Source of the DNA: Acidobacteriota bacterium
Lineage (GTDB): Bacteria; Acidobacteriota; Terriglobia; Acidiferrales; UBA7541
NCBI GenBank assembly: GCA_013289855.1
Contig: JABCZD010000006.1
Location: forward strand, 186,001-250,000
DNA: 64,000 nt
Direction of reading: 5' to 3'
Shown: piece by piece, positions 1 to 64,000 of the stretch
Layout: every line of letters begins with the position of its first letter
Position numbering within the stretch: position 1 is the first letter of the stretch
Translations under genes and position numbers: made by a program
The notes under the pieces: generated by a model
The model's input: the letters and a program-made list of their open reading frames with translations, nothing else
Database searches by the model: none
Told to the model about the DNA's origin: nothing

Positions 1-309
1 ACCGCAGGAAATTGCTTTACTTCTTCCACTCGCGGTTAGCCCTGGCCTTTATGAATTTTGTTCACACACGCGCTCGCACCCGGAGCGCGACGCGCGCGCT
101 CCGCTAGCTGCGATCATCCGCCAGTATAGGCACTCTGCAAAAACCCGCGCAACCCGCTCGTGGTACAGGCGTGGCCTTCTTGCCATCCTCCCCAAGTTGC
201 CGCCCATATACGCCCCGAACGGCACCCTGCGGAGGCGAGCCGCTGAATTCAGCCAGGCGCGGATCGGGTAGGGGTGAGGGCGGAACGGTTCGGATGTTCG
301 CCGGTACGA
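1..309. other. Left edge, no recognised gene
   Basis: I see no recognisable gene here. One plus-strand frame is open from base 2 to a stop at 269-271, but its translation resembles nothing I know and GC-rich DNA often gives such frames. A perfect hairpin with 8-base arms (GGAGCGCG at 82-89, CGCGCTCC at 95-102) is present without a T-run, so it is not an obvious terminator. Confidence 0.5.
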
Positions 310-615
310 CTACAGATCGAGGAATTGCGCATCTTGCGCGTCGTGGTGGTTAACGAATTGCGGGTCGGCCTTGAGATACACGACATGCAACGCCAACTCA
401 AAGCGCACGCCGCGACGGCACTCCAGACACGCCGGAAAGGTGTCTCCGTGCAGCGCCACCACATAGTGCGATGCCGTGTGCCGTTGCGCGTGGGCCGCCT
501 TGTAAATGCCGGAGCACGGCGCTCGTTCGCCGGAACGAAATGCTTCTCTCACCGCTGTCACTCTTTCGCAATATTCTGCTGCATCGGCAATGTCCTGTCG
601 CGCGCACTGCAGCAT
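310..615 (-). CDS. Small conserved-type protein with CxxC, unknown function
   Basis: The 101-residue product has a C-terminal half resembling small acidobacterial proteins of unknown function: a His-containing stretch (SGIYKAAHAQRH), then a TFPACLECRRGVRFEL segment with a CxxC pair that could bind metal. The chosen ATG at 615 has no strong ribosome binding site; an upstream start at 795 would overlap the neighbouring gene, so I prefer the shorter form. It lies 40 bases downstream of the 656-1444 gene on the same strand and probably shares its transcript. The function is not known to me, and the family resemblance is from memory of the motif, not a search. Confidence 0.55.
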   Translation of the reverse strand: MLQCARQDIADAAEYCERVTAVREAFRSGERAPCSGIYKAAHAQRHTASHYVVALHGDTFPACLECRRGVRFELALHVVYLKADPQFVNHHDAQDAQFLDL

Positions 616-655
616 GCAACGCAGCGCGCGAATTTGCGCGCAGCACCTGGCAACG

Positions 656-1444
656 TTAGTACCGCCCTCGGTCAATCCACAGCCGTACTTCGTTTTCCAC
701 CACGAAGGTCTGCCGGCGATCCGCGGCAAATCTGGATTCCAGCTCGAAAGCGTGGGCTTCGAGTGGCACGTTGAAGCGCCAGCGCGTGGCCACAAAGGCG
801 CGTATGAACAGCTCCGTGTAGCGCGGCAATCCCAGCAGCTGAAACTGCACCGCGTGCACCAGCGCGTGGAACAGCGATCTGGTGGTCAATTCCTCGTTAA
901 ACACCACCACATCCTCGAAGGTTACCGAGGCCATGTGCGTCAGTTCCAAAAGATGATGGTAGCTATTGGCTTTGCGCTCAATCTTGATGCGTCCAAGGCC
1001 GTGCTTGGCCAGCTGCACGACGCGGATCCTGGCGAGCAAGCTAGGCGAAAAGAAATTGGCCATGATACTGGTGTGTTGCGCTTCCAGCGGCTCGCCAATA
1101 GCGTAGTACTTTTCGCGCTGCTCGCACATGTACGCTGAGATGTCCGCAATCGCGTCCAGAACCTGGTTTTCATCCAGCTCCGGACCTTCCATGCTCCGCA
1201 CACTGTTGGAGCTCTGCGCGAGCCGCGGAATGCTGGAAAAGTACTGGTGCAAGCCCGTCGCGGTGGCCTGGGCGGTGCTGAGCATTTCTGGTTCCGCATG
1301 ACGTGCAATTTCATCGACGGTGAACCGGGCTTGCAAACGCTGCGCGGCGCGTTGCGCCGACTGCAGCTCCGAGTGGGCGTGACGCAGGTCCCCGTTCAGT
1401 TGAACGAGCGCGACCGGGTCACCTAAGTCTTGCCGAGCACACAT
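656..1444 (-). CDS. Protein with degenerate HExxH-like motif, unknown function
   Basis: The 262-residue product starts at an ATG 8 bases after an AGGAG ribosome binding site. The first 110 residues look helical. The C-terminal third contains LFHALVHAVQFQLLG followed about 30 residues later by PLEAHAFELE. This layout matches zincin-like proteins with HExxH plus a downstream glutamate, but the catalytic Glu of HExxH is Ala here (HALVH), so the protein is probably not an active protease even if it keeps the fold. It is divergent from a TetR gene, with a palindrome between them, which suggests TetR-controlled expression. The function remains unknown; the zincin relation is an inference from motif spacing. 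Confidence 0.65.
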   Translation of the reverse strand: MCARQDLGDPVALVQLNGDLRHAHSELQSAQRAAQRLQARFTVDEIARHAEPEMLSTAQATATGLHQYFSSIPRLAQSSNSVRSMEGPELDENQVLDAIADISAYMCEQREKYYAIGEPLEAQHTSIMANFFSPSLLARIRVVQLAKHGLGRIKIERKANSYHHLLELTHMASVTFEDVVVFNEELTTRSLFHALVHAVQFQLLGLPRYTELFIRAFVATRWRFNVPLEAHAFELESRFAADRRQTFVVENEVRLWIDRGRY

Positions 1445-1505
1445 ACCGAAACTCCTGATAATAAGGTTTACTTCCGCATTGAAACGATTTAAGCTCGTTA
1501 TATAT

Positions 1506-1526
1506 ACACCGTAAACGATACGGTGT
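1506..1526. promoter_or_regulatory. Predicted TetR operator
   Basis: A perfect inverted repeat, ACACCGTA (1506-1513), 5-base spacer, TACGGTGT (1519-1526), sits in the 130-base gap between the divergent 656-1444 gene and the TetR gene. An AT-rich stretch adjoins it on the left. Size, symmetry and position fit a TetR-family operator controlling both promoters; binding is inferred. Confidence 0.65.
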
Positions 1527-1574
1527 CAACGAAATGATTGCAACTATTTTTCTACGTCAACCGAGGCCTCTCCC

Positions 1575-2120
1575 ATGCCTAGGAAACCTGAACCACAACT
1601 GCGCGCGCGTATTCTGGAAGCCGCTCTGGTGTTGTTTGTAAAGGGCGGAGAAAAAGGTTTGTCGATGCGCACGCTGGCCAAACTGGCGCGCACCAACACG
1701 CCGGCGGTATACCGGCGCTTTCGCAATCGCGAGGCCATCTTGCGCGCTATTGCGGAGCACTTCCGGCGCAATTCTTTCGCGGCGCTGGAACAGTGCCAGT
1801 CGCTGGAGGAAATCTGTGGCGTCCTGCTGGACCGGGCTTTAAGCCGGCCGCGGGAATATGCACTCTTTTATTCGGAGCTTATTTCCAAGCTTCCGGGACC
1901 GCGCGCGAATTTCGAGTTCACGAAGAAAAGGGCCGCGGAGTGGCTGGGCGGCGCTCCGGAAGATCATGTCAAGCTGGTTCTCGCGCTTTTCGCGCTGATC
2001 CATGGCACGGCCATGTTGCTCATCTCCGGAGCCGTGATGCCAGAGAATCAAGCCAGGATGCGCGCCACGTTTACCGCCTCGGTTCCGGTGCTGTTGCAGA
2101 ACGCGACAAGCCTTCGGTAA
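1575..2120 (+). CDS. TetR/AcrR family transcriptional regulator
   Basis: The 181-residue product has the standard TetR N-terminal DNA-binding domain: residues 8-55 include ARILEAALVLFVKGGEKGL and the recognition-helix region TNTPAVYRRFRNREAIL. The remainder is a helical ligand-binding domain whose effector cannot be read from the sequence. It is transcribed away from the 656-1444 gene, and the palindrome at 1506-1526 between them is the likely operator, so autoregulation and control of the divergent unit are expected. The last codons and the stop lie inside a 12-bp tandem repeat (2108-2167), so the C-terminus may differ between relatives. Confidence 0.88.
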   Translation: MPRKPEPQLRARILEAALVLFVKGGEKGLSMRTLAKLARTNTPAVYRRFRNREAILRAIAEHFRRNSFAALEQCQSLEEICGVLLDRALSRPREYALFYSELISKLPGPRANFEFTKKRAAEWLGGAPEDHVKLVLALFALIHGTAMLLISGAVMPENQARMRATFTASVPVLLQNATSLR

Positions 2121-2167
2121 GGCCTTGGGCAGGGCCTCCGGTAGAGTCTCCGCTAGAGCCTGCGCCA
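2108..2167 (+). repeat. Imperfect 12-bp tandem repeat, five units
   Basis: Five adjacent units with 12-base periodicity (aagccttcggta, aggccttgggca, gggcctccggta, gagtctccgcta, gagcctgcgcca) begin in the last codons of the TetR gene and continue past its stop codon. The units have diverged, so this is an old duplication, not a fresh one. Confidence 0.7.
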
Positions 2168-2424
2168 GTGAAGTTCTAATAGGCACCTCGGCAAGCCCTT
2201 GCAATCCTACGCTTGCGAACTCGTGTCTCGCACACCATCTCACCCTTCCGTCCAGACAATCTCGTCGAACCGGCATTGCGGAGGTTCGCCGTCCCTTTGT
2301 TACCGCATACTGCCGCTGCGACGCTATCGTCGTGCCCGCCAAGGGTTGGCAATTCTGCGCGAGGTGATTCGGTTACACTGAAGAGACAACCGCTCGACGG
2401 TTGCGCCGGGGGCAAGTTCGACTT
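2121..2424. other. Intergenic region before the rodZ-like gene
   Basis: Apart from the rest of the 12-bp tandem repeat at the left end, I see no gene or RNA. The rodZ-like promoter probably lies in the right half, but no convincing -35/-10 pair stands out. Confidence 0.5.
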
Positions 2425-3267
2425 ATGGCTAAGGGTAGTTTCGGGGAGCGCCTGAAGCGCGAACGGGAAATGCGCGAGGTCTCGCTGGATGAACTGATGA
2501 AAGCGACGCGCATCAGCCAGCGCTTTCTGGAGGCGCTAGAGAACGAGGATTGGAAGAAGCTGCCGGGCGGGGTCTTCGGTCGCGGATTCGTGCGTACTAT
2601 CGCAGGCTATCTGGGTCTGGACGAAGAAAGTTTTCTTAGCGAATACGACCTGGCCCGCGGCGACGTCTCGCATGGTTCCTCACGCCCCGAAGAGCGCATT
2701 CCGTCGACGCCGGCATGGATTCCCGTTGTTGCGGTGCTGGTGCTGTGCGCGATAGTTGCCGGGCTGTTCTTTGCCGGAAAGTATGCGTGGCGGCGTTACG
2801 AGGGGCACCGCCAGACGCAATCGTCTTCCGTTGTGCTGATGCCGCCGCAGGATCCGTCCGCAGGAACTGGGATTTTGCAAAGCACGCCAGTGCAAACCTC
2901 TATTCCCGCGGCAAATCCCGACGCGACCACGCCTGCCGGTGCGTCCGAATCCGTTGCTGGTACGACTTCGGGAGGTGCGAGCACAGGAGTTGCCACGCTG
3001 GATCTTTCTGTGTCCACCTCCGCGGCCACGCGCGTGCGCGTTCTAGGGGACGATAAGCTGCTGTTCGACGGCGAATTGCCCGCGGGCATCAATCGGCATT
3101 TCGCTGCCAACGACCATTTCGAAATCACCGCGGCGGACTCTTCGGCGGTGTTGCTGGAATTGAACCATCAAGTGATGCGGCCGCTCGGGCCACCGGGGGC
3201 TTCCGGTACAATGGTGCTCAGTTCCAAAGACGTGAGGCCGCAGGCCAGTGGAATCTCTCAGCCCTGA
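2425..3267 (+). CDS. rodZ: RodZ-like cytoskeletal/HTH membrane protein
   Basis: The 280-residue product has RodZ architecture. A cytoplasmic Cro/C1-type helix-turn-helix (residues 1-75, with FGERLKREREMREVSLDEL and FGRGFVRTIAGYLGLD) is followed by one transmembrane helix (about 98-118), a Pro/Ser/Thr/Ala-rich linker and a C-terminal beta domain of the DUF4115 type (about 190-275). RodZ links MreB filaments to the membrane during rod-shape growth; in this phylum the role is inferred from architecture. The ATG at 2425 is preferred to the in-frame TTG at 2401 because homologs begin close to the GERLKRERE segment. The 3' end overlaps the next gene by 20 bases. Confidence 0.82.
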   Translation: MAKGSFGERLKREREMREVSLDELMKATRISQRFLEALENEDWKKLPGGVFGRGFVRTIAGYLGLDEESFLSEYDLARGDVSHGSSRPEERIPSTPAWIPVVAVLVLCAIVAGLFFAGKYAWRRYEGHRQTQSSSVVLMPPQDPSAGTGILQSTPVQTSIPAANPDATTPAGASESVAGTTSGGASTGVATLDLSVSTSAATRVRVLGDDKLLFDGELPAGINRHFAANDHFEITAADSSAVLLELNHQVMRPLGPPGASGTMVLSSKDVRPQASGISQP

Positions 3268-4219
3268 AGTTATCGAAGATTTGCGCCATGATCGCGCGCC
3301 GCGCGAGCGCAAACTTGCCGTGTGTTCCAGCGGAGCGCACCTCTCTCCCGCGGACCACGCGGAAATCCTTACCGTTCTCGCCAGCGATCCCGATGAAATG
3401 GTGGCCACCCGAGCACAAGACGCGCTGCTCTCGATGCCGTACGAAGGGTTCCTGGAGGCGGTCCGGCGCTTGCAAGCGCTGCCCGCAGTACTTTCGTACG
3501 CCGCCCGAAATCTTGCGGACAAGCCTGGCATTGCGGACGCGCTGGTGCAGAACGGAAATTGTCCCGCGGCTTACCTGGTGCACGTTGTGCCGCATCTTTC
3601 GGTAGCAAAAATTCAGGAGCTGGTCGACGACCTCGAACGGGTGAGCGATTCGCAGGCGCTGGCGATCGCGCTAGAGAACTCCACGTCAGTAACGGCCGAG
3701 CAAAAAAGTCTGCTGCGGGAAATGCATGGCCCCGGTGTTCCGCTGGATGTAGCCGCACTGGCGGAGGCTGCGGCAGAAGCCGAGCCCGACGACGAACGCC
3801 GGAAAACTTTGTTGCAACGACTGGCTAAGATGAATGTTGCGCAGCGGGTCAAATTCGCGGTCATGGGCGGCTCGGAGGCGCGCCGCACGCTGATCCGGGA
3901 CTCGAATAAAGTGGTGCAGCGCGCGGTGCTGCAATCTCCGCGTCTCACGGATCAGGAAGTAGAGGCCTTCGCCGCGATGTCCAGCCTGACCGACGAAATC
4001 CTGCGATTGATCGCCAGCAACCGTAAATTTCGCAAAAAATATACCGTGGTGCGCAATCTTCTGAATAATCCCAAGACTCCGATCGACGTCTCGCTGCACT
4101 TGCTTCCCATGATCAACGCCATCGACTTGAAGAAACTCGCCAGCAACAAGAACATTCCCGAAACGCTTCGCACCACGTCCGGCAAACTGATCCGCACCCG
4201 CGCCGATCAAAAGAAGTAG
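3248..4219 (+). CDS. HEAT-like helical repeat protein, unknown function
   Basis: The 323-residue, largely helical protein has no signal peptide. Its N-terminal half shows HEAT-like alpha pairs (for example DPDEMVATRAQDALLSM). Its C-terminal half (about 185-315) contains RVKFAVMGGSEARRTLIRDS and a long VVQRAVLQSPRLTDQEVEAF region, resembling conserved hypothetical proteins of Acidobacteria and deltaproteobacteria related to DUF2336. The GTG start at 3248 overlaps the end of the rodZ-like gene by 20 bases, implying translational coupling and perhaps a shared role in cell-shape or scaffold assembly. The molecular function is unknown. Confidence 0.75.
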   Translation: MESLSPEVIEDLRHDRAPRERKLAVCSSGAHLSPADHAEILTVLASDPDEMVATRAQDALLSMPYEGFLEAVRRLQALPAVLSYAARNLADKPGIADALVQNGNCPAAYLVHVVPHLSVAKIQELVDDLERVSDSQALAIALENSTSVTAEQKSLLREMHGPGVPLDVAALAEAAAEAEPDDERRKTLLQRLAKMNVAQRVKFAVMGGSEARRTLIRDSNKVVQRAVLQSPRLTDQEVEAFAAMSSLTDEILRLIASNRKFRKKYTVVRNLLNNPKTPIDVSLHLLPMINAIDLKKLASNKNIPETLRTTSGKLIRTRADQKK

Positions 4220-4274
4220 TGCGCGCCATTCTGCGATGGCGCTTTGATGGCCTACCCTGGAAAACCTCGGCTTT

Positions 4275-4733
4275 TTACCGATTACCCGCGGGCAAGGATT
4301 TCAAATAAGCGATGATCGCTTTCGCGTCGTCGTGGTGCATGTGATAAATGTGCATCGGCGGACGCAAGGTTTCGCCCTCCGGCCCAATGCCTTGTTCGAG
4401 AACGGTGGCGAATTGCGTGTCGGTAAAACTTGGCATTCCGGCGAGCGGTGGCGCGGTGTCCGCCCAAGGCTGAATCGGAGCCACGGGTCGAACCCACGTG
4501 GTGGCGCCTTGCAGCCACGCATCGTATTTCAATTCACCATTGGCATTGCGCGGGGTGTGACATTCTCCGCACATAGCCACATCATTCACCAGATATTTTC
4601 CGCGCTCGATATCACCAGCAGGCGAACTCGCACTCTGGGAATTGGCACTATGTTGCGCAGCGGCGAGCGAAGCCAAAGCCACCGCGGACACAGCGATACC
4701 CGCCAACCACGCTTGCCACATCGCGACACGCAT
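4275..4733 (-). CDS. Exported monohaem c-type cytochrome
   Basis: The 152-residue product has an N-terminal signal peptide (about residues 1-26, ending AAAQ) and a single haem-attachment motif CGECH at 55-59, followed by HTPRNANGELKYD, typical of small periplasmic class I-like cytochromes near alcohol or sugar dehydrogenases. Downstream PPMHIYHM offers a candidate axial methionine. The ATG follows a strong GGAGG site. It probably carries electrons in the periplasm. No dehydrogenase lies beside it, so the redox partner is not evident. Confidence 0.85.
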   Translation of the reverse strand: MRVAMWQAWLAGIAVSAVALASLAAAQHSANSQSASSPAGDIERGKYLVNDVAMCGECHTPRNANGELKYDAWLQGATTWVRPVAPIQPWADTAPPLAGMPSFTDTQFATVLEQGIGPEGETLRPPMHIYHMHHDDAKAIIAYLKSLPAGNR

Positions 4734-4863
4734 AATTCCTCCGAAAACTGACGCGTCCGATGTTGCGGTAGCTGCGGACCTTCTGTCAACGTGAAGGTGA
4801 ACTCTGCGTGAGCGTTACAGCTGCGATGCCAAACGCCTCGGCCGCCGAGTTAGCTAGAACCGT

Positions 4864-5478
4864 TTATTTTCCGCTGGAATGTGAGCTTGTGGCGTGGCTG
4901 CTGGTCTGCGAAACGGCTTTGAGCATCTCGCGCGCCTGATTCAGGTGCTCTTGAATCATGGACAGAGACTGATCCGCGAAGGCTCTCATATTTTGATCGT
5001 TGCCAAGGTTGGCCTCGCTTTGGAAATCGTTCAGGTCTTTCTCATGAGCTTCGACCATGTGCTGCGCATAGGCGCGGTCAAAGGCGCCGCCGCGCAAACG
5101 GGCCATCTGATCGTAGGTTTGCTGTTCGTGAGAAGTGAGTCTGGCGGGCAGCGTGACGTTTTCCTTTTGCGCTACGGCTTGCAATTGATCCGCGGCGGCT
5201 CCGTGTTGCACCACCATGCGTTCGGCGAATGCTTTTACCACGTCGCTCGAACCCCGTTCGCCGGCCAGCCGGCCTAGCTGAATTTCGGCCATGCCGCCCG
5301 TTGCTGCTCCCCTGGCAAAGCGCGTATCGCTCATATCCGCTTTGGGTTGCTCTGGCATCCCGCTCGGCGCATTCTGGTGCGCCAAGACCGCCCAACTGGC
5401 GAGGCCGGTAAGAAAAATCGTCAGGCAGGAAACATAAATCGCCTTGGAGATATTGCTTTCCAGTTGCATGATGACCAT
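4864..5478 (-). CDS. DUF4142 family exported protein
   Basis: The 204-residue product has an N-terminal membrane/signal segment (about 13-33) and a helical domain typical of DUF4142 (MAEIQLGRLAGERGSSDVVKAFAERMVVQHGAA, shown here only in part as the diagnostic VVQHGAAADQL), a four-helix ferritin-like fold found in periplasmic proteins of soil bacteria. The tail is Ser/His-rich. Function in the family is not firmly established; stress or biofilm roles have been suggested. Either ATG at 5478 or 5469 could start it; the latter has the better GGGATGG upstream. It diverges from the exported rhodanese gene. Confidence 0.78.
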   Translation of the reverse strand: MVIMQLESNISKAIYVSCLTIFLTGLASWAVLAHQNAPSGMPEQPKADMSDTRFARGAATGGMAEIQLGRLAGERGSSDVVKAFAERMVVQHGAAADQLQAVAQKENVTLPARLTSHEQQTYDQMARLRGGAFDRAYAQHMVEAHEKDLNDFQSEANLGNDQNMRAFADQSLSMIQEHLNQAREMLKAVSQTSSHATSSHSSGK

Positions 5479-5585
5479 CCCAAGATGTGGCTACGGAGCT
5501 ACACTTGGACTGTAGGACTGGCTGGCCACGAACTGTATCGGGCATCTCATGTATTTGCGACGCCGGAAAACTGGAGAAAACATTC

Positions 5586-6086
5586 ATGCAATTTTCAAGA
5601 ATCGCTGCGCGGTTGGCATTGTTCACGGTGGCATTTGGCTCGATGTTGGCCACAGTGCTGCCTTCCGGACGGCCCGTGCTCGCGGCGTCCCCAGGCGCAA
5701 ACGATCCTTGGACAGGCGCCGATGTGGTGCAGCCGGCGGACTTAGCGCGCGAGATCGCAGAGAAGAAGCCAACGTCTCCGACGGTTTTATACGTGGGGTT
5801 TCGACCGCTGTTCAATGGTGGTCACATTCCCGGCGCGGTGTTTCACGGTGCGGGGTCGACGGAGGCGGGAATGGCGGAGTTAAAGAAATGGGCTGCGACG
5901 CTGCCAAAGTCCACGAACCTGGTGATTTATTGCGGGTGTTGCCCGTTCGGCAAATGTCCGAACGTGGGGCCGGCGTTCAGCGCGCTTCATGAGATGGGCT
6001 TCAGCCACCTGCGCGTGTTGGCGTTGCCCGACAATTTTAACGACGACTGGATCGAAAAAGGCTTTCCCACGGAAAAGGGGACGTGA
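5586..6086 (+). CDS. Exported rhodanese-like protein
   Basis: The 166-residue product has a signal peptide (about 1-34, ending VLAAS) and a rhodanese-like domain: VLYVGFRPLFNGGHIPGAV matches the CH2A-type segment, and the active-site loop region VIYCGCCPFGKCPN (113-126) holds four cysteines, C116, C118, C119 and C124. Most rhodaneses have one catalytic Cys in a 4-7 residue loop, so the Cys-rich CGCCPFGKC motif is unusual and may bind metal or undergo disulfide chemistry. The ATG at 5586 has a GGAG site 9 bases upstream and gives a clean signal peptide; the longer frame from 5487 would bury it. The substrate is unknown. Confidence 0.8.
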   Translation: MQFSRIAARLALFTVAFGSMLATVLPSGRPVLAASPGANDPWTGADVVQPADLAREIAEKKPTSPTVLYVGFRPLFNGGHIPGAVFHGAGSTEAGMAELKKWAATLPKSTNLVIYCGCCPFGKCPNVGPAFSALHEMGFSHLRVLALPDNFNDDWIEKGFPTEKGT

Positions 6087-6167
6087 GCGGCAACGGAACG
6101 CACGGCCTGGGCATCCACCGTTCGAAAAGCGACGCGCTTTTTGTGCTATCGCCTAAAGGAAACCGAT

Positions 6168-7301
6168 ATGCCAACCGCTGGAGGAGACATCGACGATTCT
6201 TTCGATATCGAGCAGGAAGAGAAAAGCCGCCGAGAGTCTGCGGAAACTCGGCGGCTCGACCAGTGGCTGAGAATACTTGTAGCCCGAGCGGGCAGCGACC
6301 TTTTGCTGGTGCCCGGTGCCCCGGCGTGCATTCTGCGTGACGGGCAGGTAGAGAAGATTGAGCAACATTCGTTGGGTGCGTCGGAGATTGAACCGGCGGT
6401 GATTCCGGCGCTTAGTTCCCATGCGTTGAAAGCCTATCGCGAACGAAAGATTACGGATTCCTCTTACGCCGTTGACGGGCTGGGTCGCTTCCGCATCAAC
6501 TTGCATCGAGAACGCGGCTCCGCTGCGGCGGCCGTTCGTGCATTGCCTTCCAAGGTGCCTTTCATCGGCGACCTGCACCTGCCTCCCTCCGTGCAGGCGC
6601 TCGCAAAATTGCCGCGTGGGCTGGTCTTGATCGGCGGCCCCGCGGGCTCCGGCAAATCCACAACGATGGCGGCGCTGGTCAACGAGATCAACCGCAACGA
6701 ATCGCGCCATGTGCTAATTATCGAAGACCCGGTGGAATACCAGCACACCCATTTCAAAAGCATTATCGAACAGGTGGAAATCGGCGAGGATGCGCCGGAT
6801 TTTCCCACGGCGCTGCGCGCGGCGTTGCGGCAGGCGCCGGATGTGATTGTAGTGGGCGAGATGCGTGACGCAGAGACGATGATGATCGGGGTGGCAGCGG
6901 CGGAGACCGGGCATCTGGTGCTCTCGACGCTACATACCATCGATATGGCTACTACAGTCTCGCGCATTGCCGACAGTTTCCCGCTGGAACGGCAGAACAC
7001 CATTCGACAGGAATTGGCGATGTCGCTCACCGCGGTGCTGACACAAACATTGTTGCCCAGCAAGGGTGGCGGGCGCGTCCCGGCAGCGGAATTGCTAATG
7101 GTTGGAATGGGCGCGCGCCAGCATATTCGGCGCAATCAGCTGCAACAGCTGCATCAGGAGATTACGCTGACCAAGAAGAAGGGATCGTTCACCTTGGAGG
7201 AATCGTTGGTGCAGCTGATTCGCAGCGGGAAGATCGAGCGGGAAGCAGCGCTGCTGTGCGCGATTCATCCGGATGATTTGGAGATTTTGCTGCGGAATTG
7301 A
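6168..7301 (+). CDS. PilT/PilU-type pilus retraction ATPase
   Basis: The 377-residue product has the secretion-ATPase core: Walker A GGPAGSGKST (156-165), Asp box IIEDPVEYQH (184-193), Walker B VIVVGEMRD (226-234) and His box HLVLSTLHT (249-257). The N-terminal PAS-like domain (about 30-130) and the absence of the GspE zinc motif place it with PilT/PilU retraction ATPases of type IV pili. The ATG at 6168 is preceded by AAAGGA. It is separate from the minor-pilin operon at 36-41 kb, but the two could serve the same pilus. It could be PilT or PilU; sequence alone does not decide. Confidence 0.9.
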   Translation: MPTAGGDIDDSFDIEQEEKSRRESAETRRLDQWLRILVARAGSDLLLVPGAPACILRDGQVEKIEQHSLGASEIEPAVIPALSSHALKAYRERKITDSSYAVDGLGRFRINLHRERGSAAAAVRALPSKVPFIGDLHLPPSVQALAKLPRGLVLIGGPAGSGKSTTMAALVNEINRNESRHVLIIEDPVEYQHTHFKSIIEQVEIGEDAPDFPTALRAALRQAPDVIVVGEMRDAETMMIGVAAAETGHLVLSTLHTIDMATTVSRIADSFPLERQNTIRQELAMSLTAVLTQTLLPSKGGGRVPAAELLMVGMGARQHIRRNQLQQLHQEITLTKKKGSFTLEESLVQLIRSGKIEREAALLCAIHPDDLEILLRN

Positions 7302-7329
7302 TGGCGGCAGAAACCAAGAGCACGCGCAG

Positions 7330-7348
7330 GCCGGACTAAAAGTCCGGC
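7330..7348. repeat. CT-AAA-AG hairpin element
   Basis: A perfect hairpin GCCGGACT-AAA-AGTCCGGC lies between the 3' ends of the convergent pilT-like and alcohol dehydrogenase genes. It belongs to the family of intergenic palindromes described under the findings. It could also act as a transcript end for either gene, though no T-run follows. Confidence 0.75.
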
Positions 7349-7372
7349 GCCTACATAAACCCCGCGCGGGAA

Positions 7373-8419
7373 TTATTGCCCGGCGCGGGCGATGTCGAGC
7401 ACGAAGCGGTATTTTACGTCGTTGGCCAGGAGGCGCTTGTAGGCTTCGTTGATTTTTGTGGTGGGGACGATTTCGATGTCCGAGACGACGTTGTGCTGGG
7501 AGCAGAAATCCAGCATTTCCTGGGTTTCGCGAATGCCGCCGGCCCCCGAGCCGGCGATGGAGCGGCGCTTCATCAACAGCGGGAAAACGGAAAGCGACGC
7601 GGGACGGTCTGGCGCACCCAAGAGCACAAGAACGGCGTCGCGTTTGAGCAGGTTGACGTAGGCGTTGATATCGTGATCCGCGGAAACCGTGTCCAGGATC
7701 ACGTCGAAACTGCTCGCGTGAGCCTGGATGGCCTTCGCGTCGTTGGACATCACTACTTCATCGGCACCGAGGCGCAGCGCATCTTCTTTCTTTTTGGCCG
7801 AAGTGGTGAATTGCACCACGTGCGCACCCATGGCATGCGCAAATTTCAAACCCATATGACCTAAGCCGCCGAGTCCCACGATGCCCACTTTGCTGTGCTT
7901 GCCGGCTTTCCAGTGGCGCAGCGGCGAATACGTAGTGATCCCGGCGCAAAGCAGTGGGGCCGTGGCGGCGAGATCGAGATTGGCGGGAATTTTCAGCGTG
8001 TAGGCTTCGTCAACCACGATGTTGTTGGCGTAACCGCCATAGGTGGGCTCGCCGTTTTTGTCGCGCCCGTTGTACGTGAAGATCGCGCCGATGTCGCAGT
8101 AGGTCTCCTGACCCAACTTGCAGCTTTCACATTTGCGGCAGGAATCGACCATTACACCGACGCCTGCGAGGTCGCCAACTTTGAACTTTTTCACCGCGCT
8201 GCCGACGCGCGAGACGCGACCGACGATTTCGTGTCCGGGGACCATGGGAAAAATGCCGGGAAACCAATCTTCATTGACCTGATGAACGTCGGAGTGGCAG
8301 ATGCCGCAGAATTCGATGGCGATGACCACGTCGTTCGGTAGCGGATCGCGGCGCTCGAAAGAAAATGGCTCGATGGGAGCTTTAGCTTGTTTGGCGGCGA
8401 AACCTTTGGACGCGATCAT
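7373..8419 (-). CDS. Zinc-dependent alcohol dehydrogenase, YahK/CAD type
   Basis: The 348-residue product is a medium-chain NAD(P)-dependent alcohol dehydrogenase. Catalytic zinc ligands appear as C38-GI-C41-H42 and PGHE (61-64). The structural zinc cysteines are C94, C97, C100 and C108, and the Rossmann motif GLGGLG is at 182-187. The pattern fits the YahK/cinnamyl-alcohol-dehydrogenase branch, which reduces a broad range of aldehydes with NADPH. The ATG at 8419 has GGAG 5 bases upstream and is preferred to the earlier in-frame start at 8440. It is a cytoplasmic single gene, convergent with the pilT-like gene. Confidence 0.92.
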   Translation of the reverse strand: MIASKGFAAKQAKAPIEPFSFERRDPLPNDVVIAIEFCGICHSDVHQVNEDWFPGIFPMVPGHEIVGRVSRVGSAVKKFKVGDLAGVGVMVDSCRKCESCKLGQETYCDIGAIFTYNGRDKNGEPTYGGYANNIVVDEAYTLKIPANLDLAATAPLLCAGITTYSPLRHWKAGKHSKVGIVGLGGLGHMGLKFAHAMGAHVVQFTTSAKKKEDALRLGADEVVMSNDAKAIQAHASSFDVILDTVSADHDINAYVNLLKRDAVLVLLGAPDRPASLSVFPLLMKRRSIAGSGAGGIRETQEMLDFCSQHNVVSDIEIVPTTKINEAYKRLLANDVKYRFVLDIARAGQ

Positions 8420-8518
8420 AGATTCTCCGTTGGCGTGCAAAACTAAGATGCGCGGGAACGCGAGGGGTTATTTTTTTTCATCCCCGCAATTGGTTGGCGA
8501 TATTTTGCGAACCGCTAG

Positions 8519-9007
8519 CTATTGGTCGTCGTATTCGCGCGGCACGTCGTCTTCGAGAACTTCGTGCGTATGAATCTCGCCTTCGTCGGCGTCGGGAACG
8601 TCTTCGATGCCTTTAACCACTTCGGCTTCGAAGGCGTTGCCTTCTTCCAGAAGCTCGTCGACGCTTTCGGAGTCTGCTCCGGCGCGATTGGTGAGACCCT
8701 GCAAGTCGCCGGATTGCCCGCCAGAGCGCGCACCGAGTCCCGCGGGTTCAAACGCCACGGAGTCGATAATCTCGCGCTTGCCGCGTTTGCTCACGGGCTT
8801 GGTATTTTTCGTGGCGGCTTTGGCTCTGAGTGATTTTGCCACCGCCTTGGCGGGCGTCTTCACAGACATCTTTGCCGCGGGCTTTATGACTTTTTTCAGG
8901 ACGAGTTTTTTCGCGGCGGATTTCTTCACGCCTTTCTTCTGTATTTTCTTAGCGGCTTTCGCGGGCTTTTTCTTGGCTGCTTTTTTGGTTTTCTTTTTGG
9001 TGGCCAT
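8519..9007 (-). CDS. Lys/Ala-rich histone H1-like protein with acidic C-terminus
   Basis: The 162-residue product has a strongly basic N-terminal half made of Lys-Lys-Ala-Ala repeats (residues 1-75), like histone H1 tails and bacterial HctB/AlgP-type proteins. A compact C-terminal half (about 80-160) is acidic, with DLQGLTNRAGADSESVDELL and a DVPREYDD end. The C-terminal part resembles a conserved acidobacterial segment. The basic half probably binds DNA or RNA, and the acidic half may mediate protein contacts or self-masking. The role is inferred from composition; low-complexity tails evolve easily and do not prove a histone function. Confidence 0.75.
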   Translation of the reverse strand: MATKKKTKKAAKKKPAKAAKKIQKKGVKKSAAKKLVLKKVIKPAAKMSVKTPAKAVAKSLRAKAATKNTKPVSKRGKREIIDSVAFEPAGLGARSGGQSGDLQGLTNRAGADSESVDELLEEGNAFEAEVVKGIEDVPDADEGEIHTHEVLEDDVPREYDDQ

Positions 9008-9116
9008 GGGGAAAGTCTAGCACTTTCGGGCCAGGCTGTTTACCCGGGAGCCGCTTTGTCCTATCCTCTGACGACAGCCGCACGCGAAAGCAGTGGCCAC
9101 GGGGAGTCTTCTCATC

Positions 9117-9800
9117 ATGAACATCGAAGAGGTACGGGCGCGCATTCATGAGATTGGCATTATTCCGGGAATCCGCACGGCGTCGGGAGAAGATGCGCAC
9201 TTTGCGGCAGACGCGGTAGCCAGCGGCGGCATCCCGATCGTCGAAATCACCATGACCATCCCCGGGGCCATCGACATGATTGCCTATCTTGCCAAACACA
9301 TTCCGGGGGTTTTGATTGGCGCGGGCACGGTACTGGACACGGAAACCGCGCGGCGCTGCCTGGATGCCGGAGCGGGATTCTTGACCGCACCATGCCTGGA
9401 CGTTTCGGTGATCGAGATGGCCAAGAAGCACAACGTAGCGATGTTGGCAGGGGCGCTGACACCCTCGGAAATCCACACCGCGTGGAAGGCGGGCGCCGAT
9501 TTCGTCAAAGTGTTTCCATGTTCGCAGGTGGGCGGCGATTCTTATATTCGCGCGCTGAAAGGGCCGTTCCCGAAAATTCCCTTGGTGGCGGCGGGGGGGG
9601 TGAATCAACAGACGGCGGGAAATTTTATTCTGGCGGGTGCCGCGGCTTTGGGAATTGGCAGTGAATTGATTCCGCGCCAAGCTATTGAAAAACGGCGCGC
9701 CGAACAGATTCGCGAATTAGCGCGAAGATTTTTGCGCTTGGTGGTGGCGGCGCGAGAGCGCCTGGCGCCGTACGCTATGTCTACGACTAGCCCGCATTAG
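9117..9800 (+). CDS. eda: KDPG/KHG aldolase
   Basis: The 227-residue product matches 2-dehydro-3-deoxy-phosphogluconate/4-hydroxy-2-oxoglutarate aldolase, a class I aldolase cleaving KDPG to pyruvate and glyceraldehyde-3-phosphate in the Entner-Doudoroff pathway. The catalytic Glu is E43 (GIPIVEITM) and the Schiff-base lysine is K131 (ADFVKVFPCS). The ATG at 9117 follows GGGGAG. The position of the phosphate-binding Arg in the E. coli enzyme is not conserved (ITMTIPG here), so the exact 2-keto acid substrate is open. A run of eight G at 9593-9600 lies in the coding region. The 3' end overlaps the convergent phosphoesterase gene by 14 bases. Confidence 0.88.
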   Translation: MNIEEVRARIHEIGIIPGIRTASGEDAHFAADAVASGGIPIVEITMTIPGAIDMIAYLAKHIPGVLIGAGTVLDTETARRCLDAGAGFLTAPCLDVSVIEMAKKHNVAMLAGALTPSEIHTAWKAGADFVKVFPCSQVGGDSYIRALKGPFPKIPLVAAGGVNQQTAGNFILAGAAALGIGSELIPRQAIEKRRAEQIRELARRFLRLVVAARERLAPYAMSTTSPH

Positions 9801-10275
9801 ACTTCAGCGTTACGAATTCTGTGTTCCACGGTTCGACCTTCAGGTTCAAGCGCGCCACGCTGATAGGAAGTTTGAAGCGGCGGGGGCCAGCGCTACCCGG
9901 GTTGATGTACAAGACGCCGCGGCGAGATTCCTGCCCAGGCTTATGCGAGTGCCCGCTGAGCACGATAGAAAATCCCGCCGCTTCGGGCACCAAGTCCAAA
10001 CTGTCGCGATTGTGCAGCATGTAAATATTGACGCCCGCGGCGGTGACCACTTCCGTGGCCGGCAAGCTCTTCGCCCACGGCTCGGTGTCGACGTTGCCGC
10101 GGATGGCTACCACCGACGCGAGACCGCGCAAAGCGGTGAGAATTTTCGGGTCGCCCACATCGCCGGCGTGGAGAATTAAATGTGAGCCGCGCAGCGCTTC
10201 CACCGCTTCCGGGCGCAACAATCCATGAGTGTCGGAAATCAGGCCAATCTGCGAGGCATCGGGAAAGAACGGCAT
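9787..10275 (-). CDS. YfcE/MJ0936-type metallophosphoesterase
   Basis: The 162-residue product is a compact calcineurin-like phosphoesterase with all metal-binding blocks: ISDTHG (13-18), HAGDVGD, IRGNVDTE and LSGHSHKP, with PGSAGPRR near the end as in YfcE. These enzymes hydrolyse phosphodiesters with Mn or Ni; the physiological substrate is generally unknown. It is cytoplasmic. Its stop lies inside the 3' end of the convergent aldolase gene. Confidence 0.88.
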   Translation of the reverse strand: MPFFPDASQIGLISDTHGLLRPEAVEALRGSHLILHAGDVGDPKILTALRGLASVVAIRGNVDTEPWAKSLPATEVVTAAGVNIYMLHNRDSLDLVPEAAGFSIVLSGHSHKPGQESRRGVLYINPGSAGPRRFKLPISVARLNLKVEPWNTEFVTLKSNAG

Positions 10276-10301
10276 TCGCGCAGGAAGCTAAGGCGCTGCG
10301 A

Positions 10302-10679
10302 TTAAGCCGATTGCTTGGTTTGATTGGCGCGGCGCAGCGGGCGAGCGCCGGGGATCGGGAACGACATGTGCCAGAAATTGGTGTCTTCGGAGACGAACTC
10401 CACGCCCACATAATTCTTGCCATCACGCGCGCGGCGAATATTGATCACACGGCATTCCACCGAGCGGGCTGTGTGGTCGTTCACCAGGAGCAATTGCTGC
10501 CCCATGGTGACCAGATGCTCGAGGTTGAACAGCGCTCCGTGGCGATTCACGGATTGCGAGTGCGTGTTGATCACAAACTTCTCGCCCTCGCCCGACTTGC
10601 CGTGGACGGTCAGCGGCACAGCCAGGGATACACGGACGGTACGGCGACGTTCTTTGTAGCGAAAGTTAACGAGTGACAT
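10302..10679 (-). CDS. PilZ-domain protein
   Basis: The 125-residue single-domain protein starts with RYKERRRTVRVSLAVPLTV, matching the RxxxR of PilZ domains that binds cyclic di-GMP. The second PilZ block (normally D/NxSxxG) reads NTHSQSVNRHGALF: the Asn-x-Ser part is shifted, so nucleotide binding may be weakened. PilZ proteins act as c-di-GMP receptors for motility, pilus or exopolysaccharide control. It lies 26 bases upstream of the phosphoesterase and may share its transcript. Confidence 0.82.
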   Translation of the reverse strand: MSLVNFRYKERRRTVRVSLAVPLTVHGKSGEGEKFVINTHSQSVNRHGALFNLEHLVTMGQQLLLVNDHTARSVECRVINIRRARDGKNYVGVEFVSEDTNFWHMSFPIPGARPLRRANQTKQSA

Positions 10680-11072
10680 CTGCGGTGTCTACCTTCTATT
10701 AATTCACTACGGCGAATCACAACTAACGGATGACGTTCACAGGTTCGGTGGGACGAACCGTGGAGCGGCGGCGCCAGTGACAATGGGCCTGTGTAGCATG
10801 CCAAAAAGCGCCAAAAAAGCAACGACTAAAAATATCACCCTACCCACGAAGGAGAGTTTCGCTGCTTTCGCCCCGTCTGGCAATGAATCCTCCGTACCAA
10901 GTCGCCTCGGGACTGGAGTACTGCCGTCGCCCACCGTCGGTTTTAAGGCTCTTTACATTTAGGACACGTACGCGATGCCTAATAGAAAATGGCATCGAAA
11001 AGTGGCAGGGTTCGTGCCGGACTTCCGCAGTGCAACCCTGTTCTAACGGCCTATATCAGGCTTAAATCAGGC
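10680..11072. other. Intergenic region, no recognised gene
   Basis: No convincing gene is seen. A minus-strand GTG frame at 10737-10934 would encode 65 residues with one possible membrane helix, but it lacks a ribosome binding site. A GGTTCG/CGAACC inverted repeat lies near 10744-10760. The right end enters the 11-bp tandem repeat at 11052-11081. Confidence 0.4.
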
Positions 11073-11081
11073 CTAAATCAG
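11052..11081. repeat. 11-bp tandem repeat at the M23 gene stop
   Basis: Three near-identical units (tatatcaggct, taaatcaggcc, taaatcagc, the last incomplete) span the stop codon of the M23 peptidase gene. On the coding strand each unit supplies further stop-like TAG/TAA/TGA triplets. Confidence 0.65.
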
Positions 11082-12032
11082 CGGGAGACTGACGATTTGC
11101 AGCGCGTTCACGCGGGCCCCATCGATCACCAGTCCCCAGTGCAGGTGCGGGCCGGTCACCCGCCCCGTAGCTCCAACCTTGCCAAGAATGGCCCCGGCGG
11201 CGACCGCATCGCCAACTTTTACCGATATTTCCGAGAGGTGCCCGTACAGGGTGTAGACCCCCAGGCCGTGATCGATGAGTACGGTGTTGCCTGCGAAGTA
11301 CAGCGGCTCCGCAAGGACCACGCGCCCCGCTTGCGCGGCATGGACGGGCGCGCCCGTGGGTGCGGGAAAATCCACCCCAGTGTGCGGCGAGCTGGCCTGA
11401 CCGTTTAGCACGCGCCGGCGGCCGAAATTTGCACCGGAAGTTACTCCGGTAAGCGGAACGCGGAACTTGCCGCGCCACAGTTTTTCAGGCGTCACCGTGC
11501 CGTAAATCTCGTGCAGGCGTTGTTGCTCGGCTTTCGCGCGCGCCAGTTGCTCGGGATTTGGCTCCACGAATTGTGGGGCCACCTTGAGACTTTCCGTGGC
11601 AAATTTCCCAGTCGTCACATGGATCGTGAGCTGGCACGGGGCCGGCTGGCCTTCCTGCGGCTGCATCTCGATCTTTAGGGCGTAGTCGCCAGACGGCTTC
11701 TCTAGGTCCACAGGAACGAAGGCACGCCAAACTTGGCCCCTCGTGGAAGTGCCACCACTCGCGCCGCTCTGCCAGAACGAAATGTCCTGGGTATCCCACT
11801 TGGCGTGAACGCTCGTTACCGGCGCCTTCGACGTGAGCTGGGCCAGCAGCAATCCCCCTTGCCTGACGGAAGACGCGTTTATGGAGAGCGCCGCGCCGCT
11901 TCCGCAGGCCATCGGCGGCGAGGCGAGTTCCTTGTGGGCAGCAGCATGCTGCACCGGCCCGGAGAGCAACGGCGGCGCAGCGCCGGCCAGTATGCCAGCG
12001 GCAAGCAGGGCGAAGACAGGTCGAAGATTCAC
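11073..12032 (-). CDS. Exported M23-family metallopeptidase
   Basis: The product has about 319 residues from a GTG at 12032, directly after the stop of the upstream aldolase gene. A signal peptide (FALLAAGILAGAAPPLLSG) is followed by an Ig-like beta region and a C-terminal LytM/M23 domain with HTGVDFPAPTGAPVHAA, the LYGHLSEISVKVGD segment and the HLHWGL zinc motif. M23 enzymes cleave peptidoglycan cross-bridges in the periplasm; the metal-site residues (H..D and HxH) are present, so it should be active. A longer frame from 12098 would overlap the aldolase gene and bury the signal peptide. Confidence 0.88.
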   Translation of the reverse strand: MNLRPVFALLAAGILAGAAPPLLSGPVQHAAAHKELASPPMACGSGAALSINASSVRQGGLLLAQLTSKAPVTSVHAKWDTQDISFWQSGASGGTSTRGQVWRAFVPVDLEKPSGDYALKIEMQPQEGQPAPCQLTIHVTTGKFATESLKVAPQFVEPNPEQLARAKAEQQRLHEIYGTVTPEKLWRGKFRVPLTGVTSGANFGRRRVLNGQASSPHTGVDFPAPTGAPVHAAQAGRVVLAEPLYFAGNTVLIDHGLGVYTLYGHLSEISVKVGDAVAAGAILGKVGATGRVTGPHLHWGLVIDGARVNALQIVSLPLI

Positions 12033-12033
12033 G

Positions 12034-12879
12034 TTACAGCAGCGAGGTCGGGCGGCGCGTCCAGGGCTTGCCCTTCTCTTTGGATACCGTTTCAACATCC
12101 TTTACGTAAGCCCCGGTTTGCGTCAGCACGTGATGCAGATCGTTGCCGAGGCTAATGAAAGTGAAACCCTTCTCAAGAAATTCCCCCACGCGCGAGGTGC
12201 CGAAGAGGAACAGCCCGAGAATCACGTTATTTTTGCGCGCCGCTTCGATCAATTTCTGCGTCGCCGCATTGAGTTCCGGCGAGGTATACATGTGCGGAAA
12301 CTCGTATTTTTCATACAAGCCCATAGACATGCACAGATCGTTTTGCCCCAAGAATAAAACGTCCACGCCGGGAACGGCGGCAATCTCGGCGATATTTTCG
12401 ATGCATGAGGCGGTTTCCACTTGCAGGGCCACGATGGCGTTGGCGTTCCATGCGCCGGCGTATCCGAGCAGGCCGCCCTTGTTCATGCTGCGCTGCGGAA
12501 AATAGACGGAGCGCGTTCCTGCGGTGGGATAGCGCATGCAACTCACGGCCTGCAGGGCTTCCTGGGCGGTATTGATATACGGCACCAGCACGCCGTCGGA
12601 GCCGAGATCCAGCGCTTGCTGGATGCCGGGGCGATCATCGTACCCGCCAACGCGGACCAAGGACTTGGCGCCGCCGTTCGCAATGCCGCAGAGCATGGCG
12701 GAAAGGTTCTGATGGTCCATCGGCCCGTGCTGCGTATCCACCAGCAGCCAATCGTAACCGCTGTGCGCCAATTGCTCGGCGATGGTGGCGCTGTGCGAGT
12801 TCACGAACAGTCCAAGCTTCGGCGCACCCGCGCGAAGCTGCTTCTTAAATTCCGCGCCCGTTACGGCGGTATCCGACAT
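12034..12879 (-). CDS. HpcH/HpaI family aldolase
   Basis: The 281-residue product is a class II aldolase/citrate lyase family member: WLLVDTQHGPMDHQ carries the catalytic His region, VRVGGYDDRPGIQQALDLGSDG the substrate Arg region, VALQVETASCIENI the metal-binding Glu and VLFLGQNDLCMSMG the metal-binding Asp. Such enzymes (4-hydroxy-2-oxoheptanedioate or 2-keto-3-deoxy-L-rhamnonate aldolases) release pyruvate from 2-keto-3-deoxy acids. The ATG follows AGGAG. The exact substrate is not determinable here. The M23 gene follows one base after its stop, implying co-transcription without an obvious functional link. Confidence 0.88.
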   Translation of the reverse strand: MSDTAVTGAEFKKQLRAGAPKLGLFVNSHSATIAEQLAHSGYDWLLVDTQHGPMDHQNLSAMLCGIANGGAKSLVRVGGYDDRPGIQQALDLGSDGVLVPYINTAQEALQAVSCMRYPTAGTRSVYFPQRSMNKGGLLGYAGAWNANAIVALQVETASCIENIAEIAAVPGVDVLFLGQNDLCMSMGLYEKYEFPHMYTSPELNAATQKLIEAARKNNVILGLFLFGTSRVGEFLEKGFTFISLGNDLHHVLTQTGAYVKDVETVSKEKGKPWTRRPTSLL

Positions 12880-12997
12880 ATTTTTCTCCTCAGAGTTGCG
12901 TTAAATCGACGGCGTGTGCAGCCCATGTAAATCTACAGGACGGACGGCGACTGCGCCACTGCCTCGCGGGAAAGCTCCGCGAAAATCGGTTCATAAA

Positions 12998-13006
12998 GAC
13001 CCTATA
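12998..13006 (+). promoter_or_regulatory. MerR-type half-site upstream of merR-like gene
   Basis: GACCCTATA occurs 68 bases before the MerR gene and is identical to the left half of the operator at 13517-13540. The right half is not well conserved here, so this is a possible weak autoregulatory site. Confidence 0.4.
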
Positions 13007-13074
13007 CTTTAGTTCATGCTTGGAGCGCTGGCCTTGCATGCTTCAAAATACAGCCCAACCGCCAGAGGTGCACG

Positions 13075-13518
13075 ATGCGCATCGGAGAAATAGCCCGGCA
13101 GACCAACGTCTCTATTCAAACCCTGCGCTTCTACGAACGAAAGGGTTTTCTTCCGCCACCCGCGCGGAGTGCCGCGGGCTATCGCGCGTACAGCTCCGCG
13201 GACTTGTGGCGCGTGAACTTCATCAGACAGTCTCAACAACTGGGATTCCCGCTGAAGGAAATCAAGGAGCTGCTGGACATTCACGAGCACTTCTCCAAAC
13301 CCCAAGGCGCCGTGACGGCGCGCTGGAAGAAAGCGGTGCGCATTGCGCGCGAACGGCTGGCGCTTATCGACAGCAAAATCCTGGCGCTGGCGGCCATGCA
13401 AGCGCAGCTGGCGTTGGTGTTGGGCGACGCGGCCGAAGAGCCCCAGGAACATTGCCCGGTAGCTCAACCACAAGAGCTCCCGGCCCCTGCAGCCACCTCC
13501 TGCAAAAAATCCCATTGA
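13075..13518 (+). CDS. MerR-family regulator, probably metal-responsive
   Basis: The 147-residue product begins MRIGEIARQTNVSIQTLRFY, the MerR winged helix-turn-helix, followed by AGYRAYS and the dimerisation helix (about 80-117). The C-terminal tail holds C127 and C143 (EHCPV, TSCKK), 15 residues apart. The conserved CueR/ZntR loop spacing and the Cys near residue 79 are absent, so the ligand could be a metal or an oxidant; this is inference. The operator-like palindrome overlapping its stop codon lies upstream of the next plus-strand gene, which it most likely controls. Confidence 0.85.
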   Translation: MRIGEIARQTNVSIQTLRFYERKGFLPPPARSAAGYRAYSSADLWRVNFIRQSQQLGFPLKEIKELLDIHEHFSKPQGAVTARWKKAVRIARERLALIDSKILALAAMQAQLALVLGDAAEEPQEHCPVAQPQELPAPAATSCKKSH

Positions 13519-13540
13519 CCCTATACCTTGCTATACGGTC
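13517..13540 (+). promoter_or_regulatory. MerR-type operator/promoter
   Basis: GACCCTATA (13517-13525), six bases, TATACGGTC (13532-13540) form an inverted repeat with 8 of 9 positions matching. The sequence begins TTGACC, which can serve as the -35, and resembles the CadR/PbrR-type operators placed within long spacers of MerR-regulated promoters. It overlaps the stop codon of the MerR gene and precedes the membrane-protein gene at 13635. Confidence 0.65.
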
Positions 13541-13634
13541 GACCATGGCTCATCCGTCAGCGCCGCCCACCAGGTGGCGCTCGAAATAGAGGCGGCATCG
13601 CGGCGCGATAATCCCGCCGCAAAGGCAGGTGGGC

Positions 13635-14105
13635 ATGGGCTTCTCGATACCGTTGCAGACCGCATGGACCGGCTGGCTGGTGGCAATTATCCTCGCGGTG
13701 CAAATTGCGCTTCCCTTTTTGCTACGCCGAATGCGACACGTTGCGCCTTCGCCCACGAGTTCGCCCCAGGGTGCTGAGGTGGCGATCGCGCAAACGAAAC
13801 AAACTCCCTCCGCCGGAAACTCGATGCGCTGGCACTACCTGCTTGGCTTCGTGCTGCCAGCCGCTGCGTTGGTGCACGGCTGGATTCCCATGGCCGCAGG
13901 ACACATGCCGCGCACCAGCATGACTGGATTGTGGCTGGCGACATTCGCTCTGGGGTTGCTGTTTCTCCAGTTGCTCATTGGCCTGGCGGCGCAGCGGTTG
14001 CGCAGCGAGAGCAATAGTGTCGCTCGGCTAGCGCTACGCCGCACGCATTTCGTCACCATGTTGGTGATTGCAGCGCTGGCGCTGTCGCACATGTTGCTCA
14101 ACTAA
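13635..14105 (+). CDS. Four-helix membrane protein, unknown function
   Basis: The 156-residue product has about four predicted transmembrane helices (TAWTGWLVAIILAVQIALP, a HYLLGFVLPAAALVHGW helix, a LATFALGLLFLQLLIGLA helix and a HFVTMLVIAALALSHMLL helix). Paired histidines near helix ends (HYLL/VHGW and THFV/SHML) resemble a haem-b membrane four-helix arrangement, as in cytochrome b561 or ferric-reductase cores, but this is inference only. The ATG at 13635 or the GTG at 13629 could be used. It follows a MerR-type operator, so expression probably responds to the MerR effector. I do not recognise a named family. Confidence 0.7.
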   Translation: MGFSIPLQTAWTGWLVAIILAVQIALPFLLRRMRHVAPSPTSSPQGAEVAIAQTKQTPSAGNSMRWHYLLGFVLPAAALVHGWIPMAAGHMPRTSMTGLWLATFALGLLFLQLLIGLAAQRLRSESNSVARLALRRTHFVTMLVIAALALSHMLLN

Positions 14106-14142
14106 TTGTGGTCACGTTGTGTCCCGCGTGGCACGAGGCAAG

Positions 14143-14463
14143 CTACCGCTCCGCGGGGATGCGAAATTGCGGCAGGATCCATTCGCCGGCAGTAGCGGAA
14201 AGCTGCAGGCCCAGCACGAAGTCGCCAGTCGGACGCATTTCGCAATACACCACCCGCGCGCGCGAACGAAGGTTGCCGACCAATGAGCGCAGGTTTAGCC
14301 GCTCGCCCAGCTGCCACGGTTTGCCGGTGATCACCCGGGCTCCGTGCAAGCTGATATTCTCAGTGACTCCCTGTTGCGCGGGGTAACGGACTTCCAAGCT
14401 GGCTAAATCCACGGCGACGTGGAGCGGCGTACGGGTCTCAAGACGATTGGGTTCGTTGGGCAT
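14143..14463 (-). CDS. PilZ-domain protein
   Basis: The 106-residue product is a single PilZ-like domain: NRLETRTPLHVAVDL at the start, then TENISLHGARVIT (the D/NxSxxG block reads NISLHG) and a GLQLS-type strand. The second block is close to consensus, while the RxxxR is reduced to RLETR. It is a likely c-di-GMP receptor or degenerate relative. The gene is convergent with the MerR-linked membrane protein and stands alone. Confidence 0.78.
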   Translation of the reverse strand: MPNEPNRLETRTPLHVAVDLASLEVRYPAQQGVTENISLHGARVITGKPWQLGERLNLRSLVGNLRSRARVVYCEMRPTGDFVLGLQLSATAGEWILPQFRIPAER

Positions 14464-14628
14464 AGCACCAGACTGCGATAGCGAGATGAAATTCGCAGAC
14501 GAGCGCCGGGCGGGTGACGACGATCGAACCCAATGATAACCCCAGAAACATTAGAAGATGCACAGATTTCTCGCGCGATGCTTCCGGCAACCACCGCTGT
14601 GCATCCCGGCCGGCAACCCTACAAATCG

Positions 14629-15021
14629 CTACAAGTTACTCGAATCAAAGGGCTTGGGGAATAGTTCGCGCATCGGAGTCGTTTCGCTCTGCCCCCCCAG
14701 ATTCGCCAGGATCACCGGAATGTCGCCGCAAAACTCCCAGATAATCTGGCGGCACGCCCCGCAGGGTGGCGTCAGGCGCTCACCGTCGGTCACTACTGCG
14801 ATAGCATCAAAGTTACGCTCGCCTTCCGAGAGCGCTTTGAAAATGGCGATACGCTCCGCACAAACCGTCAGCCCGAAGGTAGCGTTTTCGATGTTGCAAC
14901 CGCCGAAAATGCGCCCGGAGCCGGCGCGCACCGCCGCGCCCACGCGAAAATTGGAATACGGAGCGTGGGCATTTTCGCGGACTTGCTTCGCCGCGGTAAT
15001 TAAGCTTTCGTGATCGCTCAT
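14629..15021 (-). CDS. cdd: Cytidine deaminase
   Basis: The 130-residue product is a tetrameric-type cytidine deaminase converting cytidine and deoxycytidine to uridine forms. The zinc site is visible as TVCAERIAIFKAL (C plus catalytic Glu in CAE) and PPCGACRQ (two cysteines), with the substrate loop APYSNFRVGAAV near the start. The length is normal for the family. A GAGGA site precedes the ATG. It is the last gene of the deoA-nupC-punA-cdd run, completing nucleoside salvage from uptake to base release. A C7 run lies near the 3' end. Confidence 0.95.
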   Translation of the reverse strand: MSDHESLITAAKQVRENAHAPYSNFRVGAAVRAGSGRIFGGCNIENATFGLTVCAERIAIFKALSEGERNFDAIAVVTDGERLTPPCGACRQIIWEFCGDIPVILANLGGQSETTPMRELFPKPFDSSNL

Positions 15022-15059
15022 TTAATCCTCAAATTGCACTCGTTCCGCAGAGCTTTTTG

Positions 15060-15083
15060 TAGGGGCGCAGGATGCTGCGCCCC
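15060..15083. repeat. TAGGGGCGCA-type hairpin
   Basis: GGGGCGCAG (15062-15070) and CTGCGCCCC (15075-15083) form a perfect hairpin with a 4-base loop in the punA-cdd gap. The same GGGGCGCA stem recurs between iscU and iscA at 60553-60578, including the preceding TA. Confidence 0.7.
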
Positions 15084-15116
15084 ATCCCGGCAAGATTGTT
15101 ACCAAGGTAGTCTGTG

Positions 15117-16070
15117 TCAGACTACTTCAACAGCAATCTTTGGAATTACCGCTCGCAGCAGCGCGATGAATTGGCCTTTCACACGTTCAGCTACTTCCAA
15201 GACCTCCGTGTGGACCAGCGGCTGGTCGATTACACCCGCAGCGGCATTGGTGACGCAGGAAATTCCCAGCACGCGCATGCCGCTGTGCCGCGCCGCGATG
15301 ACCTCTGGCACGGTAGACATGCCCACCAAATCCGCGCCGATGGCACGCAAGTAGCGAATCTCTGCAGGAGTTTCGTAGCTCGGCCCCGCGAGCGCCGCAT
15401 ACACGCCTTCCGGCATACTGGCGCCGGCTTTCGCGGCTTCGGCGGCGGCAATCGCACGGAATCTCTTGTCGTACGCCGTGGTCATGTCCGGAAAACGCAA
15501 ACCGAATTTTTCGTCGTTCGGCCCCGTAAGCGGGTTGGCGCCTTGCAGATTGATGTGGTCGCTGATAAGCACCAGGCGGCCTTGCGTCAATTCCCGCAGA
15601 ATCCCTCCAGCAGCGTTGGTCAGAATGACAGCCTGCACGCCAAGCCGCGCAAAAACGCGAATGGGAAACGCCACCTGCTGCACCGAGTAGCCTTCATAAA
15701 GATGTACCCGGCCCTGCATACCGATGACCGGCGTATCGCCCACCATACCGATGACCAATTTCCCTGCGTGGCCAATCGCGGTGGAACGCGGAAAATGCGG
15801 AATCTTTTCATAGGGCACTTTGACGGCGCTGGCAAATTCGTCCGCGAAAGCTCCCAGGCCGGAGCCCAGCACCAGGGCAATCTTCGGACGCAGTTTAGTC
15901 TTTGAAAGAATAAATCGCGCCGCTTCCTGCGCTTTGTCAAACTCGCTGCGGGAAGCGCGAGCCGATTTATCTTCCGCGGCGCGCGAGGCCGCATGTTTCA
16001 GCCAGCGCTCGGCGCTTTTTGCACTGGAGCGCACGGCGGCAATTCGCGACTTGGATTTCTTTGCGCTCAC
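15117..16070 (-). CDS. punA: Purine nucleoside phosphorylase with basic N-terminal extension
   Basis: The 317-residue product is a trimeric-type purine nucleoside phosphorylase, splitting inosine and guanosine with phosphate. Motifs include IALVLGSGLGAFAD (phosphate binding), GRVHLYEGYS, the NAAGGI segment and LAGPSYETPAEIR. It carries about 42 extra residues rich in Lys, Arg, Ala and Ser before the usual EAARFILSKT start. The GTG start at 16070 is 7 bases after AAGGA, which supports the extension being translated; no in-frame ATG with a good site lies closer to the core. It is third in the salvage operon, 30 bases after nupC. Confidence 0.93.
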   Translation of the reverse strand: MSAKKSKSRIAAVRSSAKSAERWLKHAASRAAEDKSARASRSEFDKAQEAARFILSKTKLRPKIALVLGSGLGAFADEFASAVKVPYEKIPHFPRSTAIGHAGKLVIGMVGDTPVIGMQGRVHLYEGYSVQQVAFPIRVFARLGVQAVILTNAAGGILRELTQGRLVLISDHINLQGANPLTGPNDEKFGLRFPDMTTAYDKRFRAIAAAEAAKAGASMPEGVYAALAGPSYETPAEIRYLRAIGADLVGMSTVPEVIAARHSGMRVLGISCVTNAAAGVIDQPLVHTEVLEVAERVKGQFIALLRAVIPKIAVEVV

Positions 16071-16100
16071 GGAAAAATCCTTAGGCCCACGAAATAATGC

Positions 16101-17321
16101 TCATGAAAGAATTCCCACGATCGAGGCGGACATCAAGTTAGCCATCGTTCCCGCCAGCATGGCGCGAATGCCAAATCTCGCGAGTTGCTGGCGCTGCTCT
16201 GGGGCCAACGCGCCGATCCCACCAATCTGAATCCCAATGGAACTGAAATTCGCAAAGCCGCACAACGCAAACGTTGCGATCGTGAAGCTGCGAGGGTCCA
16301 GCGCGCCTTTCATAGTTCCGAGCTGCGCGAACGCCACAAATTCATTCAGCACCATGCGCGTGCCCAGCAGGTTTCCGATTTGCGCGGCATCGTGCCAGGG
16401 AATGCCGATCAGCCAGGCCACCGGGGCGAAAATCCAGCCAAGAACCTCCTGCAGATTGTAAGGAAACCAGCCGACATGTATGTGAATCCAGCCCATCACG
16501 GCGTTGAGCAACGCCAGCAGCGCCAGAAAAACGATCAGCATGGCGCCAACATTCAACGCCAAATGCAAACCGTCCACCGTGCCGCGGGCAATCGCGCCCA
16601 GAACGTTGGCCTCCTTTTCCGAGGGTGGCATCTCGACGCGGCCCGCGGTCAGCGGATGCTCGGTCTCCGGCACCAGCATCTTGGCCATCAACAGCGTGCC
16701 GGGCGCGGTCATGATCACCGCGGTCAGCAGATTCTTGGCATCGGCGCCGCCTACGCGGATGTAACCGGCCATCATGCCTCCGGAAATGTGCGCCATGCCG
16801 CTGGTCATCACGGTCATGAGTTCGGACTTGGTCAGCTTCGGCAAAAATGGCCGTATTGTCAGCGGCGCTTCCGTCTGCCCCATGAAGATGCTCGCCGCGA
16901 TGTTCAGCGACTCCGCTCCGCTGGCCCCCATAATTTTCGTCATCACCCACGCCGCGCCGCGGATGATCAGCTGCATGATGCCAAAGTGATAGAGCACCGC
17001 GAAAAACGCCGCGATGAAAATGATCGTCGGCAGCACTTGAAAGGCAAAGCTAAACCCCAGGTTGGAATCGGCCTTGCCAATTTCTCCGAACAAAAATGCG
17101 GAGCCCACATAGGAAAAGTCCAAAAGTTTCTTGGCGCCGGCGCCCAACGTGGCGAAAAGCCGCTGACCAGCCGGCACGCGCAGCACAAACAGACCAAGCG
17201 CAAATTGTAGCCCGAGTCCCCAGGCTACCGTCTTCAGCTTTATCGCCCGACGATCCGTTGAGAACACGTACGCGCCCGCAAGAATTACGGCAATGCCGAG
17301 CACGCCGACGTATCGTCCCAT
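16101..17321 (-). CDS. nupC: Concentrative nucleoside transporter NupC/CNT
   Basis: The 406-residue integral membrane protein has the CNT family layout: N-terminal helices, the gate region with GAEITAPLTIRPFL-like text (here MGQTEAPLTIRPFL), GTVDGLHLALNVGAML and the C-terminal NEFVAFAQL and CGFANFSSIGIQIGG segments. CNT carriers import nucleosides with H+ or Na+. The ATG follows AAGGAGAAC. It sits between deoA and punA, matching a role in feeding nucleosides to these phosphorylases. Confidence 0.94.
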   Translation of the reverse strand: MGRYVGVLGIAVILAGAYVFSTDRRAIKLKTVAWGLGLQFALGLFVLRVPAGQRLFATLGAGAKKLLDFSYVGSAFLFGEIGKADSNLGFSFAFQVLPTIIFIAAFFAVLYHFGIMQLIIRGAAWVMTKIMGASGAESLNIAASIFMGQTEAPLTIRPFLPKLTKSELMTVMTSGMAHISGGMMAGYIRVGGADAKNLLTAVIMTAPGTLLMAKMLVPETEHPLTAGRVEMPPSEKEANVLGAIARGTVDGLHLALNVGAMLIVFLALLALLNAVMGWIHIHVGWFPYNLQEVLGWIFAPVAWLIGIPWHDAAQIGNLLGTRMVLNEFVAFAQLGTMKGALDPRSFTIATFALCGFANFSSIGIQIGGIGALAPEQRQQLARFGIRAMLAGTMANLMSASIVGILS

Positions 17322-17347
17322 TAGTTCTCCTTTTGCTTGGCAACCGC

Positions 17348-18703
17348 TCAGCGCGTGCGACGGCGACGCGGTGATGGCGCGTCCCGAGCTTTATCTTTAA
17401 GAATAGTCTGATAGATCAATGGATTTTTTACCTTCGGCGGCGCGCCAGAGATTTCGTAGCTCTCGCTAATCATCTCTCGCGCCTCGGCCAGCTTGGCATC
17501 GGAATTGTAATGGATTGTCGCCAGCGGCTGGCCTTTTTTGACGCGCTCCCCGATGCGCGCGTGAAATTCCAGCCCCACACCGTGGTCGATACGATCTTCT
17601 TTCCTTTCGCGCCCGCCGCCAAGAATAGCCAGCGCGATGCCCAGGTTTTCGCAATTCGTGGCGGTGATGTACCCGCCTCTCGGACTTGGCACCTCCACCC
17701 GCGATAGCGCCTGCGGCAATCGCCGCGGCTCTTCGACTACGCGCGGATCGCCGCCTTGCAACTCAATGGCTTGGCGAAATTTTGCTTTGGCTTTACCGCT
17801 GGCAATTATCTCCGCCGCGAGCCGGCGCCCGGACGCCAGGCTGGCAGTCTTCTGACCGTAGAAGAACATCCACGCCGAAAGTTCAATGCTAAGTTCCCGC
17901 AAGTCGGCAGGTCCGCCGCCACTCAATACTTCCACGCACTCCACGATTTCGTTGCTGTGTCCCGCCACGCGCCCCAGCGGCTGATTCATATCGGTGATCA
18001 GCGCCACCACTTTCTTCCCCACGCTCTGGCCGATCCCCACCATAGTCTGCGCCAGCGCCACAGCGTCTTTCTTGCTCTTCATGAACGCGCCGGACCCGGT
18101 TTTGACATCCAGCACCAGCACATCAATACCTTCCGCCAGCTTCTTGCTCATGATCGACGCGCAAATCAGTCCAATACTCTCCACCGTCGAAGTCGCGTCG
18201 CGCAACGCATAGATTTTCTTGTCTGCCGGAGCGATTTCCGCGGTCTGCCCGATCAGCCCCATTCCGCATGCACTCAGCACGTGGCGAAATTCTTTCAACG
18301 TAAGCGCAGTGTTGAATCCCGGAATAGCTTCCAGCTTGTCGAGTGTTCCGCCGGTGTGTCCCAGGCCGCGCCCGCTGATCATCGGCACGGTCAGTCCGCC
18401 GGCCGCCACAATAGGCGCAAGAATCAGCGAAGTTTTGTCCCCCACTCCGCCGGTCGAATGCTTATCGACTTTCTTTCCGGGAATTGCCGAATGATCCAGA
18501 ATCTCGCCGGAATGCAGCATGGCCTCGGTGAGAAACGTCAGCTCCGCGCGGTTCAGTCCGCGCAGCCACGCCGCCATCAGCCACGCCGCCATCTGATAAT
18601 CGGGAATTTCACCCCGCGTGAAGGAGGCGATCAGGAAATCAATTTCGGGCCGGGTATGTTCACCGGAGTCACGCTTTTTGCGGATCAGGTCTACGGCACG
18701 CAT
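17348..18703 (-). CDS. deoA: Thymidine/pyrimidine-nucleoside phosphorylase
   Basis: The 451-residue product starts MRAVDLIRKKRDSGEHT, as in family members, and carries the glycosyltransferase family 3 signature around DKHSTGGVGDKTSL (phosphate site), SGRGLGHTGGTLDKLE and DVKTGSGAFMKS. It releases thymine or uracil plus (deoxy)ribose-1-phosphate. Whether it is thymidine-specific DeoA or the broader Pdp is not decided by sequence; the 451-residue length fits both. An in-frame ATG at 18736 adds 11 residues without homolog support. It is the promoter-proximal gene of the four-gene salvage operon. Confidence 0.93.
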   Translation of the reverse strand: MRAVDLIRKKRDSGEHTRPEIDFLIASFTRGEIPDYQMAAWLMAAWLRGLNRAELTFLTEAMLHSGEILDHSAIPGKKVDKHSTGGVGDKTSLILAPIVAAGGLTVPMISGRGLGHTGGTLDKLEAIPGFNTALTLKEFRHVLSACGMGLIGQTAEIAPADKKIYALRDATSTVESIGLICASIMSKKLAEGIDVLVLDVKTGSGAFMKSKKDAVALAQTMVGIGQSVGKKVVALITDMNQPLGRVAGHSNEIVECVEVLSGGGPADLRELSIELSAWMFFYGQKTASLASGRRLAAEIIASGKAKAKFRQAIELQGGDPRVVEEPRRLPQALSRVEVPSPRGGYITATNCENLGIALAILGGGRERKEDRIDHGVGLEFHARIGERVKKGQPLATIHYNSDAKLAEAREMISESYEISGAPPKVKNPLIYQTILKDKARDAPSPRRRRTR

Positions 18704-18821
18704 TTTTTGAAGAACAGCGAAGCGGGAGCGTAGCATCCGCGCGAGTTCGCGTCAACGCGTCGCGCCGCAACGAGCAATTGCGCCAACCAAACAGCCATTT
18801 GCGATGCGCAGAATTTGCGAA

Positions 18822-19325
18822 TTATAGCGGTTGCTCGACGTTGGGAGGCAGCGCGGTGTGCTGTGCGGAAATAACGTGCCATCCGCGCGGCGTGTTCACG
18901 TACACGTGCGTGACGCGCAGCTGGCTGTTAAAACGCTGCCCGCGAAACGTGCCCCGCGTCGTCCATAAACACGTAGCCACCGCCAAATCCTGATAGATAC
19001 GTACTTTTATGTCGTTGGCGATGAACACTTGATACTTTACGTCGCTGGATTGCACCACGGCGATCAATGCGGCGCGATCCACCGGCTGGCCATGCGAAAG
19101 CGTCCCCAGAAAGTCGTCGCTGTACACGCGGTGAAAAAACGTCCCGTTGTTCAACAAAAACGCCCGCGCCGTCTCGCCTTCCATATTCACCAGTTCCTCC
19201 CGCTCCATCTCGGGATTTACCGGAGCATCGTAGCCATTTGCATACGGGTCGTGATACGGATTCTGCGCGTAGACACACCACGACAGCACCAGGGCAAAAG
19301 CCAATAGCGCGGCAAATCGGGACAT
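18822..19325 (-). CDS. Exported NTF2/SnoaL-like (DUF4440-type) protein
   Basis: The 167-residue product has a signal peptide (about 1-20, ending VYAQ) and a cone-shaped NTF2-like domain of the DUF4440 kind: EREELVNMEGETARAFLL at the start, VYSDDFLGTLSHGQPVDRAAL in the middle and GWHVISAQHTAL at the end. Such proteins are often small-molecule binders or isomerase-like; no function can be assigned. It is transcribed toward deoA and may or may not be part of that operon (119 bases apart). Confidence 0.8.
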   Translation of the reverse strand: MSRFAALLAFALVLSWCVYAQNPYHDPYANGYDAPVNPEMEREELVNMEGETARAFLLNNGTFFHRVYSDDFLGTLSHGQPVDRAALIAVVQSSDVKYQVFIANDIKVRIYQDLAVATCLWTTRGTFRGQRFNSQLRVTHVYVNTPRGWHVISAQHTALPPNVEQPL

Positions 19326-19555
19326 TCCAGCACCGCTCCTTTATGAAGGGTAAGGCTACCGGCAGCAATCCTGTGGCGGATAGCACCTGCTATTTATGAT
19401 ACGAGGGAAGCGGAACGCGGAACAATCCCGCTTGTTCTTTTGAACACCGGCTGTGCACGGTTGACTACAGACTGTTTCGACACCCCACCCCGGCACTTCG
19501 TCCCGAGATGTCGTCCAGTCACCTAACCCACACAATCAACAAACTCGCGCACCGC

Positions 19556-21169
19556 CTAGAAAAAATATAGGACATCGCCGGCGACGGTGAACTGATTCTT
19601 CTTCGTGCCGTTGTCGTATGCCGGAGCATCATAGGCACGCTCGAAGCGCACCTCTGGGCGAAAGAGCAGGGTGGTACCGATCCAGTGCCCCCACCCTAGC
19701 AGGTGCTCCGAGTAGCGCGTCTTGAAGCCGGTGCGTTGACCCACCAGATCGTCCACAAACTCATTGCGAATCGAAATGTAGTTTTTCCCATCGAGCTGCT
19801 TCTCGACGTAGTTCACCACGGCGTATTCCGGCGCATAGCAGGTTAATTGCGTAGTCAGCTTACAGTGCGCGCCGTTGGCACCGACCTCCAAAAGTGGCGC
19901 AGCACTGGCATTGTCAACGTTGGGAACGTCTTTCTCCCACATATACCAGGCTTCCGTCGCCAGGTGCAACGAAGGATGACTCGCGAATTTGTGGTACCAC
20001 GTCAAATAGAACGAGTTGAGATTGTTGTACGCGTATTTCTGGTCGTTCAGCGCGTTGAGCACCGGATAGATTGCGTCGAGGCCGTTGTTCCACGTGTATT
20101 CGATCCCCAGGTCCAGCGTGGCCTTGGCATCGCGCGTATTCCATGGCGCGGTCTCGCAGCCGGCGGAAAGCCCGGCCTGCAGCAGCCAATGGTCGTCCAG
20201 TTTCAGCGTTCCGTTGATGCCCGTCTGCGTATAGCAATCGACGGTGTAGAGAATCGAGTGACTATACGTGTAGTTGTTCGGAGCTAGCTGCGCCTCGATG
20301 TCCGCGATCGAAATATAGCGTCCGATGCGGATATTTAGGCCATCCGTCACTTGTCCCCAGTACAGGTCCACGTAGGCCATCACCGGGTCGTAGCCATATT
20401 CCAGATTCTTGCCCAGCAGTTGATTGCTGAAATAGCCTTTGGCGGTGGTGAAGCGATAGTCGATGCCGTACAGATTCGTCAGGCGAAATCCCCAATCGAA
20501 ATGATCCGTCTGCACCGTGTCCGGCTGGCGCTCGATATACAAAACCTCTTGATCCGGCTGCACAGAATTAGAAACCTCGGCGTAAGCCTCGGGATAATTG
20601 GTGTACTTGCCCAGTGATTTGTTGTTCGAGGTGCTCACGTTGGCGCCAAAATTCAGCCAGCCATAGATTTGAATGCCGCTCTTCAGCCACCAGTCGCCAT
20701 GCTTGCCGCTCCAGACGGCCTGCATCAGCGGAGAAGATTGCGTCCAAGGCGCGCCAATATCCGGCGCCCCCCCATAGGGCCAATCCGCGAAAGGAAAGGG
20801 TGGATTGGTCACTGGCGTGGGGAACCCGCGCCTGTTGGGCGCGTTGCCGAAGGAAGGCGGGGTGCCGCGCCAGTCATATTTATATGCCTGGAAAAAACGC
20901 TCGAAAAAGTTGCCTTGTAACTGCACCGCCGGCGCCGCCGCCGGGCTCGCTGCAGGATCCTGCGCGTCACCGGAAAGCCCGAGCGCGTCTGGCGTATCCG
21001 GCACTTTGGCATTCGCGGCCGCCGGTGCGTCAGGACCAATGTCTCTTAGTGCTATGACGCACTCGTCGGAAGACGCGGCGGCCGGCGCCGGCATATAGGC
21101 GCCCGCGAATCCGCACCAGCCGGCGAGCGATAACCTTGCAATTTTCCACCATGCCGAGGGGCCGCGCAT
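19556..21169 (-). CDS. OmpL/BBP2-type outer-membrane beta-barrel porin
   Basis: The 537-residue product has a signal peptide (about 1-32, ending PAAASS), a short Ala/Pro-rich linker, then a long beta-rich domain with alternating strands such as GWLNFGANVSTSNNKS, FDWGFRLTNLYGIDYRF and the terminal FTVAGDVLYFF ending in Phe, typical for BamA-assembled barrels. This matches the putative beta-barrel porin-2 family. The ATG at 21169 follows GGGAGGTAAGG; an upstream frame start at 21235 is rejected. It is likely a channel for small solutes; the substrate is unknown. A related porin gene lies just upstream on the same strand. Confidence 0.83.
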   Translation of the reverse strand: MRGPSAWWKIARLSLAGWCGFAGAYMPAPAAASSDECVIALRDIGPDAPAAANAKVPDTPDALGLSGDAQDPAASPAAAPAVQLQGNFFERFFQAYKYDWRGTPPSFGNAPNRRGFPTPVTNPPFPFADWPYGGAPDIGAPWTQSSPLMQAVWSGKHGDWWLKSGIQIYGWLNFGANVSTSNNKSLGKYTNYPEAYAEVSNSVQPDQEVLYIERQPDTVQTDHFDWGFRLTNLYGIDYRFTTAKGYFSNQLLGKNLEYGYDPVMAYVDLYWGQVTDGLNIRIGRYISIADIEAQLAPNNYTYSHSILYTVDCYTQTGINGTLKLDDHWLLQAGLSAGCETAPWNTRDAKATLDLGIEYTWNNGLDAIYPVLNALNDQKYAYNNLNSFYLTWYHKFASHPSLHLATEAWYMWEKDVPNVDNASAAPLLEVGANGAHCKLTTQLTCYAPEYAVVNYVEKQLDGKNYISIRNEFVDDLVGQRTGFKTRYSEHLLGWGHWIGTTLLFRPEVRFERAYDAPAYDNGTKKNQFTVAGDVLYFF

Positions 21170-21385
21170 CCTTACCTCCCAATTCGTTGCTACTACGCTA
21201 ACGAAGGGTCTGTAAGAAACCGCGCAGCGAAACATAAGAAAACGGTAAAGGCGGCCCGCGAAATTTACTTGGTTTCGGGCTACTTTTGCAGTATCGCGTG
21301 CCGCCCACCGCCGGGCGACGCGGCGTCAGCAGTGCGCGCCACGCTGAACTTTTGCTGACGCCTCCGAACTCCGCTTGGAGTTGCT

Positions 21386-23155
21386 CTAGAACTTAACCAG
21401 AATCGACAGATCGATGAAATGTTCGTCCTTGCGCAAGTCCGGAAACCACACGTTGTTCGCGCCGCCACAGGCCAGCTGCGCGCCTGCCAACGTGCTTTGC
21501 CCAGACGTGGCGCCGCTGCTACAGACGAAGTCTTGTGGGCTGTTGTTATTTCCACCGGGGGGCGTAATTCCTCCACGGCCGCTCCAATACGGCACACTGG
21601 CATGCCGATAGTCGTACTCCGCACGGAACGTGATGTATTGCTTCGGCATATAGTCGAACGTGACCGACGAATCCCACGCCTTGAACGGATTCCCAGGATT
21701 CTCCGTGAAGTACGGCGAATTTGTCGCTGCCGTAATGGCCGTCTCTCCGTTGATCGGCGGCAACAGTACCAGGTAACGTCCTGGGTTGTTTATCTGGCCG
21801 CCACCGACAGTCAACCCGAACAGATCGTTGTGGAACCAGAAGCGGTTGTACAGCATGTAACCGACAAAGCTCTGTTTAGGCCCTCCCTTCTTGTCCGTGT
21901 AGCAGCTGACGCCGGCGCCGTATTCGCAACCCAGGTCACCGGTGAACGAAAACGCCATCTTGTCCAGGGTTTTCTCGGGGTTGTCGAAGTATTTCACCTC
22001 GACGCTGTTGTCCGTATGGATGCGCCTGCGGCCAGGGGTGAACAGGTCATCCTCGCCCACACCGTAGTTATTGGAAATAATGTTGATCCAGGGTGCCGGA
22101 GTCCATCTAACCTGTCCTCCTATTCCCGGCGTGTGATTGGCGGAAGCATAAGACTGCCAGCCATTGATGAACCACGGCTCAATTTTCAGATGCGTGGTTG
22201 GAAAAATCTGCACACGCACACCATTGAAGAACCACGGAGTATTCGAGGAAACATAGGAAGGCTGGTAGGCCCAATTGTCGAAGTTGTAGTAGCTGAACAG
22301 GCCGATGTAGGACAAAAAGATTCCCGCGTCCACATTGACACCGTGCAGCACATCGAAGTGGTACCCGCCCCAGGCTTCCGACAGATAACGGTATGCACCG
22401 TCTAGATCCCACTGGCCGTGTCCCGGACTAGGGTCGTTCCGTGGCGTCGTCACTGAATACATGCCTAGCTGGGTCATGAATCTGGCGCGGACGTTGTCAT
22501 AGTGGAAATCGCCGCCGATACCGAGTTGCTCCAGCTGAACTTCGTACGATCGAAACAGCTCACTCGAACCGCCAATGGTGTGATCGGTCGGATGATTGAA
22601 GTCGGCTACATAATTCGTGTCCACTCTGATTTCTGGGGTAAAAAATGGCGTACCCCAATGGATCTCTTTCGTACGGGGATTGCCGTTCAGCCACGTCCAG
22701 TCCCAATCGGAAAACGGCTCCACCTGTTGCGGTTTGTCTGCTTGCGTCGCTACCGTGGCCGCTCCCGCAGCCGCTCCGGCCGCACTTGCGGGAGCTGCCG
22801 ATACCGGCGCAGGGGCGACATTGCCCGCGGCGGCCGGCGGCGCAGCGGCATTGGATACTGCGGGCGCAGCTACTGGACTCGCTACCGGACTCGCCACGGG
22901 GGACGTCGCGGACGTGTTCTTCCCCTCCAGTTCCTCCACGCGCTTTTCCAGCTGCTCGACACGATCAAGTAGTTGGCGTTCGCGCTCCGTCAATCCTGGC
23001 GCCGCCGCGTCGGTTTTCGTCGGCGCATCCGACGCAGCCTTCGCTTTTGCAGCGTTAGTATCATCGCCAAATATCGGAAAAGGCATCACTGCGGAACACA
23101 CCAACGTGGCACCAGCTATGACCAGAATTTTTAATTTACTAACAATTTTACGCAT
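21386..23155 (-). CDS. OmpL/BBP2-type porin with coiled-coil stalk
   Basis: The 589-residue product has a signal peptide (about 1-28), a predicted coiled coil (LTERERQLLDRVEQLEKRVE), an Ala/Pro/Val low-complexity linker and a C-terminal beta-barrel ending ILVKF. The coiled coil may form a periplasmic trimer stalk as in some anchored porins. The strand text (WAYQPSYVSSNTPWFFNGVR, GFRAEYDYRHASV-like) is close to the neighbouring barrel. The ATG at 23155 follows AGGAGA. The pair is probably a tandem duplicate followed by divergence. Confidence 0.83.
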   Translation of the reverse strand: MRKIVSKLKILVIAGATLVCSAVMPFPIFGDDTNAAKAKAASDAPTKTDAAAPGLTERERQLLDRVEQLEKRVEELEGKNTSATSPVASPVASPVAAPAVSNAAAPPAAAGNVAPAPVSAAPASAAGAAAGAATVATQADKPQQVEPFSDWDWTWLNGNPRTKEIHWGTPFFTPEIRVDTNYVADFNHPTDHTIGGSSELFRSYEVQLEQLGIGGDFHYDNVRARFMTQLGMYSVTTPRNDPSPGHGQWDLDGAYRYLSEAWGGYHFDVLHGVNVDAGIFLSYIGLFSYYNFDNWAYQPSYVSSNTPWFFNGVRVQIFPTTHLKIEPWFINGWQSYASANHTPGIGGQVRWTPAPWINIISNNYGVGEDDLFTPGRRRIHTDNSVEVKYFDNPEKTLDKMAFSFTGDLGCEYGAGVSCYTDKKGGPKQSFVGYMLYNRFWFHNDLFGLTVGGGQINNPGRYLVLLPPINGETAITAATNSPYFTENPGNPFKAWDSSVTFDYMPKQYITFRAEYDYRHASVPYWSGRGGITPPGGNNNSPQDFVCSSGATSGQSTLAGAQLACGGANNVWFPDLRKDEHFIDLSILVKF

Positions 23156-23670
23156 CTCAGTTCTCCTGAACAGCACCGGCAACGGAGGTATTCCGGGGTA
23201 CGTAAGGCTGCGCAATGTCGACGCGCAAGTCGCTACGCAACGCCAAAACCGAGGCGCGGAAGGATCGTTCGTTGCCTACACATGCTAGCGACGGGGTGCT
23301 AAGGAAATCGTAAGACGGGTATAAGGTCGGTATTAGCGTTGCCGTCGCCAACGTTGCCATCTCTCACGGAAGACGCTGCGGCCAGGTCTCTCCGCGTAGA
23401 TATAGACTGCACCGCGCCCGCCGAAGATGCATTTAATTGAATCTGTCGCAAGTGATTGAAGACAGAAGAGTTTTTCATCTGTGAGAACGTTATTCCCTGA
23501 GATGCCTGTGACGTGATCGACGCTTCTGTCGACCTGTCCCACATCACCACTCCGCGGAAAAAGTTGGGGTATAGAGGGTCGGAGCTCTATGGAATCGGGG
23601 CTTTGGCCCTGTGAGTCGGCGCTCTGTTTTTGCGGTCGGGGCTTTGGTTTGCTCGTGGGGCGTTTGTGGG

Positions 23671-23690
23671 TCGGAGCTTTTTAGCTCCGA
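23671..23690. repeat. CT-TTTT-AG hairpin element
   Basis: TCGGAGCT-TTTT-AGCTCCGA is a perfect hairpin preceded by GTGGG. It is the minus-strand orientation of the same element seen at 35658-35678. Confidence 0.75.
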
Positions 23691-23693
23691 CAT

Positions 23694-23728
23694 CAGGCGC
23701 TAGGCTATTTGAGGTGCTTTAGCGCCTG
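23694..23728. repeat. Long-loop inverted repeat
   Basis: CAGGCGCT (23694-23701) and AGCGCCTG (23721-23728) are perfect 8-base arms around a 19-base loop, directly after the hairpin at 23671-23690 and just beyond the 3' end of the inositol phosphatase gene. Confidence 0.6.
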
Positions 23729-23759
23729 CAGTGCACTACGAATTCTTTCTGGTTTCCCG

Positions 23760-24602
23760 TTAGCGCGGCAGCGTGGGCCCGGGATACAGCACCGCGATCT
23801 CGTCGGCCACGCTGCGCATCTCTTCATGAATAAGCTTGTTGGTGGCGAGAATCACCGGACCGCCAAGTTCATACGGCCGGCCAGCGAAATCGCTCACCTG
23901 TCCGCCTGCTTCCTGCACCAGTAGCACACCCGCGGCGGTGTCCCATTTCTTCAGCCCAAACTCCCAGAAGCCATCAAATCGCCCGCACGCCACATTCGCC
24001 AGGTCTAGCGCGGCGGAGCCGTCGCGCCGGACGCCGTGCGAACGCATGGTGAAATCCGAATAATAGTGAATATTGGGGCTGGCGAAGCGCTCGTGCACGG
24101 GAAAGCCGGTGCATAGCAGGCTGGTCGCCAGCGTGGCGTTGTGCGATACCTGAATTTTTGCGCCGTTCAACGTTGCGCCTGCGCCACGCGCCGCGGCGAA
24201 AAGCTCTTCGTGCATCGGATCGTAAACTACACCGCAGAGAATCGTGTCTCGCGGCGCTTCCGCAGCGTCAAGAGCATAGGAGTTCTGTTGCGCCAGGGCT
24301 ATGGACACGCAGAAGCACGGATAACCATGTGCGAAATTCGTTGTGCCGTCCAACGGATCGACGTGCCAGCAAAATTCGGAGGCGGATTCGTGACCCGTGC
24401 CTTCTTCGGCAGCAATGGAATGCGTGGGAAAGTATTTCGTGAGCCGCTCCACGATCAGCTTCTCGGAACGTTTGTCCGCCTGCGTGACGATGTCCACTTC
24501 CCTCTTATAGGAAATCTGAGCAGGGTGCTTCGCTTCTTCGCGTAGGATCGCTCCAGCCTCTCGCGCAATCTCCATGGCCACTGCAAGATAGTTGTCAGTC
24601 AT
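23760..24602 (-). CDS. suhB: Inositol-1-monophosphatase family protein
   Basis: The 280-residue product carries the IMPase motifs: metal-binding EEGTG, HVDPLDGTTNFAHGYP (the WDPxDGTxN equivalent) and KKWDTAAGVLLVQEAGG. These Mg-dependent enzymes hydrolyse inositol-1-phosphate and related sugar or nucleotide phosphates; SuhB also has RNA-polymerase-associated roles in E. coli. The start ATG at 24602 matches the usual N-terminus; an earlier in-frame start at 24623 adds seven residues. It is a stand-alone cytoplasmic enzyme. The symbol is assigned by family, and substrate preference is open. Confidence 0.88.
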   Translation of the reverse strand: MTDNYLAVAMEIAREAGAILREEAKHPAQISYKREVDIVTQADKRSEKLIVERLTKYFPTHSIAAEEGTGHESASEFCWHVDPLDGTTNFAHGYPCFCVSIALAQQNSYALDAAEAPRDTILCGVVYDPMHEELFAAARGAGATLNGAKIQVSHNATLATSLLCTGFPVHERFASPNIHYYSDFTMRSHGVRRDGSAALDLANVACGRFDGFWEFGLKKWDTAAGVLLVQEAGGQVSDFAGRPYELGGPVILATNKLIHEEMRSVADEIAVLYPGPTLPR

Positions 24603-24798
24603 CGGATTCTGTGGCGTCCGCAATGTAATTGTCGGCCATGCGCCGAATGCAATCTTCTCTGCGTCTCTGCGTTATCCTTGGCTTTCGTTTGCGCCAAAAT
24701 CGAATGCTCGATTTTGTGGCACAGTCAATCATGGCTATGCGCTTCGCCGCTCAGCGTGCGCAGCCGCAAAACGCCGCGCTCGAAAGTATACGTCAGGA

Positions 24799-26130
24799 TT
24801 ATTGCGGCCCGGTGAGATAGCTCTTGCGGTGCCGCACGTGATAGGTGCCCAGCACTTTTACGTCGATGCTGCGATAACTATTGGCCGGACCTCGCGGATT
24901 GGGATAGTAACCCAGCCGGTACTGCGTGCGCAGTTCGCGGTCGATGCGATCGAAGATAATTCCCAGCTCCTGCGGCGTATCTGGATAAAACATCGCGCCG
25001 CCGGTAGTGTCCGTGATGGTCTCCAACGCATGTTCGCCGGCAGTATTTCGCCCGTTCTCGTTTTTTACCGGGCGGATCACGATGGTGTACAGCAGCGCGC
25101 CGCTGCGCACCGCTTCTTTTCGCGCCACCTCAAAATCGTAGCCGCTGGTGGTTTCGCCCGCGTCGGTCACCAGAATAATCACGCGCCGCCGGTCTTCGCC
25201 GCGCTTTTCCAAAGCGCGTGAACCAAACACCAGCGCATCATAGATCGATGTGCCGGCGCCGCCGGGAATTTTGCGCACCGCCTCCTGCAACACCTTCACA
25301 TTGTCGGAAAAGGCGGCGTACTGCGTCACCGTTTCGTCAAACGCAAAGACTCCCAGCCGATCGTTGGGACGCAGCACTTGCCGGATAAAATGCGCGGCCG
25401 CTTCCTGCTCGAAGGCGAACTCTTTGTGCGCACTCAGGCTGGCGTCGATCATTAGCGCCAAGTCCAGCGGTTGCGAGGTTTCGGACTCAAACACCTCGAT
25501 TTTTTGCAGCACGCCTTCTTCGAAAATCTGAAAAGCTTCAATCGGCAAATCCGGCGCGGGGCGGTTCTGGTCGTCGAGCACGCTGGCGAGCACGGTCACG
25601 AGGTTAACCGTCACCCGAATCCTGCCGCGCTGATTCGTCGTGTCCTGCGATTCCCCTGGCACCGCGGCGGTAGTCGAAGTATCCAGCGTCGGCTGGATAA
25701 TGGGAACCGGCGGGCCGGGCGGGACACCAGCATTGTTTGCGCTGCTTGAACTTGCCTTGTTGCCAGAATTGTTTTTGCTGGAATTGTTCTTGCTGGAATT
25801 GCTGCTGGCCGAATTGTTTGAGCTCCGAGAGCTGCTTGGCCGCCCCGCCGTTGATGCAGCGGCTGTCCCCGACGAAGGTCCGGAGGCACTGTCGCTGGAA
25901 CTATTCGTTGTGCCCGTCGTGGAGGTCGTGCCGGTAGCTCCCGTCGCGGAGGTCGTTGAGCTTGTAGACGGAGGCGTCTTGCCCTTCTGCGCCCAGGGCG
26001 GACGATTCGGATCATCCTGCGCACGCATGGGTAACATCGCCGCAGACGCCAGCAGGAACGCGCCAAGCAGCGGAAGAAAATGCAACATCCTTCGATGGGA
26101 AGCGCAGGCGCGAAGATGGGCTGTGGACAT
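24799..26130 (-). CDS. Exported VWFA-related domain protein (acidobacterial type)
   Basis: The 443-residue product has a signal peptide (about 1-37), a 100-residue Ser/Thr/Asn/Gly low-complexity linker (50-135) and a von Willebrand A domain with the MIDAS motif DASLS (229-233), the NVKVLQEAVRKIPGGAGTSIYDAL segment and VIILVTDAGETTSG. This is the family described as VWFA-related Acidobacterial domain (TIGR03436), which is greatly expanded in this phylum and is a useful taxonomic marker. It probably mediates metal-dependent protein binding at the cell surface or periplasm. Its start is seven bases after the moaE stop on the same strand. Confidence 0.9.
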   Translation of the reverse strand: MSTAHLRACASHRRMLHFLPLLGAFLLASAAMLPMRAQDDPNRPPWAQKGKTPPSTSSTTSATGATGTTSTTGTTNSSSDSASGPSSGTAAASTAGRPSSSRSSNNSASSNSSKNNSSKNNSGNKASSSSANNAGVPPGPPVPIIQPTLDTSTTAAVPGESQDTTNQRGRIRVTVNLVTVLASVLDDQNRPAPDLPIEAFQIFEEGVLQKIEVFESETSQPLDLALMIDASLSAHKEFAFEQEAAAHFIRQVLRPNDRLGVFAFDETVTQYAAFSDNVKVLQEAVRKIPGGAGTSIYDALVFGSRALEKRGEDRRRVIILVTDAGETTSGYDFEVARKEAVRSGALLYTIVIRPVKNENGRNTAGEHALETITDTTGGAMFYPDTPQELGIIFDRIDRELRTQYRLGYYPNPRGPANSYRSIDVKVLGTYHVRHRKSYLTGPQ

Positions 26131-26136
26131 TAGAGA

Positions 26137-26619
26137 TTAAGATGCAGATTTCACGGACGGTGCCGCCCCTGGCGGAGGAGGCAGTTCGCCTTCGGCCCAG
26201 ACCGCGCCATCCTCAAAAAACTCTTTCTTCCAGATAGGCACGGTACGCTTGAGCGTATCAATGGCCCAGCGGCACGCTTCAAAAGCGGGAGCGCGATGCG
26301 CGGCGCTTACGGCAATAAACACGCTGGTTTCGCCAATCTCCAGGCGGCCGAGACGGTGCACAACCGCGACGCGGTCGATCGCGAATTTCTCGTGCAGCTG
26401 CACGCTGATTTCGCGCATTTTCTCAAGCGCCATCGGCTCGTACGCCTCATACTCCAGGTACAGCGTGCGGCGTCCGTGCGAATGATTGCGCACGCAGCCG
26501 TCGAAGGCGACGATTGCGCCATCTGCAGGCGTGCGCACATGACTGATGTACGATTCAGCGACGATGCGACTGCGCGTTAGCTCCACGCGATCATTACTTG
26601 AGTTGTCGGCTTCGGACAT
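26137..26619 (-). CDS. moaE: Molybdopterin synthase large subunit MoaE
   Basis: The 160-residue product matches MoaE, which with MoaD converts precursor Z (cPMP) to molybdopterin. Motifs include GAIVAFDGCVRNHSHGR, LEYEAYEPMALEKM, VAVVHRLGRLEIGETSV and the catalytic lysine region VPIWKKEFFEDG. The ATG at 26619 is preferred over a TTG at 26652. It directly follows moaD (40 bases), but no other Mo-cofactor genes are in the window. Confidence 0.93.
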   Translation of the reverse strand: MSEADNSSNDRVELTRSRIVAESYISHVRTPADGAIVAFDGCVRNHSHGRRTLYLEYEAYEPMALEKMREISVQLHEKFAIDRVAVVHRLGRLEIGETSVFIAVSAAHRAPAFEACRWAIDTLKRTVPIWKKEFFEDGAVWAEGELPPPPGAAPSVKSAS

Positions 26620-26658
26620 TTTGTTGTTTGTTTGCGAATCGCTTGCTCGCAAATATTT

Positions 26659-26913
26659 CTAGCCGCCGCTCACTGGCGGCAGAAAGGCCACTTCGTCTCC
26701 GGAATGCACCGGCGTTTCCCAGGAGGCAAATTCGTGATTGCGCGAAGCCACCACCGAGGAGCGGAACGCGGCCAGCTGCGGGCAGCGCGCGGCATAGTGG
26801 GCGAAGATTTGCTCGATGGCGGCGCCATCCCGCAACTCATAGGCATCTTCGCTGACGCCGACCAGCTCTTTCAGCCGGCCGAAGAAAAGCACTTTGGCGG
26901 TAGTCACAGGCAC
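26659..26913 (-). CDS. moaD: Molybdopterin synthase sulfur carrier MoaD
   Basis: The ubiquitin-like protein of about 84 residues ends in the required Gly-Gly (PPVSGG), which is thiocarboxylated and donates sulfur for the dithiolene. Core text FFGRLKELVGVSED and EVAFLPPVSGG is diagnostic. Neither GTG candidate (26913 or 26907) has a strong ribosome binding site; the first gives the usual MoaD length. It is paired with moaE downstream and divergent from the epimerase gene. Confidence 0.88.
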   Translation of the reverse strand: MPVTTAKVLFFGRLKELVGVSEDAYELRDGAAIEQIFAHYAARCPQLAAFRSSVVASRNHEFASWETPVHSGDEVAFLPPVSGG

Positions 26914-27071
26914 AGGGGAATTGTAACCTGCGCGGAGTATGCCAGCCAGTGCCGCACGATTTTCTGGCAGTCTATGCATCAAAGCGGCTGTGGCCGGCGC
27001 GCTGGCGGCCGCGTCAATAGTTTTTGTTCCGGCGGGCCTTTGCTTGGGATATTTTGCCAGCGAGGAAATGC

Positions 27072-27983
27072 ATGAAGGTGTTGGTTACGGGAGCGACAGG
27101 ACTCGTCGGTACCGCGCTGGTGCAGGCGCTGCAGAATGATGGTCACAACGTTTGCCGCCTGTTGCGCAAGAAAGACGAAGACGAACAAGAAACCAAGCAA
27201 GACTGCGATGTGGAATGGAGTCCGCATTCCGAGGCCTTCGGCGCGCCCGCGGAAAACGCCGATGCCGTGGTGAATCTTGCCGGGGCTTCGATCGCGGACA
27301 GCCACTGGAGCGCAGACCGCAAGGAATTGCTACGCAGCAGCCGCGTGGAGACCACCAGAGGTTTGGTGGCGGCCATCGAAAGAATGAGTCCGCGACCGAA
27401 GGTGCTGGTTTCGGCGTCGGCGATCGGCTATTACGGCAATCGCGGCGACGAGGTGCTCACGGAGGAAAGTCCGCCGAGCGCGGACTTTCTCTCGCGGGTT
27501 GCGGAAGAGTGGGAAGCGGAAGCGCTGCGTGCCAGCGCCCTGGGTGTGCGCGTGGTGCTGGCGCGCTTCGGCGTCATCCTGGCAAAACACGCCGGCGCAT
27601 TATCGAAAATGATGCTGCCTTTTCGGATTGGCGCAGGCGGAAAGCTGGGGTCCGGAAAACAGTGGATTTCTTGGGTAGCGCTGGAAGATGTGGTGCGCGT
27701 GATCCGCTTTGCGATGGAAAACGATGCGGTGCAAGGCGCCATCAATGTGACGGCGCCGCAACCGGTGACCAACGCGGAGTTCACGAAAGTTCTGGCCCGC
27801 GCCATGCACCGTCCGGCATTTTTCACCGTTCCGCCATTCGCCCTGCGCATGCTGCTCGGCGAAATGGCGGACGCGCTGCTACTTTCCGGCCAGCGCGTCG
27901 TGCCACAAGCGCTGGAGAATTACGGCTATCAGTTCCAGTATCGCGATCTAAATTCCACGCTCGCCGCCATCCTCAAATCGTAG
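27072..27983 (+). CDS. TIGR01777-type NAD-dependent epimerase (YfcH)
   Basis: The 303-residue product has the Rossmann start MKVLVTGATGLVGTALVQAL, the VVNLAGASIAD segment, SASAIGYYGNRG (catalytic Tyr) and a C-terminal DUF1731-like part ending with NYGYQFQYRDLNSTLAAIL. This matches the sugar-nucleotide epimerase-like family whose E. coli member is YfcH; the substrate is not established. The ATG at 27072 follows GAGG; the longer frame start at 27024 is not used. It is divergent from moaD. Confidence 0.9.
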   Translation: MKVLVTGATGLVGTALVQALQNDGHNVCRLLRKKDEDEQETKQDCDVEWSPHSEAFGAPAENADAVVNLAGASIADSHWSADRKELLRSSRVETTRGLVAAIERMSPRPKVLVSASAIGYYGNRGDEVLTEESPPSADFLSRVAEEWEAEALRASALGVRVVLARFGVILAKHAGALSKMMLPFRIGAGGKLGSGKQWISWVALEDVVRVIRFAMENDAVQGAINVTAPQPVTNAEFTKVLARAMHRPAFFTVPPFALRMLLGEMADALLLSGQRVVPQALENYGYQFQYRDLNSTLAAILKS

Positions 27984-27995
27984 TTCGTTCGATTA

Positions 27996-28592
27996 TCACT
28001 TCAACACGGATAAAGTAATCTCGAGCTTCGAAACTCTTCCGCTGAGCGGGTCGGTGGCCACCGTGGATTCCGTGTTTTGGCCATCGTGCAACGATACGGC
28101 CATCTCTGTCTTGAACTGGCGGATGATTGGCTCTTTGAATTGACCGGGGGAGTCAGACTTGTCGTCGCCGGAAATCTTCGCCACGGGAACCAGAACCTCG
28201 CTTTCGACCCACGAACGCTCCACAACGAGTTCCAAGCGAAAGCTACCACCATCGTTCTGCGAAGCGCGGCAGTCAATGTTCGTTCCTACGTCGATGTACT
28301 GCATCCCAGAATCCTTGCCCGTATACACAGGAATCTTGGAACCGACGCGTAACTTGCTGAACTGATAGTCCCGCTTAGAACCGGCGTCGACAGAAAAAAT
28401 ATAAGGCAAACTTTTGACTTTCTTGTCGCCATCGTATTCGGTCCAAAGCACCTGGACCTTCAGCGGCGTGGGCTTTTGCGCGGGCGCCTCTGCTTTGGGC
28501 TTGTCTTCCGCCGCGGCTTGCCCGCGGATCAACGGAGGATTTGCCATTGCTAAAATCGCAAACGCAAGAAGTGCCGTTCCAGTTCGTTTCAT
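27996..28592 (-). CDS. Exported protein, unknown function (acidobacterial type)
   Basis: The 198-residue product has a signal peptide (about 1-24), a Lys/Ala/Pro-rich spacer and a beta-rich domain (KVQVLWTEYDGDKKVKSL to SKLEITLSVLK). A strong AGGAGG site precedes the ATG. I recall similar exported proteins in Acidobacteria, often next to ECF sigma/anti-sigma pairs, as here; that link suggests envelope-stress or secretion functions but is only contextual. The C-terminal strands IRQFKTEMAVSLHDGQ resemble a secretin-type or adhesion-type beta fold. No enzymatic motif is visible. Confidence 0.72.
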   Translation of the reverse strand: MKRTGTALLAFAILAMANPPLIRGQAAAEDKPKAEAPAQKPTPLKVQVLWTEYDGDKKVKSLPYIFSVDAGSKRDYQFSKLRVGSKIPVYTGKDSGMQYIDVGTNIDCRASQNDGGSFRLELVVERSWVESEVLVPVAKISGDDKSDSPGQFKEPIIRQFKTEMAVSLHDGQNTESTVATDPLSGRVSKLEITLSVLK

Positions 28593-28647
28593 CTTTCCTC
28601 CTGTTGCATCGCGTAGCCAATGCTAAAAACTACGAGACATTTGCTAA

Positions 28648-29409
28648 CTACTTTGCTTCCGACGGCGCTTGCTCCGGCGACAGCGGCTCCAGCTTGAGTT
28701 CGGCGATCTCCAGCGGAGTGGATAAGACGTCCGCGGACGGCGCTGCGAGCGCTGGCTTGGTCAGGGCTACGGCGATCTCGTGGCGTCGCGGCAGTGCGGC
28801 GACAAACTTTGCCAAGGCGATGCGTTCGTCGGGTGGAACAAGGACGTCGGGCATTTGGGAGCTTTCGATGCGACCTTCGGACTTCGCCAACGTACTAAAG
28901 GAGCGTGGCTTGCCGACGCCGTAAGAAGCGATTTCTCGCTGCGCAACTTTTGATTCGCTCGCAATTTCCCCTGTTTCGGAATCCGCCGCGGAGTTGGTTG
29001 AGGAACTTGTCGCAGAACCCGTTGCGGGAGTCGTTGCGGAGGATGATGCCGCGAGCTGTGACGCAGTTTGCTGCTGCGGAGGAATGCGCTGAAAGACCAC
29101 GAAGAGCACGGCGACGGCAGCTATTGCGGCGGCTGCGACTGGCCACAAAACAAATCGAGAATGCGACGCGACGCTAGCCGCGCGTTCTTGTTCAATCGCG
29201 GCGCGCACGCGAGGCAAGAACGATGGCGTGCTTTCGCCGTTGGCCACGCTGGACAACGCCGCGTCTATGGCGACGAAGAGACTTCGCTCCTTAGCATGCA
29301 ATTCGCGACACGAAGCACATCCGTCGAGATGCTCTTGCAACGCTGCGTTCAGCTCCGCCGGCATCGCGGCGGCTTCGATTAACTTCGGTCGATACGCTTC
29401 ACAAGACAT
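28648..29409 (-). CDS. Zinc-containing anti-sigma factor
   Basis: The 253-residue product has an N-terminal zf-HC2/ZAS domain with C3 and H27-x3-C31-x2-C34, a transmembrane helix (about 89-109, VLWPVAAAAIAAVAVLFV) and a Thr/Ser/Ala-rich periplasmic tail. This is the layout of membrane anti-sigma factors that hold ECF sigma factors. The ATG at 29409 has GGAGAAG upstream. It follows the cognate sigma gene by 92 bases. Confidence 0.86.
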   Translation of the reverse strand: MSCEAYRPKLIEAAAMPAELNAALQEHLDGCASCRELHAKERSLFVAIDAALSSVANGESTPSFLPRVRAAIEQERAASVASHSRFVLWPVAAAAIAAVAVLFVVFQRIPPQQQTASQLAASSSATTPATGSATSSSTNSAADSETGEIASESKVAQREIASYGVGKPRSFSTLAKSEGRIESSQMPDVLVPPDERIALAKFVAALPRRHEIAVALTKPALAAPSADVLSTPLEIAELKLEPLSPEQAPSEAK

Positions 29410-29501
29410 GGCCACTTCTCCGATCAACGCAACTGCCTCTGGTAAGTACAACTGCTTCCCTGTCGACGCAACTCATCAGCCCCACTTCTTCAACTCCTTC
29501 A

Positions 29502-30074
29502 TCAACGCAACTTCGCTGCTAACTGCTTCCTCGCAAGAAATAATCGCGACTTCACCGTGCCGAGCGGTACGCCGAGCAGGACTGCCACTTCTTCGAGCGT
29601 GTGTCCTTGCATGGCCGAGAGCAGCAAGACCAAGCGAAGTTTTTCCGGCAGCTCATCGAGAGCGCGGTCCAGCCGCTGCGCAAACTGACTGCGCGCCGCC
29701 AAGTCTTCCGCGGTCGGTGCCGGCGGTTGGCGCTCTGGACGAGACCATAACGTCTCTCGCTGCTCGCGGCGCTTCGCGGAGCGCGCGCGATCCAGCGCCA
29801 GCCGGAACGTGATGCGCACCAGCCATCCGCGAAAGCGGTCGCGTTCACGCAGATGCTTGAAACGCCGGAAAGCGCGCAGCAACGCTTCTTGAGCCACGTC
29901 CTCGGCGTCCGCAGTGTTGCGCAAGACGCCGCGCGCCACGCGAAAGGCCAGCGGGCCGCATTCCGTGAGATGGCTTTCAAAGGCTTCGCGCGTGGCTGCT
30001 TCCGACTCGAGGCGCTGGGCGTCCGTTGCGCTGCGTGGAGTGCTGCCCTGCTGAGTCAGAACCAACTCCTGCAT
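29502..30074 (-). CDS. ECF-type RNA polymerase sigma factor
   Basis: The 190-residue product has region 2 (NTADAEDVAQEALLRAFRRF, RGWLVRITFRLALDRARS) and region 4 (LPEKLRLVLLLSAMQGHTLE, LGVPLGTVKSRLFLARKQL) of an ECF sigma factor. The ATG at 30074 is about 10 bases after GGGAG; an upstream GTG at 30128 would add 18 residues. The downstream anti-sigma gene indicates control by partner-switch or release at the membrane. The target regulon is not known. Confidence 0.9.
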   Translation of the reverse strand: MQELVLTQQGSTPRSATDAQRLESEAATREAFESHLTECGPLAFRVARGVLRNTADAEDVAQEALLRAFRRFKHLRERDRFRGWLVRITFRLALDRARSAKRREQRETLWSRPERQPPAPTAEDLAARSQFAQRLDRALDELPEKLRLVLLLSAMQGHTLEEVAVLLGVPLGTVKSRLFLARKQLAAKLR

Positions 30075-30318
30075 GCGTGATTGCTCCCGGTACAAATGCC
30101 AGACGCCGCGGTGGTCAGGATGGTTCACGATGGGTATGAGTTAATCACGAACGTCGCGGAACTGGCAGCGGAGGGTGGGATGCTATAGGCCCCGCAGGGG
30201 AGGTCGCCTGAAGCGTCTGGACCGGGGTGGCGGGCGTCAAACAGGGCCGAGGGACGGCGTTTGGCGGCCGCGAAAGAGACGTCTTGGGGTGCGCCACATC
30301 GTTCTTTTTGTAAGTGCG

Positions 30319-30349
30319 CATTCTAAAGGATTTAAAGTCCTTTAGAATG
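30319..30349. repeat. Perfect 12-base inverted repeat
   Basis: CATTCTAAAGGA (30319-30330) and TCCTTTAGAATG (30338-30349) enclose a 7-base loop. It lies about 245 bases upstream of the ECF sigma gene. It could be a regulator site or an AT-rich member of the intergenic hairpin family, since it again contains CTAAAG. Confidence 0.7.
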
Positions 30350-30495
30350 AACATCTACGCAAGTGTTAATTCTAAGTGGGTTACGGGCGTTGTCCATGAA
30401 CTGGTCACCTCCATTTTTGGCCGCTGTGAGAGAGGTTCGCGTTTAGGTTCCCGCAGCAGTCTTGGAAGGATTGTGTGCCGCACCCTAGATGCGGT

Positions 30496-30610
30496 GACGC
30501 CCTAAAAGGGCGTCGCTACAAAGGCTTCGTCGCCCCGATGGCCTCATCGCTTACCGCGAGAAATCGGCGTCAAGCCCTTCGCACAAAGCGCTCAGGGTAA
30601 ACTGCCGCAC
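30496..30610. repeat. Composite repeat: hairpin plus 50-bp interspersed element, copy 1
   Basis: The hairpin GACGCCCT-AAA-AGGGCGTC (30496-30514) is followed by GCTACAAA and, after a spacer, by the element running from GGCGTCAAGCCC (from 30566) through GCACAAAGCGCTCAGGG to the TGCCGCAC at 30603-30610. The same order occurs at 35791-35890, so the two parts move or were copied together. Confidence 0.7.
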
Positions 30611-30985
30611 CGGCACTACAAACGGGCGATCGCAAAATTGGGACTTTTTTTGTTGGGTACAACTCGGGAGAGGGCGCACTTCTCTACTTGCAAAGAGTAA
30701 CAGGTCGACACATGCCTTGTCAAGACACATTTTTAGGCAAACTTGCTGAACTCAGCCACGCATCGTTTCCCAATTTGGCACAGCGCTCCCACCATAATCG
30801 TTCCGATATGGAATGGGTTTCGTGGGCGATTTGCGGGCGTTCGCACGCGTCGCAAGCCAGCTTGCATTGCTGCGACGACGCATAAACTACAGATAATAAT
30901 ATACTTAACTCGCCTTGCCAGCTCAGTCAAGCAGGGGTCTTCGCCATTTTTGTTTCGCTGGCCCTTCGCCTGCTTTTAGGCGGGC

Positions 30986-33340
30986 ATGCGACCTCGCGCG
31001 CCAACGAAATTCGAAAAGATTGCAGCAAAGGTGAGCGCGCGTCGCCGGGCGATGAAGTGCGGCGCATGGTTGCTCACGACGCTGGGCGCCGGCGTGTCTG
31101 GGTGTGCACAAGGCAGTGGTGGGGGAATTGCACCGCCACCTCCGCCGCCGGGCATTCAAATCAGTGTCACTCCGCAAACGGAGTCCATAACCCTGGGGAC
31201 CATGCAAGCGTTCATGGCTACCGTCACGAACACCAGCAATACGGCGGTGACGTGGAGCGTCAACGGCGTGCCAGGAGGCGGCGCGACAAGTGGGACAATC
31301 AGCGCCACCGGCACCTATACGGCGCCGGCGGATCTGCCGTCACCCGCGAGCGTGCAGGTTGCGGCGACCAGCGTCGTGGACCCTACAAAGTCGGCCACCG
31401 CGAGCGTAACCATCGTCAGCGACATCGTGGTGCAGATCGCGCCCAACGTGGCGGGTGTGGAGCTGGGCGCGATTCAGGCGTTCAGTGGTAGCGTGACGAG
31501 CGCCGGCCACCCGGACACGAGTTTGCGCTGGAGCGTTTCGGGAGCGGCATGCCCGAACGCGTGCGGCACGGTGGACGCACGCGGAAATTTCACCGCGCCA
31601 CAGATTCTGCCCACGCCCGTGACGGCGACCGTAACGGCGCAAAGCGTGGCGGATCCATCGAAGCAAGCGTCCGCAGCGATCACCATCACGAGCCACTTTT
31701 CGCTGACCATTTCCGCGCCCGCCAGCGTTCCAACCAGCGGAAGCGCGACGATCGTGGCCACGCTGACACCCGTGCCGGGGTCGAATCCCAGTCAAGCACT
31801 GACGTGGTCGCTCGCGGGCGCGGGCTGCAGCGGCTCGTCGTGCGGAACGCTCACCACGACGACCACGCAGCTGGCAGGCGCGAGCCCGCTTTCGAACGCC
31901 GCGACGTACACCGCCCCAAGCGCCGCGCCAACTCCCAGCACGGTGACCATCTCTGTGACGCCACAAGCCGACCGTTCCAAGGAAGCCTCCGCGATGCTGG
32001 CGATCGCGCAAGGCGTGGCGGTGAGCGTCACGCCGAACACGACCACGCTCGCCGCCAACCATCGCGTGACGCTGACTGCGCAGGTGACGGGTTCCGCGAT
32101 CGGCAACGTGCAGTGGAGCGCGAATGGCATCGCCGGCGGCAACACCACGGTGGGGCAGATTTGTGTTCAGGGATCCAGCCCGTGCCAGCCAGTGCTCGCG
32201 GCTTCATCCGCGCCGGTGGACTATCTTGCGCCGGGGGCGATTCCCACGCCCGATCCGGTGACGGTGCAAGCCGTGAGCGCGGACGACGCCACGAAGAGCG
32301 GCAGCGCGCAGATCACGGTGATCAATCATGTGTTGGTCTCCGTGATGCCCTCGAGCGTGACGCTGGCGCCGACGGCGGTGCAGGACTTTACCGCCGCGGT
32401 GTTAGGCACCGCCAACCAGCAGGTGACGTGGCAAATTTCCGGGAGCGGCTGCGCCGCGGCCAACGAAATCTGCGGCGCCATCAATGCGAACGGAACGTAC
32501 ACCGCACCGGCGGTGGCGCCGTCACCGGACACATTGCAAGTGGTGGCGGTAAGCCAGGACGACGCCACGCAATCCGGCGCAGCCAACGTAACCATTTCGA
32601 CGGGAGCGAATATTTTATCGCTGCATCCGGCTAGCGTGTACGCGGGAGCGGCGCAAGGTTTCGCCTTGCAGGTGGATGGCAGCGGATTTGTGGTGGCCGG
32701 GTCGGTGACGGGATCGAGCGAGGGGGCGGCGCTGTTGATCGGCGGAAGCGCGCGCACCACCACATGCGCGTCCGCGACGGAGTGCATCGCTCCAGTGTTG
32801 GCCAGCGACGTTTCGCTGGCCGGGAGTGTCTCGGTGCAACTGCAAAATCCCAACGGCACATTAAGCAACGTGGTGCAACTTGTCGTAGCGCCACCAAATA
32901 CTTCGGATGCCTCCATCGCGCTGAGCAGCGTGGCGCCGCAGGCCACGGGTCAGAACATAGTGGTCGTCGACACTACTACGGCGGGAATTTCAACCGCCGA
33001 CGATGACGTGGATTTGGACGTCGCGGCGATGGGCGCATTTTCAAGCACGACAAACTCGTGCTCGCTGGGCGGCAACCTGGTGACGCTACTGCGTCCGGCA
33101 AGCGGGACCAGCACCGCAGATCTGTGTCTTTTCTCCGAGAGCGGACTGGACGCCAGCATGACGGTGACGATTTCCGGGCCGGGCGACATCACGGTGATCG
33201 CCGAACAGCCTGCCGGACTGGGAATCCTGCACGTAACGTTGCTGCTTCCGGCGACGGCGGCTGCCGGACCGCGCACACTTTTTATTCAGAGCACCAATCT
33301 GGACAAGACGGCGGCGAGCGGCGCGGTGAACTTTCAGTGA
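30986..33340 (+). CDS. Large Ig-repeat lipoprotein
   Basis: The 784-residue exported protein has a lipobox-like site (GAGVSGC, Cys at about residue 40) after a signal region; N-terminal processing should leave a lipid-anchored protein. Five tandem Ig/Big_2-like modules of about 85-105 residues follow, each with a TWSV/WQISG-type core and a GTYTAP strand (for example SGTISATGTYTAPA), then an IPT/TIG-like module (about 540-640) and a C-terminal beta domain. The ATG at 30986 has AGGCGG upstream. It is likely a surface adhesin or scaffold. The next two plus-strand genes probably form a unit with it. Confidence 0.85.
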   Translation: MRPRAPTKFEKIAAKVSARRRAMKCGAWLLTTLGAGVSGCAQGSGGGIAPPPPPPGIQISVTPQTESITLGTMQAFMATVTNTSNTAVTWSVNGVPGGGATSGTISATGTYTAPADLPSPASVQVAATSVVDPTKSATASVTIVSDIVVQIAPNVAGVELGAIQAFSGSVTSAGHPDTSLRWSVSGAACPNACGTVDARGNFTAPQILPTPVTATVTAQSVADPSKQASAAITITSHFSLTISAPASVPTSGSATIVATLTPVPGSNPSQALTWSLAGAGCSGSSCGTLTTTTTQLAGASPLSNAATYTAPSAAPTPSTVTISVTPQADRSKEASAMLAIAQGVAVSVTPNTTTLAANHRVTLTAQVTGSAIGNVQWSANGIAGGNTTVGQICVQGSSPCQPVLAASSAPVDYLAPGAIPTPDPVTVQAVSADDATKSGSAQITVINHVLVSVMPSSVTLAPTAVQDFTAAVLGTANQQVTWQISGSGCAAANEICGAINANGTYTAPAVAPSPDTLQVVAVSQDDATQSGAANVTISTGANILSLHPASVYAGAAQGFALQVDGSGFVVAGSVTGSSEGAALLIGGSARTTTCASATECIAPVLASDVSLAGSVSVQLQNPNGTLSNVVQLVVAPPNTSDASIALSSVAPQATGQNIVVVDTTTAGISTADDDVDLDVAAMGAFSSTTNSCSLGGNLVTLLRPASGTSTADLCLFSESGLDASMTVTISGPGDITVIAEQPAGLGILHVTLLLPATAAAGPRTLFIQSTNLDKTAASGAVNFQ

Positions 33341-33378
33341 GAGTGGTTCGAGCAAAATTCCGGAGGAGGCGTAAACAA

Positions 33379-34029
33379 ATGAGCAATCGCAACGGCAAGC
33401 AGTTCTTGTGGATTCTTTTTTTCATTGCGCTGGCGCTGACGGCCATCGTGGCCAGCGCCACGACGCTGGAGCCGATGAGTTTTGCACGGCTTACGCGGCA
33501 GGCCACGGCGATCGCACGGCTACGCTGCGTCAGCGTGCAAAGCACTTGGGCCGGCGGGGAAATCTGGACGGATACGCGGTTCGCGGTGTTGCAACAAGAA
33601 AAGGCCGATGCTTACGGAACGAATCAGGTTGATTTCAAGCCCCGCGTGGCGCCACGTGAAGTTTCCGCGGAAAGCGAGGATGCGGCGCCCAGCGCCACCA
33701 TCACGGTGCGGCAACTGGGCGGCAACTTAGCCGGCTTGCACGCGCAGGTGGACGACGTGCCGCAGTTTCACGCCGGCGAAGAAGTGTATTTGTTTTTGTG
33801 GCGCCGCGCCGGCGAGCCTTACCGCGTGCTGGGGTGGACGCAGGGCACGTTCCGTGTAACGCGGGATGCGCTCAGTGGGGCGGCGCGCGTGACGCAGGAT
33901 TCGGCGATGGCGGCGTTTCATGGGGAGGTGCGCGAATTTCAATCGAGAGGTGTGCGAAATTTACCGCTCGCGGCGTTCGAGGCGAAATTGCGAGCGGCAA
34001 TTGCCGCGGGTGTAGCGGGCGAAAAGTGA
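33379..34029 (+). CDS. Exported protein of a protease-linked cluster, unknown function
   Basis: The 216-residue product has a signal peptide (LWILFFIALALTAIVASA, about 9-27) and a domain starting TTLEPMSFARLTRQATAIAR with a VRQLGGNLAGL block and a GEEVYLFLWRR block. I recall similar proteins beside matrixin-like proteases in Acidobacteria and deltaproteobacteria, but no function is known. The ATG at 33379 follows GGAGGAGG; the longer frame from 33058 runs inside the upstream gene. It sits 38 bases after the Ig-repeat gene and before the protease, so the three are likely co-expressed. Confidence 0.75.
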   Translation: MSNRNGKQFLWILFFIALALTAIVASATTLEPMSFARLTRQATAIARLRCVSVQSTWAGGEIWTDTRFAVLQQEKADAYGTNQVDFKPRVAPREVSAESEDAAPSATITVRQLGGNLAGLHAQVDDVPQFHAGEEVYLFLWRRAGEPYRVLGWTQGTFRVTRDALSGAARVTQDSAMAAFHGEVREFQSRGVRNLPLAAFEAKLRAAIAAGVAGEK

Positions 34030-34137
34030 ATATTGGAAAAAAACCGCTATGGCGATTCTGGACTTCCATGGGCTGCGGAAAAAGGCAGAGGCTCTTCCTC
34101 AGGCGCTGCAGCGCGTTGGAAGCCAAACGCCTAATGT

Positions 34138-34157
34138 CGGGACTAAAGCTCCGACCC
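34138..34157. repeat. Degenerate CT-AAA-G hairpin element
   Basis: GTCGGGACTAAAGCTCCGAC, followed by CCACAAAA, is a mutated copy of the GTCGGAGCT-AAA-AGCTCCGAC hairpin found intact at 35658-35678. Confidence 0.6.
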
Positions 34158-34235
34158 ACAAAACGGTGATTCACAATGCCGCGAGGTACAAGACTCCGAT
34201 TCACAATGCGGCGGTGGCACAGTGGTGGCGACCCG

Positions 34236-34255
34236 CACAGCCAATATTGGCTGTG
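34236..34255. repeat. Perfect 20-bp palindrome
   Basis: CACAGCCAATATTGGCTGTG is a perfect palindrome. A second copy of the left arm, TGGCACAG (34215-34222), can pair with CTGTGCCA (34251-34258), so two alternative hairpins are possible. It lies upstream of the matrixin-like protease gene. Confidence 0.7.
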
Positions 34256-34319
34256 CCACAAGAAAGAACTGATCTCGGAGACGATGCTAAGACGCCAAGG
34301 TCGAAGGAGGGTTTAAATC

Positions 34320-35534
34320 ATGATTCGAATACGGAAACTCGCCGGGCAACTATTCGCATGTCTTTATGCGGTTTTTCTGGCGCCTTTCGCGTGTGGCTAC
34401 TCTTTCGATCAGGTAGTTCCGGATGTGCGACAGGCCGCGTCGTTGTCTGGCGGGTCGGCGTGTCCTGTGCCCGCGCATCAGCTCAGCGCGGCGGGGAGTA
34501 TCGCGGAACAGTGGAGCACGGTGCTGAATAGCGATCCCGTTACGATCATCACGCAGAATCAGACGGCGGCTGGGCAGTTGGCGGAGATCGAGGCAGTGAT
34601 TCAGCAATCCATTGCGGTGTGGACCGGGGTTTCCGGCACGACGTTGCTGCCCGCCACGTTCGGCGCCGTGACGCGCACTACCACGCAGAACGCCTGCGCA
34701 GCGGATGGCATAAATTCCATCTGCTTCGATCAGGCGGACCTGGCATTCACGCCGGGGGTGCTGGCGTTCACGCGAATCGTCACCGCCGATCGTGCCGGAC
34801 TGCAACTGGCGAACGGGCCGATAAGCACGCAGCCGGGGCAAATTCTTGACGCGGACATTTATTTCAATCCCAGCGATTCGACGGTGATTTTTGCCACGCC
34901 GCAGGCGTTGCCGGCGACTCCCAAGGCCTACGATATGGAATCGCTGATGATCCACGAGTTTGGACATTTGCTGGGGTTCAGTCATTCGGCGGTGTGGCGG
35001 GCCATGATGTTTCCGTTTGCGCCTGCTCCCGGCACATTTACCGGCACGCGGCCTTCGGCGCAACAGCTCGATGCGCCGCTCAGCGACGACGACCGCACCG
35101 GCCTGCGCGTGCTGTATACCGACCCGACGGACACGCTGCATACGGGAACAATTCAGGGACGCATTCTTCCGGCGAATACGCTGTCGCTGCCCGCGACGCC
35201 TCCCGGGGTGACGGGAATCTTCGGCGCGCAGGTGGTGGCGGTGGATTCGGCTAGCGGCGCGGTGATCGCGGCAACAATTGGCGGATGGAGTTGTTCGGCG
35301 CCGGGCCCCGCGCAGTTTGACGGCACCTACGAAATCGGTCGTCTGGCAGTGGGCGCGAGCTATGTGGTCTACGCCGAGCCGCTCAATGGCGTAGTTTCTC
35401 CGGCGCAAATCACCCCGGCTACGACTGGGCTGTGCCGGAACACCACGACGGATCCGGGCTGGCCGCAGCTGCAGGCTTGCACGGTGCCAGCGGTGGATGT
35501 GAGCTTCACTACGCGGACGCTGCCGGGGCCGTGA
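34320..35534 (+). CDS. Exported matrixin-like zinc metalloprotease
   Basis: The 404-residue product has a signal peptide (about 1-26) and a metzincin catalytic core: HEFGHLLGFSH (212-222) gives the three zinc histidines and catalytic Glu, with a Met-turn candidate at AMMFPF (228-233). The C-terminal part (from about 270) is a beta-sandwich resembling carboxypeptidase-regulatory or Ig-like domains. An AAGGAGGG site precedes the ATG. Metzincins of this kind degrade extracellular proteins or process surface proteins. Substrate candidates include the Ig-repeat lipoprotein encoded just upstream. Confidence 0.9.
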   Translation: MIRIRKLAGQLFACLYAVFLAPFACGYSFDQVVPDVRQAASLSGGSACPVPAHQLSAAGSIAEQWSTVLNSDPVTIITQNQTAAGQLAEIEAVIQQSIAVWTGVSGTTLLPATFGAVTRTTTQNACAADGINSICFDQADLAFTPGVLAFTRIVTADRAGLQLANGPISTQPGQILDADIYFNPSDSTVIFATPQALPATPKAYDMESLMIHEFGHLLGFSHSAVWRAMMFPFAPAPGTFTGTRPSAQQLDAPLSDDDRTGLRVLYTDPTDTLHTGTIQGRILPANTLSLPATPPGVTGIFGAQVVAVDSASGAVIAATIGGWSCSAPGPAQFDGTYEIGRLAVGASYVVYAEPLNGVVSPAQITPATTGLCRNTTTDPGWPQLQACTVPAVDVSFTTRTLPGP

Positions 35535-35657
35535 GCTGCGAGGTCGTGGCCAGATCGATCTCACGGATATTCTTGACGAAGTGAGTGACCTCTTCGGCGA
35601 ACTAAGAACACAAACGCACTTCAGGGGCTAAAGCCCATGGGTGGACAAGCGCTGGAC

Positions 35658-35678
35658 GTCGGAGCTAAAAGCTCCGAC
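35658..35678. repeat. CT-AAA-AG hairpin element
   Basis: GTCGGAGCT-AAA-AGCTCCGAC is a perfect 9-base-arm hairpin followed by CCACAAAA. It is the same sequence type as 23671-23690 and 34138-34157. Confidence 0.78.
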
Positions 35679-35790
35679 CCACAAAACAACGGCCATTTCA
35701 GGAGTCAGGAAAAGCGGACGATTGTTGATTCTTTCGAGCGGTGACGCCCATTCCGTGGAAGTTCGATTGTGGTCGGACTAAAGGCCCGGT

Positions 35791-35890
35791 GACGCCCTAA
35801 AGGGCGTCGCTACAAATGCCTCGGTGCTTACTCCGTGAAAGCGGCGTCAAGCCTTCGAGCAAAGCGCTCACGTAAACCACCGCGCTCCAA
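35791..35890. repeat. Composite repeat: hairpin plus 50-bp element, copy 2
   Basis: GACGCCCT-AA-AGGGCGTC (35791-35808), then GCTACAAA, a short spacer and GCGGCGTCAAGCC (35841-35853) through AAAGCGCTCA to CGCGCTCC. It parallels 30496-30610 with a shorter spacer. Confidence 0.7.
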
Positions 35891-35903
35891 GTTGACAGAC
35901 AAA

Positions 35904-35936
35904 GAAAAAAGCGCCCCGGGGTTGCCGAGGCGCTTT
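35904..35936 (-). terminator. Rho-independent terminator of the minor-pilin operon
   Basis: Read on the minus strand, AAAGCGCC and GGCGCTTT pair perfectly (with partial pairing of the inner bases) and are followed by a T-rich run. It lies about 30 bases beyond the PilX-like stop codon. Confidence 0.85.
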
Positions 35937-35965
35937 CTGTGCGCTGGTTTGGGTTGGGACACTGT

Positions 35966-38900
35966 TTACTGCGTCGGACTCAGCAGCTGCGTGAAGCCGG
36001 TGGTGTTCACGTCGCGGAAGAGCGGAGTCCGCGGCGGCAGCAGCGAAGGTTGCAGGAAGTTGTTGTCGAAGGTGTAGTTACGAACCGGCGGGCTGTATAC
36101 CCCCCCGCCGCTCTTGTATAGTCCAACGGCTTGCCGGTTGGTGAACAGGCAGACCAGCGAACCGGTGTAATTCATATTCACGCTTCCCCAGTTTTCCAGT
36201 TCACGCATGAAGTTGTGTACACCACCGTCCGTACCGAAGTCCTGAACACCATCCACCTCTGGGAAAGCCACGCCTTTGCCGCCGATGATCGCCGCGCGGT
36301 AGTAGCTGGTGGTGGCCGTGCGGACAGCCAGATTGTACGGCCCAGCAAACGAGTTCACATCGTTCCAGTTGTCGGAAAGTACGCTGACGGCATCGCCGAT
36401 CACCGAGGCTCCTACGTCCTTGGTGTTGAACGTGTTTCCAGTGCATCCTGGGCAATTGAAGGAGCCCTGAATGTAGACGGGATTTTCTGCCGCGATGGTC
36501 AGGCCGCAAGTGACGCCACCCGGACACTGATCCAGGTTGTCAACTAAGTCCGAACCGTTCACCAGTTTTACGGCACGGCGGAAGAGGAAATTGGGGTTTT
36601 GCCTTGCCTCATTTGCGTGGATGACCATGGTGCCCGCCCAAATCGGTGCGCCCAGTACGACGCTAGGCCCATAGGGCGCCGTGTTCGTCACTCCGCAGTT
36701 GTAACCGAGTCCATTAGCGGCATAAGGAGGAGGAGCCAGCCCGTAGACCTTAGGATCCGGGGTTGCGGTCGCGATGGCAGGTTGGAGTGTTAGCGGGCCG
36801 TAGCCGCCGAGCCACGGTGATCCGATGTTGTAGGGCAGCAGGGATTGATTCGCAAACTCCCCATACGTATACAGGAGCGCGGTCCCATCGAGGTCTTCAC
36901 CCGTGTCTACGGTCTTGTTGGGGCAGCCGTTCGCGTCGGCCGGGTTGACAACGTCATTGTAGCCGTACTCCCCGGTCTCGCGCTGAGATGGGGATAGCTC
37001 TGGCCAATTCCCGGGGAAGGCTGGTAATAGCGCGTAATTCGGACCGCTATAGGTATTGCCTCGACGATCGGATATGTACACCACGTAATTGTTCGGAGCG
37101 TTGGTCCCATCATGAGAGAGCTGACCGCTGTCGGGTGCACCAAGAGTTCCAGCCAGATACTTGGCCAAGTTTTTCACGTCAAGTTCGACATACTGCATGA
37201 CGCCACCGAGTGCGACCATGTTGGCAAAGCTAACGCTGTTGTTCGCCCCACCCGTTGCTGATGTAAGGGTACCCGTCGGATCGTTGTTGTTCATCAGGCC
37301 TTCGCGAGTATCAAACAGCACGTTCGGCCAGAAATCATCGCCGTGTGTGGCGATGATGGTCGTGGTGCTTCCGACGGTGGTGGTGCCGCATCCGATTCCG
37401 CCCCCGTCCGCGCCCGCGAAACCACTGGCGGGATTGTCGCGCATTCGCTGGAGCCGGATAATGGCCAGCGGATGACCATCGGGACAAGGAACAGCCCCCG
37501 CAACACCCGTCGTCATGGACCCGACTTCCGCTGTCGGCAGTAGAGGCAGCACCGGGGCACCAAACGTCGAGACGGGGACGGTCCCACCCGCAGCTCCGAC
37601 CGGGTTGGCGTTTTTGCCCACGTAGCCGTACCCCAAAACTTCCTCGGTAACATCAGTAAAACTACACGCGTTATACGGTACATTCTGGATTTCAATCTTG
37701 ATGTATCCATGAATGAGGGGAGCGCCGTTCCCGATCCAATATCCATCGCCGACGGGCGGCAACGTCAATGCCCCCGGCTGTCGAGTCGACGGTGTGTAGC
37801 CAGCCGCGACGGCTCCGGAGGTTGCCAGAGGCACAAAGGTTTCGTTGTGCGCCGCGAGGTACCCCTTGATTAGGAGACTGTTAGCATCGGTTGCCGGTCC
37901 CGCCAGAAGCGCCAGATTGTACGGTTGCGTGGTGGAGGTGCAAGGGAGACCCGCGCCTCCGCCGATGAGATCCTGCGGGTTGTCCGAAAGAAGAATTTTA
38001 AGGCTGGCTTGGGCAAAATAGCGCTCCTGCGTGACGGACGCAGCTTCACCAGAGTATGGGCGGCGAATCACGTCGACCGGCTGCGTGGTTCCGCCACCGA
38101 GCGTGACGATGCCAAGTTGCAGTTGCTGGGCGCCGGTGGAAAGTGATGGAGCAGAACTGCCAAGTCCGTTACGCAGATTACCGGCGTAGTTTGACGCTCC
38201 CGTTGAGAGCGAAGGCCAATTGGTGTTTCCGGCGCTGCCTAGGCCCTGCGTCAAGCTGCCTTCCGTGGGTGCCAGCGTGCGGGTGCCCGAGCCGTTGAAC
38301 ACGTTCACCGTGCCGGTGTAATTACTGGAAGTTAGGTGGCCATTGGCGAGCGTCCAGCGAATGACGTCCTTATACGCCGTCACGCTCTGGGACATCGTCA
38401 AAGTGGCTCCCGAAGCCAGAAACAGATTGCCGTTGGTATGCGTCCGGCCACCGAAGTTGAAGTTAGGACCGGCAAAATAGCTGCAGTCAGGGTCGCAGAA
38501 CACGCCGAACTGGAACATCGGGATGCCAACCGTCTGCGTGGTGCGCTGCAGCTTCACTTCCGAACCGCTGGAGGTGCGCGCTGTCACGTTCATGACATAG
38601 GGAGTGGCCAGCGCGGTCATACCTTGATAAGCGCCAGATTGAATTTGCGTAACCGTTGGAAGGTAGTTGCCGTTGCCATCCACGGGGTTGGGGCTGGTGA
38701 TCGTATATCCGGGCGTTCCATCCCCGTTGATGTAGCTGATGTCCGTGATCGCCGGAGGGTTGTTCTGCAGGGCGTTAATTTGCGCGGTCGGAGGCGCATA
38801 GTTGGCGTCAAACAAAGTGCCCAAATCGGCGGTGAGCTTTTCCATGCCCGCTTGCGCCGCGTAAAATGCCCTGCCGTAATCGCTGTTGATGCCGCTCAGC

Positions 38901-39025
38901 TTTTGGCCGGAGTTGATCAACAGGATGAAACCCACCAGCAGGCTGGACATCAGCAGCATGAGCAGGATGGTGGTCAGCAGGGCGATGCCTGACTGGCTGC
39001 GCAATATTTTTTTCGCGGCTCTCAT
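35966..39025 (-). CDS. Giant PilX-like minor pilin/assembly protein
   Basis: The 1019-residue product starts with a prepilin-type segment (SQSGIALLTTILLMLLMSSL) lacking the usual Glu at mature position 5, as in PilX/GspK proteins. The rest is a long exported beta-rich region. One part, FGGRTHTNGNLFLASGATL, resembles a DUF4900-type fold; CDPDC and CPGC motifs suggest disulfides. PilX proteins normally have about 150-200 residues, so this is greatly enlarged and could act as a tip adhesin in place of PilY1, which is absent. It is the last gene of the pilin operon and precedes a terminator. Confidence 0.8.
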   Translation of the reverse strand: MRAAKKILRSQSGIALLTTILLMLLMSSLLVGFILLINSGQKLSGINSDYGRAFYAAQAGMEKLTADLGTLFDANYAPPTAQINALQNNPPAITDISYINGDGTPGYTITSPNPVDGNGNYLPTVTQIQSGAYQGMTALATPYVMNVTARTSSGSEVKLQRTTQTVGIPMFQFGVFCDPDCSYFAGPNFNFGGRTHTNGNLFLASGATLTMSQSVTAYKDVIRWTLANGHLTSSNYTGTVNVFNGSGTRTLAPTEGSLTQGLGSAGNTNWPSLSTGASNYAGNLRNGLGSSAPSLSTGAQQLQLGIVTLGGGTTQPVDVIRRPYSGEAASVTQERYFAQASLKILLSDNPQDLIGGGAGLPCTSTTQPYNLALLAGPATDANSLLIKGYLAAHNETFVPLATSGAVAAGYTPSTRQPGALTLPPVGDGYWIGNGAPLIHGYIKIEIQNVPYNACSFTDVTEEVLGYGYVGKNANPVGAAGGTVPVSTFGAPVLPLLPTAEVGSMTTGVAGAVPCPDGHPLAIIRLQRMRDNPASGFAGADGGGIGCGTTTVGSTTTIIATHGDDFWPNVLFDTREGLMNNNDPTGTLTSATGGANNSVSFANMVALGGVMQYVELDVKNLAKYLAGTLGAPDSGQLSHDGTNAPNNYVVYISDRRGNTYSGPNYALLPAFPGNWPELSPSQRETGEYGYNDVVNPADANGCPNKTVDTGEDLDGTALLYTYGEFANQSLLPYNIGSPWLGGYGPLTLQPAIATATPDPKVYGLAPPPYAANGLGYNCGVTNTAPYGPSVVLGAPIWAGTMVIHANEARQNPNFLFRRAVKLVNGSDLVDNLDQCPGGVTCGLTIAAENPVYIQGSFNCPGCTGNTFNTKDVGASVIGDAVSVLSDNWNDVNSFAGPYNLAVRTATTSYYRAAIIGGKGVAFPEVDGVQDFGTDGGVHNFMRELENWGSVNMNYTGSLVCLFTNRQAVGLYKSGGGVYSPPVRNYTFDNNFLQPSLLPPRTPLFRDVNTTGFTQLLSPTQ

Positions 39026-39057
39026 GTTCTCATTCCCCTTAGTCGTTTCCTCAATCG

Positions 39058-40170
39058 TTAGTGATACTTGTTGACGTACGCCATGCTGCGCAGGCTGACC
39101 TGCGTCTGTACGCTGGTCTGAATAACCTTGCCGGTTTTCTGCGAAGTGGTATCCGATTGCGCTCCCAAGAAGATATTCACCGAACGAATCGAATTTTCCG
39201 AATAGCCGGTGGGAACGGCGGTCTCATTTACCGCAATGCCATCGCTGAAGTTGTAGGTGAAGTGCAGGTTTTGTAGCGTGTCACCCACGGTTTGACCGGT
39301 GTTGAAATTGATCCTCCGGATCAGTTCCACGTGGCCGGGCACGCTGGTGTTATCCAGGTAGTAGCTGATCATGCTGACGCGAATGACCGTGGTGGGCGGA
39401 TAAGAGGTGCCCTGGGTCGTCGTTGGACACGCATTCCCGTTCTGCAACTGTATTAATGTGCCGCAGGGATCTCCGGTTTGGTTAAGCTTAAAGGGATCGT
39501 TGGCGGCGAAGAAGACCGTGGGCCAGGAAACGCTGGTGACGTTCACCAGGGTATTGCCGTTGGCGTTGCTGAACATCAGCAAGTCCCCGGCATTGATGGT
39601 AGCGCCCGACGGACTGGGCGAGACTACGCATTTCGGGTCAAATGTTGCCGAAGATCCGTTGAGAGCGATGGAACCTGCGCAGCCGCCGCCGGTTCCCGGC
39701 GCTCCATTGCCCGCCGCCAAATTAATCGGCCAGGTGTTCAGCGTTAAGCTGTTGTCCTGGTACAGCATGGTGATCTCGTCGGTAGTGTTGGGACCCAGGT
39801 CGAAGCCCGGCTCGATTGCCGGCATCGCTACGTTGCACGTCGGAAAATTCGCGGAGCCAGTCAGCGTCGGCCGCAAGACATTGGTGACTCCCGAGGTGCA
39901 GGCGCCCGAGGCCGCTTTCGCAGGAATCGAAATGCCCCCAGTGGGAATCCCGGTAGCGGTCTGAATCAAGTCCTGCTCCATCATGTTCAGGCCAGCACGC
40001 ATGTTGTCGGTGATATCTTCGTTCAGCGTGACGCTCTGGTTGACCTGTGTGGCGTCCCGGAACGCCATCATGGTGGCCGCCAAAGCCACGGTGGTGACGC
40101 CCATGGCGACGGCGAATTCGACTAGCGTAAATCCTGCGTATTTCCTCATGCGCGATAGCCTCGTAGCCAT
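39058..40170 (-). CDS. PilW-like minor pilin
   Basis: The 371-residue product begins with a type III-like prepilin signal (MRKYAGFTLVEFAVAMGVTT; cleavage before Phe, Glu5 present) and a single helix, followed by a Ser/Thr/Asn-rich beta region with several cysteines (CTSGVT, CNVAMP, CGTL). This is PilW architecture, longer than the usual 300 or so. The ATG at 40170 follows GGAAGG. It precedes the PilX-like gene by 32 bases. Confidence 0.82.
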   Translation of the reverse strand: MATRLSRMRKYAGFTLVEFAVAMGVTTVALAATMMAFRDATQVNQSVTLNEDITDNMRAGLNMMEQDLIQTATGIPTGGISIPAKAASGACTSGVTNVLRPTLTGSANFPTCNVAMPAIEPGFDLGPNTTDEITMLYQDNSLTLNTWPINLAAGNGAPGTGGGCAGSIALNGSSATFDPKCVVSPSPSGATINAGDLLMFSNANGNTLVNVTSVSWPTVFFAANDPFKLNQTGDPCGTLIQLQNGNACPTTTQGTSYPPTTVIRVSMISYYLDNTSVPGHVELIRRINFNTGQTVGDTLQNLHFTYNFSDGIAVNETAVPTGYSENSIRSVNIFLGAQSDTTSQKTGKVIQTSVQTQVSLRSMAYVNKYH

Positions 40171-40249
40171 TCTGTTCTTCCTTCCGCGTGCACCAAGCCT
40201 GTCGGAACCCTGCTCGAACAACTCGGTCGAACGATCTTCGTAAGACGAC

Positions 40250-40783
40250 TCAGGCAAAAGACGAGATATAGCTGACCAGCGTGTACGTGCGCTGGTGCGA
40301 ACCCAACTGGTAAGTAACCGTTACAGTGATCATTCGCAGGTTGGGTTCAGTATTTCCCGCAACCACCACCGGCGATATGGCGATGGTGCGTTTCATAAAG
40401 GGATTCAGATCGAGGCTCGTGGTGGAGCCGGTCGTCACCACCTCATCGGCAGAGCCGATATCCGTCACCGTGCCAACCAGGCCGTCCGAGCCGGGCAACA
40501 GAATCGAGGACGGACCGTCAACGAACACTCCGCCGGAGCTGACATTCTGCAGATTGGCCCAAGTCAAGGTTTGTGTGTCTCGCGCGGTGAACATCGCTTC
40601 CACCGCCTGCTCGGCCTTTTTCTCGGCAATGTAATCGTATTGCGCCATCGCGGCGTAATACGCGCCTTGCGAGTAAATCGCGGCCAGCGACAAGACGCCG
40701 AAGGAGAGCACCAGGATGGAGATCATGGCTTCGAGCAACGTAAAGCCAGACTGCGCGCGCTTATTTTTGGTTTGCTGTCTCAT
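40250..40783 (-). CDS. PilV-like minor pilin
   Basis: The 177-residue product carries a prepilin signal (KRAQSGFTLLEAMISILVLS) with Glu5 and a typical pseudopilin helix, then a beta domain. Length and the FGVLSLAAIYSQGAYYAAMAQ helix fit PilV/GspI-type minor pilins. It starts 11 bases after the FimT-like stop and its stop is 80 bases ahead of pilW, so the four genes form one operon. Confidence 0.84.
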   Translation of the reverse strand: MRQQTKNKRAQSGFTLLEAMISILVLSFGVLSLAAIYSQGAYYAAMAQYDYIAEKKAEQAVEAMFTARDTQTLTWANLQNVSSGGVFVDGPSSILLPGSDGLVGTVTDIGSADEVVTTGSTTSLDLNPFMKRTIAISPVVVAGNTEPNLRMITVTVTYQLGSHQRTYTLVSYISSFA

Positions 40784-40794
40784 AGATTTGCTCT

Positions 40795-41436
40795 CTACTC
40801 CCGCCACTGCGTGCCATCCCAGGCGAAAGAACGCACCCGCCCAGTGGCGCCCACAACCGTAATGGCCCGCGCGGTAGCGGTGTTGCCCGGCGTGCCGATG
40901 AAGATCGTCGCGTTGATGGGATCGTTATTGCCCACCGCGTAGTAGTTCGCTGGCGCAGCGCCTCCGGCGCCCACCAGGCTTCCAGAGGTGGTGAACATCA
41001 CGGCGCTACCGGCCGAGCCGCCATTAACGGCCACGAGACTGATGGCCGAAGAGTTTCCGAAACCCAGCGGACCCATGGGAGTGTTGGGCAGCGTAGGAAA
41101 CACATAGAATTGCAAAGCGTTCGCCGCCGAGTCATTGAGCTGCACCAGCGGCAGCGGTGTGGGCACAGCCTCGTTGGGCAAAGGCTGCACCGTCAACTGG
41201 ATGGTGTTGCTTCCGTTGAAGGCCACCACCACGTTGCGGCGTTTGGTGACCGCGAGTTGTCGCGCTTGGCGTAGCGCGTCCACCACGGCATCCGTCGCAT
41301 TATTCGCGCGGCTGGTGATCGACGGGTTCACCGTGCTCATGATGGCCATCCCCGATAGGGTGAGTACAATGCCCACGACGGCCATCAACTCTACGAGGGA
41401 TGTGCCTCGCTGCCGTTGACTAGAAGTTGCTAACAT
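40795..41436 (-). CDS. FimT/GspH-like minor pilin
   Basis: The 213-residue product has a prepilin-like signal QRQRGTSLVELMAVVGIVLT; the residue after the Gly is Thr in place of the usual Phe, but Glu5 is kept. The following GspH-type domain includes DALRQARQLAVTKRRNVVVAF, a signature of FimT/GspH. The ATG at 41436 has AGGAG upstream. It is the first gene of the minor-pilin operon, so the operon promoter probably lies in 41437-41629. Confidence 0.84.
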   Translation of the reverse strand: MLATSSQRQRGTSLVELMAVVGIVLTLSGMAIMSTVNPSITSRANNATDAVVDALRQARQLAVTKRRNVVVAFNGSNTIQLTVQPLPNEAVPTPLPLVQLNDSAANALQFYVFPTLPNTPMGPLGFGNSSAISLVAVNGGSAGSAVMFTTSGSLVGAGGAAPANYYAVGNNDPINATIFIGTPGNTATARAITVVGATGRVRSFAWDGTQWRE

Positions 41437-41629
41437 TCGAAAGCTCCTGGAGCGTTGCAACGCGCTCGTCCTGCGGGTCTCCAGAGATGCACGCCATCAG
41501 CCAGCCTGGGCCGTGCATTAAATTGATTGTTTGTAGTTACTTACACCGAGACGTGAGGTGAGCAATGGAAGGGTGACAGGGCCTTGGTTACAAAAGGTTA
41601 CAAGTCGCGTTGCGCTCCTGGGGTCGTAG

Positions 41630-42652
41630 TCAGGGGCTAATCCAGCCCCCCCCGAACAACAGGCCGGGGCCAAGCGACGCCAGAAAGATGGGCTTCTGAT
41701 TATCGGGAGACTGTTTGGCCGCCGCGGAGAGGGCCAAGTGCAACGCGGTCCCACACGTCGAAGATCCCAGATTTCCCGACGCACGGGAGACCTCTGGAAA
41801 CAGCGCTTCCGACACGCCACATTGTCTGGCAACCAGAGCCATCAGGCGCGGATTCGGCTGGTGCGTGGCAAAGGCGCCCACCGCGGTGCGCGAGATTCCG
41901 CTGCGTCGTTCGAGCGCCGCGATGGTTTTTTCCATGCGGCTGATGGCAGCGCGAGACAACGCGTCGCCGTCGAACTGCAGCGTTAGGCCGCCGTCCTTAT
42001 CGTCACTCACGCTGACGGCGTCCGCGTATTGCCCGGCGCAACCGAACAAAAACTCTCCGAACGCATAATTGGCATCTCGGCCGGCTTCGCTCGATTTGCG
42101 CAGCACGAAAGCGCTCGCGCCGTCCCCAAATAAGCCGCCGAATTCCCCGGCGACGCGCCCCGGAGTCAGCGTTCGGCTGTGTACGTCGGCGCTGACCACG
42201 GCGACGGCGCGAGCTTGTCCACACCCGATCAGCGATTGCGCCACCGCGAAGGCATTGATCAGTCCCAGGCACCCGCCGCCCACATCGAGCGCCGCGCAGT
42301 CTTCCCGGACCTGAAGCCGTGAATGCAGTTGTGCCGCCAGCGAAGGATAGTTGTGATGCGTTTCGCTGGTGGCCACGATCCAATCGATCTCGTTCGCCAA
42401 CGCGCCAGAAGTTCGTAAGGCGTCTTGGGCCGCCGTCGTGCCCAGCGAAAGCTCGTTCTCGCCTTCGGCCACGTAGGCTAGCGATTCAATTCCCGCGCGC
42501 CGCCGCAATTTTCCGGGCGGCATGCCGAACGCCACGTCCACTTCTTCGGACGCCACGATGCGCGCTCCTTGCGCGGTCCCCGATCCTGCAATGCACGCAG
42601 GGTTTATCGTGCCATTTTTGCTGGGATGCGTGCTAAGGAGTGGATCGAACAT
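41630..42652 (-). CDS. FabH-like beta-ketoacyl-ACP synthase III
   Basis: The 340-residue thiolase-fold enzyme has the KASIII triad Cys128 (VGGGCLGLINA), His264 (FATHQPNPRLM) and Asn294 (SGNLGSS), so it should condense an acyl-CoA with malonyl-ACP or act in a specialised acyl transfer. The ATG at 42652 follows AGGAA; the longer frame from 42742 is rejected. It stands alone, away from other fab genes, between the pilin operon and an HD protein; such isolated copies often belong to specialised lipid or signal-molecule synthesis. A C8 run (G8 on the coding strand) lies in the last codons. Confidence 0.86.
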   Translation of the reverse strand: MFDPLLSTHPSKNGTINPACIAGSGTAQGARIVASEEVDVAFGMPPGKLRRRAGIESLAYVAEGENELSLGTTAAQDALRTSGALANEIDWIVATSETHHNYPSLAAQLHSRLQVREDCAALDVGGGCLGLINAFAVAQSLIGCGQARAVAVVSADVHSRTLTPGRVAGEFGGLFGDGASAFVLRKSSEAGRDANYAFGEFLFGCAGQYADAVSVSDDKDGGLTLQFDGDALSRAAISRMEKTIAALERRSGISRTAVGAFATHQPNPRLMALVARQCGVSEALFPEVSRASGNLGSSTCGTALHLALSAAAKQSPDNQKPIFLASLGPGLLFGGGWISP

Positions 42653-42777
42653 TACGTTCCTGGTTTTATTTTTGCGAAAGAATGGAAGCTCTTCAATCGT
42701 CCTATTACATTTCAGCAGAACTCTTCGCGGATGTCGCGACAATCTACGGCGACGGCGGCCAATGCCTAAAGTGGGCG

Positions 42778-42799
42778 AAGACCCCGTGCGGTCTTTTTT
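42778..42799 (+). terminator. Possible plus-strand terminator
   Basis: AAGACC, six-base loop, GGTCTT and a run of T form a short terminator-like hairpin on the plus strand, but no plus-strand gene ends nearby. It may terminate an antisense transcript or an unseen RNA. Confidence 0.35.
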
Positions 42800-42852
42800 G
42801 GGCGGTACCCGATTAGACGCCGTTAACGTCTTTGAACGATACGTCGCCGCGT

Positions 42853-43473
42853 CTATTTCGAATGCACCGAAGCGCCCGCTAACTTTTCCAACTCACTGAC
42901 CACGCGCTCAAGTTCATCCACCAGCGCGCTAGATCCCGCTTTGCGAAAAACATCCACGAGCTGCCGGTAATAGCCCAGGGTTCCTTCCTTGCGGCCTTGG
43001 AAGCGTTTGAATACTTCATCGCCTTCCACGCGATAGTCCGAAAGAATTTCGCGCGCGTTGGCCAGTTTGTCCGCCGCGGAAACCAGCCTCACATCAGCGG
43101 CTTCGTTGGCTACCCTGGCGATATACGCGCGTTTACGTTCCGCCCAATCGCGCTTTTCGCCGCGCGCTTCGTACGAATCCGTGCAGCCATCCACGATGCG
43201 TGCCACTTCGTCGCCAAACTTTTCGCGAATTTCGTCCAGGCGCGGCAACCCGCCCTGATCTTCCACGGCGTCATGCAACAGCGCGGCAATCACCTGGTCT
43301 TCGCCGCCGCCATGTTGAATTACGATCGCGGCCACTCCCAGCAGGTGACCGACGTACGGCTGGCCTTTGCCTTTGCGGCGCTGAAATTGATGCAGCTCCG
43401 CCGCATAACGCAGGGCCTCCACAAACCTCTGCGTAAGCACCGGCGCATCTGATTTCATCCCGTTCTGTCGCAT
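42853..43473 (-). CDS. HD-domain hydrolase, SpoT/RelA-hydrolase-like
   Basis: The 206-residue product has an HD domain with AALLHDAVEDQ (H67-D68) and an early His (HLLGVAAI), as in the hydrolase domain of RelA/SpoT and MESH1-type (p)ppGpp hydrolases, plus a RRKGKGQPYVGH segment. There is no synthetase or TGS domain, so it may be a small alarmone hydrolase, though other phosphate substrates are possible. The ATG at 43473 follows AGGAA. It is a single cytoplasmic gene. Confidence 0.85.
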   Translation of the reverse strand: MRQNGMKSDAPVLTQRFVEALRYAAELHQFQRRKGKGQPYVGHLLGVAAIVIQHGGGEDQVIAALLHDAVEDQGGLPRLDEIREKFGDEVARIVDGCTDSYEARGEKRDWAERKRAYIARVANEAADVRLVSAADKLANAREILSDYRVEGDEVFKRFQGRKEGTLGYYRQLVDVFRKAGSSALVDELERVVSELEKLAGASVHSK

Positions 43474-43586
43474 GTTTTTCCTGCTGAACCTACCGTCGCG
43501 CAAGTCCCTGTGGCGCAGGGCGCGATCTGCGGTGTGCGGCGACCTTTTGCGTGTAGCGAAGAGATTGCTTCATCCCGCGCGGCAAT

Positions 43587-44333
43587 CTACCGCCGCCGCA
43601 TCTTGCTCAGCAACCGCAGCATCTCCAGATACAGCCACACCAGCGTCACCATCATCCCGAACGCGCCGTACCACTCCATATATTTCGGCGCGCCCGCGCT
43701 AACCGCGGATTCAATCATGTCGAAATCCAGCACCAGATTCAGCGCCGCGATGATCACCACGAAAATGCTGAAGCCAATGCCGATCATGCCGCTGCCATTG
43801 ATTGCGGGAACTTGAATGTGAAAGAAACCGCCGAGAACCATTTCGACTATATAAAGCAGCGCGATTCCGCCGGTCGCGGCAATCACGCCCATTTTGAATC
43901 CCTGCGTCGCGCGAATCATTCCAGTTTTGTAAGCCAGTAGCATCACGAAAAGAGTTCCGAACGTGAGGCCCACAGCCTGCACGGCGATGCCAGGATAGGA
44001 GCGCTCAAAAAATGCCGAAATTCCCCCGAGCGCCAAACCTTCCAGCAACGCATAGATTGGAGCAGTAATCGGCGACCACTGCGCCTTGAAGGCGGTTACC
44101 AGCCCCACGACGAACCCGCCGACCATCCCGCCAAACATCCACGGCATCGCTGCTTCTGGTGTTCCCGAGTGCGCCATGCCCCAAGTCCATGCCGCCGTCA
44201 CTACGGCGCACAGCAGCAAAAAGCCTGTCTTGTTGACGGTGCCCTGCAAGGTCATCGCTTCGCCGGTGGCCGCCACATCGCGAAACGCCTTCTCACTCAA
44301 AACCGGATTCGATGTACGAAAGGGATTAGCCAT
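43587..44333 (-). CDS. Bax inhibitor-1/YccA family membrane protein
   Basis: The 248-residue product has about seven membrane helices and the family start MANPFRTSNPVL. The C-terminal region contains DFDMIESAVSAGAPKYMEWY, with the acidic residues implicated in BI-1 family pH-sensitive Ca2+ leak activity. Bacterial members such as YccA modulate FtsH or act as ion leak channels; the role here is not defined. The ATG follows GGAGAG. Confidence 0.9.
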   Translation of the reverse strand: MANPFRTSNPVLSEKAFRDVAATGEAMTLQGTVNKTGFLLLCAVVTAAWTWGMAHSGTPEAAMPWMFGGMVGGFVVGLVTAFKAQWSPITAPIYALLEGLALGGISAFFERSYPGIAVQAVGLTFGTLFVMLLAYKTGMIRATQGFKMGVIAATGGIALLYIVEMVLGGFFHIQVPAINGSGMIGIGFSIFVVIIAALNLVLDFDMIESAVSAGAPKYMEWYGAFGMMVTLVWLYLEMLRLLSKMRRR

Positions 44334-44512
44334 GATCGGAACTCTCCAAAATCGCTAGCATCACGCTGAATCAGATTACTTTTCAGCAGGCTTGCGGCTT
44401 GTACCTTTTGCAACGACTACTCGCCGGAAAACGTGCCTGCTTAAATTCTACTCCGTGCCGTCCGCCATTTCCATTCCACCTCCCGCGTGTGTGCCTGGTG
44501 GCCGTTGGCGCA

Positions 44513-45232
44513 TTAATTTCCGGGCACCGGCGTCGACGGGGAACGGAACACGAACGCTACAATCATGTGCGAGGGGATCGAATTTCCATCGTAGGATGCC
44601 GCGCTGAAATTCCAATTCTTCAACGCGCTCGTTGCCGATGCCGTCAGCGGCGGAACGTCCCGCAGAATCGCGACATTCACGGTGTTGCCATTCGCGTCCA
44701 GCATGACGTTCAGCACCACCGCTCCCTGCGCTTTCGCCTTGGCGGGATACGGCGCAAACGTAGCCGTGTTCAATTGCGCCGGATAATAGGGCTGATCCTT
44801 CGTAGCGATCGGCTGGACTTGCGACGGCGGCGGCAGCGGAATATTGTCGGCTCCGAGAAAGCCGGGATCGTACAAAATGTTGATCGTCAGCGTCGAGGGC
44901 ACGGGCTTGCCATTGAGCGTAGCCGGTATGTACGTCCAAGAGCGCACCGTCTGCGCGGCGGGGCCGGACACCGAGGAAATATCGCGCAGAATCGTCACCG
45001 CAATCACCTGGCCGGTCTTGTCCAGATCCACGGAAAGCGTCACCACGCCCGCGTCGAGGCTGCTCGCGGGGTAGGGAATGTTTCCAGCTTTGCTCGCACT
45101 CGCAGGAACGAAACGGCCCGGCTCTTTGCCCTGGCTTGTTAACGCCCAAGCCGCGGCAACGACGGCCACCATTAACACGCTGATGGAAACATTTACAATT
45201 CGCTTGATCACGGAATTTGTCCTCTCAAACAC
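44513..45232 (-). CDS. Exported TonB C-terminal-like protein
   Basis: The 239-residue product has a single N-terminal membrane helix (about 14-31) and two TonB-C-like modules: VTLSVDLDKTGQVIAVTIL with SWTYIPATLNGKPV, and GAVVLNVMLDANGNTVNVAIL with NWNFSAASYDGNSIPS. TonB itself usually has one such domain and a Pro-rich spacer; here the two modules are separated by a PLPPPSQVQP stretch. It may couple to outer-membrane receptors or serve as an envelope linker. The GTG start at 45232 is uncertain. Confidence 0.78.
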   Translation of the reverse strand: MFERTNSVIKRIVNVSISVLMVAVVAAAWALTSQGKEPGRFVPASASKAGNIPYPASSLDAGVVTLSVDLDKTGQVIAVTILRDISSVSGPAAQTVRSWTYIPATLNGKPVPSTLTINILYDPGFLGADNIPLPPPSQVQPIATKDQPYYPAQLNTATFAPYPAKAKAQGAVVLNVMLDANGNTVNVAILRDVPPLTASATSALKNWNFSAASYDGNSIPSHMIVAFVFRSPSTPVPGN

Positions 45233-45364
45233 TGCGATACTTCCTCATTCGCCCGCAGGCACGCCAAGCCCCAACTTTCTCGCCTGAATCTTACGCCAGC
45301 GCACCGAACATCTCCAAAGACGGCGCTTCCCGGACGCTTTCTTTGCGAGTTTTGCCTTAGAATC

Positions 45365-46624
45365 ATGCCCGGCATGATTACTCGCGTAGCCGCGTCCGCC
45401 GAAACTCCGCAAAGCACTTCGGAATCCGCCGGTCGCATTGTCTCCATCGATATTTTTCGCGGACTCACCGTGCTGGTGATGGTCTTTGTCGACAATCTTG
45501 ACTTCGTCAAAGGTCTCCCGTGGTGGACGTATCATCTGCCCCGTCAAGCCAATGGAATCACTTACGTGGACATGGTCTTCCCTGCCTTCCTATTCGTTAT
45601 GGGCATGTCGATTCCCCTGGCGGTACAGCGCAGGATCGCCGCGGGCGATTCCGCCGGAAAAATCTGGTGGCACATCGTCGCGCGCTCTCTGAGTCTGGTG
45701 GCGCTTGGACTGTTTATCGCCAATGGCCCGCAAGTGGATCCGCAGCCAACTGGCATCAGCGCGGCTTCGTGGGCCCTTTTGGGATTTGCGGGAATCGCGC
45801 TGTTCTGGGGCGTTCCGTCCACGGCGCCGGCGCATAAACGCCTTTATCGCATCCTGAAATATTCCGGCCTGCTGCTGCTCATCGTGTTGGCCGTGATCTT
45901 CAGAAGAAAGACGGTCGAGGGAAACGCGGCGTGGCTGGATTTTTCAGACTGGGAAATTCTCGGCTTGCTTGGCTGGGCCTATCTGCTGGTGGGCTCTCTT
46001 TATTTATTTTTCAAAAAACATTTCAAAAAACTTTCCACTAAAGAGGTACTGCCGCTCGCCGCGTCACTGGCGCTGCTGATTGCGTTGAACGCCATGTCCA
46101 CGGCCGGATGGTTTCACTGGCTCAACCGCTTTCCACCTTACGCGCAACCCTTCGAAGCCGGACTCAGCTCCATCACCATGGCTGGCGTGCTCGCTTCGTT
46201 GATCTTTCTGGACGGTACACGGGCCAACAGCTTCCGCGCCAAAATTCTCTACGCATTCAGTTACGCAGCTGCTCTCGCGGCGACTGCCCGGCAGCTCACG
46301 CCCCTTGGAATATCCAAACTAAGAGACACTCCGGCATGGTGCTTGTACTGCGCGGCGACAAATATTCTGCTCTTCCTGTTCCTCTACTGGATCGCCGATA
46401 TCAAGCGCTGGACCAAGTGGGCCGCGTTCATCAAACCTGCCGGTGCAAACGCCCTGCTCACTTATTTTCTGGCTTACGTGGCGTACTTCAATCCCACGCT
46501 GTTTCACCTGACCGCTGACGGTGCCGAAGGCTGGTACGGAGTGCTGCGCTCACTTCTATTCGCAGCGCTGGTCCTAACCGTCGCCGCCGTACTGACCCGC
46601 TGCAAATTCAGATTGCACATCTAG
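45365..46624 (+). CDS. NagX/heparan-N-acetyltransferase-like membrane protein
   Basis: The 419-residue product has about ten membrane helices. The start, RIVSIDIFRGLTVLVMVFVDN, and the following GITYVDMVFPAFLFVMGMSIP resemble the DUF5009/NagX family related to heparan-alpha-glucosaminide N-acetyltransferase (transmembrane acetyl transfer to amino sugars). The conserved D in DLVFP-type (here YVDMVFP) is present. It may be active on cell-wall or GlcNAc-derived sugars. It is a lone gene divergent from the TonB-like protein. Confidence 0.84.
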   Translation: MPGMITRVAASAETPQSTSESAGRIVSIDIFRGLTVLVMVFVDNLDFVKGLPWWTYHLPRQANGITYVDMVFPAFLFVMGMSIPLAVQRRIAAGDSAGKIWWHIVARSLSLVALGLFIANGPQVDPQPTGISAASWALLGFAGIALFWGVPSTAPAHKRLYRILKYSGLLLLIVLAVIFRRKTVEGNAAWLDFSDWEILGLLGWAYLLVGSLYLFFKKHFKKLSTKEVLPLAASLALLIALNAMSTAGWFHWLNRFPPYAQPFEAGLSSITMAGVLASLIFLDGTRANSFRAKILYAFSYAAALAATARQLTPLGISKLRDTPAWCLYCAATNILLFLFLYWIADIKRWTKWAAFIKPAGANALLTYFLAYVAYFNPTLFHLTADGAEGWYGVLRSLLFAALVLTVAAVLTRCKFRLHI

Positions 46625-46800
46625 CACTAAGTAGCTTATGCGGTATGGTTACGTACTTTTAATAATATCGACGAAACTGGTGTGATAGCATGTGCGTCCT
46701 ATGTCATATTTTAGGCGGTCATGAATTCCGGCGGCCGGTTAAGTCTCAGCCGCCCGCAGGCCGCACGCGTCTGAACTAGATCCGCCAGCTGGAGGAATCC

Positions 46801-48408
46801 ATGTGCTTATTCTCTTTCCGTCGAATCTGTCGATGGTACGGCGCGTCCATCCTGTTCGCACTCATGTTGACGCTCATCCTCTCAGCCGCGGCTATGAGTG
46901 GTTGCGGCGGCGCTCCACCTGCCCCGGTGGTCCGAGGGAACACCATGGTCACCGTCGTGCTCTCCAGCACCGCGAACGACCAGCTCACCGAATTCGATTT
47001 GACTCTGCAAAGCATCACCTTGACCAGCCAATCGGGCAATACCGTTACGCTCCTTTCGGCCATGCAGGGGACGGAATTCATTCACGTCAATGGCGCGATT
47101 GAGCCGCTGGTCACCGTCAGCGTTCCTCAAGACGTATACACGTCTGCGACCGCCACGGTTGGCGGGGCGCAATTCACCTGCGTGGAGTTAAGTAGTGCCA
47201 CGGGCGGAATCGACACCAGCACATTCGCGTACGGGCAGACGCCTTCGGCAAATGTCGCCGTCAACCTGGCCACGCCGATCAGCATTACGGGCAATTCCAT
47301 GGGCTTGTCGCTCAACCTGCTGGTGGCGCAATCAGCGGCCTATGACACCTGCGATTCCGGCGGCGCGATAGACAACTACTCCATCACTCCGACTTTCAAC
47401 CTCACTCCCGCAGCTTTCTCTTCCGAGCCCACCAGCCCCGAAAATGGCAAGGTGATTGGATTGAATGGCCAGATTTCGTCCGTCGCTACGGCCGCGGGTA
47501 GCTTTGTGTTATCCCTCCCGGAACTTGAAAACCCGCGAACAATTTCCGTGGCATCCGCTGCCGGCACTTTGTATCAAGGCATCAACACTTTTTCTGATCT
47601 CGCTGTCGGAACATTCGTGAATATCGACGGGGCCGTCCGATCGGACGGTTCTCTGGTCGCCACGCGCATCGCCGTGGAAGACCCGTCCGCTACCACCGTG
47701 GTCACCGGTCCCCTCCTGCAAATATCCGATCTGGAGCCTTCGTTCGTGCTCTGGGGACGCCAGCAACAGGGCGCTCTGTACGCCGATAACTTCGTGCTTG
47801 GCGGGCAATACTTCAGCTTCGGTAACGCCGTGTTTCAAGTCTCCGGGCAGCTCGCCAATCTGCACGCCTTGCCGTTCCTGCCCAGCTTCAACGCCGCGAA
47901 TATAGTTCCGGGGCAGAACGTTTATCTCGGGACTTCCTCGCTGCTCGACAGCGGTGGATTCCCCTACACCCCGCTGTCAACGGTAACGCTATTGCCCCAG
48001 ACCATCGACGGAACCGTCTCGGGATCGTCCACCAATGGCAATTTCACCGTCTATACGGTAGAGCTCGCCGCTTACGACTTGTTTCCCCAGCTTGCTGTGC
48101 AGCAAGGTCAGGCTTCCCTTTTGAATAACCCGAGCGAGGTGCAAGTCTACGTCGACAGCAGCGCTCAGCAGCTCAACTCGCAGCCTCTGGCTCCGGGGAG
48201 TACCTTGCGCTTCTACGGGCTAGTGTTTAACGACAACGGCACCCTGCGGATGGACTGCGCACAAATAAATGACGGAGTGTCGGTGAGCCCGCAGGCAGCG
48301 CAATCATCTGCGCAGCGCCGCATGGAAAAAGGTCAATCCAAGATAATTCGCGCGGGAACTCTTGGCCGCCTGCACCAAACAGTTCGTCTCATCACCCCGG
48401 CCCCATAG
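46801..48408 (+). CDS. Lipoprotein with DUF4382/DUF5666-type domains
   Basis: The 535-residue product has a signal peptide and lipobox (LSAAAMSGC, Cys near residue 35) and a GAPPAPV linker. The N-terminal domain (about 45-200) matches DUF4382-like beta domains seen in acidobacterial and planctomycete lipoproteins; the central and C-terminal parts hold DUF5666-like repeats (GLNGQISSVATAAGSFVL, FVNIDGAVRSDGSLVATRI). GGAGG precedes the ATG at the usual spacing. It probably sits in a membrane leaflet facing the periplasm or surface; function unknown. Confidence 0.8.
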   Translation: MCLFSFRRICRWYGASILFALMLTLILSAAAMSGCGGAPPAPVVRGNTMVTVVLSSTANDQLTEFDLTLQSITLTSQSGNTVTLLSAMQGTEFIHVNGAIEPLVTVSVPQDVYTSATATVGGAQFTCVELSSATGGIDTSTFAYGQTPSANVAVNLATPISITGNSMGLSLNLLVAQSAAYDTCDSGGAIDNYSITPTFNLTPAAFSSEPTSPENGKVIGLNGQISSVATAAGSFVLSLPELENPRTISVASAAGTLYQGINTFSDLAVGTFVNIDGAVRSDGSLVATRIAVEDPSATTVVTGPLLQISDLEPSFVLWGRQQQGALYADNFVLGGQYFSFGNAVFQVSGQLANLHALPFLPSFNAANIVPGQNVYLGTSSLLDSGGFPYTPLSTVTLLPQTIDGTVSGSSTNGNFTVYTVELAAYDLFPQLAVQQGQASLLNNPSEVQVYVDSSAQQLNSQPLAPGSTLRFYGLVFNDNGTLRMDCAQINDGVSVSPQAAQSSAQRRMEKGQSKIIRAGTLGRLHQTVRLITPAP

Positions 48409-48454
48409 GCGGGGGCAACTGAAGCCTGCAGCGGAATTCCCGCCTTGCGTTATC

Positions 48455-49378
48455 TCAATCGTCGCCCGAAGCCTGGGCGAGCGATTCGGCAACGCGAGGT
48501 GGTGTCGGTATTTTCACGCGATCGATATCGGACGCCAATCCAACTTGCTTGAGCATCCAGATGGTATACCAATTGACGTCGATTTCGTACCACTTGAAAC
48601 TATGCCGCGCTGCGACGGGATATGCATGATGGTTGTTGTGCCATCCTTCGCCCAGCGTCAGCAACGACACCCACCAATTGTTCGTCGAGAGATCGCGCGT
48701 CGCAAAGCGGCGCGAACCCCAAATATGCGTGGCGGAGTTAACCAGCCACGTGGCGTGCAGCCCCATCACGGTGCGAAAAAAAATGCCCCACAACAGGAAG
48801 GGCCATCCACCGATCGCAAACAGCGCGGTTCCCAGAATCAGCGTCGGCACAAAATGGTATTCCGTAATCCATACGTGAAACTTGTCCGCGGCCAGGTCTG
48901 GCACATAGCGGTCTATCGTATATGCGTCTTGGCGCAGCGCATTGCCAACCAAAATCCAGCCCGCATGCGACCACCACTTGCCATCCCGCGGCGAGTGCGG
49001 GTCGCCGTCCCCATCCACGAACTGATGATGCATGCGATGCGTAGCCACCCACAGCAGCGGTCCGCCTTCTACAGCCATCACCGCGCAAATCGTAAGCACG
49101 TACTCGAACCACTTGGGAGTTTTAAAAGCTCGGTGCGTGAGCAGCCGGTGATAACACATCCCGACGCCCAGGAGCGCCGTCAGCCAATAGAGAAAGATAG
49201 CCACGAAGAGCGCTTTCCAGGTGAAGAAGAAAAGCGCCGCCACCGCCCCGACGTGAAACAGTGTAAGAGAAGTGGCGATCAGCCAGTTGAACTCCTTCTT
49301 GCCAGGCTGTTCTTTCCGAGGGGTGTTGAACCGCAGTGCGCGCACAGGAGGAGTAGTTGGCATATGGATTATGGGCAT
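48455..49378 (-). CDS. Membrane fatty acid (acyl-CoA) desaturase
   Basis: The 307-residue product shows the three histidine boxes of delta-9-type desaturases: HRLLTH, HRMHH and HNNHH, and about four membrane helices. These diiron enzymes introduce a double bond in acyl chains to adjust membrane fluidity. Alternative starts at 49363 and 49429 exist; 49378 keeps the common N-terminal length. It is a single gene, convergent with the lipoprotein gene. Confidence 0.9.
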   Translation of the reverse strand: MPIIHMPTTPPVRALRFNTPRKEQPGKKEFNWLIATSLTLFHVGAVAALFFFTWKALFVAIFLYWLTALLGVGMCYHRLLTHRAFKTPKWFEYVLTICAVMAVEGGPLLWVATHRMHHQFVDGDGDPHSPRDGKWWSHAGWILVGNALRQDAYTIDRYVPDLAADKFHVWITEYHFVPTLILGTALFAIGGWPFLLWGIFFRTVMGLHATWLVNSATHIWGSRRFATRDLSTNNWWVSLLTLGEGWHNNHHAYPVAARHSFKWYEIDVNWYTIWMLKQVGLASDIDRVKIPTPPRVAESLAQASGDD

Positions 49379-49573
49379 CGGATCGAACGAGAAATCTGTC
49401 CTAAACTGCACACCTTGCCCAACGTGCAAATTTGGCAGGGCTGAAGAGGGACGACCTGTTACGTACTCGTGATGATGGGTGCAGTCTACCGGCGACAGTA
49501 TGGCACTAAACCTGTCAAAACTACCGAAACGCGTGGCGCGCTGAGGAGGGGGGACGGTCCGCTAAGTTGACGA

Positions 49574-50557
49574 CTACTCCGCGGGAGTTATGACGATATT
49601 CCGGAACGCGACATGCCCTTTTTCGCTGCCTTGCAGATAGATGGGGCCCGGCAATCCCTCGTGACTGTCCAGCGCGCCGCCGGTGATGCCAGGAATTTCC
49701 TGACTGTTGATCACCGTCTGGCCGTTCTGCAATACGGTGACCATTCGGCCGATCAACGTGATGTCGAAGCTCTGCCACTCTCCGACCTTGCGCGGAAGTT
49801 CCGGTGTGGGCGCCAGGAATCCGTAGACCCCACCCGTGTGATGACTCGGCGGCTCGCCGGCAGACTCAACCTCAATCTGCACTTCGTAGCGGCCGCCCAG
49901 ATACACGCCGCTGTTGGAATTCGGCCCGCAGTTGAATTCCACGTGCAGCTTGAAGTCTTCAAACTTCGCGTCGCCGATTAGCTCCGGGCCTTCGCCGGGC
50001 GAAATCAAATCGCCGTTTTCAACCTTCCATACGGACGCGGCGCTCGATTTGCTCATCGTCCAACCGGATAGATCTTTTCCGTTGAACAGCGATCTGGGTT
50101 TTCCCCACTTCGGCGTGCCGCTTCTCTTCAGCGACGGCGCCCGTTCACCTGTCCACGTCCAAACTGTGCCATCCGGCCCCGTGGTGGTGCCGGAAAGGCG
50201 ATTGCCGCTCAGTGTCCCCTCGAAGACCATGTCGTCTTTGCGTTCTTCTTCCTCTTTAGGCGAAACAAATTTCAGGTGGCCGTTTGTAATCTCCACTTTT
50301 GGCAATGGCCGCGCGTTTCCCCAGCGGCCAACCATTTCGGCCTTCAGCTGCCCCTTCTCTTCACTAAGTTCGAGCCACGAAGGATATTCATGATCCGGCG
50401 CCTTCAGCGTCAGATCCCAGCGACCAAGGAACGCTGCGTCAGAAACGGAAGCATTCGCAGAAGAAGTCCCGCGGAGGTTCACATTCCGCGAGCGCGCGGC
50501 TACTCCCAACAACAAAACAGCGACGACCAACACGAACGCGCCCCTTTGCAGCTTCAT
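49574..50557 (-). CDS. Exported DUF1080 (3-keto-disaccharide hydrolase-like) protein
   Basis: The 327-residue product has a signal peptide (about 1-22), an N-terminal beta-rich region (to about 150) and a DUF1080 domain with LFNGKDLSGWTM, WKVENGDLIS and a SGVYLGGRYEVQIE segment. DUF1080 members are concanavalin-like; some hydrolyse 3-keto-glycosides. It is transcribed with the amidohydrolase just upstream (65 bases). Confidence 0.84.
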   Translation of the reverse strand: MKLQRGAFVLVVAVLLLGVAARSRNVNLRGTSSANASVSDAAFLGRWDLTLKAPDHEYPSWLELSEEKGQLKAEMVGRWGNARPLPKVEITNGHLKFVSPKEEEERKDDMVFEGTLSGNRLSGTTTGPDGTVWTWTGERAPSLKRSGTPKWGKPRSLFNGKDLSGWTMSKSSAASVWKVENGDLISPGEGPELIGDAKFEDFKLHVEFNCGPNSNSGVYLGGRYEVQIEVESAGEPPSHHTGGVYGFLAPTPELPRKVGEWQSFDITLIGRMVTVLQNGQTVINSQEIPGITGGALDSHEGLPGPIYLQGSEKGHVAFRNIVITPAE

Positions 50558-50621
50558 CGGATGAGCATCCCTTCTTTTCGCCAGACTCGATCGCCCACTG
50601 ATTTCACGGAACCAAAAACTC

Positions 50622-52064
50622 CTAGTGAATCCCCACCTGCCCGCGCACGCTATCGATCAGCTTCTTCGAATCGTAACCCACACCCGCCTTGAATACCGTT
50701 TCGACGTTTTCAATATCATCGATATTCTTTGACGGATCGCCTTTAATCAAAACCATGTCTGCCTGCTTCCCCGGCGCCAATGTGCCGATACGCTCTTGCC
50801 GCCCAAGATAAACCGCGCCGTTCTCCGTGCCCACGTGAATGGCCTCCGGCGGCGTCAATCCCGCCTCCACCAGCAACTCGATTTCGCGTTGATCGCCGAA
50901 TCCCGGCAGTACCCCGCCATTCCCCGTGGGATCGGGGCCTCCGAGCAGCAATCCTCCCGCCTTGAAGAACGCCACCTCGAAATCCATCTCTTTGCGCAAC
51001 AGCGAAGTCATCGGCGAATCCAGCGTCACCCCCGCGCGCGCCGTCAGATAGCTTTGGGCGGCTTCCGCGGACATCGCCTCCAGCATGCGCCGCTGCAACT
51101 TCGGCCGCCCCGGCACGCCGCACTCAAATACCGGCAGCGTGGAGGTCACCGCCACGTGATGCGCCACCAGATTGCGGATTAACTCCTGCACCGCCAAGCC
51201 ATTCACATCTTGCTTAGTCCAACTCGCTGAGCCGGCCGGCGGACAAACATCCGGCTTTTTATCCGCCACGAATTCCGTGTCCGCAAACACCGGCCCATGC
51301 TCCAGATTATCAATCCCCAGCGCTACCGCTTCCGGCCACGTCACCGAACAAAGATGCCCCGTCAGTTTCATCTTCCGCGCGTGCGCCGCCGCGATGGCCG
51401 CTCCCAGTTCCTCGCGCGTGATGTGCATGTACGCTTTGTAGGACGTCATTCCCTGCCCGGCCCAATACTCCACCAGGAGCTTCGCGTCGTCCGGTCCGGT
51501 CAGCTCGTGCATCTGCGCAAATTGCGTTGGCGCGCCCTCCAGATACGGCGCCGTCGCATCGATGCTCGGCCCGGGCATCAAGTTTGCGTCGATCCTGTTT
51601 TTCACTTTCAGGTCGGTGTACGGCTCCACGCTTCCCGTCGTCCGCATGGTCGTCACGCCCGCGGCCAGATACAGTCGCGGCCCCGTGTAAGGGATCTCCG
51701 CGATAAACAACCCCGGCTCTCTTCCCCCGGCGCGTTGCACCGTGATCGAATCCGTGTAGTAAAGATGGTCGTGCATTCCTACCAGCCCTGGAATCACCGT
51801 GTAACCGGTGCGGTCCAATGACGTCGCACCCTGAGGAATCTGCACCGCAGCGCTCGGCCCGATGGACTGTATCTTGCCGTTCGCGACCACCACCGCTTGA
51901 TCTTCTTTCGCCGCCGCTCCCGTTCCATCAATCACGCGCACATGCTCAAGCACGAACACCGGCGCGCTCACGCTAACAAACTCCGCCGCCTCGCTCGCCT
52001 GCGGCGTCTGCGCGAAAGTAGCAACAGCAATCGACAGCAACGCAAACAAACAGAGCACACGCAT
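50622..52064 (-). CDS. Exported amidohydrolase
   Basis: The 480-residue product has a signal peptide (about 1-18) and an amidohydrolase fold: GLVGMHDHLYYT (metal HxH), a SYKAYMHITR lysine region, TGHLCS, NLEHGPVF and a catalytic-Asp segment GGPDPTGNGG. Exported members of this superfamily often act as dipeptidase- or prolidase-like enzymes on amides or N-acyl compounds; the substrate is open. GAGGTGACGG precedes the ATG. It forms a two-gene unit with the DUF1080 gene. Confidence 0.86.
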   Translation of the reverse strand: MRVLCLFALLSIAVATFAQTPQASEAAEFVSVSAPVFVLEHVRVIDGTGAAAKEDQAVVVANGKIQSIGPSAAVQIPQGATSLDRTGYTVIPGLVGMHDHLYYTDSITVQRAGGREPGLFIAEIPYTGPRLYLAAGVTTMRTTGSVEPYTDLKVKNRIDANLMPGPSIDATAPYLEGAPTQFAQMHELTGPDDAKLLVEYWAGQGMTSYKAYMHITREELGAAIAAAHARKMKLTGHLCSVTWPEAVALGIDNLEHGPVFADTEFVADKKPDVCPPAGSASWTKQDVNGLAVQELIRNLVAHHVAVTSTLPVFECGVPGRPKLQRRMLEAMSAEAAQSYLTARAGVTLDSPMTSLLRKEMDFEVAFFKAGGLLLGGPDPTGNGGVLPGFGDQREIELLVEAGLTPPEAIHVGTENGAVYLGRQERIGTLAPGKQADMVLIKGDPSKNIDDIENVETVFKAGVGYDSKKLIDSVRGQVGIH

Positions 52065-52610
52065 CCGTCACCTCAAACTTCATCATGATTGAAAAATGTC
52101 GCAAGAGCGGCCAATTCTACTCCGCTGCTGGGACTATCGCGAAGCGTAATTGTTCGAACGATTCAGGCCTTTGGAACGATTGACGGGTTCGCTGGGACAA
52201 TCGAACCTAATCGCTTACTCGCACTAAACTCTATCTTTTCAGCAATCATCGCATCGCGCGATTGTTTGGCTAGGATAATTCCCAAAATGGTGCTTGACAC
52301 GACATATGCCGATATGTTACTGTCTTCACGTAGAGAAGTGCGCCCCGGCTCTTGTCAGTGTCTCCGCCGCTCGTAACCTTCAATACCCACTGATTTTGGA
52401 CCGCAGCGTCCTCATTTTGCCATCAGGTAGGGTAACTGTCTATACAACAAAAAGTGCTCGTAACCCAAGCAGAATGAACACTTGCGAATCATACTGAAAA
52501 CAAAGAACTTTAAGCCCTTTCGGCTCAGTATGATATGCAATTCAGGAGGTCATTTCAGAGCCCGTCACGAAGGAAACGAGCCCAAACTAGCCACTCAGCT
52601 GACCCGCCTC
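52065..52610. other. Intergenic region, no recognised gene
   Basis: No gene or RNA is recognisable. This stretch is more AT-rich than its surroundings. TTGACA at 52294-52299 could be a -35, but no fitting -10 or plus-strand gene follows, so I do not call a promoter. Confidence 0.45.
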
Positions 52611-53120
52611 TTAAACCTTCACCTCGCCCGCAATCTGCCGCTGCACCTGCTCCCGAAACTGCAGCGGATGCGCAATCTGCGGAAAGACTTCCGGCGTACC
52701 CCCGGTTCCTCGGACGATCACGGTTCCATAACCAAAGACCCGGCCCATGGCCGGCTCTTCCACCACCACGCTTTCGATTCGCGGCAACAGCAACTCGACG
52801 GTCCGGCGATTGGCCAGACCGGTTTTCACGATCACCCGCTTGTTGGTTACCGCCATTTCCGTGGCGTTGCGCCGCAGCAACCCAAGTCCGTATACGATGA
52901 GCCCAAGCACCAAACAGATCCCCGCCCCGATATACATCGCGTTGCGCGGCGGTGCGTACTCCGCCGCTTGCCAACTGGAACGCGACCCCACGGCAAAGAC
53001 CATGGCCAACGCCACAAGGATGAACGCGATAAACACGTGCCCCAGCATCACGATCCAATGCAGCCGGGTCTCGTAAAACACCTCTTCGCCGGCAATCAAA
53101 TGTTTCTCTGCGTAGCTCAC
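52611..53120 (-). CDS. PH-domain (bPH2) membrane protein
   Basis: The 169-residue product has two membrane helices (about 22-44 and 62-84) and a bacterial PH-like domain (ATEMAVTNKRVIVKTGLANR through RVFGYGTVIVRGTGG), as in YdbS/YvbH-type proteins. GTG start at 53120 after AAGGAGATTCTT. Function is poorly known, probably membrane-associated protein binding. A tRNA gene follows upstream on the same strand. Confidence 0.84.
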   Translation of the reverse strand: MSYAEKHLIAGEEVFYETRLHWIVMLGHVFIAFILVALAMVFAVGSRSSWQAAEYAPPRNAMYIGAGICLVLGLIVYGLGLLRRNATEMAVTNKRVIVKTGLANRRTVELLLPRIESVVVEEPAMGRVFGYGTVIVRGTGGTPEVFPQIAHPLQFREQVQRQIAGEVKV

Positions 53121-53192
53121 AAGAATCTCCTTCGACGTGGTGGAGAGGCCATCGCGTTCTCAACAAAATGTGGGCTGGATTTAAGAAATTCT

Positions 53193-53267
53193 TGGTAGCG
53201 CTAACGGGAATCGAACCCGTATTTCGGCCTTGAAAGGGCCGCGTGCTAACCGTTGCACCATAGCGCC
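53193..53267 (-). tRNA. tRNA-Glu (UUC anticodon)
   Basis: Minus-strand cloverleaf: acceptor GGCGCTA paired with TAGCGCT (one G-U), T-arm GGGTTCGATTCCC, anticodon loop CTTTCAA giving TTC, and an encoded CCA end. The predicted amino acid is Glu from the anticodon and the resemblance to standard tRNA-Glu. Confidence 0.95.
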
Positions 53268-53466
53268 AAAGGGGCTTGCGTGCGTCGGTGCAACAAAAGT
53301 GCAACTAACTTTTCGGTTGCCCCTCCGCCTTTATATTGTACTACGACTTGCAGGCCTTCCGCATGCGCAGAACGCCTCGTGAGACGGTCCGCCTTGCGCA
53401 TCATGGCGGATTAGGCTGGTAGCGACTTGGCGTGCTCCGCCTCGGCATGGCCCCTGCGGCGGTCTG

Positions 53467-55089
53467 CTACTTGTGCAATTTCAGGATTTCGATGCCGCCG
53501 TTCGCGTTGTTTAACGACAGCGTGCAACCACCGCTGCCGATGGTCCCGTTCAGCGATTCGCCGCTGAGCTCCCCGCTGCTGGTCACGGGCAGTTCGCTGT
53601 TGATGCGACCAAACGAGGTATGCGCCGAAAGATTGTAGCCGGCGCTGGACGGCAAAGTGATTTGAATCGGCGCGAAGGAAGTCTTGACGGAAACATTTTT
53701 GCAGCTTGCCGCGGCCCGCGCGGCCACGGAAACTGCGCCATTCTGATTGACCACGGTGATGGTTCCCGCGATGTCGTCGAGCTTCACCGCGCCAAAACTG
53801 GTCTTTGCCGAAACATCACCGCCCACGGCATCGGCACTTACCGCACCGTTGGAATTTTCCGTCGTCAGATTTCCGGTCACGCGCTGGACGCTGATCGTTG
53901 CGAAACTGGTCTTGGCATAGGTGTCGCCGCCGACGTCGCTCAGCGTGATGCGGCCGTTGCCATTGCTGGCATGCACTCCCTTGGCCAAGCCGCTCGCTTC
54001 AATCGCGCCGAAGGAAGTACTTAGCGTCGCGTAGCCCTTGGTGTCTTTTACCGTGACGCTGCCGTTGGAATCTTCCACCACCAGCGGCCCGCTGATTTGT
54101 TCGAGCGCGACTTCGCCGAAAGAGGTCTTCACAAAAACCTCGCCGGCCACGGTGCCGTGAACTTTCGCATTCGAGGCCGTGCATTTCACGCGACCGGAAA
54201 TATTGGCAAAGGAAATCGCCCCAAAACTGCCATTGAGATTCGCCGCGCCGTTCACGGTATTCACATCGATCGCGCCATTGCTGTCGTTGATGGTGGCGTC
54301 GCCGCGAACGTTGCGCGCGGTCACCGGCCCAAACGAAGTGTTCACCACCGAGGCTCCCACGTCGGCCAATTCCACAGCGCCATTGCCGCTGGAAATCGTC
54401 ACCGCTCCCTGCACCGTGCTGACGGTGATGGCCGCGAAGCGATCCTTCACTTCGAGGTCGCCTTTCACTCCCGCCACGGTCACGGGTCCGTTGGCATTGG
54501 TGATCGAGAGTTTTCCCGATGCATTGCCCGTCTCCACGGAGCCGAAAGAGTTGGTCAACTTTGCGGAGCCGGAATCGTGCAGCGCCAGGTTGCCGTTGGA
54601 ATTGGTGATATCGCTCCAGGCTTGCACGCCGCGCACGTCAACATTTCCAAAGGCATTCTTCACCCACAGCTTGGCGTCCGCGGGCACGGAAATATCGTAG
54701 TCCACGGAATAAGAACTGCTGTTGCCGATTCGCACGATGACAAACGATTCATCCGGATTCACGGTGCGCACCTTGACGCCATTGGCGTCCTGCGAAACTT
54801 CGATGCGAATTTCGTCCGCGCGGCGATCCGCTTTTTCCTGCGAGCCAGCTTGCGCCCGAATGGTGGCGGTTATTTTTACTTCGCGAACATTTTCTCCGTG
54901 AATGCGCACTTCGCCGAACTTGTTTTCCACGGCCAGGGTTTGACCGGCGGCCAGCGGAAGCGTCTTGCTGAAATCGCGCTTGGCGGTCGCCTGCCCCGCG
55001 GAGCGCGCCAATAGCGCAGGTGCGGCGGAAAATACCAGCAACCCCGCAAGTATCGTGGCGCGATATAATTGACTAGAACCCATCCTCAT
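53467..55089 (-). CDS. Exported DUF4097 beta-solenoid protein
   Basis: The 540-residue product has a signal peptide (about 8-28) and a repeated strand pattern in which motifs like DSNGAI, TSFGAI and NSNGAV recur about every 20 residues, the signature of DUF4097-type right-handed beta-solenoids. A single Cys near the C-terminus (GSGGCTLSL) may be a disulfide or anchor. DUF4097 proteins are commonly controlled by adjacent ECF sigma/anti-sigma pairs, as here: its start overlaps the anti-sigma stop (ATGA). Biochemical function is not established. Confidence 0.88.
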   Translation of the reverse strand: MRMGSSQLYRATILAGLLVFSAAPALLARSAGQATAKRDFSKTLPLAAGQTLAVENKFGEVRIHGENVREVKITATIRAQAGSQEKADRRADEIRIEVSQDANGVKVRTVNPDESFVIVRIGNSSSYSVDYDISVPADAKLWVKNAFGNVDVRGVQAWSDITNSNGNLALHDSGSAKLTNSFGSVETGNASGKLSITNANGPVTVAGVKGDLEVKDRFAAITVSTVQGAVTISSGNGAVELADVGASVVNTSFGPVTARNVRGDATINDSNGAIDVNTVNGAANLNGSFGAISFANISGRVKCTASNAKVHGTVAGEVFVKTSFGEVALEQISGPLVVEDSNGSVTVKDTKGYATLSTSFGAIEASGLAKGVHASNGNGRITLSDVGGDTYAKTSFATISVQRVTGNLTTENSNGAVSADAVGGDVSAKTSFGAVKLDDIAGTITVVNQNGAVSVAARAAASCKNVSVKTSFAPIQITLPSSAGYNLSAHTSFGRINSELPVTSSGELSGESLNGTIGSGGCTLSLNNANGGIEILKLHK

Positions 55090-55772
55090 TGCTTAGTCTC
55101 CAGGATTTCCTGCAACGTGCCCTGCTTCTCGCGGTACATGGCCAACAGTTGGTAGCGCAAATGAGCATTCGAGGGATTTTGCCCCGCCTGCAAACGCAGT
55201 TCGTCGATGGCGCTATCGAGCACCAGAAGTTTTTCGCGGTAACTGTCCATCAAGGGCGACGCGCCAGAATCGATTTGCGGCTTGGCTTCCGCGGCCAGCT
55301 TGTCGATGGCTTGCATGTAGGCGTTTTCCGTGCGCTCCACTTCCGCCAGCGCGCGGTCATTCAGCAGCGGGTTTTTAGCTGCCGCAACGCCACCAGCTCC
55401 AGCGCGCGGATGCTGCATATACAAATAAACCCCTCCACCCGTCAGTGCGAGGACCAGCACCGCGGTTAGCGCCGTTTGCCACACCAACGGCAAACGCCAA
55501 TCAAATCGTAGAAACGCCCAGCGTTTTTCGCGGGCCGCGTTCTGTCTCGCTTGCTCCGCTAACGGAGCCTCCAGCGAGGTCGCGATGCGCGACCACAGCG
55601 CCGGATCGTCCTGATAATTTCTTAGCTCCGCCGCCGCGGTGCTCAATTCCCGCCACGCGCGCACTTCTTCAGCGCACAGCGGGCAAGACGCTGCGTGCTG
55701 CTCCAGCGCCGCCCATTCTTCCGGCGTACCATCCAGAAAAACTCTTTCGCGATCTTCGCAGTGCATGTTCAT
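55086..55772 (-). CDS. Zinc-containing anti-sigma factor
   Basis: The 228-residue product has a zf-HC2 domain with H26-x3-C30-x2-C33, one membrane helix (about 100-117, TALTAVLVLALTGGGVYLY) and a helical periplasmic part with LLVLDSAIDELRLQAGQNP. It overlaps the sigma gene stop by ATGA and the following DUF4097 start by ATGA, so the three proteins are translationally coupled. Confidence 0.87.
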   Translation of the reverse strand: MNMHCEDRERVFLDGTPEEWAALEQHAASCPLCAEEVRAWRELSTAAAELRNYQDDPALWSRIATSLEAPLAEQARQNAAREKRWAFLRFDWRLPLVWQTALTAVLVLALTGGGVYLYMQHPRAGAGGVAAAKNPLLNDRALAEVERTENAYMQAIDKLAAEAKPQIDSGASPLMDSYREKLLVLDSAIDELRLQAGQNPSNAHLRYQLLAMYREKQGTLQEILETKQ

Positions 55773-56479
55773 TCCGCACCTCCCAGTTGACTGCCGCGCG
55801 GCGGCGCCAGCAACTGGCGCAGACTCTTCTTCGCGTAGAACAAAGTATTTTTGGAAACGGTTTCGGTAATCTCCAGCATGCCGGCGATCTCCGCATGCCG
55901 AAAGCCTTCCACTTCATACAGCAGAAAAACATCGCGCTGCCGCTGCGTCAGCGCGGCGATAGCACGCTCTAGCGCCAACCGCAGCGAGGGATGCGCGCCG
56001 GGAGCGCGGGATTCCGGCGGCGAAGAAAAACCTTCGCGGGCTTCTTGCGAGGCGTCTTCCTTGCGCCGCACACTGCGCCGCCGCATGTCGTGGCAGGTAT
56101 TCACCAGAATGCGGAACGTCCAGGTAACGAAGGAAGATTGCCCGCGAAAACTGGCGATGCTGCGCTGCACTTTCAAGAAAGTTTCCTGCACCGCGTCTTC
56201 CGCGTCGTTCTGCGTGCCGAGCAGATTGCGCGCCAGATTTTTCATGCGCGCGCCCTGCAAATGGTAGAGTCGCTCGTATGCGCGCAAATCTCCGCGCTGG
56301 CACGCCGCCGCCAGCGCCAAATCTTCGGGATGCGCGGCCTGTCCACCCGCGGACGTCTTGCTCGAGGACGCCGCGTTCGCGGACGGATCCGATTGGGAAG
56401 GCTGCACTCGCGATTCCCCCTGACACAGCAACGGAGAGATTCTATGCCCCACAGCCAGCGCAAGTCCCACAGATGCCAT
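55769..56479 (-). CDS. ECF-type RNA polymerase sigma factor
   Basis: The 236-residue product has an extra N-terminal Ser/Ala-rich stretch (about 1-55), then region 2 (NDAEDAVQETFLKVQRSIASF, TWTFRILVNTCHDMRRRS) and region 4 (LTQRQRDVFLLYEVEGFRHAE, EITETVSKNTLFYAKKSLRQLL). The usual VKSRL part of region 4 reads VSKNTL. The ATG at 56479 follows GGGAG. It is first in a sigma-anti-sigma-DUF4097 unit; the tRNA-Glu gene lies beyond the far end. Confidence 0.9.
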   Translation of the reverse strand: MASVGLALAVGHRISPLLCQGESRVQPSQSDPSANAASSSKTSAGGQAAHPEDLALAAACQRGDLRAYERLYHLQGARMKNLARNLLGTQNDAEDAVQETFLKVQRSIASFRGQSSFVTWTFRILVNTCHDMRRRSVRRKEDASQEAREGFSSPPESRAPGAHPSLRLALERAIAALTQRQRDVFLLYEVEGFRHAEIAGMLEITETVSKNTLFYAKKSLRQLLAPPRGSQLGGAE

Positions 56480-56628
56480 GTGTTTCTCCCACGGTATAGA
56501 CGACACGAAGTGGGTAAACGTCTGAGCGCAGGCCGAGTTAAGATGTGCCGGAATGTATTGAAATGAAGCGGGTTACGACCATTCGTGAAGAAACATAAGG
56601 GCGCCTGAGGTCTGCCGCGAGCGACTCG

Positions 56629-56847
56629 CTAATTCTGCCGATCTTTGTACTCTTCGTCCCAGGCCATTTGGATGGCTTCGAGTTTGCTTTCGTTAGAGGC
56701 AGCCGCTTCGCCCGCGAAATTCGGCAGCTCCAGAATCCATTTGTGCATGTCGGTGAAGCGCACGGTGAGCGGATCGATGTCCGGATGGGCGTCGGTCAAT
56801 CCAATCGCGATGTCTTCAATGTCGTCCCAATCGAAAGTTGGAGGCAA
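56629..56847 (-). CDS. iscX: Iron-sulfur cluster assembly protein IscX
   Basis: The 72-residue product matches IscX (YfhJ): DWDDIEDIAIGLTDAHPDIDP, VRFTDMHKWILEL and SNESKLEAIQMAWDEEY. IscX binds IscS and Fe and modulates the ISC assembly complex. The TTG start at 56847 is 8 bases after AAGGAG. It is the last gene of the isc run, separated from fdx by a copy of the 50-bp interspersed repeat. Confidence 0.93.
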   Translation of the reverse strand: MPPTFDWDDIEDIAIGLTDAHPDIDPLTVRFTDMHKWILELPNFAGEAAASNESKLEAIQMAWDEEYKDRQN

Positions 56848-56880
56848 AGTGATTTCTCCTTCGGGGCTGAAGCTGCAAGA

Positions 56881-56930
56881 GCGGCGTCAAGCCCTTCGCA
56901 TAAATCGCTCAGGGTAAACCGCCGCACTCC
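56881..56930. repeat. Interspersed 50-bp repeat, copy 3
   Basis: GCGGCGTCAAGCCCTTCGCA (56881-56900) followed by TAAATCGCTCAGGGTAAACC and GCCGCACTCC lies between fdx and iscX. It is close to the copies ending at 30610 and 35890 but lacks the preceding hairpin, showing that this part can occur alone. Confidence 0.75.
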
Positions 56931-56938
56931 AAAAATTC

Positions 56939-57349
56939 TTAGTGATCGAGTTCTTTCGCGTAGTTCTTATTCCACTCCGGAATTTCCACGACTATATCCG
57001 TCGTGCCGTCGGGCACGGTCTGGCAACCGAGGCGTGATTTTTGCGTGATGCCCGGCGCCATGTCCAACTCATCCAGCTCGGCGTCCGTCGCTTCGTTGCA
57101 CGATTCAAGACCCTCTTTCACGAAGACGTGGCAGGTCGAGCAGGCGCAGACGCCGCCACAGGCGTGGTCCAGCCCGGCCTTGAGGCCCTCGGAGATATCG
57201 AGAATGCTGCCCGGCAGGCCGTTGTGGCCGTAGGGAATTTTCTCGGGATCGACTTCCATGGTCTTGCCGCTGGGAAGAAACGTGATTTTGTATTTCTTCG
57301 TCGCCGGCTTGTATTTTACTTCTTCGATGTATGGGTTACTGCCGCCCAT
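56939..57349 (-). CDS. fdx: ISC-type [2Fe-2S] ferredoxin
   Basis: The 136-residue product has the adrenodoxin-type C-x5-C-x2-C motif (C64, C70, C73 in HACGGVCACSTCHVF) and C109 (LGCQTV) as the fourth ligand, with additional cysteines at 68 and 84. This ferredoxin supplies electrons for cluster assembly on IscU. It has an N-terminal extension of about 20 residues relative to E. coli Fdx. AGGAG precedes the ATG. It is between hscA and iscX. Confidence 0.93.
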   Translation of the reverse strand: MGGSNPYIEEVKYKPATKKYKITFLPSGKTMEVDPEKIPYGHNGLPGSILDISEGLKAGLDHACGGVCACSTCHVFVKEGLESCNEATDAELDELDMAPGITQKSRLGCQTVPDGTTDIVVEIPEWNKNYAKELDH

Positions 57350-57401
57350 GGTTATCTCCTGACTAAATTCGCTGCGGGAAAATGCATTTGCCCAGCGCCT
57401 C

Positions 57402-57456
57402 AGGGGCTAAAGCCCCTTCCTTAGTATCCCGTTTACGGCCCGACTGAAGTCGGGCC
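57402..57456. repeat. Two adjacent CT-AA-AG hairpins
   Basis: AGGGGCT-AA-AGCCCCT (57402-57417) and GGCCCGACT-GA-AGTCGGGCC (57437-57456) occupy the hscA-fdx gap. Their stems differ but share the CT...AG apex. They lie within a transcribed operon, so they may form mRNA structures. Confidence 0.75.
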
Positions 57457-57486
57457 CTCCCGATATCGCGCCGGTATCACTAAATT

Positions 57487-59328
57487 CTAAACTTCGGCGA
57501 GCTTGCGGCCTTGCAACGCTGACGAGACCGCCGAATTCATCAGCAATTCGGCTAGATGCTCCGTGGCGTGATTCAATTCATCGATGCGCTTGCGTGCCAA
57601 TTTGTAATCCGTGCCGGCGACCGCTTCTCGCAGCACGGCCGCGCTGGCCTCTATTTTGCCACGCTCTTCGGCGGATAGTCCCGCGGCATCTGGCGTGGCC
57701 AAGCCTTTTAGCGTTGCCGCCAGAATCGATTCGCTTTCGGTACGCGCTTCGATGAGCTGACGCTCGGCAAAATCCTGCTCTGCATACTCGATGGAATCTT
57801 CCAGCATGCGCTCGATTTCGGCATCGCCGATGCCGTAGCTGGGCTGCACTTCGATGGAATGTTCTTCGCCGGTGCGCAAATCCTTGGCGGACACCTGTAG
57901 AATGCCGCTGGCATCGATCAGAAATTTTACCTCGATGCGCGGAAGGCCCGCGGGAGCCGGAACTGTTTTCAATGTGAAGCGCGCCAGCGAACGGCAATCC
58001 TTGGCCAGTTCGCGTTCGCCTTGCAGCACGTGAATGTCGATGCCCGTCTGATTGTCCACGCCGGTGGTGTATTGCTCTTGCGCGCTGGCGGGAATGGTGG
58101 AGTTGCGCGGAATAATTTTGGAAACAGCGCCGCCGTACGTTTCGATGCCGAGCGAAAGCGGGGTGACGTCCAGCAGCAGCATATTGCTGACGCCGCGTTC
58201 CAGAATATTTGCCTGGACCGCCGCACCCAGCGCTACGACTTCGTCAGGATTCAATTCCGTGTGCGGCGCGCGGCCAAAGAATTCCCGCACCGTGCTGCGA
58301 ATCAGCGGCGTGCGCGTAGTGCCTCCCACAAGAACCACTTCCTCAATCTGCGCGGGCGTAAGTTTCGCGTCGGCCAGCGCGGCTTTCACCGGTGCCATGG
58401 TGCGGTCTACGATCGGGCGAATCAGATTGTCAAAATGTTCCCGGGAAATTGCCGTCGCGAAAACCGCGCCGTTGGGTAAGGGAAAACGAATATCTACATT
58501 GGATTCGGTGGAGAGTTGATGCTTCGCGGCGATCAATGCTTTGCGCAATTCCTGGGCAACTTCCGGCTTTGTAGAAATATCGACGCCGTGTTCCTGGCGG
58601 ATTTTTTCGCGCACCAGGGACTGCAGCAGATTATCGATATCGTCGCCGCCGAGATGAGTGTCACCGTTGGTGGCGAGCACCTGGTAAATGTCGCCTTCGC
58701 TGGTGGAGATTAGTTTTAGAACGGAGATGTCGAAGGTGCCCCCGCCGAGATCGTAGACCGCTACGTGGCCGCGCTGCTTTTCGTGTAGGCCGTAAGCCAG
58801 GGCGGCCGCGGTCGGCTCGTTCACGAGGCGCACGATTTCCAAGTCGGCAATTTTTCCAGCGTCTTTGGTGGCCTGGCGCTGCGCGTCATTGAAATACGCG
58901 GGCACCGTGACAACCGCACGCTCGACTTTTTCGCCTAGCGCGGCTTCCGCCCAATTCTTCAGTTCGCGCAGGATGAACGCGGAGATTTCCGGCGGGGTAA
59001 AATACTTGTCGCCGAGTTGCACGCGAATTACATTTTTAGAATTCGGATCGATGCGAAACGGGAAGAGTTTTAGCTCGGACTGAACGTCCGCCGAGCCGCG
59101 ACCCATCAGGCGCTTTACGGAATAGATGGTGCGTTCGGGTTGCGTCAAAAGGCGGCGCTTCGCTGCTTCGCCTACGATAACGCTGCCGTCGGCGTCGAGA
59201 CTCACCACCGAAGGGCACAGCGTGGAGCCATACGGTCCCGGGATACACTTCGGCTCGTTCGTCTGCGGGTCGATGTACGCGACCAGACTGTTGGTAGTGC
59301 CTAAATCGATTCCGACGATTCTGCTCAT
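57487..59328 (-). CDS. hscA: Iron-sulfur cluster chaperone HscA
   Basis: The 613-residue Hsp70-family protein starts [20 protein letters not shown] and has the ATPase signatures [14 protein letters not shown] and [11 protein letters not shown]. The substrate-binding domain follows, with the linker near the [13 protein letters not shown] region. Length and context with HscB identify it as HscA, which binds IscU at its LPPVK motif and promotes cluster transfer. The ATG at 59328 replaces a longer frame from 59388. It overlaps no gene; hscB ends 37 bases upstream. Confidence 0.94.
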
Positions 59329-59365
59329 GGTAAAAACCGCAGGGCTCAGAAGCAAGCGCCCTGCG

Positions 59366-59986
59366 CTACAGGAGCTCCTTTTGGACATTCGCTACCAAAT
59401 TCCGGATGTATGAGCGGCCATTCAGTAATTCATTGAGGCGCTGCTTGATTGCTTCGCGTTCGGCGTGGGGGTTCGTTCCGCTGGCTTCGACCTCCACTGT
59501 CGCGTCCCAATGTTTGGCGACGGCGAAAAGCTCCGCGTCAACTTCTTCGAGCTTTTGCTGGAAATTCTTTTGCGCGGATTCCAGGCGCGCTTTCAGCGCC
59601 GTTAAATCTCCGCCTTCGGATTTTGCGTCGCGCAGTTCGTCCAGCGATTCGTTTAACTCGAAGACTTCTTCGAGCAGTTCCGGAGGCGCTTGTTGCTTGT
59701 GCTCGCCTTCTTTGCGGGCGCCTTCGATGGCTAGCAGATATTCGACGCGGGCCACGGGGTCGCACAACGTGCGATAGGCGTCGTTCAATTCCGAACTGCG
59801 CTTGAGCGAAAGCTCGCGTTCCGTTTCACTAGCATTTACAAAATTATCCGGATGCAGTTTCCAGCTAAGTTGCAGAAACTTTTGCTCCAGCGCGGCCATC
59901 TCGATCCACAGTTTGCGCGGCAGGGCAAACACTGAGAAGTAGTCCGGTGTGGGTGGAGCTGTCGCGGCGGTGTTTGATGCGGTCAT
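59366..59986 (-). CDS. hscB: Fe-S J-domain co-chaperone HscB
   Basis: The 206-residue product has an N-terminal J domain with the HPD motif (SWKLHPDNF) and a C-terminal helical IscU-binding domain ([17 protein letters not shown]). It delivers IscU to HscA and stimulates its ATPase. No ribosome binding site precedes its ATG well, and a terminator-like hairpin lies only about 20 bases upstream, so its expression probably depends on read-through from iscA. Confidence 0.93.
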
Positions 59987-60005
59987 AGGATAACGTTACG
60001 AGCAC

Positions 60006-60040
60006 AAAAAAAGTGGCTGGCTGGTGCGGGCCAACCACTT
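60006..60040 (-). terminator. Terminator-like hairpin between iscA and hscB
   Basis: Read on the minus strand, AAGTGGTTGG and CCAGCCACTT form a 10-base stem (one G-U pair) with a 10-base loop, followed by a run of seven T. It has rho-independent terminator form but sits inside the isc operon, so it probably reduces expression of hscB-hscA-fdx-iscX. Confidence 0.8.
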
Positions 60041-60073
60041 GTAGATCCTCCCGGTGCGCTCGGCTGACACCGC

Positions 60074-60095
60074 GCACAGGCAAGAGTGCCTGTGC
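60074..60095. repeat. Perfect hairpin near iscA 3' end
   Basis: GCACAGGCA-AGAG-TGCCTGTGC is a perfect 9-base-arm hairpin just after the iscA stop and before the terminator-like hairpin, giving two stacked structures in this gap. Confidence 0.7.
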
Positions 60096-60100
60096 TACCT

Positions 60101-60511
60101 TCAGGCCGTGAACGAGCTGCCGCAGCCGCAGTTACGCGCGGCGTTCGGGTTCTGGAAGACGAAGCCCTGGCGCATCAGCGTTTCTTCGTACTCCAGAGTG
60201 GTGCCGTTCAGATACAGAAAACTTTTTGGATCGACAAAGAGGCGCGCGCCAAATTCTTCAAAGATTTTGTCGCGATCGCGGGCCTGCGTGTCCAAACGCA
60301 TTGCGTAGGAAAGGCCGGAGCATCCGCCGCCTTGCACGCCTACGCGCAGGCCGCCTACTTCCGGAGAAACTCCGTCTTTTTCCAGCAACGCGCGGATTTT
60401 TTTTGCGGCGCGTTCGGTCAGGTGGATCTTGGGGGCGCTTGGCGCGCCGTCTTTGTCGACGTTGGGCTTGATACCCAGCATGTTGTTGGGATCTACGGTT
60501 TGGGTCGACAT
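60101..60511 (-). CDS. iscA: A-type Fe-S carrier IscA
   Basis: The 136-residue product has the A-type cysteine set: GGGCSGLSY and CGCGSSF, and IHLTERAAKKIRALLEKDG core text. It carries iron or clusters from IscU to targets. It has about 30 extra N-terminal residues before the core. The ATG at 60511 has GGAG seven bases upstream. It lies between iscU and hscB. Confidence 0.92.
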   Translation of the reverse strand: MSTQTVDPNNMLGIKPNVDKDGAPSAPKIHLTERAAKKIRALLEKDGVSPEVGGLRVGVQGGGCSGLSYAMRLDTQARDRDKIFEEFGARLFVDPKSFLYLNGTTLEYEETLMRQGFVFQNPNAARNCGCGSSFTA

Positions 60512-60552
60512 AAGGTGCTCCAAAAAATTGCCCAGTGCTTACGCCTGGGCGT

Positions 60553-60578
60553 TAGGGGCGCAACATGTTGCGCCCCTA
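60553..60578. repeat. Long perfect palindrome between iscU and iscA
   Basis: TAGGGGCGCAAC-AT-GTTGCGCCCCTA is a 26-base perfect palindrome followed by CAAAG. Its stem start is the same as the punA-cdd hairpin at 15060-15083. It lies within the isc operon. Confidence 0.75.
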
Positions 60579-60595
60579 CAAAGACTAGCAAGAAT

Positions 60596-61012
60596 TTAGT
60601 GCGCGACTTTTTCGGCTACTGGGACGGCGATGCCGTGCTTTTTCTTCCAGTCGCCGATGGCGGCCTTGATGGCGTCTTCGGCCAGCACCGAGCAGTGAAT
60701 CTTGACCGGGGGCAGAGCCAGTTCGCGCACGATGTCCGTGTTCTTGATGGACAGCGCCTCTTCGACGGTCTTGCCCTTGACCCATTCGGTGGCCAACGAA
60801 GAGCTGGCGATCGCCGAGCCGCAGCCAAACGTTTTAAATTTGGCTTCTTCGATGACGTTGGTGTCCGGATTGATGCGCATCTGCAACTTCATTACGTCGC
60901 CGCATTCCGGAGCGCCCACGAGACCCGTGCCCACGTTGGGATCTTCCTTGGAAAGGCTGCCCACGTTGCGCGGATTATTGTAGTGCTCGACTACCTTGTC
61001 GCTATATGCCAT
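60596..61012 (-). CDS. iscU: Iron-sulfur scaffold protein IscU
   Basis: The 138-residue product has the three cluster cysteines C37 (PECGDV), C64 (FGCGSA) and C107 (IHCSVL), the Asp after C37 and the HscA recognition motif LPPVK (100-104). IscU receives sulfur from IscS and iron to build clusters. ATG after an AGG-rich site. It is preceded by orf100 and two hairpins. Confidence 0.96.
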   Translation of the reverse strand: MAYSDKVVEHYNNPRNVGSLSKEDPNVGTGLVGAPECGDVMKLQMRINPDTNVIEEAKFKTFGCGSAIASSSLATEWVKGKTVEEALSIKNTDIVRELALPPVKIHCSVLAEDAIKAAIGDWKKKHGIAVPVAEKVAH

Positions 61013-61116
61013 AACCTGTGCTCCTTACTTTCGGTGACCACGAAGCGGCCAACAAATCTTCTGACCGTCGAGCGGTCAATCCTGCCAAAAAATCTTACGC
61101 GGCCCAAGAATACCAT

Positions 61117-61166
61117 CGGCTTGCAACAAGCCGGTAGTGCGAGAAGCTGATTGCTCAGCTTCTCGC
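61117..61166 (-). other. Two hairpins between orf100 and iscU
   Basis: In transcript order: GCGAGAAGCTGA (61166-61155 read on minus strand), 4-base loop, TCAGCTTCTCGC, then CGGCTTG-TTG-CAAGCCG near 61133-61117. The first hairpin contains the orf100 stop codon. No T-run follows, so this looks like an RNA-processing or stability element more than a terminator. Confidence 0.6.
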
Positions 61167-61457
61167 CATATTTTGCACGCTGACGAAGCCCGCGCTGCGG
61201 ATTGCCTTATCCGAGAGCGAAACATTCGGCACCCACGCCGAGCGGCCCGCGGTCAATTGCCGCAAAGCATCCTTGATGAACTCCGCGCCCACGCCGAGCA
61301 ATTTCAAAAACGCGCGCACTTCCTGCAACTGTTGAAAGGAGCGCTGCCCCGCGGGATTCGCTTCGTCGCTATCGTCATACGGCACGAAGGCCACGCGAAA
61401 CGCGGCGCCCGTGCCACCAATTGAACGGTGTATCTGAATTGTTCCCTCGCTTGCCAT
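61155..61457 (-). CDS. Unrecognised 100-residue protein inside the isc operon (orf100)
   Basis: The 100-residue product begins MASEGTIQIHRSIGGTGAAF and has FRVAFVPYDDSDEANPAG and GVGAEFIKDALRQLTAGRSA segments with no cysteine, no signal peptide and no membrane helix. I do not recognise a family. The ATG at 61457 follows a GAGGG-type site and lies 29 bases after the iscS stop; an upstream in-frame start at 61502 would overlap iscS by 16 bases. Its fixed place between iscS and iscU suggests a role with cysteine desulfurase or scaffold, perhaps as an IscS-binding regulator; this is inference from context. Confidence 0.7.
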   Translation of the reverse strand: MASEGTIQIHRSIGGTGAAFRVAFVPYDDSDEANPAGQRSFQQLQEVRAFLKLLGVGAEFIKDALRQLTAGRSAWVPNVSLSDKAIRSAGFVSVQNMARS

Positions 61458-61486
61458 TGAACTACCCTCGCCTTTCCGAGCTGTGC

Positions 61487-62707
61487 TTAAGCTGTTTGCC
61501 ATTTGACCTTTGAAATATCGATGCCTTCCTTGGCCATTTCATACAACGGAGACAATTCTCGGAGTTTGGTTACGACTTGAGTCATCTTTTCGATGACGTA
61601 GTCGACCTCCTCCGGGGTATTAAAGCGCCCGAGGCCAAAACGAATCGACGTGTGAGCGAGGTCTTCGCCCACGCCTAATGCTTTGAGTACATAGCTGGGC
61701 TCGAGGGTTGCCGAGGTGCAGGCGGAACCGCTCGAAACCGCTATGTCGTTGATACCCATAAGCAATGATTCACCTTCCACGTAGGCGAAACTCATATTTA
61801 GATTGTTGGGCAGCCGGTGCTCCATGGAGCCATTGATGAAGACTTCATCCAGCTTGGCTTCCAAGCCCTTTTGCAGCCGCGTGCGCAACGCCAGCATGCG
61901 GGCCGATTCTTCCGGCATTTCTTGTTGCGCGATCTCACAAGCCTTGCCCAGTCCCACGATGCCGGGAACGTTTAGGGTGCCGGAACGCATGCCGCGTTCG
62001 TGGCCGCCGCCGTCGATAATGGCGGAAAGCTGCACGCGCGGATTGCGGCGGCGGACATACAGCGCGCCCACGCCCTTGGGTCCGTAAATCTTGTGCCCGG
62101 AGATGGCCAGAAGATCGATGTTGTCCTTCTGCACGTCCACGGGAATTTTTCCTACGGCCTGCACGCCATCGACGGCGAAGAAAATGCCGTGTTCCTTGGC
62201 GATTTTGCCGATTTCCCGAATCGGGTTGACGGCGCCAATTTCGTTGTTGGCGTACATCACGGTGATCAAGATGGTGGTCGGGCGAATCGCGACTTTCAGC
62301 TCATCGAGATTTACGCGGCCGTCTTTCTGCACCGGCAAATAGGTGACTTCAAAGCCTTCCTTCTCCAGGCGCTTGCAGGTATCCAGCACGGCTTTGTGCT
62401 CGATGGCCTCGGTGATGATGTGGTTGCCCTTTTCGCGGTACATTTCGGCAACGCCCTTGATCATCAGGTTGTCGGATTCCGTGGCGCCGCTGGTGAAGAT
62501 GATTTCCTTCGGCGTGGCGCCAATCAGCGAAGCAACCTGCTGGCGGGCGGTTTCCACGGCCTCTTCGCCGGCCCAGCCAAAGGAGTGATTGCGGCTCGCG
62601 GCATTGCCAAACTTTTCGTTGAAATAGGGCAGCATCGCTTCCACGACGCGCGGGTCCACCGGCGTGGTAGCGTGATTGTCCATGTAGATCGGCAGTTTTA
62701 CGGCCAT
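61487..62707 (-). CDS. iscS: Cysteine desulfurase IscS
   Basis: The 406-residue class V aminotransferase has the PLP lysine in [17 protein letters not shown], the catalytic loop Cys in [14 protein letters not shown] and the start [21 protein letters not shown]. It removes sulfur from cysteine as a persulfide for IscU. An AGGG site precedes the ATG. It is the first enzyme gene after iscR. Confidence 0.96.
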
Positions 62708-62760
62708 AAATCCCTGTCTCCTAACGCAACTGTCTAAGACAACTTTTTATTCCAATTCCT

Positions 62761-63195
62761 CTATCGCAATTCGACGAGCGCGTGTTCGTGCACTTCTTCG
62801 CTCATCTGCGAGATCGTCACGGTGCTCAAAACCGTTAAAATGCTCTCATTCACGCGACGCAGCGGTTCGCGCACCGTACAACGGTCCGTAGCGTCGCAAG
62901 CACCGTGACTGGTCACGCAAGAGGTGATCAGCACCGGGCCGTCAATCGCGCTAATCACGTCCAGCGCGCTGATTTGCGACGGCTCTTTCGCCAACTGATA
63001 TCCGCCGCTGGAGCCGTGCTTGGCGCCCACCAAACCCTGCTTCGCCAACTTTTGCAGCACCTTGGCCATCAGCGTCACAGAAATTCCATACTCTTCGGCA
63101 ATTTCATTGGCGCTGCACGCATGCTGCTGACGATGCATGGCCAAATGTTTGACGGCGATCAATCCGTAGTCGGCTTTTTTCGACAGTTTAAACAT
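62761..63195 (-). CDS. iscR: Rrf2-family Fe-S cluster regulator IscR
   Basis: The 144-residue product has the Rrf2 winged helix (KKADYGLIAVKHLAM, LAKQGLVGAKHGSSGGYQLAK) and three cysteines C93, C100 and C106 in a C-x6-C-x5-C arrangement close to the [2Fe-2S] ligands of E. coli IscR. The fourth ligand His is not at the expected place (Arg there), so the cluster ligation may differ. It heads the isc operon and a matching site lies at its promoter, so it probably represses the operon when holo. Confidence 0.92.
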   Translation of the reverse strand: MFKLSKKADYGLIAVKHLAMHRQQHACSANEIAEEYGISVTLMAKVLQKLAKQGLVGAKHGSSGGYQLAKEPSQISALDVISAIDGPVLITSCVTSHGACDATDRCTVREPLRRVNESILTVLSTVTISQMSEEVHEHALVELR

Positions 63196-63241
63196 CGGCT
63201 AAATTTTCAGCTGCTCCGCAACCGAGCGGCCAGTACCAATC

Positions 63242-63254
63242 GACTGTACTAATC
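63242..63254. promoter_or_regulatory. Possible second IscR-like site
   Basis: GACTGTACTAATC matches the GACTRWWWYAGTC palindrome at 11 of 13 positions and lies in the 5' leader, 43 bases downstream of the main site. Confidence 0.35.
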
Positions 63255-63284
63255 GCGATGTGGCACCGAGCAAACTCGATATAC

Positions 63285-63297
63285 GACTGATTCAGTC
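63285..63297. promoter_or_regulatory. IscR type-1-like site at the isc promoter
   Basis: GACTGATTCAGTC fits the core of the proteobacterial IscR type-1 site (GACTRWWWYAGTC) at all 13 positions and is a palindrome except at the central base. It overlaps the predicted transcription start of iscR, so repression by IscR is expected. Family knowledge supplies the consensus; binding is inferred. Confidence 0.75.
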
Positions 63298-63305
63298 GCA
63301 AATTA

Positions 63306-63334
63306 ATCATAGCCCTAAAGACGAAAAAAGTCAA
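63306..63334 (-). promoter_or_regulatory. Sigma-70-type promoter of the isc operon
   Basis: On the minus strand TTGACT (63334-63329), a 17-base spacer and TATGAT (63311-63306) form a near-consensus housekeeping promoter. The start point would fall near 63299, next to the IscR-like palindrome, and the iscR ATG is about 100 bases further on. Confidence 0.8.
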
Positions 63335-63508
63335 TTCGCAATAGAATAGTTAAACATCCTATTTACAACTAGTTACAGCGGATCTGATAGCCCTCGTCGC
63401 CAAATTCCAGTTTCGAGCAAGGGCCCGATAGAAGCCATCGCGCACGACGACGCGGAATCTCCCGAATTCCTATCGTGCTACCCTACAGGGCGTTGGATGA
63501 CCCACACG

Positions 63509-64000
63509 ATGAATAGATACAACTTGTTCCACTTTTTACTCAACGCCTGCCGCTTGAGGTCAGCTTCATCCACGTCAGCGACGGCTCGATTCATTTTTTC
63601 CTTGGCAATTCTATTTTCTTTCGCCATTGCGGCGCACCCGCAGACGAGTCCCGCCGCAAGCCAGGCGGCTCCCGTGCCAAACGCGGCGCCGCCAGCGAAG
63701 CATCGCACTCACGGGCCGGCGCCCAGGCGCAAACCCGAAACCGTGCTTCTGGTCGGCGCAGGAGATATCGCCGGCTGTAAAAATATCGAAGGCGCGCAGG
63801 CGACCGCCAAACTCGTCGAGCAGTTCCCGGGCGCCGCCGTCTTCGCCGCCGGAGACGTGGTCTACGAACGGGGCACAGCCGAGGAATTTCGCGATTGTTA
63901 CGGCCCCACGTGGGGAAAGTTTAAAGAGCGCACGCGGCCAGCCCTCGGAAACCATGAATATGGCGTCCCCGGCGCCGCGCCATATTTTGCGTATTGGGGT
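63509..64000 (+). CDS. Exported metallophosphoesterase, cut by window edge
   Basis: An open frame runs from ATG 63509 to the end of the window (164 residues visible). It starts with a basic segment and a hydrophobic stretch (FIFSLAILFSFAIAAHPQTS, about 28-47), like a long signal peptide, then a Pro/Ala linker. A calcineurin-like phosphoesterase domain follows, with GAGDIAGC (83-90), GDVVY (115-119) and GNHEYG (147-152). These blocks hold the Asp, His and Asn metal ligands. It resembles purple-acid-phosphatase-like or alkaline phosphatase-type exported enzymes. The C-terminal part is outside the window. Confidence 0.82.
   Translation, partial: MNRYNLFHFLLNACRLRSASSTSATARFIFSLAILFSFAIAAHPQTSPAASQAAPVPNAAPPAKHRTHGPAPRRKPETVLLVGAGDIAGCKNIEGAQATAKLVEQFPGAAVFAAGDVVYERGTAEEFRDCYGPTWGKFKERTRPALGNHEYGVPGAAPYFAYWG

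Follow-up and report, generated by a model that had tools for sequence, protein, structure and literature searches.

Our analysis of the window, a 64,000-nucleotide stretch of an Acidobacteriota genome (G000), shows that the gene orf100, located between iscS and iscU, encodes what is, as judged by profile searches, a conserved and unnamed protein outside the Pfam and NCBIfam families. It is a genuine gene under strong purifying selection and, according to the genomes searched, is restricted to two genera, the window's own (g1) and a second carrier genus (g11), rather than being general to Acidobacteriota. We see about an even chance that orf100 is a lineage-specific ISC accessory protein that acts on IscS-IscU and is made in step with IscU. 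Titles and abstract openings revealed no published work describing an Acidobacteriota gene that separates iscS from iscU.

The gene order iscR-iscS-orf100-iscU-iscA-hscB-hscA-fdx-iscX, proposed in an earlier sequence-only reading, was confirmed with Pfam, the matches along the operon being Rrf2, Aminotran_5, NifU_N, Fe-S_biosyn, HSCB_C/DnaJ, HSP70, Fer2 and Fe-S_assembly, which is IscX (Table 1). That reading was also correct in every detail of the frame itself: coordinates, strand, ATG start, TGA stop, length of 100 residues, the absence of cysteine from the product, and the 29 bases that separate the iscS stop from the orf100 start. The onset of homology coincides with the ATG at 61457 and not with an in-frame ATG located 45 bases upstream within iscS. 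The ribosome-binding site that had been called plausible is there, but in the window it is only of moderate strength. Because the Pfam match of hscA begins only at residue 24, the real start of that gene may be a later ATG.

Table 1. Features of the isc operon in the window and of the orf100 paralogue in related genomes.
Feature	Coordinates	Strand	Remarks
iscR (Rrf2 regulator)	62761..63195	-	first gene of the operon; Pfam
iscS, cysteine desulfurase	61487..62707	-	Pfam
IscS codons W403-Q404	61496..61501	-	Q404 in all examined orf100 carriers and in none of the examined non-carriers
orf100, 100 aa	61155..61457	-	ATG 61455-61457, TGA 61155-61157
orf100-iscU gap, 142 bases	61013..61154	-	TAATG overlap instead in most relatives
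AAGGAG, likely iscU ribosome-binding site	61021..61026	-	within the last codons of orf100 in most relatives
iscU, scaffold	60596..61012	-	Pfam
iscA, A-type carrier	60101..60523	-	listed frame from TTG 60523; ATG at 60511
hscB, J-domain co-chaperone	59366..59986	-	Pfam
hscA, Hsp70	57487..59388	-	Pfam match from residue 24
fdx, 2Fe-2S ferredoxin	56939..57349	-	Pfam
iscX (Fe-S_assembly)	56629..56847	-	Pfam
nrdJ-linked paralogue, unnamed	L111:2171-2506 + L112, L113, L118-L134, L140-L147		strongly conserved (EVRGALEDILRLGSANIPDLWLSDEE)

A chance frame would be expected to be absent from all other isc operons or to show a dN/dS near 1 across relatives. Instead, we found 37 intact copies (31 in g1 and 6 in g11), all of them between iscS and iscU and on the same strand, and a dN/dS of approximately 0.013 relative to the nearest species (dN 0.0132, dS 1.05). 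In pairwise comparisons pS exceeded pN in 666 of 666 pairs, with dS close to saturation in the distant ones, and an alignment of 27 sequences contained 14 invariant columns, including Gly71-Arg72-Ser73-Ala74. The homologues, the constant locus and the dN/dS together rule out a chance frame. The earlier view of orf100 as a true operon member is borne out by its constant place, purifying selection, co-occurrence with ISC, and the stop/start overlap with iscU in most relatives.

A protein search of the 95 genomes of the GTDB order returned 40 genomes with a match (32 in g1, 6 in g11 and 2 weak), of which 38 have a full or contig-cut orf100; the weak matches, in G048 and G084, lie away from isc genes. 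A laxer profile search returned 42 genomes, and the four outside the common 38 had distant or partial matches. Within g1, an ISC-type IscU (match E below 1e-40) was present in 32 of 36 genomes and orf100 in exactly those 32, counting one genome (G017) in which a contig end falls inside the gene; the other four (G008, G009, G020 and G037) had a distant SufU-like IscU match or none, and orf100 was absent. Within g11, 7 of 20 genomes had an ISC-type IscU; orf100 was found in six of these seven and in none of the 13 genomes without ISC, while G071 and G081 contained distant, unlinked relatives. The same 13 g11 genomes lacked cyaY, and ISC seems to have been lost in them along with its frataxin. 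The seventh ISC-bearing g11 genome, G079, has iscS and iscU without orf100, with 64 bases from the IscS match to iscU.

Elsewhere in the order, 30 genomes had an ISC-type IscU and none had orf100; one further genome (G063, g10), with a 41-residue ISC-like IscU piece, was not counted. G044 and G092 were excluded from the locus comparison because their contigs end in iscU. In the 28 loci that were compared, the distance from the end of the IscS match to iscU was 38-276 bases, and no remnant of orf100 was detected in the iscS-iscU gap at E ≤ 1. The survey of isc operons that the sequence-only reading had called for thus showed orf100 to be clearly absent outside the two genera in this order, and these 28 loci together with G079 indicate that it is dispensable for ISC in general. 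The description of the gene as lineage-specific held: intact copies occur in 2 of the 17 genera of the order, and among 396 genomes sampled evenly across the phylum a profile search recovered only G000 and one 33-residue partial match in a longer frame. A short-peptide scan of 84,980 species genomes, which detects close relatives only, yielded six loci; the record title was Acidobacteria for five of them and Betaproteobacteria bacterium for one. The latter (L034, CAJCHZ010000122.1) corresponds to contig C122 of G038, which GTDB places in g1, and is probably mislabelled. In a tree of IscS and IscU, the orf100-less genus g6 adjoins g1 (support 100) and the orf100-less g9 and g2 adjoin g11 (supports 97 and 98), and the deeper nodes had weak support; orf100 may have been gained early and lost several times since, or it may have been transferred.

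The junction between orf100 and iscU bears on how the two products are made. In 27 of the 37 loci, among them 21 of the 31 g1 loci and all six g11 loci, one base serves both the orf100 stop and the iscU start in the sequence TAATG, and the last few codons of orf100 in these overlapping loci also contain an AGGAG-type ribosome site for iscU. The next junction, iscU-iscA, is by contrast open in the same loci. In the ten non-overlapping loci, one of which (L018) has a run of N in the gap, orf100 and iscU are 16 to 142 bases apart, with 142 in the window and 135 in its nearest relative. Stop-start overlaps of the TAATG kind usually lead to translational coupling, and tight coupling often joins partner proteins. 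The frequency of the overlap suggests that orf100 and iscU are probably translationally coupled in vivo, and that orf100 is probably an accessory part of the iron-sulfur machine. This arrangement points at least as much to IscU as to IscS.

The desulfurase sequence provides a possible link to IscS. The residue that follows the C-terminal Trp of IscS is Gln in 37 of 37 orf100 carriers, while in 29 loci without orf100 the same position is occupied by Lys, Asn, Thr, Ser, Arg or Gly and never by Gln. When 29 g1, 6 g11 and 28 other rows were compared, Gln404 was the sole column among 545 columns of IscS and IscU that was exclusive to the g1 and g11 carriers. In E. coli, IscU docks near the IscS C-terminus and removal of residues 376-404 abolishes binding (PMC2854127). 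However, Gln404 was found post hoc, and when 54 clade pairs are judged by the same rule, 6 of them have at least one exclusive common column, so that the link between Gln404 and orf100 is suggestive and does not amount to proof.

Comparisons with known families and folds returned little for orf100. In Pfam, the window's protein had a single row below threshold (E 0.2; 10.5 bits, the curated cut-off being 25.5), and no family was reached by the 27 members (best E 0.054). NCBIfam gave nothing for the window's protein and a best E of 0.0021 among the members (pelota, 3 of 27), and a search of PDB sequences gave two matches (best E 0.29); both results were taken as chance. An AlphaFold2 model built with the 27-row alignment (pLDDT 83, pTM 0.75) contains strands at residues 2-11, 20-26 and 38-41, helices at 44-54 and 58-69, a strand at 74-82 and a helix at 83-88. 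Foldseek against the PDB gave a best E of 0.53 and no match at E ≤ 0.001, and in a second structural comparison the best rows were ribosomal proteins (Z 4.8, rmsd 3.1, 63 aligned). No PDB match was convincing for orf100 or for the paralogue described below, a result that does not by itself make the fold new. Ten g1 sequences had a pI of 6.7-10.6, against 4.8-5.3 for two from g11, and the two g11 orthologues checked contain one and two cysteines. This change in the sign of the net charge between the genera is unlike a single conserved electrostatic binding face, and CyaY-like acidic binding is unsupported by the pI ranges.

A paralogue of orf100 lies directly 3′ of nrdJ, the gene for class II, B12-dependent ribonucleotide reductase, in 28 of 28 fetched g1 loci. 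Profile-profile comparison joined it to orf100 with a probability of 92.7 (P 4.2e-7, 90 columns), and its model (pLDDT 81; best Foldseek E 0.63; best Z 4.1, rmsd 3.5, 79 aligned) has the same order of elements, as expected for members of one superfamily, although the motif that is invariably GRSA in orf100 reads GSA in the paralogue. Its location after nrdJ and not in isc indicates that the domain is not inherently ISC-specific. In 16 nrdJ loci from other genera, no convincing paralogue was found within 500 bases 3′ of nrdJ, the best candidate, in L152, scoring 4.6 bits with hmmsearch (E 0.0066, three sequences searched). The idea that the domain binds the C-terminal tail of the preceding enzyme is unsupported for NrdJ, whose end residues are similar in these 16 loci, and the TSCPD domain of NrdJ (PF12637) was rejected as a source of the fold (hhalign probability 0.4 over 5 columns).

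Other relatives are either free-standing (L100, L135, L136, L137 and L139) or form C-terminal domains (L045 and L138). The L138 protein (L138:3039-4081) has two domains, the C-terminal one orf100-like; its reading frame begins within the end of a HEPN-domain gene, and the gene downstream presumably resembles murI. A plasmid search with this protein returned one Deinococcus record, covering only residues 2-66, outside the orf100-like part. L136 and L137 are distant free-standing relatives in g6 beside a methyltransferase gene (Pfam MTS for L137), with a tssB-like gene also seen nearby by eye. In a single-domain tree, a split with 87% support parted the g1 and g11 isc copies from the nrdJ group, while support at most nodes was low and the placing of L136 and L137 uncertain.

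These relatives raise the question of whether orf100 has an ISC role. It could be a passenger with a general task, such as ligand or nucleic-acid binding or stress, as its kin beside nrdJ, standing free or forming C-terminal domains would allow; yet g11 genomes carry orf100 only when they bear ISC, and intact copies occur only at the iscS-iscU junction in both genera, which makes this explanation unlikely in our judgement. A bolder view of the same relatives is somewhat more doubtful still: orf100 and the paralogue would belong to a new adaptor-domain family placed immediately after key metabolic enzymes (IscS and NrdJ) in these Acidobacteriota, the isc member being a lineage-specific third IscS-IscU subunit that reads the Trp-Gln end and gates sulfur transfer.

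The junction itself admits two other explanations. The iscU ribosome site inside the last orf100 codons, together with TAATG, would suit an expression device in which stopping and restarting set the IscU/IscS ratio and the protein matters little. This appears very improbable given that conservation extends along the entire protein, that the fold is predicted fairly confidently and recurs in a paralogue elsewhere, and that neither the window nor its nearest relative has the overlap, yet their proteins are 98% identical. Alternatively, orf100 might be a folding or holding factor for IscU only, without contact with IscS. The overlap is with iscU rather than iscS, as would befit such a partner, but the single carrier-exclusive residue is in IscS and not in IscU, and we regard an IscU-only factor as improbable, about to the same degree as a passenger.

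We therefore favor, with the reservation expressed at the outset, a small alpha/beta ISC accessory protein from a larger, unnamed family of small domains, of which it is one branch. The protein would be translated from the isc mRNA between IscS and IscU, and in most relatives ribosomes ending orf100 would restart on iscU, such that orf100 would be supplied in step with the scaffold. We infer from the observed position that orf100 would most likely act on the IscS-IscU pair: it may bind near the C-terminal end of IscS, which is also the docking place of IscU, and either stabilize the pair or tune the transfer of sulfur. The role of desulfurase modulator suggested in the sequence-only reading is a plausible candidate. 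With protein and operon well defined, G079 and the sister genera without the gene provide a natural comparison.

Bacterial ISC systems are generally regarded as having a fixed complement of eight genes plus cyaY. CyaY/frataxin is a small alpha/beta protein of approximately 100 aa associated with IscS-IscU, and orf100 is likewise small, predicted to be alpha/beta, and about 100 aa long. However, neither the window's orf100 nor any of the 27 members matched PF01491 at E ≤ 1, and cyaY is present elsewhere in 71 of the 95 order genomes, including 35 of 36 in g1. As the carriers also have cyaY, a replacement of frataxin by orf100 is ruled out. The sole g1 exception is G000, in which nrdJ and the paralogue were not found either; close relatives have these genes, and with a completeness of 90% assembly gaps are likely.

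IscX, a regulator of IscS, resembles orf100 in being encoded by a small gene in the isc operon; the window has a separate iscX, and PF04384 matched neither its orf100 nor the 27 members. ISD11/LYR and ACP are parts of the mitochondrial NFS1 complex and, as lineage-specific desulfurase subunits, would be a functional parallel to orf100. LYR proteins are all-helical, whereas orf100 is predicted to mix strands and helices in the order βββααβα, and no LYR family appeared among the Pfam matches listed for the 27 members. If our reading is true, only one family of soil Acidobacteria makes this further conserved protein in step with the scaffold, and a bacterial clade would have added its own part to the desulfurase-scaffold complex, in parallel to mitochondrial ISD11.
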